Source: Alphaproteobacteria bacterium
GTDB lineage: Bacteria; Pseudomonadota; Alphaproteobacteria; Micavibrionales; Micavibrionaceae
DNA: 32,057 bases
Assembly: GCA_027482195.1 (NCBI GenBank)
Contig: JAIXWE010000090.1
Coordinates: 1-32,057 of the forward strand
Reading direction: 5' to 3'
Position numbers and translations under genes: made by a program. Below are positions 1-32,057 of the stretch, piece by piece. Every line of letters starts with the position of its first letter. The stretch's first letter is position 1. Below the pieces are notes generated by a model that had not been told where the DNA came from, searched no databases, and was given only the letters and a program-made list of their open reading frames with translations.

Positions 1-104
1 GAGAGAAAGAAAAAAAATCCGACAAAAAGAACCAAAAGAAAAAGGCGAATGGTCCATTTTACGAGAGGTGATTGTGGTTTTTTTTCAATCGGCGGAAGAT
101 ACAT
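1..104 (-). CDS. Partial CDS (N-terminus only), putative small membrane protein, truncated by window edge
   Basis: Reverse strand from ATG at 104 is open to the edge: MYLPPIEKKPQSPLVKWTIRLFLLVLFVGFFFFL...; AAGAAGGA upstream; begins 4 nt after the stop of the 109..1080 gene; one hydrophobic segment. Confidence 0.6.
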   Translation of the reverse strand, partial: MYLPPIEKKPQSPLVKWTIRLFLLVLFVGFFFFL

Positions 105-108
105 GGGG

Positions 109-1080
109 CTAATCCTTCTTTTGAAAAGGGTCGTCAACATCAACGGGAAATTGAAAGGCTTGCCAACTTTTTATCAACTCTGGCGGCAAGGGCGCTTTGA
201 TATCAAGAATATTTTGCGTGGTGGGGTGCTTAAAAATAATCTGCGCCGCATGAAGATGAAGCCGCCCATCAAGGCCGTGTTCATCAATAAGCGAAACAAA
301 GCCGCCATATTTTTCATCACCCAAGATCGGCGTGCCAAGAAGATCAGCACTATGCACACGAATTTGATGCATACGCCCCGTGCGCGGCCAAAATGCAGCA
401 AACGCAACATCATTATTGTGAGCAATAATACGGTATGATGTTCGCGATGGTTTTCCATGAATATTGTCAATGACAACCGCTTCCTTACGTGCGCCCTCAC
501 CTTTTATGATGCCACCTTCAATATCACCGCTTTGATGAGAGGGAATTGGTGAGATAAGCGCATAATAAATTTTCTTGATATCACGGCTTTCAAAAAGCTT
601 ACCCAAATTCTGGGTCATGCGTAACGAACGCGCGCATACCAAAAGACCAGATGTATCACGATCCAAACGATGCACCAAACGCGGACGTACACCTTTTTTA
701 TTGATCAAACACCCCAACATTCCATCAATATGACGGCGAATATGTGGCCCGCCTTGAACGGGAAGCCCGTAAGGTTTGTTGAGAATAAGAATTTCACCAT
801 CGTCATAAAGCGTGATTGAGTCGAGAAAATTTTTATCATCATCGTGTGGCGTGAAGGTTCCCACACGCGGCTTTTCTTCAAATGGCGGAAGTCGAACCGT
901 TTGACCAAAAAATAAACGCGTATCTGTTTTTACGCGCTTGCCGTCGACACGCACCTGACCCGTGCGCACCATTTTTTGAAGAAGCGCATAAGGCGCGCGC
1001 GGCAAGGTTTTCTTTAGCCAGCGATCAAGACGTTGACCATCGTCATCTTCCGTTACCTGAAATTGCCGCACATCTTGCAT
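109..1080 (-). CDS. RluA-family (RluC/RluD-like) 23S rRNA pseudouridine synthase
   Basis: S4-like N-terminus (DDGQRLDRWLKKTLP...VRVDGKRVK) and catalytic motif RPRLVHRLDRDTSGLLVCARS, plus RTGRMHQIRVH. Start taken as MQDVRQFQ rather than the longest ORF start. Confidence 0.93.
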   Translation of the reverse strand: MQDVRQFQVTEDDDGQRLDRWLKKTLPRAPYALLQKMVRTGQVRVDGKRVKTDTRLFFGQTVRLPPFEEKPRVGTFTPHDDDKNFLDSITLYDDGEILILNKPYGLPVQGGPHIRRHIDGMLGCLINKKGVRPRLVHRLDRDTSGLLVCARSLRMTQNLGKLFESRDIKKIYYALISPIPSHQSGDIEGGIIKGEGARKEAVVIDNIHGKPSRTSYRIIAHNNDVAFAAFWPRTGRMHQIRVHSADLLGTPILGDEKYGGFVSLIDEHGLDGRLHLHAAQIIFKHPTTQNILDIKAPLPPELIKSWQAFQFPVDVDDPFQKKD

Positions 1081-1084
1081 AAGC

Positions 1085-1981
1085 CTATTGTGCCTTATTT
1101 TGCGAGGAAGGAACACCCCAGATCCACCCCTCACATCCTAGAATTTCTTCGTGAATATTCCCGATAGTGTCATGGATGTCAGGTTGATATTTTGCAAGAA
1201 AACGAAGCCCCGCGGCTGAGATGATCGCATCGGCAAGATGATCAGTAAGATTTTGATGTGGTGCAATTTTTACACGAAAAAAACTCAAAGCCTCTTGCAA
1301 CTCTGCCCAGTCCCTTATTTTTGTATCTTTATCTTGCGCCATTTTGTGAAAAAGTCGCGGATAAATCTCGGTAATCACAATATCGGCCGCTTCACATCTT
1401 TCTTTTGAGTCATATGGCCAGATTGCAACCCGCCCCGGCATATTTTGCATCAAAGAATGTGCAAGGCGCATACCGCTCAAACCCCCTTTGCCAACTTGTT
1501 TTGGGCCAATGAGTTTAAACGGGCTTTCTGGTGAGCCCAAACCCAAAGCGGCACATTGTGTTTCAACAATACGTTGCGAGAGAGAAAAATTTTCTGGTTT
1601 CTTGCCACTATGCCAAAAATATTTTTGATATGTTTTATGAGTCCAAAAGCGTGCGGCCGAGAAATTATCTTCATCCTGACAAATTCTATGAACCCCCGCC
1701 CATAAATCTTTTGCTGTGGCATTCTTGCCAAATTGTTTTTTAACAACGGAATGCGCATAACCAAAATTACAATCAATGCCGATCAGATAACGATGACCCG
1801 GCGCAAGATTTAAAATATAATCAGCGACATCTTGGCGTGACCAAAATTTTTGCGATGGCGGCGCGATGATCTTAACGGTTGGTGATGTAAAATACGCCTG
1901 TGCCACAGCGATTGCGGGTGTTTGTACAGGCTTTAACGCACCCGACCAATCGATCGCGATGAATGTATCAAATTCTTTCAT
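1085..1981 (-). CDS. DUF429-like / RNase H-fold-like hypothetical protein
   Basis: N-terminal FIAIDWSGA, LIGIDCNFGY, EIYPRLF and C-terminal DHLADAIISAAGL, a pattern typical of DUF429 proteins (acidic residues in an RNase H-like fold). Confidence 0.6.
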   Translation of the reverse strand: MKEFDTFIAIDWSGALKPVQTPAIAVAQAYFTSPTVKIIAPPSQKFWSRQDVADYILNLAPGHRYLIGIDCNFGYAHSVVKKQFGKNATAKDLWAGVHRICQDEDNFSAARFWTHKTYQKYFWHSGKKPENFSLSQRIVETQCAALGLGSPESPFKLIGPKQVGKGGLSGMRLAHSLMQNMPGRVAIWPYDSKERCEAADIVITEIYPRLFHKMAQDKDTKIRDWAELQEALSFFRVKIAPHQNLTDHLADAIISAAGLRFLAKYQPDIHDTIGNIHEEILGCEGWIWGVPSSQNKAQ

Positions 1982-1996
1982 AAGAATTTTTGATGA

Positions 1997-3406
1997 TTAT
2001 TTAACAACAAGATTACGCTCCTGACCATTTGAGCGAATGGTGAGAATCCAACCTGGCGGCGAAATTGAATCTAAAATACGTTGCACATCTTGGCTTGCGG
2101 AGATTTTTTTGCGGTTAATGGCGACAATCACATCCCCCACGGTGACCAAGCGCGAAGCGATTGAGCGCGGTGCAAGTGCGGTCACCACCACACCGGAATC
2201 TTCATTCTTTAAACCCAATTCGGTTGCCAATGCGGGGTTAATGTTCGCAACGCGTGCACCCGACAATGGATTTTGGCCTGTAATTGTTATCTCATCACGT
2301 GCGGGTTGATCGGGCGGAGCAATCGCCTTCATCGTCACCGTATCGGGCTTTCCTTGGCGCAAGATGTTCAAATTTGCCTCACCGCCAATGGGAATCATAG
2401 CGAGGCGAAAACGCAATTCAGACGCATCACGAATTTTACGCCCGTCAATTGCAGTGACAACATCACCTGTTTTTAATCCGGCCTCACGCGCGGGGGAAAG
2501 CGGATGAAGGTTAGCGATTAAAGCGCCAGACACGCTGGACAGCCCCAATGAATTTGCAATTGCGGACGTCACGTTTTGTGCACTTAAGCCCACCCATGGG
2601 CGGATCACGGAACCACCTTTTGTCACCTGACCCGCCTTGGCCGCCGCCAAAATCGTTGCAACCATTTCTGAGGGAATTGAAAAACCAATGCCGAGTGACC
2701 CGCCGTCACGCGAATAAATGGCGGAATTAATCCCCACCACACCGCCGTCCATCGACACCAACGGCCCACCAGAATTTCCCGGGTTAATCGCGGCATCAGT
2801 TTGGATGAAGAAATTAAAATCATTGATATTGAGCGATGAGCGTGCGAGGGCCGAGACAATCCCGCTTGTCACCGTTTGCCCAACACCAAACGGATTTCCG
2901 ATCGCAAGAACAAGATCGCCAACTTGTAAATTCTCAGAAGGTTGCAGATTTGCAAAAGGAACTTTTTCATTTTTTGTATCAAGCTTTAAAAGAGCCAGAT
3001 CCGATGCCGGATCATTTAACGTGACAATGGCCGGAAATTCGCGCCCGTCACTCAACATCACCGTAATTTCACGCGCGCCCTTAATGACATGGGCGTTGGT
3101 AACAGCCAGGCCCGTGGGATCAAGAATAACGCCCGAGCCAAGCGAGCTTTCAAGGCGTTGACGCGGCACACCAAACCCGAATTGGCGCTCTAAGAGCGGG
3201 CCAAAAAACGGGTCATTGGCAAGCGGGTTAAAGCTGCGCGTCTCCACCACGCGTTTGGTGTAAATATTGACCACCGCCGGTGAAATTTTTTTGACCAAAG
3301 GCGAAAAGCTCAGCTGGATTTGCTGAGGCGATTGCGGCACTTGGGAGACTTGCGCCCAAGCGGGAAAAGCAATAAGGGAAAATAAAATCAGAATGAAAAA
3401 GCGCAT
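1997..3406 (-). CDS. Do (DegP/DegQ-like) periplasmic serine protease with PDZ domains
   Basis: Signal peptide MRFFILILFSLIAFPAWAQ; trypsin-like motifs TNAHVI, SDLALLKL, INPGNSGGPL; PDZ-like segments (SPAREAGLKTGDVVTAIDG; ...VGDVIVAINRKKI). Confidence 0.93.
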   Translation of the reverse strand: MRFFILILFSLIAFPAWAQVSQVPQSPQQIQLSFSPLVKKISPAVVNIYTKRVVETRSFNPLANDPFFGPLLERQFGFGVPRQRLESSLGSGVILDPTGLAVTNAHVIKGAREITVMLSDGREFPAIVTLNDPASDLALLKLDTKNEKVPFANLQPSENLQVGDLVLAIGNPFGVGQTVTSGIVSALARSSLNINDFNFFIQTDAAINPGNSGGPLVSMDGGVVGINSAIYSRDGGSLGIGFSIPSEMVATILAAAKAGQVTKGGSVIRPWVGLSAQNVTSAIANSLGLSSVSGALIANLHPLSPAREAGLKTGDVVTAIDGRKIRDASELRFRLAMIPIGGEANLNILRQGKPDTVTMKAIAPPDQPARDEITITGQNPLSGARVANINPALATELGLKNEDSGVVVTALAPRSIASRLVTVGDVIVAINRKKISASQDVQRILDSISPPGWILTIRSNGQERNLVVK

Positions 3407-3407
3407 A

Positions 3408-3429
3408 CCGCCAAAATAGTATTTGGCGG
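3408..3429. promoter_or_regulatory. Perfect 8-bp inverted repeat directly upstream of the Do protease start codon
   Basis: ccgccaaa (3408-3415) / tttggcgg (3422-3429), 6-nt loop; ATG of the 1997..3406 gene begins 1 nt away on the minus strand. Confidence 0.6.
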
Positions 3430-3456
3430 CAGCAAACTCAAGAATTACCGATAAAA

Positions 3457-3948
3457 TTATTCGGCTTCTTTTGATTTTTCTTTATTGGCTTTTTTGACTG
3501 ATTTTTTTGGAACCGTCATCTCATCCGCAGGACCGGCAGGAGCTTGCGCCTCGTCCATAACTTGACCGGAATCTTGACCTTTGGCCGCAGGGTCGCGATC
3601 AACAAACTCAATCACCGCCATTGGAGCCGCATCGCCATAACGAAAGCCAGCTTTCAAAACACGGCAATAGCCACCCGGACGGGTTGCATAACGCGCAGAG
3701 AGTGTTGAAAATAATTTTGCAACCATCGCATCATCACGCAATTGCGCAAAAGCCAAACGGCGATTTGCAAGACCACCTTTTTTGCCCATGGTGATGAGTT
3801 TTTCAACATAAGGGCGGAGTTCTTTTGCCTTGGGCAAGGTGGTGACAATTTGTTCATGCTTGATGAGAGCGTTCGCCATATTCGCAAAAAGCGCACGACG
3901 ATGTGATTCCGTACGATTTAATTTACGTTGTTTTAGTCCATGTTTCAT
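3457..3948 (-). CDS. rplQ: 50S ribosomal protein L17
   Basis: [46 protein letters not shown]; Lys/Glu/Ala-rich C-terminal tail. Confidence 0.98.
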
Positions 3949-3973
3949 CGCGTGTCTCCTTTACGCTGGCTGC

Positions 3974-3992
3974 GGCCTTAACGGGTAAGGCC
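3974..3992. repeat. Hairpin in rpoA-rplQ spacer (7-bp stem)
   Basis: ggcctta (3974-3980) acggg taaggcc (3986-3992). Confidence 0.7.
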
Positions 3993-4002
3993 ATTTTATA
4001 TT

Positions 4003-4034
4003 CACAAGGCACGATGAAACTCCGTTACCTTGTG
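4003..4034. repeat. Inverted repeat in rpoA-rplQ spacer (7-bp arms)
   Basis: cacaagg (4003-4009) ... ccttgtg (4028-4034), 18-nt loop. Confidence 0.5.
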
Positions 4035-4037
4035 CTG

Positions 4038-4054
4038 CGGATCACCATGATCCG
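4038..4054. repeat. Hairpin in rpoA-rplQ spacer (7-bp stem, 3-nt loop)
   Basis: cggatca cca tgatccg. Confidence 0.65.
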
Positions 4055-4064
4055 AATTTTTAGA

Positions 4065-4130
4065 TGCGAACAAATTCTTCGATTTGCTTCGCGGGTTTTG
4101 TTTGCGAACAAATTCTTCGATTTGCTTCGC
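4065..4130. repeat. Two perfect 28-bp direct repeats, each an imperfect palindrome (REP-like), period 38 bp
   Basis: tgcgaacaaattcttcgatttgcttcgc at 4065-4092 and 4103-4130; within each, gcgaa-caaat / atttg-c-ttcgc are self-complementary with one bulged C. Confidence 0.9.
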
Positions 4131-4143
4131 TATCAATTAAAGA

Positions 4144-5169
4144 TTATGAAGCAAACGGATCATCCATTTTGCGGGCTAAATCTTCGATATTCTCAGGTGG
4201 CCATCCTTCGATTTGCATGCCGAGATGCAAGCCCATGATGGTCAATACTTCTTTGATCTCGTTCAATGACTTACGGCCAAAGTTTGGTGTGCGCAACATT
4301 TCGCTTTCTGTTTTTTGAACAAGGTCACCAATATAAATGATGTTGTCGTTCTTGAGACAGTTTGCGGAACGTACCGACAATTCCAACTCTTCCACTTTTT
4401 TCAACAAATTGCGATTGAATGGCAATGAGTCTTCTTCGCGGGATGATTTTACATCTTTTGGATCTTCGAAATTGATGAAAACTTGCAATTGGTCTTGCAA
4501 GATACGCGCGGCATAAGCAACCGCATCTTCCGGAGATACAACACCATTTGTTTCAACATTCATGGTGAGTTTATCGTAATCGGTGATTTGACCCACGCGG
4601 GTATCTTCTACATCATACGAAACTTTGCGTACAGGTGAAAAAATACTGTCAACCGGGATGAGACCAACAGGCGCATCTTCCGGACGGTTTTGCGCAGCAG
4701 GGCGATATCCTTTGCCCGTATTCACGGTCATTTCCATCTCAAACTTCGCACCTTTATCCAATGTGCAAATGACAAGATCCGGATTCATGATTTCAATATC
4801 CGCACCCGCTTCGATCATGCCTGCGGTTACTTCGCAAGGGCCTTCTGCCGATAAGCGCATGCGCTTTGGACCTTCAACATGCATGCGCACGGCAATAGCC
4901 TTGATGTTTAAAATAATGTCTGTGACATCTTCACGAACGCCTTCGATGGTCGAAAATTCATGCTGAACCCCAGCAATTTTCACAGCCGTAATCGCAGCAC
5001 CTTGAAGTGAAGAAAGCAAAATGCGACGCAAGGCGTTTCCAAGCGTCAAACCAAAGCCACGCTCTAATGGCTCCACAACAATTTTACCAAAGTTTTTGGT
5101 GGTGCGGCTCCGCTCAACATCCACTTTGCTCGGTTTGATCAATTCCTGCCAGTTTTTTTGAATCAGCAT
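4144..5169 (-). CDS. rpoA: DNA-directed RNA polymerase alpha subunit
   Basis: [31 protein letters not shown]-terminal domain [43 protein letters not shown]. Confidence 0.99.
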
Positions 5170-5208
5170 GCCTTTTTCCTTACAGTTTAAAAATAAAAAA
5201 CCTTAAAA

Positions 5209-5232
5209 TGCCGCAGGAAGAAACCCGCGGCA
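5209..5232 (-). terminator. Terminator/attenuator-like hairpin between rpsK and rpoA
   Basis: Minus-strand RNA UGCCGCGGG-UUUCUU-CCUGCGGCA followed by UUUUAAGGUUUUUUAUUUUU; 9-bp stem with one G-U. Confidence 0.55.
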
Positions 5233-5244
5233 CACTTCAAACTT

Positions 5245-5661
5245 TTAGACGCGACGACGCTTGCGCGGACGCACACCATTGTGTGGGATCGGTGTGATGT
5301 CCTTAATGCCACGAATCACAAGCCCGATCGATTGAAGCGCACGCAAAGCGGATTCACGCCCCGAACCAGGGCCCTTCACTTCAACATCCACTTCACGCAA
5401 GCCGTGCTCTTGAGCCTTACGTCCCGCATCTTCGGCCGCAATCTGAGCCGCATAAGGGGTTGATTTACGTGAGCCTTTAAAGCCCATCGCGCCCGATGTT
5501 GACCAAGAGATTGTGTTCCCTTGCATATCGGTGATGGTCACGTGTGTGTTGTTAAAAGATGCATTGATGCGCGCAACACCCGAATGAATGTTTTTGCGTA
5601 CAATTTTTTTCTTGATGCCTTTACCGGAAGCTTTACCGGATGATTTTGGTGGGGGTGCCAT
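5245..5661 (-). CDS. rpsK: 30S ribosomal protein S11
   Basis: [48 protein letters not shown]; ends [12 protein letters not shown]. Confidence 0.98.
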
Positions 5662-5692
5662 TGTTTGCTACCTTCTTAAAAGATGTCACGAA

Positions 5693-6076
5693 TTATTTCT
5701 TACCAACAGGCTTTTTGCCAGCAATCGGCTTCGCAGGACCTTTGCGTGTCCGCGCGTTCGATTGCGTGCGTTGTCCACGCACAGGCAAGCCTTTGCGATG
5801 ACGCAAGCCGCGATAGCATTGCATGTCGATCAAGCGCTTGATGTTGAGTGAGACCTCACGGCGCAAATCACCTTCGATGGGGAAGCGACCTGTTTCAATG
5901 AGTTTACGAATTTTGTTTAATTCGTCTTCAGTCAGATCTTTCATACGACGCGCAAAATCAATTCCCACTTCTGTACAAATGGTTTCCGCCGTGTGACGGC
6001 CAATACCATGAATGTAAGTCAGAGAAATGATGGCGCGCTTGTTGTCAGGAATATTGACACCAGAGATACGGGCCAT
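5693..6076 (-). CDS. rpsM: 30S ribosomal protein S13
   Basis: [53 protein letters not shown]. Start chosen at MARISG. Confidence 0.98.
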
Positions 6077-6129
6077 TTTCGATGCTCCTTTAAGCATTTA
6101 TGCAGGAAAACCTGCGGTTGATTTCAAGC

Positions 6130-6161
6130 CGAACCGTAAAACGAAATATCGCGCCGGTTCG
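6130..6161. promoter_or_regulatory. Inverted repeat in rpsM 5' leader
   Basis: cgaaccg (6130-6136) ... cggttcg (6155-6161). Confidence 0.45.
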
Positions 6162-6199
6162 TAAGCCAATTTTTCTGACGAGAAAAAAGAAGAAAAAAT

Positions 6200-6214
6200 C
6201 CTTGTAAAACAAGG
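6200..6214 (-). terminator. Terminator/attenuator-like hairpin in the rpsM leader
   Basis: Minus-strand CCTTGT-TTT-ACAAGG followed by ATTTTTTCTTCTTTTTTCTC; lies between the candidate rpsM promoter and the rpsM start. Confidence 0.5.
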
Positions 6215-6248
6215 GGTTTAAATCTTTTGCATCGCACAGAATGGGCGC

Positions 6249-6276
6249 ATATTAATTATTATTTTCGTTAAGTCAA
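6249..6276 (-). promoter_or_regulatory. Candidate promoter for rpsM-rpsK-rpoA-rplQ
   Basis: Minus strand TTGACT (6271-6276) - 16 nt - TAATAT (6249-6254), or 17 nt to AATATG. Confidence 0.6.
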
Positions 6277-6281
6277 CTCTT

Positions 6282-6303
6282 TTATCCAAAAATCTGTGGA
6301 TAA
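6282..6303. promoter_or_regulatory. Pair of inverted DnaA-box-like sites
   Basis: TTATCCAAA (6282-6290, 8/9 to TTATCCACA) and TGTGGATAA (6295-6303, perfect TTATCCACA on minus); 7-bp inverted repeat TTATCCA-N8-TGGATAA. Confidence 0.5.
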
Positions 6304-6368
6304 GTCCAGCAATGGCTCCTTTTCTTTGTTTAGCAAGAGAAATAGCCAATTTTTACTCTCCATTAATA

Positions 6369-6387
6369 TGTTATGTATATCATAACA
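6369..6387. promoter_or_regulatory. Inverted repeat (operator-like) immediately upstream of the CHAP-like ORF start
   Basis: tgttatg-tatat-cataaca, 7-bp perfect arms, ending 2 nt before ATG at 6390. Confidence 0.5.
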
Positions 6388-6389
6388 AC

Positions 6390-7256
6390 ATGACAGACAA
6401 ATCACCGAAACGCCCCACTTCTGACTTCCCGCGCGCCGCGCAAGGAAACGTGTTGGTTGATTTTCTGAAGTTGCTTTCTTCGCAAATCCCAAGCACGCAA
6501 TCAACCCCGCAAAGCAAAGAAACGGTTGACAATGCTTTTACCCAATTTGGGGATTTCTTAACCAGTATGTTGCCCGACATGCCGGATATGCCGAGCATGG
6601 AGTCTGTTTCGAAAAACGTGCAACAGTTTTTGCGCGAAACGGGGATTACCAGTGCTATCGATAAAATTACGCCGGATAATTTTCCGACAAGCTTAAACGA
6701 TGCGAAACGCATGCTCACCGATATGCTCCCTGATTTTATGGGGTTTGGCCCAGAACGTTCACAAAAAGTGATTCAATATTCGATGAACGATGCGGCAAGT
6801 AAGGGTTATTGCGCAATGGGTGTAAGGCTAATTGGTGAAAAGTTAGGGTGGAATGTGCCGCAAGGTATCGGAAGCGCAACTGACTGGCCAACACAACTGA
6901 CAACGGAACGCGGATGGGTCAAGCTTGATGGTGTGCGCCCTGAAGACGCCCCACCCGGCTCCGTCCTTTACTTTAGTAATTACGAGGACGCCGGTAAAAA
7001 AGTGCCAGCAGGCGCAAAACCAGGATCTGGCGCATATCACGGCCATGTTGAGATTGTTTGCGAAGACCAAAATGGCGGCCGTACTTACGTTTCTGATGCC
7101 GCACGGCGTAACTATGGCGGATCTGTGCCCGGTAATTTTGGTGGCGTTTATTATTACGTCGGACCTGAAGCCGCAAAAGAATTTAATGGAACATTCTCAC
7201 CACAAAAAATGGCAACGCTGCGCCCTGATTTAGCGGCAAGTTTGGCACCGTCATAA
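6390..7256 (+). CDS. Putative CHAP/NlpC-P60-like cysteine peptidase/amidase with long N-terminal extension
   Basis: 288 aa from MTDKSPKRPT...; GYCAMGVRLIGEKLGW (Cys141), APPGSVLYF, AYHGHVEIVCED (His219), TYVSDAARRNYGG form a Cys/His CHAP-like pattern. No obvious signal peptide. Only plus-strand gene inside the ribosomal cluster. Confidence 0.7.
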   Translation: MTDKSPKRPTSDFPRAAQGNVLVDFLKLLSSQIPSTQSTPQSKETVDNAFTQFGDFLTSMLPDMPDMPSMESVSKNVQQFLRETGITSAIDKITPDNFPTSLNDAKRMLTDMLPDFMGFGPERSQKVIQYSMNDAASKGYCAMGVRLIGEKLGWNVPQGIGSATDWPTQLTTERGWVKLDGVRPEDAPPGSVLYFSNYEDAGKKVPAGAKPGSGAYHGHVEIVCEDQNGGRTYVSDAARRNYGGSVPGNFGGVYYYVGPEAAKEFNGTFSPQKMATLRPDLAASLAPS

Positions 7257-7264
7257 ATTTTTAT

Positions 7265-7834
7265 TTAATCCAAAATTTCCCGAATAGATTCGGTGACGGC
7301 TTCAACGCTTGCCATACCATCAATCTTTTTCAAAAGATTTTTAGATTCATAGTAAGGCAAAATCGGAGCTGTTTGCGCGCGATAAACATCCAAACGTTTC
7401 TTAAGCGCGTCTTCATTATCATCGCCGCGCACCGCATTTGGGTTCTCAGCCGCACGTTTTTGTACGCGCACCAATAATGCAGCTTCATCGACAACCAATT
7501 GAATCACGGCATCTAAATTTTTATTTTTTTGTGCCAACATATTATCTAAAGCTTGCGCCTGGGGCACCGTGCGCGGGAATCCATCCAAAATAAAACCCCT
7601 CGCACAATCCGGGTGATCAATACGGGTTGCGATCATGCGGATAACGATATCATCCGACACTAAACCGCCCGCATCCATAATTTGCCTCACCTCAACGCCT
7701 AACGGTGTCTCAGCAGCGATCTCAGCCCGCAACATATCCCCGGTTGAAAGTTGCTTTAAGCCCCTTTCTTCTTCAAGAATTTTTGCCTGGGTTCCCTTGC
7801 CGGCACCCGGAGGGCCCAGAAGAATAATGTTCAT
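7265..7834 (-). CDS. adk: Adenylate kinase (short form lacking extended LID)
   Basis: MNIILLGPPGAGKGTQAKILEE; GFILDGFPRTVPQAQAL; 189 aa; ATGA-type overlap with secY stop. Confidence 0.98.
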   Translation of the reverse strand: MNIILLGPPGAGKGTQAKILEEERGLKQLSTGDMLRAEIAAETPLGVEVRQIMDAGGLVSDDIVIRMIATRIDHPDCARGFILDGFPRTVPQAQALDNMLAQKNKNLDAVIQLVVDEAALLVRVQKRAAENPNAVRGDDNEDALKKRLDVYRAQTAPILPYYESKNLLKKIDGMASVEAVTESIREILD

Positions 7835-9183
7835 CGACCTAATCCTTTGCGACCCAATTTGGTTTTCTTGAGCAAACCTTCATATTGATGAGCCACCATG
7901 TGCGAGTGAATTTGTGCGACCGTATCCATGGTTACTGACACAACGATCAACAAACTGGTGCCACCGAAATAGAAAGGCATTCCGAACTCAGCAATCAAAA
8001 ACTCAGGAAGCAAGCAGATCACACAAAGATAAAGCGCGCCCACGGCTGTGATGCGGGTTAACACAAAATCCAAATAATCGGCCGTGTTTTTACCGGGACG
8101 AATTCCCGGAACGAACCCGCCATATTTGCGCAAGGTTTCCGCATTTTCTTCCGGGTTAAAAACAATAGCCGTGTAAAAGAATGCGAAGAAAATAATAAGT
8201 CCCGCATAAAGCGTCATGTGAACCGGATGACCAAGTTGCAAATAACGTTGCATATCCGCAACCCATGTTCCGGCCTCAACCCCCGAAAAACCCACAAGCG
8301 TTGCCGGCAAGAATAATAAAGACGACGCGAAAATGGGCGGGATAACCCCGGACATATTCAACTTTAATGGCAAATGGTTTTGTGTGGCTTGGGTCATTTG
8401 TTGCTGACCCACTTGACGTTTGGGATATTGCACCAAAATTCGCCGCTGGGCCCTCTCCATAAACACAATCATGATTAAAACGGCGACGACCAGTAAGGCC
8501 ACCACAAGTATCGTCAAGAAATTAAACTGACCCTGACGTCCCAATTCTAAAAAGCTGCCGATAGCAACGGGTAAGCTTGCCACAATTCCCGCGAAGATGA
8601 TCAACGAAATTCCGTTACCAATTCCGCGCGCGGTAATTTGTTCCCCCAACCACATCAAAAATAATGTGCCGCCAACAATCGTGATCACGGTTGAGATGCG
8701 GAAAAACATACCCGGATCAATCACCGCCGATCCCGTAGGGCCTTGCAGATTTTCCAAGCCAACAGCCAAGCCATAAGCCTGAATTGCCGCCAAAAGAACA
8801 GTCAAATAACGCGTATATTGATTGATTTTTTGACGTCCCGATTCCCCTTCTTTTTTCAATGTCTCAAGACGTTTAGAAAGAGATGTTGCCAGTTGAACAA
8901 TAATTGACGCCGAGATGTAAGGCATGATCGAGAGTGCAAAAATCGTCATCCGTTGCAAAGATCCACCGGAGAACATGTTGAACATATCCAAAAGACCGCC
9001 GCCCTTTTGATTGAAAATACTTTCCCATGCACGCGGATCAATACCGGGAATGGGGATATAGGTGCCAAGGCGATAAATCAACAACGCACAAACAACAAAC
9101 CAAATTCTTTTTTTAAGCTCCGTTGCTTTTGAGAACGCGGCCCAGTTTGCATTTTTTGACATTTGTTCGACGGCGGAAACCAT
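7831..9183 (-). CDS. secY: Protein translocase subunit SecY
   Basis: LIYRLGTYIPIPGID; multiple TM segments; VFMERAQRRILVQYPKRQVG. Start chosen at MVSAVEQM (AAAGGAAG upstream), not the longest ORF start 9255. Confidence 0.98.
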   Translation of the reverse strand: MVSAVEQMSKNANWAAFSKATELKKRIWFVVCALLIYRLGTYIPIPGIDPRAWESIFNQKGGGLLDMFNMFSGGSLQRMTIFALSIMPYISASIIVQLATSLSKRLETLKKEGESGRQKINQYTRYLTVLLAAIQAYGLAVGLENLQGPTGSAVIDPGMFFRISTVITIVGGTLFLMWLGEQITARGIGNGISLIIFAGIVASLPVAIGSFLELGRQGQFNFLTILVVALLVVAVLIMIVFMERAQRRILVQYPKRQVGQQQMTQATQNHLPLKLNMSGVIPPIFASSLLFLPATLVGFSGVEAGTWVADMQRYLQLGHPVHMTLYAGLIIFFAFFYTAIVFNPEENAETLRKYGGFVPGIRPGKNTADYLDFVLTRITAVGALYLCVICLLPEFLIAEFGMPFYFGGTSLLIVVSVTMDTVAQIHSHMVAHQYEGLLKKTKLGRKGLGR

Positions 9184-9219
9184 GAACCCAACTTCCTTTA
9201 TAAAAATGAATGATGTGAT

Positions 9220-9248
9220 AATAAGAAACCTAAAACACCGCGCCTCAA
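9220..9248 (-). promoter_or_regulatory. Weak candidate promoter for secY-adk
   Basis: Minus strand TTGAGG (9243-9248) - 17 nt - CTTATT (9220-9225), just downstream of the rplO terminator. Confidence 0.3.
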
Positions 9249-9268
9249 GATGCAAGATGCGGAATGTA

Positions 9269-9293
9269 AAAAGCCCGCAATCTGCGGGCTTTT
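9269..9293 (-). terminator. Intrinsic terminator after rplO, before secY
   Basis: Minus-strand AAAAGCCCGCA-GAT-TGCGGGCTTTT followed by T; 11-bp perfect stem, 3-nt loop. Confidence 0.8.
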
Positions 9294-9304
9294 ATCGATG
9301 GGTT

Positions 9305-9811
9305 TTAACCCTGATTGGATTTGGGTTTTTTTCGCACAACAGGCTTCACCGTAATCACGATAAGCTCAACCGAGCCACCCGCCTTTTCAACGGCCGCTTT
9401 TGCTGATGCGGTTGCACCTGATAATTTCAGGTTAACCTTGGTTTTAATTTCGCCGGTTCCCAAAAGACGAATACCGTCTTTCTTGCGACGCACCACACCG
9501 GCCGCAACCAAAGCGACCTCATCAATGACGGATTTTGTGTCAAGACGTTTGGCGTCAATTGCATCTTGAATACGCGCCAAAGATACGGTCACAAAATTTT
9601 TCGCGAAAACATTCTTAAAGCCAACTTTTGGCAAGCGGCGCGTAATAGGTGTTTGACCCCCTTCAAATCCTTGGATCGAGACACCTGTGCGCGCTTTTTG
9701 ACCCTTCACACCACGACCCGAGGTTTTGCCCTTACCGGATCCGATACCGCGACCAACGCGCATACGTTTTTTTGTTGAGCCTTCCTGAGGCGCCAATGCA
9801 TTGAGTTTCAT
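9305..9811 (-). CDS. rplO: 50S ribosomal protein L15
   Basis: [44 protein letters not shown]. Confidence 0.98.
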
Positions 9812-9816
9812 AACCC

Positions 9817-10017
9817 TTACTCCTTCACTTCCACCAAATGGCGGACTTTTGTAATCATACCGCGCACCATTGGTGTATCCACCAATTCACGTGATTTATG
9901 ACGCTTGTTCAAACCCAAACCGATCAAAGTTTGTTCTTGATCTTTTGTGCGGCCAATAATGCTTCCCGTTTGGGTCACGATAATGGTTTTGCCCGAAGCT
10001 GCTTTTGCCTTTGCCAT
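9817..10017 (-). CDS. rpmD: 50S ribosomal protein L30
   Basis: [52 protein letters not shown]. Confidence 0.97.
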
Positions 10018-10023
10018 GATTTT

Positions 10024-10599
10024 TTAGTCCTCTTTCGATTCGGTTTCAGATTTTTCTGAAGCCATACCCACTTCGCGGTTTGATACGATATCAGCCACTT
10101 TTTTGCTACGACGTGACGCCACAGCACGTGGTGATTGCATATTTTTCAATGCGTCGAATGCGGCATTGACCATGTTGTAAGGATTATTTGTGCCCAAAGC
10201 TTTCGCAACAACGTCTTGAATACCCAAGGCTTCGAAAATTGCACGTAATGGACCACCTGCGATGATCCCCGTTCCTTGCGGAGCAGAGCGCAAAAATACT
10301 TTCCCGGATCCGTAATGCCCCAAAACATCATGGTGCAATGTGCGACCTTCGCGCAACGGCACACGGATCATGCTGCGTTTTGCTTGCTCGGTTGCTTTAC
10401 GGATTGCATCCGGAACTTCCTTCGCTTTGGCATGACCGTGACCAACGCGACCGCGTCCATCACCCACAACCACGAGTGCCGCAAAACCAAAACGACGTCC
10501 GCCCTTGACCACTTTGGCCACGCGGTTCACGGCGACTAAACGTTCGCTGAGTTCTGATTCTTCGCGGTTCTCACGCTCTTTTTTGCGCTCACGAGCCAT
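10024..10599 (-). CDS. rpsE: 30S ribosomal protein S5
   Basis: [52 protein letters not shown]. Confidence 0.98.
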
Positions 10600-10616
10600 A
10601 CTTTATTCCTCTCTTT

Positions 10617-10985
10617 TTAAAATTCTAATCCCGCAGAACGAGCCGCTTCAGCCAAAGCCTTCACACGCCCGTGATAAATATATGCACCGCGATCAAACAT
10701 CACGCTTGTAACGCCGGCTTTTTTTGCGCGTTGCGCAACAAGTTTTCCAACTTCCGTTGCCGCTGCAATATTGGCGCCTGTTTTCAAAGAAGGTTTTAAT
10801 TCTTTGTCCAAAGTGGACGCAGAAGCCAATGTGATTCCTTTTGAATCATCAATCACCTGAGCATAGATTGCGTTGTTGGTACGATGTACCGACAAACGTG
10901 CTTGGCCAGCGCGGTTGATGGATTTTAATTTAAAACGTACACGGCGCGCGCGACGCTGATGGGGTGTTTCTTTTGCACGGGTCAT
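10617..10985 (-). CDS. rplR: 50S ribosomal protein L18
   Basis: [55 protein letters not shown]. Confidence 0.98.
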
Positions 10986-11005
10986 GGTGATCCTCTTACC
11001 TTTGC

Positions 11006-11539
11006 TTATTTCTTCTTACCTTCTTTGCGGACGATATACTCACCCACATAACGAATACCTTTGCCTTTGTAAGGCTCGGGCGGCTTGTAGCCACGAATTT
11101 CCGCAGCAACTTGGCCCACTTTTTCTTTGTCGATTCCAGAAATTTTGACCGATGTTTGCTTATCAACAACAATCGAAATTCCCTTTGGAACCGCGTAACG
11201 CACTTCGTGTGAAAAACCAAGCTGAAGCACTAAATCAGAACCTTGAAGCGCACAACGATATCCCACGCCTTCGATTTCAAGATTTTTCTCGTAACCATCC
11301 TTCACACCGACAACCATGTTGGTGATGCGGCGTTGCATTGTCGCCCACAAGGCGCGCGTTTGACGCTCGGCATTTTTTGGGGCAACTTTAATTTCTGTGC
11401 CCTCAATGGTCACATCCACAGCAGGGTGAACGACCAAAGCCAGTTCGCCTTTTGGCCCTTTCACTTTTAAGTCCTGACCCGTCAGTGATGCCGAAACACC
11501 CTGAGGCAGAGATACTGGATTTTTTCCTACGCGTGACAT
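11006..11539 (-). CDS. rplF: 50S ribosomal protein L6
   Basis: [57 protein letters not shown]. Confidence 0.98.
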
Positions 11540-11561
11540 GTGATTACCTCTTATTCATCCA

Positions 11562-11960
11562 TTAAAATACTTGGCACAGCACTTCGCCGCCAACATTGGC
11601 TTCGCGTGCATCGTTATCGGCCATCACACCTTTTGGTGTTGAGACGATTGTAATTCCCAAACCGTTATAAAAACGTGGCATTGTTTCCACGTTGGTATAA
11701 ACGCGGCGGCCAGGCTTTGAAACGCGGTTCAATTCCTTGATAACCGGTTGACCGGATTCATATTTGAGCTCAATGCGCAAATTCTTCAATCCGCGCTCAT
11801 CCATCTCTTCCGAGAAACCACGGATATATCCGGAGGATTTCAAAACATTCAAAACATTGGCGCGCAAATGAGACGCGCTGCAAGCAACCGTCTTTAAGCC
11901 AGCGCGCTGTCCGTTACGGATGCGGGTCAACATATCGCCCAATGGATCTGACATCGACAT
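11562..11960 (-). CDS. rpsH: 30S ribosomal protein S8
   Basis: [49 protein letters not shown] homolog. Start may be 11954. Confidence 0.98.
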
Positions 11961-11975
11961 AATTTCTTCTCCTTC

Positions 11976-12281
11976 TTACCAGCTGGACTTCACAACACCA
12001 GGCAATTGACCTTCGGAGGCCAATTTGCGCAGTGCGTTACGGCACAGGTTAAACTTGCGGTGAAATGACCGGGGACGACCAGTGAGCGCGCAACGATTGC
12101 GCACACGTGTTTTGGCCGAGTTACGCGGCATTTCAGCCAATTTCAGTGAGGCGGCAAAACGCTCCTCGATTGGCAAATCTTGATTCATAATTGTCGCCTT
12201 CAGCTTCGCGCGCGTTGCGGCTTTGCCAGTCGACAATTTAATGCGTTTGTTGTTGCGGTTAACAGCAGATGCTTTTGCCAT
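11976..12281 (-). CDS. rpsN: 30S ribosomal protein S14 (long, zinc-independent type)
   Basis: 101 aa; [41 protein letters not shown]. Confidence 0.97.
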
Positions 12282-12304
12282 GGGTCTTCCTTTATCCTTT
12301 ACGT

Positions 12305-12877
12305 TTAATTGCGAAACGGCATATCAAAGCCGCGCAGTAATTCTTTTGCCTCTTCATCCGTGTTGGCCGTGGTACAGATAATGATGTCCATACCGCGCGG
12401 TGCCTCAACTTTGTCAAAGTTGATTTCGGGGAAAATAATGTGTTCTTTCAATCCCATCGCATAATTGCCACGACCATCAAAAGATTTGCCGTTGATGCCG
12501 CGAAAGTCACGCACGCGTGGCAATGCGATTGTCACAAGACGATCAAGAAATTCATACATTTGTTTGCGGCGCAATGTCACCTTGCATCCAATCGCCATAT
12601 CTTCGCGAATTTTGAAAGATGCGTTGGCCTTGCGTGCTTTTGTTGCAATCGCTTTTTGACCAGCAATCAAAGACAAATCGCGCAACGCGGTTTCCATGTG
12701 CTTACGATCCGCGTTTGCTTCACCGACACCCATATTGATGACGATTTTTTCCAACTTTGGAATTTGGTAGTCGTTTTCATAGCCATACTTTTCTTTCAAA
12801 GCGGGCTTTACAACTTTTGCGTAACGCTCTTCAAAGCGTGTGATGTAAATTTCTTTTTCTGCGGATGTCTTTGCCAT
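12305..12877 (-). CDS. rplE: 50S ribosomal protein L5
   Basis: [71 protein letters not shown]. Confidence 0.98.
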
Positions 12878-12888
12878 CTCTCTCTCCA

Positions 12889-13212
12889 TTAACCGATCGT
12901 CTCACCCGACTTGCGAGCAACACGAACTTTTTTTCCATCTTTTAATGTTTGGTATCCAACGCGGGTTGCTTTCCCCGTTTTTGGATCAGCCAACGCCACG
13001 TTTGACACATGAATCGAAGCTTCAATCTTTTCAATTCCGCCGGCTGCGAATTGTGATGGCTTGCGGTGTTTTGTCATTTGATTTACACCCGCCACAACAA
13101 TACGGTTTTCGGCAGGGAGAACTTTCGTAACTTCGCCTTTTTTGCCTTTATCTTTTCCGGTGATTACAACCACTTGGTCACCTTTTTTAATTTTTAATTT
13201 TGCCTGTGTCAT
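12889..13212 (-). CDS. rplX: 50S ribosomal protein L24
   Basis: [32 protein letters not shown] overlap with rplN stop. Confidence 0.98.
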
Positions 13213-13580
13213 TACAACACCTCCGGTGCCAAAGAAATAATTTTCATGTAACCCTTGCCGCGCAGTTCACGGGTCACGGGTCCAAAAATACGCGTTCCGA
13301 TTGGCTCACCTTGTTTGTTGATCAGCACAACGGAGTTAGTATCAAAACGAATCTGCTCGCCATTCGTACGCTTTAAGCCCTTTGCGGTACGCACGATCAC
13401 AGCACGGTGAACATCACCTTTTTTCACACGACCACGTGGAATTGCATCCTTGATGGAAACAATGATCACGTCGCCAATGCTGGCGGTGCGGCGTTTGGAA
13501 CCGCCCAGCACTTTGATGCACATGACACGGCGTGCGCCGGAGTTGTCAGCCACCTCAAGATTGGATTGCATTTGAATCAT
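13212..13580 (-). CDS. rplN: 50S ribosomal protein L14
   Basis: [55 protein letters not shown]. Confidence 0.98.
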
Positions 13581-13612
13581 AACGTCACCTTAATCCTTTA
13601 TCTTTCTCACTC

Positions 13613-13927
13613 TTACTCTTTTGCGGCCTTTTTCTTGGTCGCAGGCTTTGCGTTGCCTGAATCCGCTTGCTCAACGATGGAACGTTGAATTCCGGTTGGG
13701 TCCGTAATCACTTTCCAGCTTTTATTTTTTGACAAAGGACGGCACTCCTCAATCTGTACGGCGTCGCCAACGCGAAACGCGTTATTTTCATCGTGCGCAG
13801 CATATTTGTCGGTTTGCTTGACGTACTTTTTATAAATAGGGTGCATATAACGGCGTTCCACCAAAACGGTGACCGTTTTATCCATTTTGTCGCTGACCAC
13901 ACGGCCTTGCAGAATTCGACGGGGCAT
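13613..13927 (-). CDS. rpsQ: 30S ribosomal protein S17
   Basis: [36 protein letters not shown]; start may be 13933. Confidence 0.97.
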
Positions 13928-13939
13928 GGGCAATCTCCT

Positions 13940-14155
13940 TTAAGCGGATTTTTTGTTCATGGTTAAAAACGTTTTCACACGGGCAATCGTGCGACGAACG
14001 GTGCGCATACGCGCGGTATTCTCAATCTGGCCGGAAGCACGCTGAAAGCGTAAGTTCATTTGCTCCTGGCGCAAGGTCAGCAACATGGCGTTAAGCTCAT
14101 CCACTGATTTGCCTTTAAAATCTTCGGCTTTTGCTTTTTTTGTTTCTTTTGCCAT
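13940..14155 (-). CDS. rpmC: 50S ribosomal protein L29
   Basis: [53 protein letters not shown]. Confidence 0.96.
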
Positions 14156-14156
14156 C

Positions 14157-14570
14157 TTATTCACCAACACGTTTTACAAATTTTGTTTTAATCGGAAGTT
14201 TTGCACCAGCCAATTCAAACGCTTCGCGCGCGATTGATTCCGCAACACCATCCAATTCGAAAATAATGCGGCCAGGGCGCACGCGCGCTGTCCAAAATTC
14301 GGGTGATCCTTTCCCCGATCCCATCCGCACTTCCAAAGGCTTTTTGGAAACCGGAACATCCGGGAAAACTCTAATCCATACGCGGCCTTGACGCTTCATG
14401 TGACGCGTGATCGCACGACGTGCCGCCTCGATTTGGCGTGCTGTGATGCGGTCTGGCTCAAGCGCCTTAAGGCCGAACGAACCATAAGAAATAGTAGCAC
14501 CCGACTTCGCCACACCATGGATGCGACCTTTATGGGCTTTTCTGAATTTTGTCTTCTTTGGCGACAACAT
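14157..14570 (-). CDS. rplP: 50S ribosomal protein L16
   Basis: [71 protein letters not shown]. Confidence 0.98.
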
Positions 14571-14597
14571 GTTTTTATGCTCCGTTTATCCTAAATC

Positions 14598-15284
14598 TCA
14601 ATCACGCTTAGACGCACCAACCTGATCACCCATGCGCTTGTCACGGGCTTGCGGGTCGTGTTCCATCACATCACCTTTGTAAATCCATACTTTCACACCG
14701 ATGATTCCATAGGTGGTCAAGGCTTCGGCTGTGCCGTAATCTAAATCTGCACGCAATGTGTGCAATGGCACGCGACCTTCACGATACCATTCCATACGCG
14801 CAATATCCGCACCGGCCAAACGACCTGATACGTTCACGCGAATACCTTTTCCACCCAAACGCAATGCCGATTGCACAGCACGTTTCATGGCACGACGGAA
14901 AGACACCCGACGCTCAAGCTGTTGTGCAACACCTTCCGCGACCAATTGTGCGTCAACTTCAGGTTTGCGAATTTCAACAATATTCAAGGAAACTTCGCCA
15001 CCCGCTTGTGCCGATAAATCCTTGCGCAGTTTTTCAATGTCTGCACCTTTTTTACCGATGACAACACCTGGACGCGCTGTATGAACGGTCACGCGTGTAT
15101 TTTTTGCGGCGCGTTCAATGATCACTTTGCTGATTCCAGCGGCTTTCAATTTTTCGGTAACGAACGCACGTAATTTTAAATCTTCCACCAATTTCTGGGC
15201 ATAATTTTTTGCCGAGAACCAGCGGGAATCCCAAGTGCGGTTGATCCCAACACGTAAACCGATCGGATTAACTTTCTGACCCAT
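14598..15284 (-). CDS. rpsC: 30S ribosomal protein S3
   Basis: [40 protein letters not shown] (KH domain). Confidence 0.98.
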
Positions 15285-15286
15285 GA

Positions 15287-15661
15287 TTATTCTGCCTTCT
15301 CTCTGACGATAATGGTCAAGTTACTAAAAAATTTCTCAATGCGCCCAGCCTTACCACGCGCACGTGCCTGAAAACGTTTCATGACAACGGATTTACCGAC
15401 AGTGGCTTCGGCCACATAAAGACGGTCTACATCCAACGAATGATTGTTTTCCGCATTCGCAACCGCTGACTGCAAAACTTTTTTAACGTCTTTTGCAATA
15501 CGCTTGTTCGAGAATTGAAGATCGGTCAAAGCTTTTTCAGCTTTTTTCCCACGAATCATTTCCGCAACCAAGTTCAACTTGTACGGGCTTGAGTCGATAT
15601 ACTTCGAAAAAGCTCTCGCTTCATTCTCAGCAACACGGCGTTCGTTCTTAGGCTTTCCCAT
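15287..15661 (-). CDS. rplV: 50S ribosomal protein L22
   Basis: [60 protein letters not shown]. Confidence 0.98.
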
Positions 15662-15672
15662 GAGTTAAATCC

Positions 15673-15957
15673 TTATTTCTTCTTGCCATCGGCTTTTTTA
15701 TCGCCGGCATGGCCTTTAAAAGTACGCGTTGGTGCAAACTCACCCAATTTGTGACCAATCATTTGATCGTTCACGAGCACAGGAATGAAATTCTTCCCGT
15801 TGTGAACAGCAAATGTGAGGCCCACAAATTGTGGCAGAATTGTTGAACGGCGCGACCAAGTTTTGATCGGCGTATTTTTTCCAGTTGCGCGTTGCGCATC
15901 CACTTTCTTCAGCAGATACCCATCAACAAAAGGACCTTTCCAGACTGAACGGCTCAT
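15673..15957 (-). CDS. rpsS: 30S ribosomal protein S19
   Basis: [62 protein letters not shown]. Confidence 0.98.
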
Positions 15958-15975
15958 GCGGTTTTACCTCTCACC

Positions 15976-16812
15976 TTATTTCGCGTTCTTGTTCTTACGA
16001 CGACGAATGATTAATTTGTCAGTCGTTTTATTCTTACGGGTTTTATTCCCCTTCGTACCCTTGCCCCATGGTGTGACAGGGTGACGACCACCGGATGTAC
16101 GGCCTTCACCACCACCATGTGGGTGATCGATTGGGTTCATGGCAACACCGCGCACGTGGGGGCGTTTGCCCTTCCAACGGTTACGGCCAGCCTTACCCAA
16201 GCTTTCATTCATGTGATCAGGGTTTGACACAGCACCAACAGTTGCCATGCAATCCCCACGCACCAAGCGCAATTCGCCAGATGCAAGTTTAATTTGTGCG
16301 TAGCCTTGGTCGCGACCAACGAGCTGGGCATACGTTCCAGCAGAGCGCGCCATTTGGCCGCCTTTGCCGACTTTCATCTCAATATTGTGGATGATGGTTC
16401 CAACCGGCATGTTCTTGATCGGCATGGCATTGCCAATTTTAACATCCACTTTTTCACCCGCCACAACCGTGTCGCCAACTTTAAGGCGTTGGGGTGCTAA
16501 AATGTAAGCACGCTCGCCATCCGCATACTGGATCAACGCGATGTAAGCCGTACGGTTTGGATCATATTCCAAACGCTCAACTTTAGCTTCGATATCAAAC
16601 TTGGTACGTTTGAAATCAACAATACGGTAACGCTGTTTGTGACCACCACCACGTTGCCATACGGTCACGCGGCCATGGTTGTTACGGCCACCAGATTTCT
16701 TTTTCCCTTCGGTCAAAGATTTCTCCGGAGCCCCTTTCCACAGCTGGGAACGATCCACCAACACCAACTGGCGGGTTCCCGGGGTAACTGGATTTGATTT
16801 TCTCAAGGCCAT
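15976..16812 (-). CDS. rplB: 50S ribosomal protein L2
   Basis: [61 protein letters not shown]. Confidence 0.99.
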
Positions 16813-16834
16813 AATCGTCGTCCTTTACGTCTTC

Positions 16835-17155
16835 TTACACACCCGTGCTGATGTCCAGATTTTGGCCATCCGCAAGAGTGATAATCGCTTTTTTCACATC
16901 CGAACGTGTCCCGGGAATACCACGGAAACGCTTGGTTTTACCTTTTGTAATCAATGTATTGACCGCCACAACCTTCACACCAAACAAAGCTTCAACCGCT
17001 TTTTTGATCTCAGGTTTTGTCGCACTCACATCCACCTTGAAGGTGACTTGGTTATATTGTGACCCGTTGGTTGACTTTTCCGTCACAACCGGGGAACGCA
17101 ATAACGTGTAATCTTTTTCTGTTGCCTTTGGAGCAGTTTGTTTTGCTTTTGCCAT
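16835..17155 (-). CDS. rplW: 50S ribosomal protein L23
   Basis: [50 protein letters not shown]; start MAKAKQ or up to 6 nt upstream. Confidence 0.97.
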
Positions 17156-17166
17156 CATCAATCTCC

Positions 17167-17796
17167 TTATGCGCCTTCAGCCAATCGCGTGGTCAAGCTT
17201 TCAACCGCATCTTTGGTCAAAACCAATGTGTCGTGCTTTAAGATGTCATACACATTGGCACCTTCCACCGCGAGAATATCCATGTGTGGAATATTGCGCG
17301 TTGCGAGTGCGAAATTCTCATCCAAATCTGACCCACAAATAAACAATGCGGATGTCAAACCAAGCTTTTTAAAATTCGCAACCATCTCTTTTGTTTTTGG
17401 TGCTTTTGCTTTCGCCGCATCCAAAATGACCAATTGGTTGTTCGCCAATTTTGCCGATAATGCGATTTTAAGTGCAAGCGCACGCTCGCGTTTCGGCATG
17501 TCTGTTGCGTGGGAACGCACGACGGGTCCGAAAATGGTTGCCCCACCCACAAATTGGGGGGCGCGGCGTGTTCCGAAACGCGCAGAACCCGTTCCTTTTT
17601 GGTTATATGGCTTTTTGCCCGTTCCCGAAACTTCCGAGATGCCTTTTGTTTTGTGCGTGCCAGCTTGACGTTTGTTCAGCTGATAGCGAACCATGCGGTG
17701 CAAGATATCCTGGCGAAGCTCCACACCGAAAACGGTGGGGTTCAACTCAACCGAGCCGGCTTCTTTGTTATCAATGGTTTTTACAACGAGTTTCAT
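17167..17796 (-). CDS. rplD: 50S ribosomal protein L4
   Basis: [57 protein letters not shown] overlap with rplC stop. Confidence 0.98.
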
Positions 17797-18554
17797 TGTG
17801 CATCACCTTCCTGTGCTGGAGCATCCGCTTCAACACTTTGTTCTTGTGGAGCCGCCTCCGCTTGCGCAGATGCGGAACCTTTTAATGCTGCGGGTTTTGG
17901 CGCATCTTTATGGGCTGGCTTTTTCACAGCATCAACAATCGTCACATAAGATGTTGCGGTTCCGGGTACGGAGCCTTCAACCAAAATCAAATCTTTATCT
18001 GGGTAAACAGCAACAATTTTCAAATTCTGAGTTGTCACAGTTTCCGCACCCAAATGACCGGCCATTTTCTTGTTCTTGAAAACTTTACCAGGATCTTGAC
18101 GCTGACCCGTTGAACCGTGGGAGCGGTGCGACACCGACACACCGTGGGTTGCACGCAAACCACCGAAATTCCAACGCTTCATCGCACCGGCGAAGCCTTT
18201 ACCGGTTGTTGTGCCGCGAATATCAACCAATTGGCCGGGAACAAAATGTTCCACCGACAAGGTTGCACCCACATCAATGAGATTTTCAGGGGTGACACGA
18301 AACTCAACCAATTTTTTCTTTGGCTCAACTTTTGCTTTTGCGAAAACGCCGCGCATCGCTTTTGACACGCGCGAAACTTTCGCCTGGCCAACACCAAGCT
18401 GAACAGCCGTGTAGCCGTCTTTATCTTGGGTGCGCTGCGCCACAACTTGGCATTCTTCCACTTTCAACACAGTGACAGGAACGTGACGACCATCCGCATC
18501 AAAAATGCGTGTCATACCTTCCTTACGTGCAATTAAACCTGTTCTCATTGTCAA
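17793..18554 (-). CDS. rplC: 50S ribosomal protein L3 with Ala/Glu-rich C-terminal tail
   Basis: [80 protein letters not shown]. Start 18554 or 18548. Confidence 0.98.
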
Positions 18555-18559
18555 TCTCC

Positions 18560-18880
18560 TTACGCAGCCTGACCGATCTTGATTTCAACATCGACACCGG
18601 CGGCCAAGTCTAACTTCATCAACGCATCCACAGTTTGCGGTGTTGGGTCAACAATATCCAACACGCGCTTGTGGGTGCGCATTTCAAACTGTTCCATCGA
18701 TTTTTTATCGATGTGCGGGGAACGCAACACGGTAAAGCGCTCTTTGCGGGTTGGCAATGGCACAGGCCCGCGCACGCGCGCACCGGTACGTTTTGCCGTT
18801 GATACGATCTCAGCCGTGGATTGATCCAACACGCGGTGATCAAAGGCCCGAAGGCGGATACGAATGGTTTGTGTGTCCAT
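18560..18880 (-). CDS. rpsJ: 30S ribosomal protein S10
   Basis: [67 protein letters not shown]. Confidence 0.99.
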
Positions 18881-18892
18881 AATTTCTTCCTC

Positions 18893-21001
18893 TTAAGCCG
18901 CTAATTTCTTTTTGACTTCTTCAACAATGTTCGGTGGAACCGGCTCATAATGATCGAACAACATCGTATATTGTGCGCGACCTTGTGACATCGAGCGCAA
19001 ATTGTTGATGTAACCGAACATGTTTGACAAAGGCACCATCGCCGTAATTACTTTTGCGTTTCCGCGATCATCCATGGAGTTGATTTGACCACGACGGGAA
19101 TTCAAATCACCGATGATATCGCCCATGTAATCTTCAGGTGTAACAACTTCCACCTTCATCACAGGCTCAAGTAATTGAGGACCCGCTTTTTGCATCCCTT
19201 CTTTGAAGGCAGCACGTGCCGCAATTTCGAACGCGAGTGCAGACGAGTCAACATCGTGGTAAGCCCCATCCGTCAAGCGCACTTTGAAATCAACGACCGG
19301 GAAGCCCGCGATGATACCAGTTTCTTGTGCATTTCTGAGACCCTTTTCAACGCCGGGAATATACTCTTTTGGAACAGCTCCACCCACGATTTCCGATTTA
19401 AATTCATAACCCAAACCAGGCTCTTGGGGTTCAAACACCAAGTTAATGCGCGCATACTGACCCGATCCACCCGATTGTTTTTTGTGGGTATAATCAACTT
19501 CAGCCAAGCGTGTAATGGTTTCGCGATATGCCACTTGCGGTGCACCGATATTCGCCTCAACCTTAAATTCACGCTTCATACGATCAACAATAATTTCAAG
19601 GTGCAATTCACCCATTCCCTTGATGATCGTTTGACCAGATTCGTGATCAACCGACACGCGGAAAGATGGATCTTCAGACGCAAGACGTTGCAACGCTTGT
19701 GACATTTTTTCTTGGTCAGCTTTTGTTTTCGGCTCAACCGCGATCTCAATAACAGGCTCAGGAAACTCCATACGCTCCAAAACGATTGGCTTTGCCGAGT
19801 CGCACAATGTATCGCCGGTGGTGGTATCTTTCAAACCAACCAAAGCCACGATATCACCCGCATAGGCTTCTTTGATTTCTTCACGGTTATTGGAGTGCAT
19901 GAGCAACATACGGCCAATACGCTCTTTTTTATCTTTGACGGTGTTCACAACGTAAGATCCCGCATCCAACTTACCGGAGTAAATCCGTGCGAATGTCAAA
20001 GATCCCACGAAAGGATCGTTCATGATTTTGAAAGCAAGCGCGGAGAAAGGCGCATCATCCGCAGCCGGACGTGTATCTTCTTCATCGCTGTCAACTTTTT
20101 TGCCTTTAACATTGCCGACATCCAACGGGCCCGGCAAGAAATCAACAACCGCATCCAACAACGTCTGAACGCCTTTGTTCTTAAACGCGGAACCGGTCAG
20201 CATCGGGACGAAAGATGAATTCAATGTTCCCTTACGGATACATTTTTTCAAGGTTGCGATATCAACCTCTTTACCTTCCAAATAAGCTTCCATGGCGTCG
20301 TCATCTTGCTCAACAGCCATTTCAACCATTTTCATGCGGTATTCTTTTGCTTTCTCAAGCAAATCAGCCGGAATATCGGTTTCTTTGAAAGTTGCACCGA
20401 GATTGTCTGAATCCCAAATGATCGCCTTCATCTTGAGCAAATCAACCACGCCAACGAAATCAGATTCCGCACCGATAGGAAGATTTAACACAAGCGGGTT
20501 TGCACCAAGGCGTGTTTTAATATCAGAGACGCAACGATAAAAATCGGCGCCGATTTTGTCCATTTTGTTCGCGAAAACAATACGCGGAACTTTATATTTA
20601 TCACCTTGACGCCATACGGTTTCCGTTTGCGGCTCAACCCCTTGGTTTCCGTCAAGCAAACACACCGCACCATCAAGAACGCGCAACGAGCGCTCAACTT
20701 CAATTGTAAAGTCAACGTGGCCAGGTGTATCAATGCTGTTCAGGCGCATTTTTTGACCTGGATTTGTGCCATGCTCAGGCCCCGTCCAAAAACAGGTGGT
20801 CGCCGCAGAGGTAATGGTAATTCCGCGCTCTTGCTCTTGCTCCATCCAATCCATGGTCGCCGCACCGTCATGCACCTCACCAATTTTGTGAGACTTACCG
20901 GTGTAATATAAAATGCGTTCCGTACATGTGGTTTTTCCGGCGTCAATATGCGCCATGATTCCAAAGTTACGGTAGTTTGCTAAAGGATATTCGCGTGCCA
21001 T
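18893..21001 (-). CDS. fusA: Elongation factor G
   Basis: [58 protein letters not shown]. Confidence 0.99.
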
Positions 21002-21039
21002 GTTTTAAATCCTGATCAAAATCCTGTTATATCGCCTGA

Positions 21040-21546
21040 TTACCAACGGAAATGTGCAAAAGCACGGTTTGCTTCCGCCATTTTGTGTGTGTCATCACGT
21101 TTTTTAATTGCTGTACCACGGCCGTTTGTTGCGTCCAAAATCTCAGCCGCCAAACGCTCTTCCATTGTGCGCTCGCCGCGCTTACGGGCCGCATCACGCA
21201 ACCAACGCATCGCCAACGCATAACCACGATCAACACGTACTTCCACCGGAACTTGGTATGTCGCACCACCAACGCGGCGTGAACGCACTTCGATATCCGG
21301 CTTTACTTTATTCAAGACAAAAATCAAAACAGCCAAGCCTTTATTGATTTTTGACAGGTCTGGGTTGAGATCGAGGTCATTCGAAACTTTGTTTGAGATA
21401 ATATCAATCGCACCATATGCGATTTTTTCAGCGGCCGATTTTTTACCGCGCGTCATCAACACGTTGATGAATTTTGACAACTGAACGTTCCCGAATTTCG
21501 GATCGGGAAGAATTTCGCGTTTTTCTGCACTATGACGACGTGACAT
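21040..21546 (-). CDS. rpsG: 30S ribosomal protein S7 (168 aa, apparent internal insertion)
   Basis: [53 protein letters not shown]. Confidence 0.98.
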
Positions 21547-21560
21547 GGTTCACCCTTCCC

Positions 21561-21932
21561 TTATTTCGGCTTCTTCGCGCCATAGACGGAACGCGACTGT
21601 TTACGATCTTTAACCCCTTGCGTATCAAGAGCACCACGCACGATACGGTAACGTACCCCTGGTAAGTCCTTGACCCGTCCGCCGTGTACCAACACAACAG
21701 AGTGTTCTTGAAGATTGTGGCCTTCACCACGAATGTAACAAATAACTTCGATCCCTGTGGTCAAGCGGACCTTGGCAACCTTCCGCAACGCCGAGTTCGG
21801 CTTTTTCGGTGTGGTTGTGTACACACGTGTACAAACGCCACGCACTTGTGGGTTTTGTTTCAACGCCCGGTTTTTCTTACGGACGGACTGTTTTTCCCGC
21901 GGCTTGCGGATAAGCTGTTGAATCGTTGGCAT
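21561..21932 (-). CDS. rpsL: 30S ribosomal protein S12
   Basis: [58 protein letters not shown]. Confidence 0.99.
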
Positions 21933-21987
21933 GCGCTGTATTGCCCTTTAATCCTTAAAAAGTTCAAAATGTTGTGGATGAGTGGCG

Positions 21988-22016
21988 TGATAACGCGGCA
22001 GAAGGGCTCGAGTCAA
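21988..22016 (-). promoter_or_regulatory. Candidate proximal promoter of rpsL operon
   Basis: Minus strand TTGACT (22011-22016) - 17 nt - TTATCA (21988-21993). Confidence 0.6.
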
Positions 22017-22184
22017 GCATTTAATGGCTTGCAGGCACCTTTTGATGTTTTATCACGGATATCCCCGAGGAGATTTTTAGAGTTGCGTCTAGTCGTTACA
22101 AAATCAACTTTTTCTTTGATAATCAAATACTTAAGTCTTATCTTGATAACGGCCTACGGCCAACTCATCCAAACAAGTGGGCGG

Positions 22185-22213
22185 ACTATGACGTTTTGTG
22201 CCTAAGATGTCAA
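22185..22213 (-). promoter_or_regulatory. Candidate distal promoter of rpsL operon
   Basis: Minus strand TTGACA (22208-22213) - 17 nt - CATAGT (22185-22190), with A/T-rich sequence upstream. Confidence 0.5.
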
Positions 22214-22264
22214 CGAATTTTTTACGAATTTTCTGATTCTTTTTTGAATTATCTTTAAATTAAA

Positions 22265-22288
22265 AAAGCCCGCATAAAAGCGGGCTTT
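22265..22288 (-). terminator. Intrinsic terminator after the 64-aa ORF
   Basis: Minus-strand AAAGCCCGC-TTTTAT-GCGGGCTTT followed by TTT; 9-bp stem. Confidence 0.8.
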
Positions 22289-22317
22289 ATCAAAAACGCG
22301 TCAAAAAAGATCGTGTA

Positions 22318-22512
22318 TTATTTTTTATCAAGCGTAAGAAGAGCCAGTGTTACATTGGCATAAGCATTAGCAATCGCAACTTTATGGGGCGACTCTACAT
22401 AATTTTCTTTGCCCTTCCATTGTTGTTGCAAGAAGTTGCGCATTTCTTCCAAAGTTTGTCTGCTTTGCGCATCCACACCTTCGGTGCGCCATTGATCAAT
22501 TTTTGAGGCCAT
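22318..22512 (-). CDS. Uncharacterised 64-aa protein
   Basis: MASKIDQWRTEGVDAQSRQTLEEMRNFLQQQWKGKENYVESPHKVAIANAYANVTLALLTLDKK; AGGGAG upstream; flanked by its own candidate promoter and terminator. Confidence 0.75.
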   Translation of the reverse strand: MASKIDQWRTEGVDAQSRQTLEEMRNFLQQQWKGKENYVESPHKVAIANAYANVTLALLTLDKK

Positions 22513-22556
22513 AATGTCAAACTCCCTGACTTGAGATATGCTTTTCTTCGATTGGC

Positions 22557-22585
22557 AAATTAAGAGCATGTTAAAAATATGTCAA
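22557..22585 (-). promoter_or_regulatory. Candidate promoter of the 64-aa gene
   Basis: Minus strand TTGACA (22580-22585) - 17 nt - TAATTT (22557-22562), abutting the rpoC terminator U-tract. Confidence 0.55.
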
Positions 22586-22587
22586 TA

Positions 22588-22615
22588 AAAAACCCGCCTT
22601 TTGAGACGGGTTTTT
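22588..22615 (-). terminator. Intrinsic terminator after rpoC
   Basis: Minus-strand AAAAACCCG-N10-CGGGTTTTT followed by T; 24 nt after rpoC stop. Confidence 0.8.
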
Positions 22616-22638
22616 GAAATTCTTTAATGAGCCAAAAC

Positions 22639-26820
<4,182 letters not shown>

Positions 26821-26855
26821 GTTTATCTTCCTTTATAATCTTTTGCTGTCTCGGC

Positions 26856-29800
26856 TTACTCTTCCGAATTTTTCATTTCAACATTGAGACCCAAAGCTTT
26901 TAATTCTTTGGTCAAAACGTTGAACGATTCCGGCACACCGATTTCGAAATTATCTTCACCACGGACAATGGCTTCGTACACTTTCGCACGTCCCGCCACG
27001 TCGTCCGACTTGATGGTGAGCAATTCTTGCAATGTGTAAGCCGCGCCATAAGCTTGCAACGCCCAGACCTCCATTTCCCCGAAACGCTGACCACCGAATT
27101 GGGCTTTACCACCCAAAGGTTGTTGCGTGACGAGCGAGTAAGGCCCAATAGAACGTGCGTGAATTTTATCATCCACCAAGTGGTGAAGTTTCAGCATGTA
27201 CATATAACCCACGGTCACATTGCGGTGGAACGCTTCACCCGTGCGCCCGTCAATCAAGCGCACCTGGCCGGAGCGATGAAGCCCCGCATGTTCCAGCAAT
27301 TTGGTGATATCGGGTTCTTCCGCACCGTCAAACACGGGGGTTGCCATCGGCACACCGCCGCGCAAATTGTTCGACATCTCAAGCACCTGAACATCATCAA
27401 GAAGCGAGACTTTTTCATCAAATTCTTTGTCGCCATAAACATCTTTCAGTTTGGTTTTCAAAGATTTGAGCTCAACCCCGTTCGGGTTTTTGCGATCTTG
27501 GAAATGGTCGATCAATTCACCGATTTGTTTACCAAGTGACGCCGACGCCCAACCCAAATGTGTTTCCAAAATTTGCCCCACATTCATACGGGAAGGAACA
27601 CCAAGCGGGTTCAACACGAGGTCAACAGGTGTGCCGTCTTCCAAATACGGCATGTCTTCGGCCGGCATGATTTTTGACACCACACCTTTGTTACCGTGAC
27701 GTCCCGCCATTTTGTCACCCGGCTGCATTTTGCGTTTAATGGCCACGAAAACTTTGACCATTTTCATCACACCGGGAGGCAATTCATCCCCGCGCTGTAA
27801 TTTTTCAACTTTTGATTCAAAACGCGCTTTCAGGTTATCAACCGCATCATCGAATGTTTTTCCAACGGCTTCGATTTCAGCCATCGTTTTTTCATTCTCG
27901 ATACCAATCTGACGCCACAAGCCGCGTTTTTCGATACCGTCCAACATTTCGGTGGTGATTTTGTCGCCTTTGGCAACGCCCGAAACGCCCTTTGGAACCG
28001 CTCCAACTTTTTGACCAATCAATAATTCTTTCAAACGGCTGTAGAAACCATCTTCCAAAATTTTACGCTCGTCATCGCGGTCTTTTGCAAGACGCTCAAT
28101 TTCCTCGCGCTCAATGGTAAGGGCGCGAGAATCTTTGTCGATACCGCGGCGGTTAAACACGCGCACTTCGACAACCGTTCCGGCCGTTCCAGGCGGCAAG
28201 CGCAAGGATGAATCTTTCACATCCGCAGCCTTCTCACCGAAAATTGCGCGCAGCAATTTTTCTTCCGGTGTCATCGGGCTTTCGCCTTTTGGCGTGACTT
28301 TACCGACCAAGATATCACCCGGGCCAACTTCGGCACCGATGTGCACAATCCCGGATTCATCGAGGTGTTTGAGTGCTTCTTCACCAACGTTTGGAATATC
28401 GCGTGTGATTTCCTCAGGTCCCAATTTCGTATCCCGCGCCATCACCTCAAACTCTTCGAGGTGGATCGAGGTAAACACGTCATCGGCGACAATTTTCTCG
28501 GAGATCAAAATTGAGTCCTCAAAATTGTAACCGTTCCACGGCATGAACGCGACAAGCACGTTACGACCCAATGCCAATTCACCCAATTCTGTGGATGGGC
28601 CATCGGCAATGATATCGCCCGCACGCAACACATCACCCACTTTCACAAGCGGTTTTTGGTTGATGCATGTGCTTTGGTTGGAGCGTTGGAATTTCATCAT
28701 CTTATAAATGTCAACCACAGCCTCGGAGGTGTTTAATTCTTCCGTCGCACGAATAACAATACGGTTGGCATCCACCTCAACGACAACACCCGCACGGCGC
28801 GCCGCAACGGCCGCACCGGAATCACGAGCCACGGTCAATTCCATGCCTGTGCCAACAAGTGGCGCATCGGAGCGAAGAAGTGGCACGGCTTGACGCTGCA
28901 TATTCGAACCCATCAAGGCGCGGTTCGCATCATCATTCTCAAGAAACGGAATAAGTGCCGCCGCAACGGACACAATCTGCTTGGGCGAGACGTCGATAAA
29001 TTCAATCGCAGCCGGTTGTGACATCAAGTTTTCACCAGCGTTACGGCACGAAACCAAATCGTCAACAAATTTACCGGATTTATCGAGCGGTGTGTTCGCC
29101 TGAGCAATCGTGTATTTTGCTTCTTCCATCGCGGACATATAGACAACTTCGTCCGTCACCTTGCCGTCTTTGACGCGGCGATACGGGCTCTCGATGAAGC
29201 CATATTGATTCACGCGCGCGAAAGTGGCGAGTGAGTTAATAAGACCGATGTTCGGGCCTTCCGGTGTTTCAATCGGGCAAATGCGTCCGTAATGGGTTGG
29301 GTGCACGTCACGCACTTCAAAGCCCGCGCGTTCACGTGTCAAACCACCGGGGCCAAGCGCCGATAAACGGCGTTTGTGGGTGATCTCAGACAATGGGTTT
29401 GTCTGATCCATAAATTGTGAAAGTTGTGATGAGCCGAAAAATTCGCGCACCGCTGCTTGAGCGGGTTTGGAATTGATCAAATCATGCGGCATATAGGTGT
29501 CGATATCGACCGACGACATACGTTCACGGATCGCGCGCTCCATCCGGGTCAGGCCCAAACGAATTTGGTTTTCCATCAACTCCCCAACCGAACGCACGCG
29601 ACGATTGCCAAGGTTGTCGATGTCATCCACTTCGCCACGCCCATCTTTCAAATCGTGCAAATAACGCAAGATGGCGAGAATATCTTCTTTGGTCAAAACG
29701 CGCAGTTGATCGGATGCTTTCAGATCCAAACGTACATTCATTTTTACGCGTCCCACGGCCGATAAATCATAACGCTCAGGATCAAAGAAGAGGGAATGGA

Positions 29801-31112
29801 ACAACGCTTCGGCCGATTCAACCGTTGGCGGCTCGCCTGGGCGCATAACGCGGTAAATATCGATCAACGCTTCTTCGCGCGTGTCACATTTATCAGCCAA
29901 TAAAGTATTGCGCACATAAGGCCCGATATTGAGGTGGTCAATTGCCAAGACAGGCAGCTCATTCAAGCCTGCACTCAAGCATTTTTTCAGATCTTCTTTG
30001 GTCAATTCATGCCCAGCTTCAAAAAGAACCAGACCTGTTTTTTGATCCAAAACGTCAGTTGCCAGATAAGATCCGATCAATTCTTCTTCTTGAACAAGAA
30101 TTTCTTTCAAACCGTCTTCGGCAAATTTACGTGCCAAACGCGGCGTCACTTTTGTGCCCGCATCGGCAATCACTTTTCCGTTCTTTGCATCAACCAAATC
30201 ATAGGCCAATTTCATGCCACGCATGCGCTCCGCTTCAAAATTGGTGCGGAAACCTTTTTTATCTTGCTTGTAAAGAATGCGGTTGTAGAAAATGCCCAAA
30301 ATTTCTTCATTGCTCATCCCTTGGATCAACAACGAATCAATTGGCTTGTCTTTCTTTTGGCATTCCAAAATATATTTTTCCGACTCAGCCGAATAGAGCG
30401 AGCGCAAGAACGTCGTCACCGGCAATTTACGGCGACGGTCAATACGCACGTTCAAAATATCTTTCGCATCAAATTCGAAATCCAACCATGACCCGCGATA
30501 AGGAATAATGCGCGCAGCAAATAAATATTTACCCGACGCATGTGATTTTCCACCATCATGATCAAAGAACACACCGGGTGAGCGGTGCATTTGCGAGACG
30601 ATCACGCGCTCGGTGCCGTTCACAATAAACGTGCCGTTTTCGGTCATAAGCGGCATATCAACCAAATAAACATCTTGTTCTTTGATATCGCGGATGGAAC
30701 GCAAACCTGTTTCTTCATCCACGTCAAATACCGACAAACGTAACGTCACGCGCAACGGCGCGGCATAGGTCATACCGCGTTGACGGCATTCATCCGTATC
30801 GTATTTTGGTTGCTCGAGTTCATAGCGCACGAAATCAATTTCGGCTTTGTCGGCGAAATCTTTGATCGGGAAAACGGATGACAAGACTTCTTGAAGACCG
30901 CGCATCTCGCGTGCATCTGCGTCCACATGCATTTGCAAGAATTGTTCATACGAATCTTTTTGCACTTCAATAAGGTTCGGCATTTGCGCCACTTCGCGAA
31001 TTTTGCCAAAGCTTCTGCGGATGCGTTTACGCCCGGTGAAACTGTTGACAATTTCTTCCGCAGTGAAGGGAGAGTTTTTGCGCGAGACGGTCAAAGATTT
31101 TTTTGCAGCCAT
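26856..31112 (-). CDS. rpoB: DNA-directed RNA polymerase beta subunit
   Basis: [68 protein letters not shown]; start MAAKKS favoured over 31118 by SD spacing (AAAGG). Confidence 0.99.
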
Positions 31113-31161
31113 GGTCATGCCTTTGCAGTGTTACATGCGAGTTAAAAACAAAAATGTCGTG

Positions 31162-31230
31162 ACGAGAATCTGATATGACCTCTCGTTGCCGAAAAAACAT
31201 TCCGCGGATAAGAATGTTTTACGTGGCAAC
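31162..31230 (-). promoter_or_regulatory. Structured rpoB 5' leader (two candidate overlapping hairpins)
   Basis: gttgcc(31185-31190)/ggcaac(31225-31230) enclosing aaaacattc(31194-31202)/gaatgtttt(31212-31220); and acgaga(31162-31167)/tctcgt(31181-31186). Confidence 0.65.
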
Positions 31231-31253
31231 TATCCTTGGTCAAAACAGACATC

Positions 31254-31369
31254 GGGGATGTGTCCGCATCAATAATGGGTGTTATCTAACGGCTTTGTGC
31301 GGCAATGTCGAGAAAAAAATATAATTTTTTATTGCCATATTGCCCTCAAAGGTTACGGACACAATCCCC
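31254..31369. repeat. Long-spaced inverted repeat flanking the rpoB promoter
   Basis: ggggatgtgtccg (31254-31266) versus cggacacaatcccc (31356-31369; reverse complement ggggattgtgtccg), one-nt difference. Confidence 0.7.
31283..31311 (-). promoter_or_regulatory. Candidate rpoB promoter with UP-like A/T tract
   Basis: Minus strand TCGACA (31306-31311) - 17 nt - TAGATA (31283-31288), preceded by AAAAAATTATATTTTTTTC. Confidence 0.65.
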
Positions 31370-31422
31370 ATTGCTCTCTCATAGTAAGTGTCATAGCCTT
31401 ATGAAATTCAAGGGAGCTATTC

Positions 31423-31938
31423 ATGAAAATCAAAGACCGCCGCGAATTTAAAAATAAATCCCCCGTTCTGACCTTCACCGCGCAAGATAAAGTCATAGAT
31501 GCCGTCAAGGTGATGTCAGAGAAAAACTACGGCGCAAGTGTTATTGTTGATCAAGACAACAAACCGGTCGGCATTGTAACAGAACGCGACTTTATGCGCC
31601 GCTTATTAGCAAAAGGGCTTGATCCCAATACAACGCCGATCTCAGACATTATGACCAAAGACCTCAAGCTTGCCCATGTGGAAGACGACGTGGTTGACTG
31701 GCTTCGTATTATGTCCAATGAACGGTTTCGTCACCTGCCCATCATTGATAACCAAGGCCGGCTGTTGAACCTGATGTCACAGGGGGATTTTGTTTCTTAC
31801 ACCTGGCCGCAATTGTTGAACCAGGTCAAAGAGGCCGCGGTGAAAAGTTTTATGGAGCGGTTTCACGTGCATATGATTTTGGGCGGGATGATGATTTACA
31901 CCATCATCACCCTGATCATTTTGCGCAGCATGTCCTAA
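31423..31938 (+). CDS. Two-CBS-domain protein with C-terminal transmembrane segment
   Basis: KVIDAVKVMSEKNYGASVIVDQDNKPVGIVTERDFMRRLL and DIMTKDLKLAHVEDDVVDWLRIMSNERFRHLPIIDNQGRLLNLMSQGDFV; hydrophobic MILGGMMIYTIITLIIL; AAGGGAG SD. Confidence 0.9.
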   Translation: MKIKDRREFKNKSPVLTFTAQDKVIDAVKVMSEKNYGASVIVDQDNKPVGIVTERDFMRRLLAKGLDPNTTPISDIMTKDLKLAHVEDDVVDWLRIMSNERFRHLPIIDNQGRLLNLMSQGDFVSYTWPQLLNQVKEAAVKSFMERFHVHMILGGMMIYTIITLIILRSMS

Positions 31939-32057
31939 GCCGTAACCAAATCGCGGTGGTGTTCGATGAGGTAATGCAAAATGGCATCCTGGCGCGAACG
32001 CGTGTCGGCGGAGCGCACTTTGCTTAACGATACATGTTGATATTCCCCAAACACGCC
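31935..32057 (-). CDS. Partial CDS, C-terminal fragment of unknown protein
   Basis: Reverse strand open to the edge: ...GVFGEYQHVSLSKVRSADTRSRQDAILHYLIEHHRDLVTA*, stop overlapping the CBS gene stop by a few nt (convergent). Confidence 0.5.
   Translation of the reverse strand, partial: GVFGEYQHVSLSKVRSADTRSRQDAILHYLIEHHRDLVTA

What the first reader, a model, noticed from the sequence alone, without database searches (positions are those of the whole stretch)
6369..7256. Opposite-strand CHAP/NlpC-like hydrolase gene embedded in the spc/alpha ribosomal cluster
Between adk and rpsM, a plus-strand 288-aa gene interrupts ~31 kb of otherwise same-strand genes and ends 8 bp from the adk stop (convergent, no obvious terminator). 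The C-terminal half has a CHAP-like Cys141/His219 pattern (GYCAMGVRL...PGSVLYF...HGHVEIV...YVSDAA). The N-terminal ~110 aa are Met/Pro/Ser-rich and the protein has no recognisable signal peptide, so it may be delivered by a non-Sec route (secreted effector, or an endolysin-like enzyme) or act in the cytoplasm. A 7-bp dyad (6369-6387) sits exactly where an SD should be, suggesting a repressor site or leaderless translation.
Basis: partly seen in the sequence, partly recalled or inferred. Interest (0 to 1): 0.65.

Follow-up and report, generated by a model that had tools for sequence, protein, structure and literature searches.

The report
Predator-family cell-wall hydrolase, ribosomal cluster
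A bacterium from the family of Micavibrio, a known predator of other bacteria, carries a gene for a CHAP-type cell-wall-cutting enzyme with no ordinary export signal, placed in a variable gap of its ribosomal-protein gene cluster; the enzyme type is known, but how it leaves the cell is not.

Summary
In detail: a real plus-strand gene (6390-7256, 288 aa) lies between rpsM and adk, 8 bp from the adk stop, against minus-strand neighbours. Its C-terminal half is a CHAP (papain-like Cys/His) domain. Pfam CHAP alone is sub-threshold (21.9 bits; cut-off 26), but most relatives pass it (up to 39 bits), and a domain model (pLDDT 84) finds CHAP endolysins and Tse1 first in the PDB. The family contains a record labelled Micavibrio sp. 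The domain occurs in 12 of 104 genomes there (plus one weak, probably contaminant hit), in no class genome sampled outside it, and in two phage tail-region proteins. Relatives fuse it to lysozyme or peptidoglycan-binding-like modules, so peptidoglycan is the likely target. Most, including this one and its paralogue, lack a clear signal peptide. No T6SS sheath or VirB4 was found, so a T6SS effector is unlikely. The adk-rpsM gap is a variable cargo site; the 7-bp dyad is not beyond chance. Best reading: a lineage-restricted CHAP peptidoglycan hydrolase exported by a non-Sec route or released by lysis, possibly used on prey. New member of a known kind. The more novel lead is a modular set of signal-less muralytic enzymes in two other genera.

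The parts
6390..7256 (+). CHAP-domain protein gene, 288 aa, no signal peptide
   Evidence: start supported by paralogue N-terminus
6390..6752 (+). N-terminal 121 aa, Met/Pro/Ser-rich, low-confidence helices, no detectable relative
6753..7166 (+). CHAP (papain-like) domain shared with relatives
6810..6812 (+). Cys141 codon, predicted nucleophile
   Evidence: invariant in alignments; start of helix in the model
7044..7046 (+). His219 codon, predicted catalytic base
   Evidence: invariant; on a strand in the model
7095..7097 (+). Asp236 codon, candidate third catalytic residue
   Evidence: invariant in bacterial members, not in the phage relatives
6369..6387 (.). Perfect 7-bp dyad with 5-bp loop upstream of the start; not beyond chance
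7265..7834 (-). adk, convergent neighbour
5693..6097 (-). rpsM, divergent neighbour

Best explanation
The gene encodes a cysteine peptidoglycan hydrolase of the CHAP (papain-like) superfamily. A Cys141/His219 pair, probably with Asp236, would cut an amide bond in the peptide part of peptidoglycan, after the protein leaves the cytoplasm by a non-Sec route or by lysis. In this Micavibrio-related lineage it is most likely part of the wall-degrading enzyme set used on other bacteria. It sits in the ribosomal cluster only because the adk-rpsM gap is a tolerated insertion site. Shown: gene, domain relationship by sequence and predicted fold, conserved Cys/His, lack of signal peptide, fusions of relatives to wall-acting domains, variable locus. 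Inferred: substrate, export and use on prey. That this organism is a predator rests only on kinship with a record labelled Micavibrio.
For: Pfam CHAP E=2.5e-4 on the protein and above cut-off on most relatives, up to 39.3 bits. Domain model pLDDT 84.4, pTM 0.83; of its 14 best PDB hits, 12 are CHAP endolysins, Tse1 amidase or Gsp amidase, including ranks 1-7 (best E 0.009, TM about 0.5). Profile hits on Tse1 chains at E about 0.01. Relatives: signal peptide + GH24 lysozyme + CHAP (P0007), GH24 + CHAP without signal (L062), weak PG_binding_1 + CHAP (L069). A relative in G108 lies next to a muramidase-like gene (muramidase-like is my reading, Pfam gave no hit). Phage homologues lie in long tail-region proteins. 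Restricted to this family among genomes searched: 12 solid carriers of 104, none outside it in a class sample of 385. A record in the family is labelled Micavibrio sp.. Micavibrio aeruginosavorus is an epibiotic predator with many hydrolases and type I/II secretion (PMC3189940).
Against: Pfam score of this member is below cut-off; Foldseek E-values are all above 0.001; the member is a long branch. No export signal was identified. Carriage by a minority of the family argues against an essential predation role. The predatory habit of this genome was not tested.
Confidence: 0.6

Rival explanations
1. A domesticated phage lysis or tail enzyme that acts on the producer's own wall when released (endolysin-like autolysin).
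For: No signal peptide; homologous domains in phage tail-region proteins; weak PHROG endolysin hits for relatives; fold hits are mostly endolysins.
Against: No holin or phage genes seen next to it or to the paralogue; no match in 50,697 phage records; two relatives have signal peptides, which suits a secreted enzyme.
Confidence: 0.2
2. A cytoplasmic CHAP amidase acting on a small molecule, like E. coli Gsp amidase.
For: No signal peptide; Gsp amidase among the fold hits.
Against: Relatives carry GH24 and peptidoglycan-binding-like modules and two have signal peptides; Gsp amidase ranks below the endolysins and Tse1.
Confidence: 0.12
3. A type VI secretion amidase effector of the Tae kind.
For: Profile and fold similarity to Tse1; no signal peptide.
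Against: No VipB sheath gene in the 99.8% complete assembly; no immunity gene adjacent; similarity to Tse1 is weak and shared by the whole papain-like fold.
Confidence: 0.03
4. A decaying gene without function.
For: Long branch in the tree, sub-threshold Pfam score, no Shine-Dalgarno.
Against: Open frame, all conserved catalytic residues kept, GC content like its neighbours.
Confidence: 0.05

Closest known systems
CHAP family (Pfam PF05257), e.g. CHAPK of LysK, LysGH15, Lys2972
   Same: Cys/His papain-like domain, predicted fold, order of catalytic residues
   Different: About 15% identity to solved members; this member is below Pfam's cut-off; it is chromosomal in an alphaproteobacterium
Tse1/Tae1 T6SS peptidoglycan amidase
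   Same: Papain-like fold, weak profile match across Cys and His, no signal peptide
   Different: No T6SS sheath in this genome, no adjacent immunity gene
E. coli glutathionylspermidine amidase (CHAP)
   Same: CHAP fold, no signal peptide
   Different: No synthetase partner domain; relatives are fused to wall-acting domains
Tail-region proteins of two IMG/VR phage contigs (L072, L100)
   Same: Homologous CHAP domain (profile E 5e-13 and 5e-15)
   Different: Embedded in 763-812 aa proteins; candidate Asp not conserved

Membership tests
CHAP (PF05257) | Score above the curated cut-off | tested here: not met
   21.9 bits against 26; most relatives pass
CHAP (PF05257) | Conserved Cys and His in the right order | tested here: met
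   C141, H219 invariant
CHAP (PF05257) | Papain-like fold with Cys at a helix start and His on a strand | tested here: met
   Model pLDDT 84; ranks 1-7 of the PDB hits are CHAP endolysins or Tse1; E-values weak
CHAP (PF05257) | Amidase or endopeptidase activity on peptidoglycan | not testable with these tools
   needs an assay
Tae1 T6SS effector | T6SS apparatus in the genome | tested here: not met
   no VipB (PF05943) in G000; E. coli control positive
Tae1 T6SS effector | Adjacent immunity gene | tested here: not met
   neighbours are rpsM and adk
Phage endolysin | Phage lysis or structural genes nearby | tested here: not met
Sec-secreted wall hydrolase | N-terminal signal peptide | tested here: not met
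   hydropathy; no dedicated predictor available
Type I secretion substrate | Partner ABC exporter and C-terminal signal | tested here: inconclusive
   HlyB-like ABC proteins present but all below cut-off; signal not testable

The most novel reading that the evidence does not exclude
Some Micavibrio-related bacteria deploy signal-peptide-less wall-cutting enzymes through a route not yet described. In two other genera of the family this takes the form of a cassette: a coiled-coil protein, a muralytic protein with a common N-module and interchangeable catalytic domain (SLT, muramidase-like, GH24+CHAP), and a protein with a signal-like N-terminus. The window gene would be a diverged, stand-alone user of the same route.
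Probability: 0.2. Interest if true: 0.65.

Novelty: new member of a known kind. Interest (0 to 1): 0.35.

Why it matters
How epibiotic predators such as Micavibrio breach prey walls is, as far as I know, largely open. A lineage-restricted CHAP clade, mostly without clear signal peptides and in part fused to other wall-acting domains, gives concrete candidates. The cassette seen in relatives would make the export question testable.

Tried and rejected
T6SS effector: rejected on absent VipB. VirB4-type T4SS: absent in the own genome. Flagellar export gate FlhA is present, but in 97 of 103 family genomes, so it does not discriminate. Type I exporter: uninformative, the model rings in all control genomes. 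Dyad as a regulon site: one exact copy in the genome, and such dyads are common. Shared N-module in the window protein: not detected. Anti-phage defence: no PADLOC hit. Foreign composition: none. First genome-contig scan with the whole protein found nothing. The full-length structure model was poor (pLDDT 66) and its searches weak. The G027 hit is weak and on a contig whose ORFs look unlike the family, probably contamination. The tree does not resolve the position of the window member.

Full report
Observation. The plus-strand gene is real: 6390-7256, 288 aa, between rpsM (minus, 5693-6097) and adk (minus, 7265-7834), 8 bp from the adk stop. By my reading of the ORF list it is the only opposite-strand gene within the minus-strand run 109-31118; the next plus-strand gene is a CBS-domain gene at 31423. 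A 344-codon open run exceeds all 300 shuffles (maximum 204). The start at 6390 is supported by a paralogue in the same genome that begins almost identically. The dyad is present but such dyads occur about twice per kb here.

Identity. Pfam finds CHAP at E=2.5e-4, 21.9 bits, under the cut-off of 26. Relatives from the same family with a CHAP hit score 25.6-39.3 bits, all but one above the cut-off; one relative (P0008, with EF-hand-like insertions) has no CHAP hit. Cys141, His219, Glu221, Ser235, Asp236 and Asn249 are invariant in seven full-length members. A domain model has pLDDT 84.4 and pTM 0.83, with Cys at the start of a helix and His on a strand. Its PDB hits at ranks 1-7 are CHAP endolysins (Lys2972, LysIME-EF1, LysK, LysGH15) and Tse1; ranks 9-12 and 14 are LysGH15 and Gsp amidase. 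Rank 8, a conjugative translocation signal domain (4l0j), and rank 13, YopQ (8brf), are low-probability hits (0.06 and 0.11) that I take as unrelated. E-values are modest, best 0.009. Profile search of solved sequences gives Tse1 chains at E about 0.01. From memory, LysK CHAP has a Glu 17 residues after its His; Asp236 lies 17 after His219. The phage relatives lack this Asp, so the third residue is uncertain.

Distribution. The genome's family contains a record labelled Micavibrio sp.. The domain is in 13 of 104 family genomes, one of them (G027) weak and probably contamination, and in no genome outside the family in a class sample of 385. Two IMG/VR phage contigs carry it inside 763 and 812 aa proteins that I read as tail proteins from their neighbours; Pfam gave no hit for the 812 aa protein.

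Architecture and substrate. Relatives combine the domain with GH24 lysozyme, with or without a signal peptide, and with a weak PG_binding_1 match. In G108 it lies directly downstream of a gene I read as muramidase-like, for which Pfam gave no family. This points to peptidoglycan. Signal peptides by hydropathy are clear only in G007 and G009; G108 and G100 are borderline; the window protein and its paralogue have none.

Locus. adk and rpsM are 124-285 bp apart in about half of the 30 loci examined, while others carry unrelated genes or larger gaps there. In two other genera, relatives of the gene lie between nuo genes (gene names by my reading). The position is therefore a tolerated insertion site, not a functional link to ribosomes (inference).

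Export. No VipB and no VirB4 in this genome. FlhA is present, as in nearly all relatives. HlyB-like ABC proteins are present but uninformative. Micavibrio aeruginosavorus is reported to have type I and II systems and no evidence of type III or IV (PMC3189940). The route remains open: type I, flagellar gate or lysis.

Wider lead. In 12 genomes of two genera a common N-module of about 110 aa precedes different muralytic domains in proteins without a clear signal peptide. SLT is confirmed by Pfam in four and GH24+CHAP in one; the rest are muramidase-like by my reading only. Phmmer links many of the upstream coiled-coil genes and many of the downstream genes to each other. Many C-terminal tails share FNNGG...QPxPL-type motifs, by eye. 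This genome has no N-module hit, so the link to the window gene is only through the CHAP domain in G108 and G109.

Verdict. A known enzyme kind in an unusual place and lineage, with an unsolved export route.

Noticed in passing
L066:1915-8297; L074, L079, L089, L091-L097, L062: Three-gene cassette: coiled-coil protein, muralytic protein with shared N-module and swapped catalytic domain, and a protein with signal-like N-terminus; N-module in 12 of 103 family genomes, two genera.
   Followed up: partly
L009:4033-4821: Paralogue of the window gene in the same genome, between a 575-aa gene without Pfam match and an mnmG-like gene; has a Shine-Dalgarno.
   Followed up: partly
L014:8140-9159: CHAP relative with EF-hand-like calcium motifs inserted between the Cys and His parts of the domain.
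   Followed up: no
L100:4548-6986 and L072:4437-6728: Homologous CHAP domain inside long tail-region proteins of two related phage contigs.
   Followed up: partly
L010:7980-8798, L065:5729-6547, L069:6036-7121: Relatives of the gene sit inside the nuo (complex I) gene cluster in two other genera.
   Followed up: no
L067:5984-8647: A CHAP relative lies upstream of a flagellin-like gene in G100.
   Followed up: no
window 22318-22569: 83-aa ORF without Pfam match between rpsL and rpoC.
   Followed up: no
window 18560-21001: fusA is followed directly by rpsJ; no tuf gene in the usual place.
   Followed up: no
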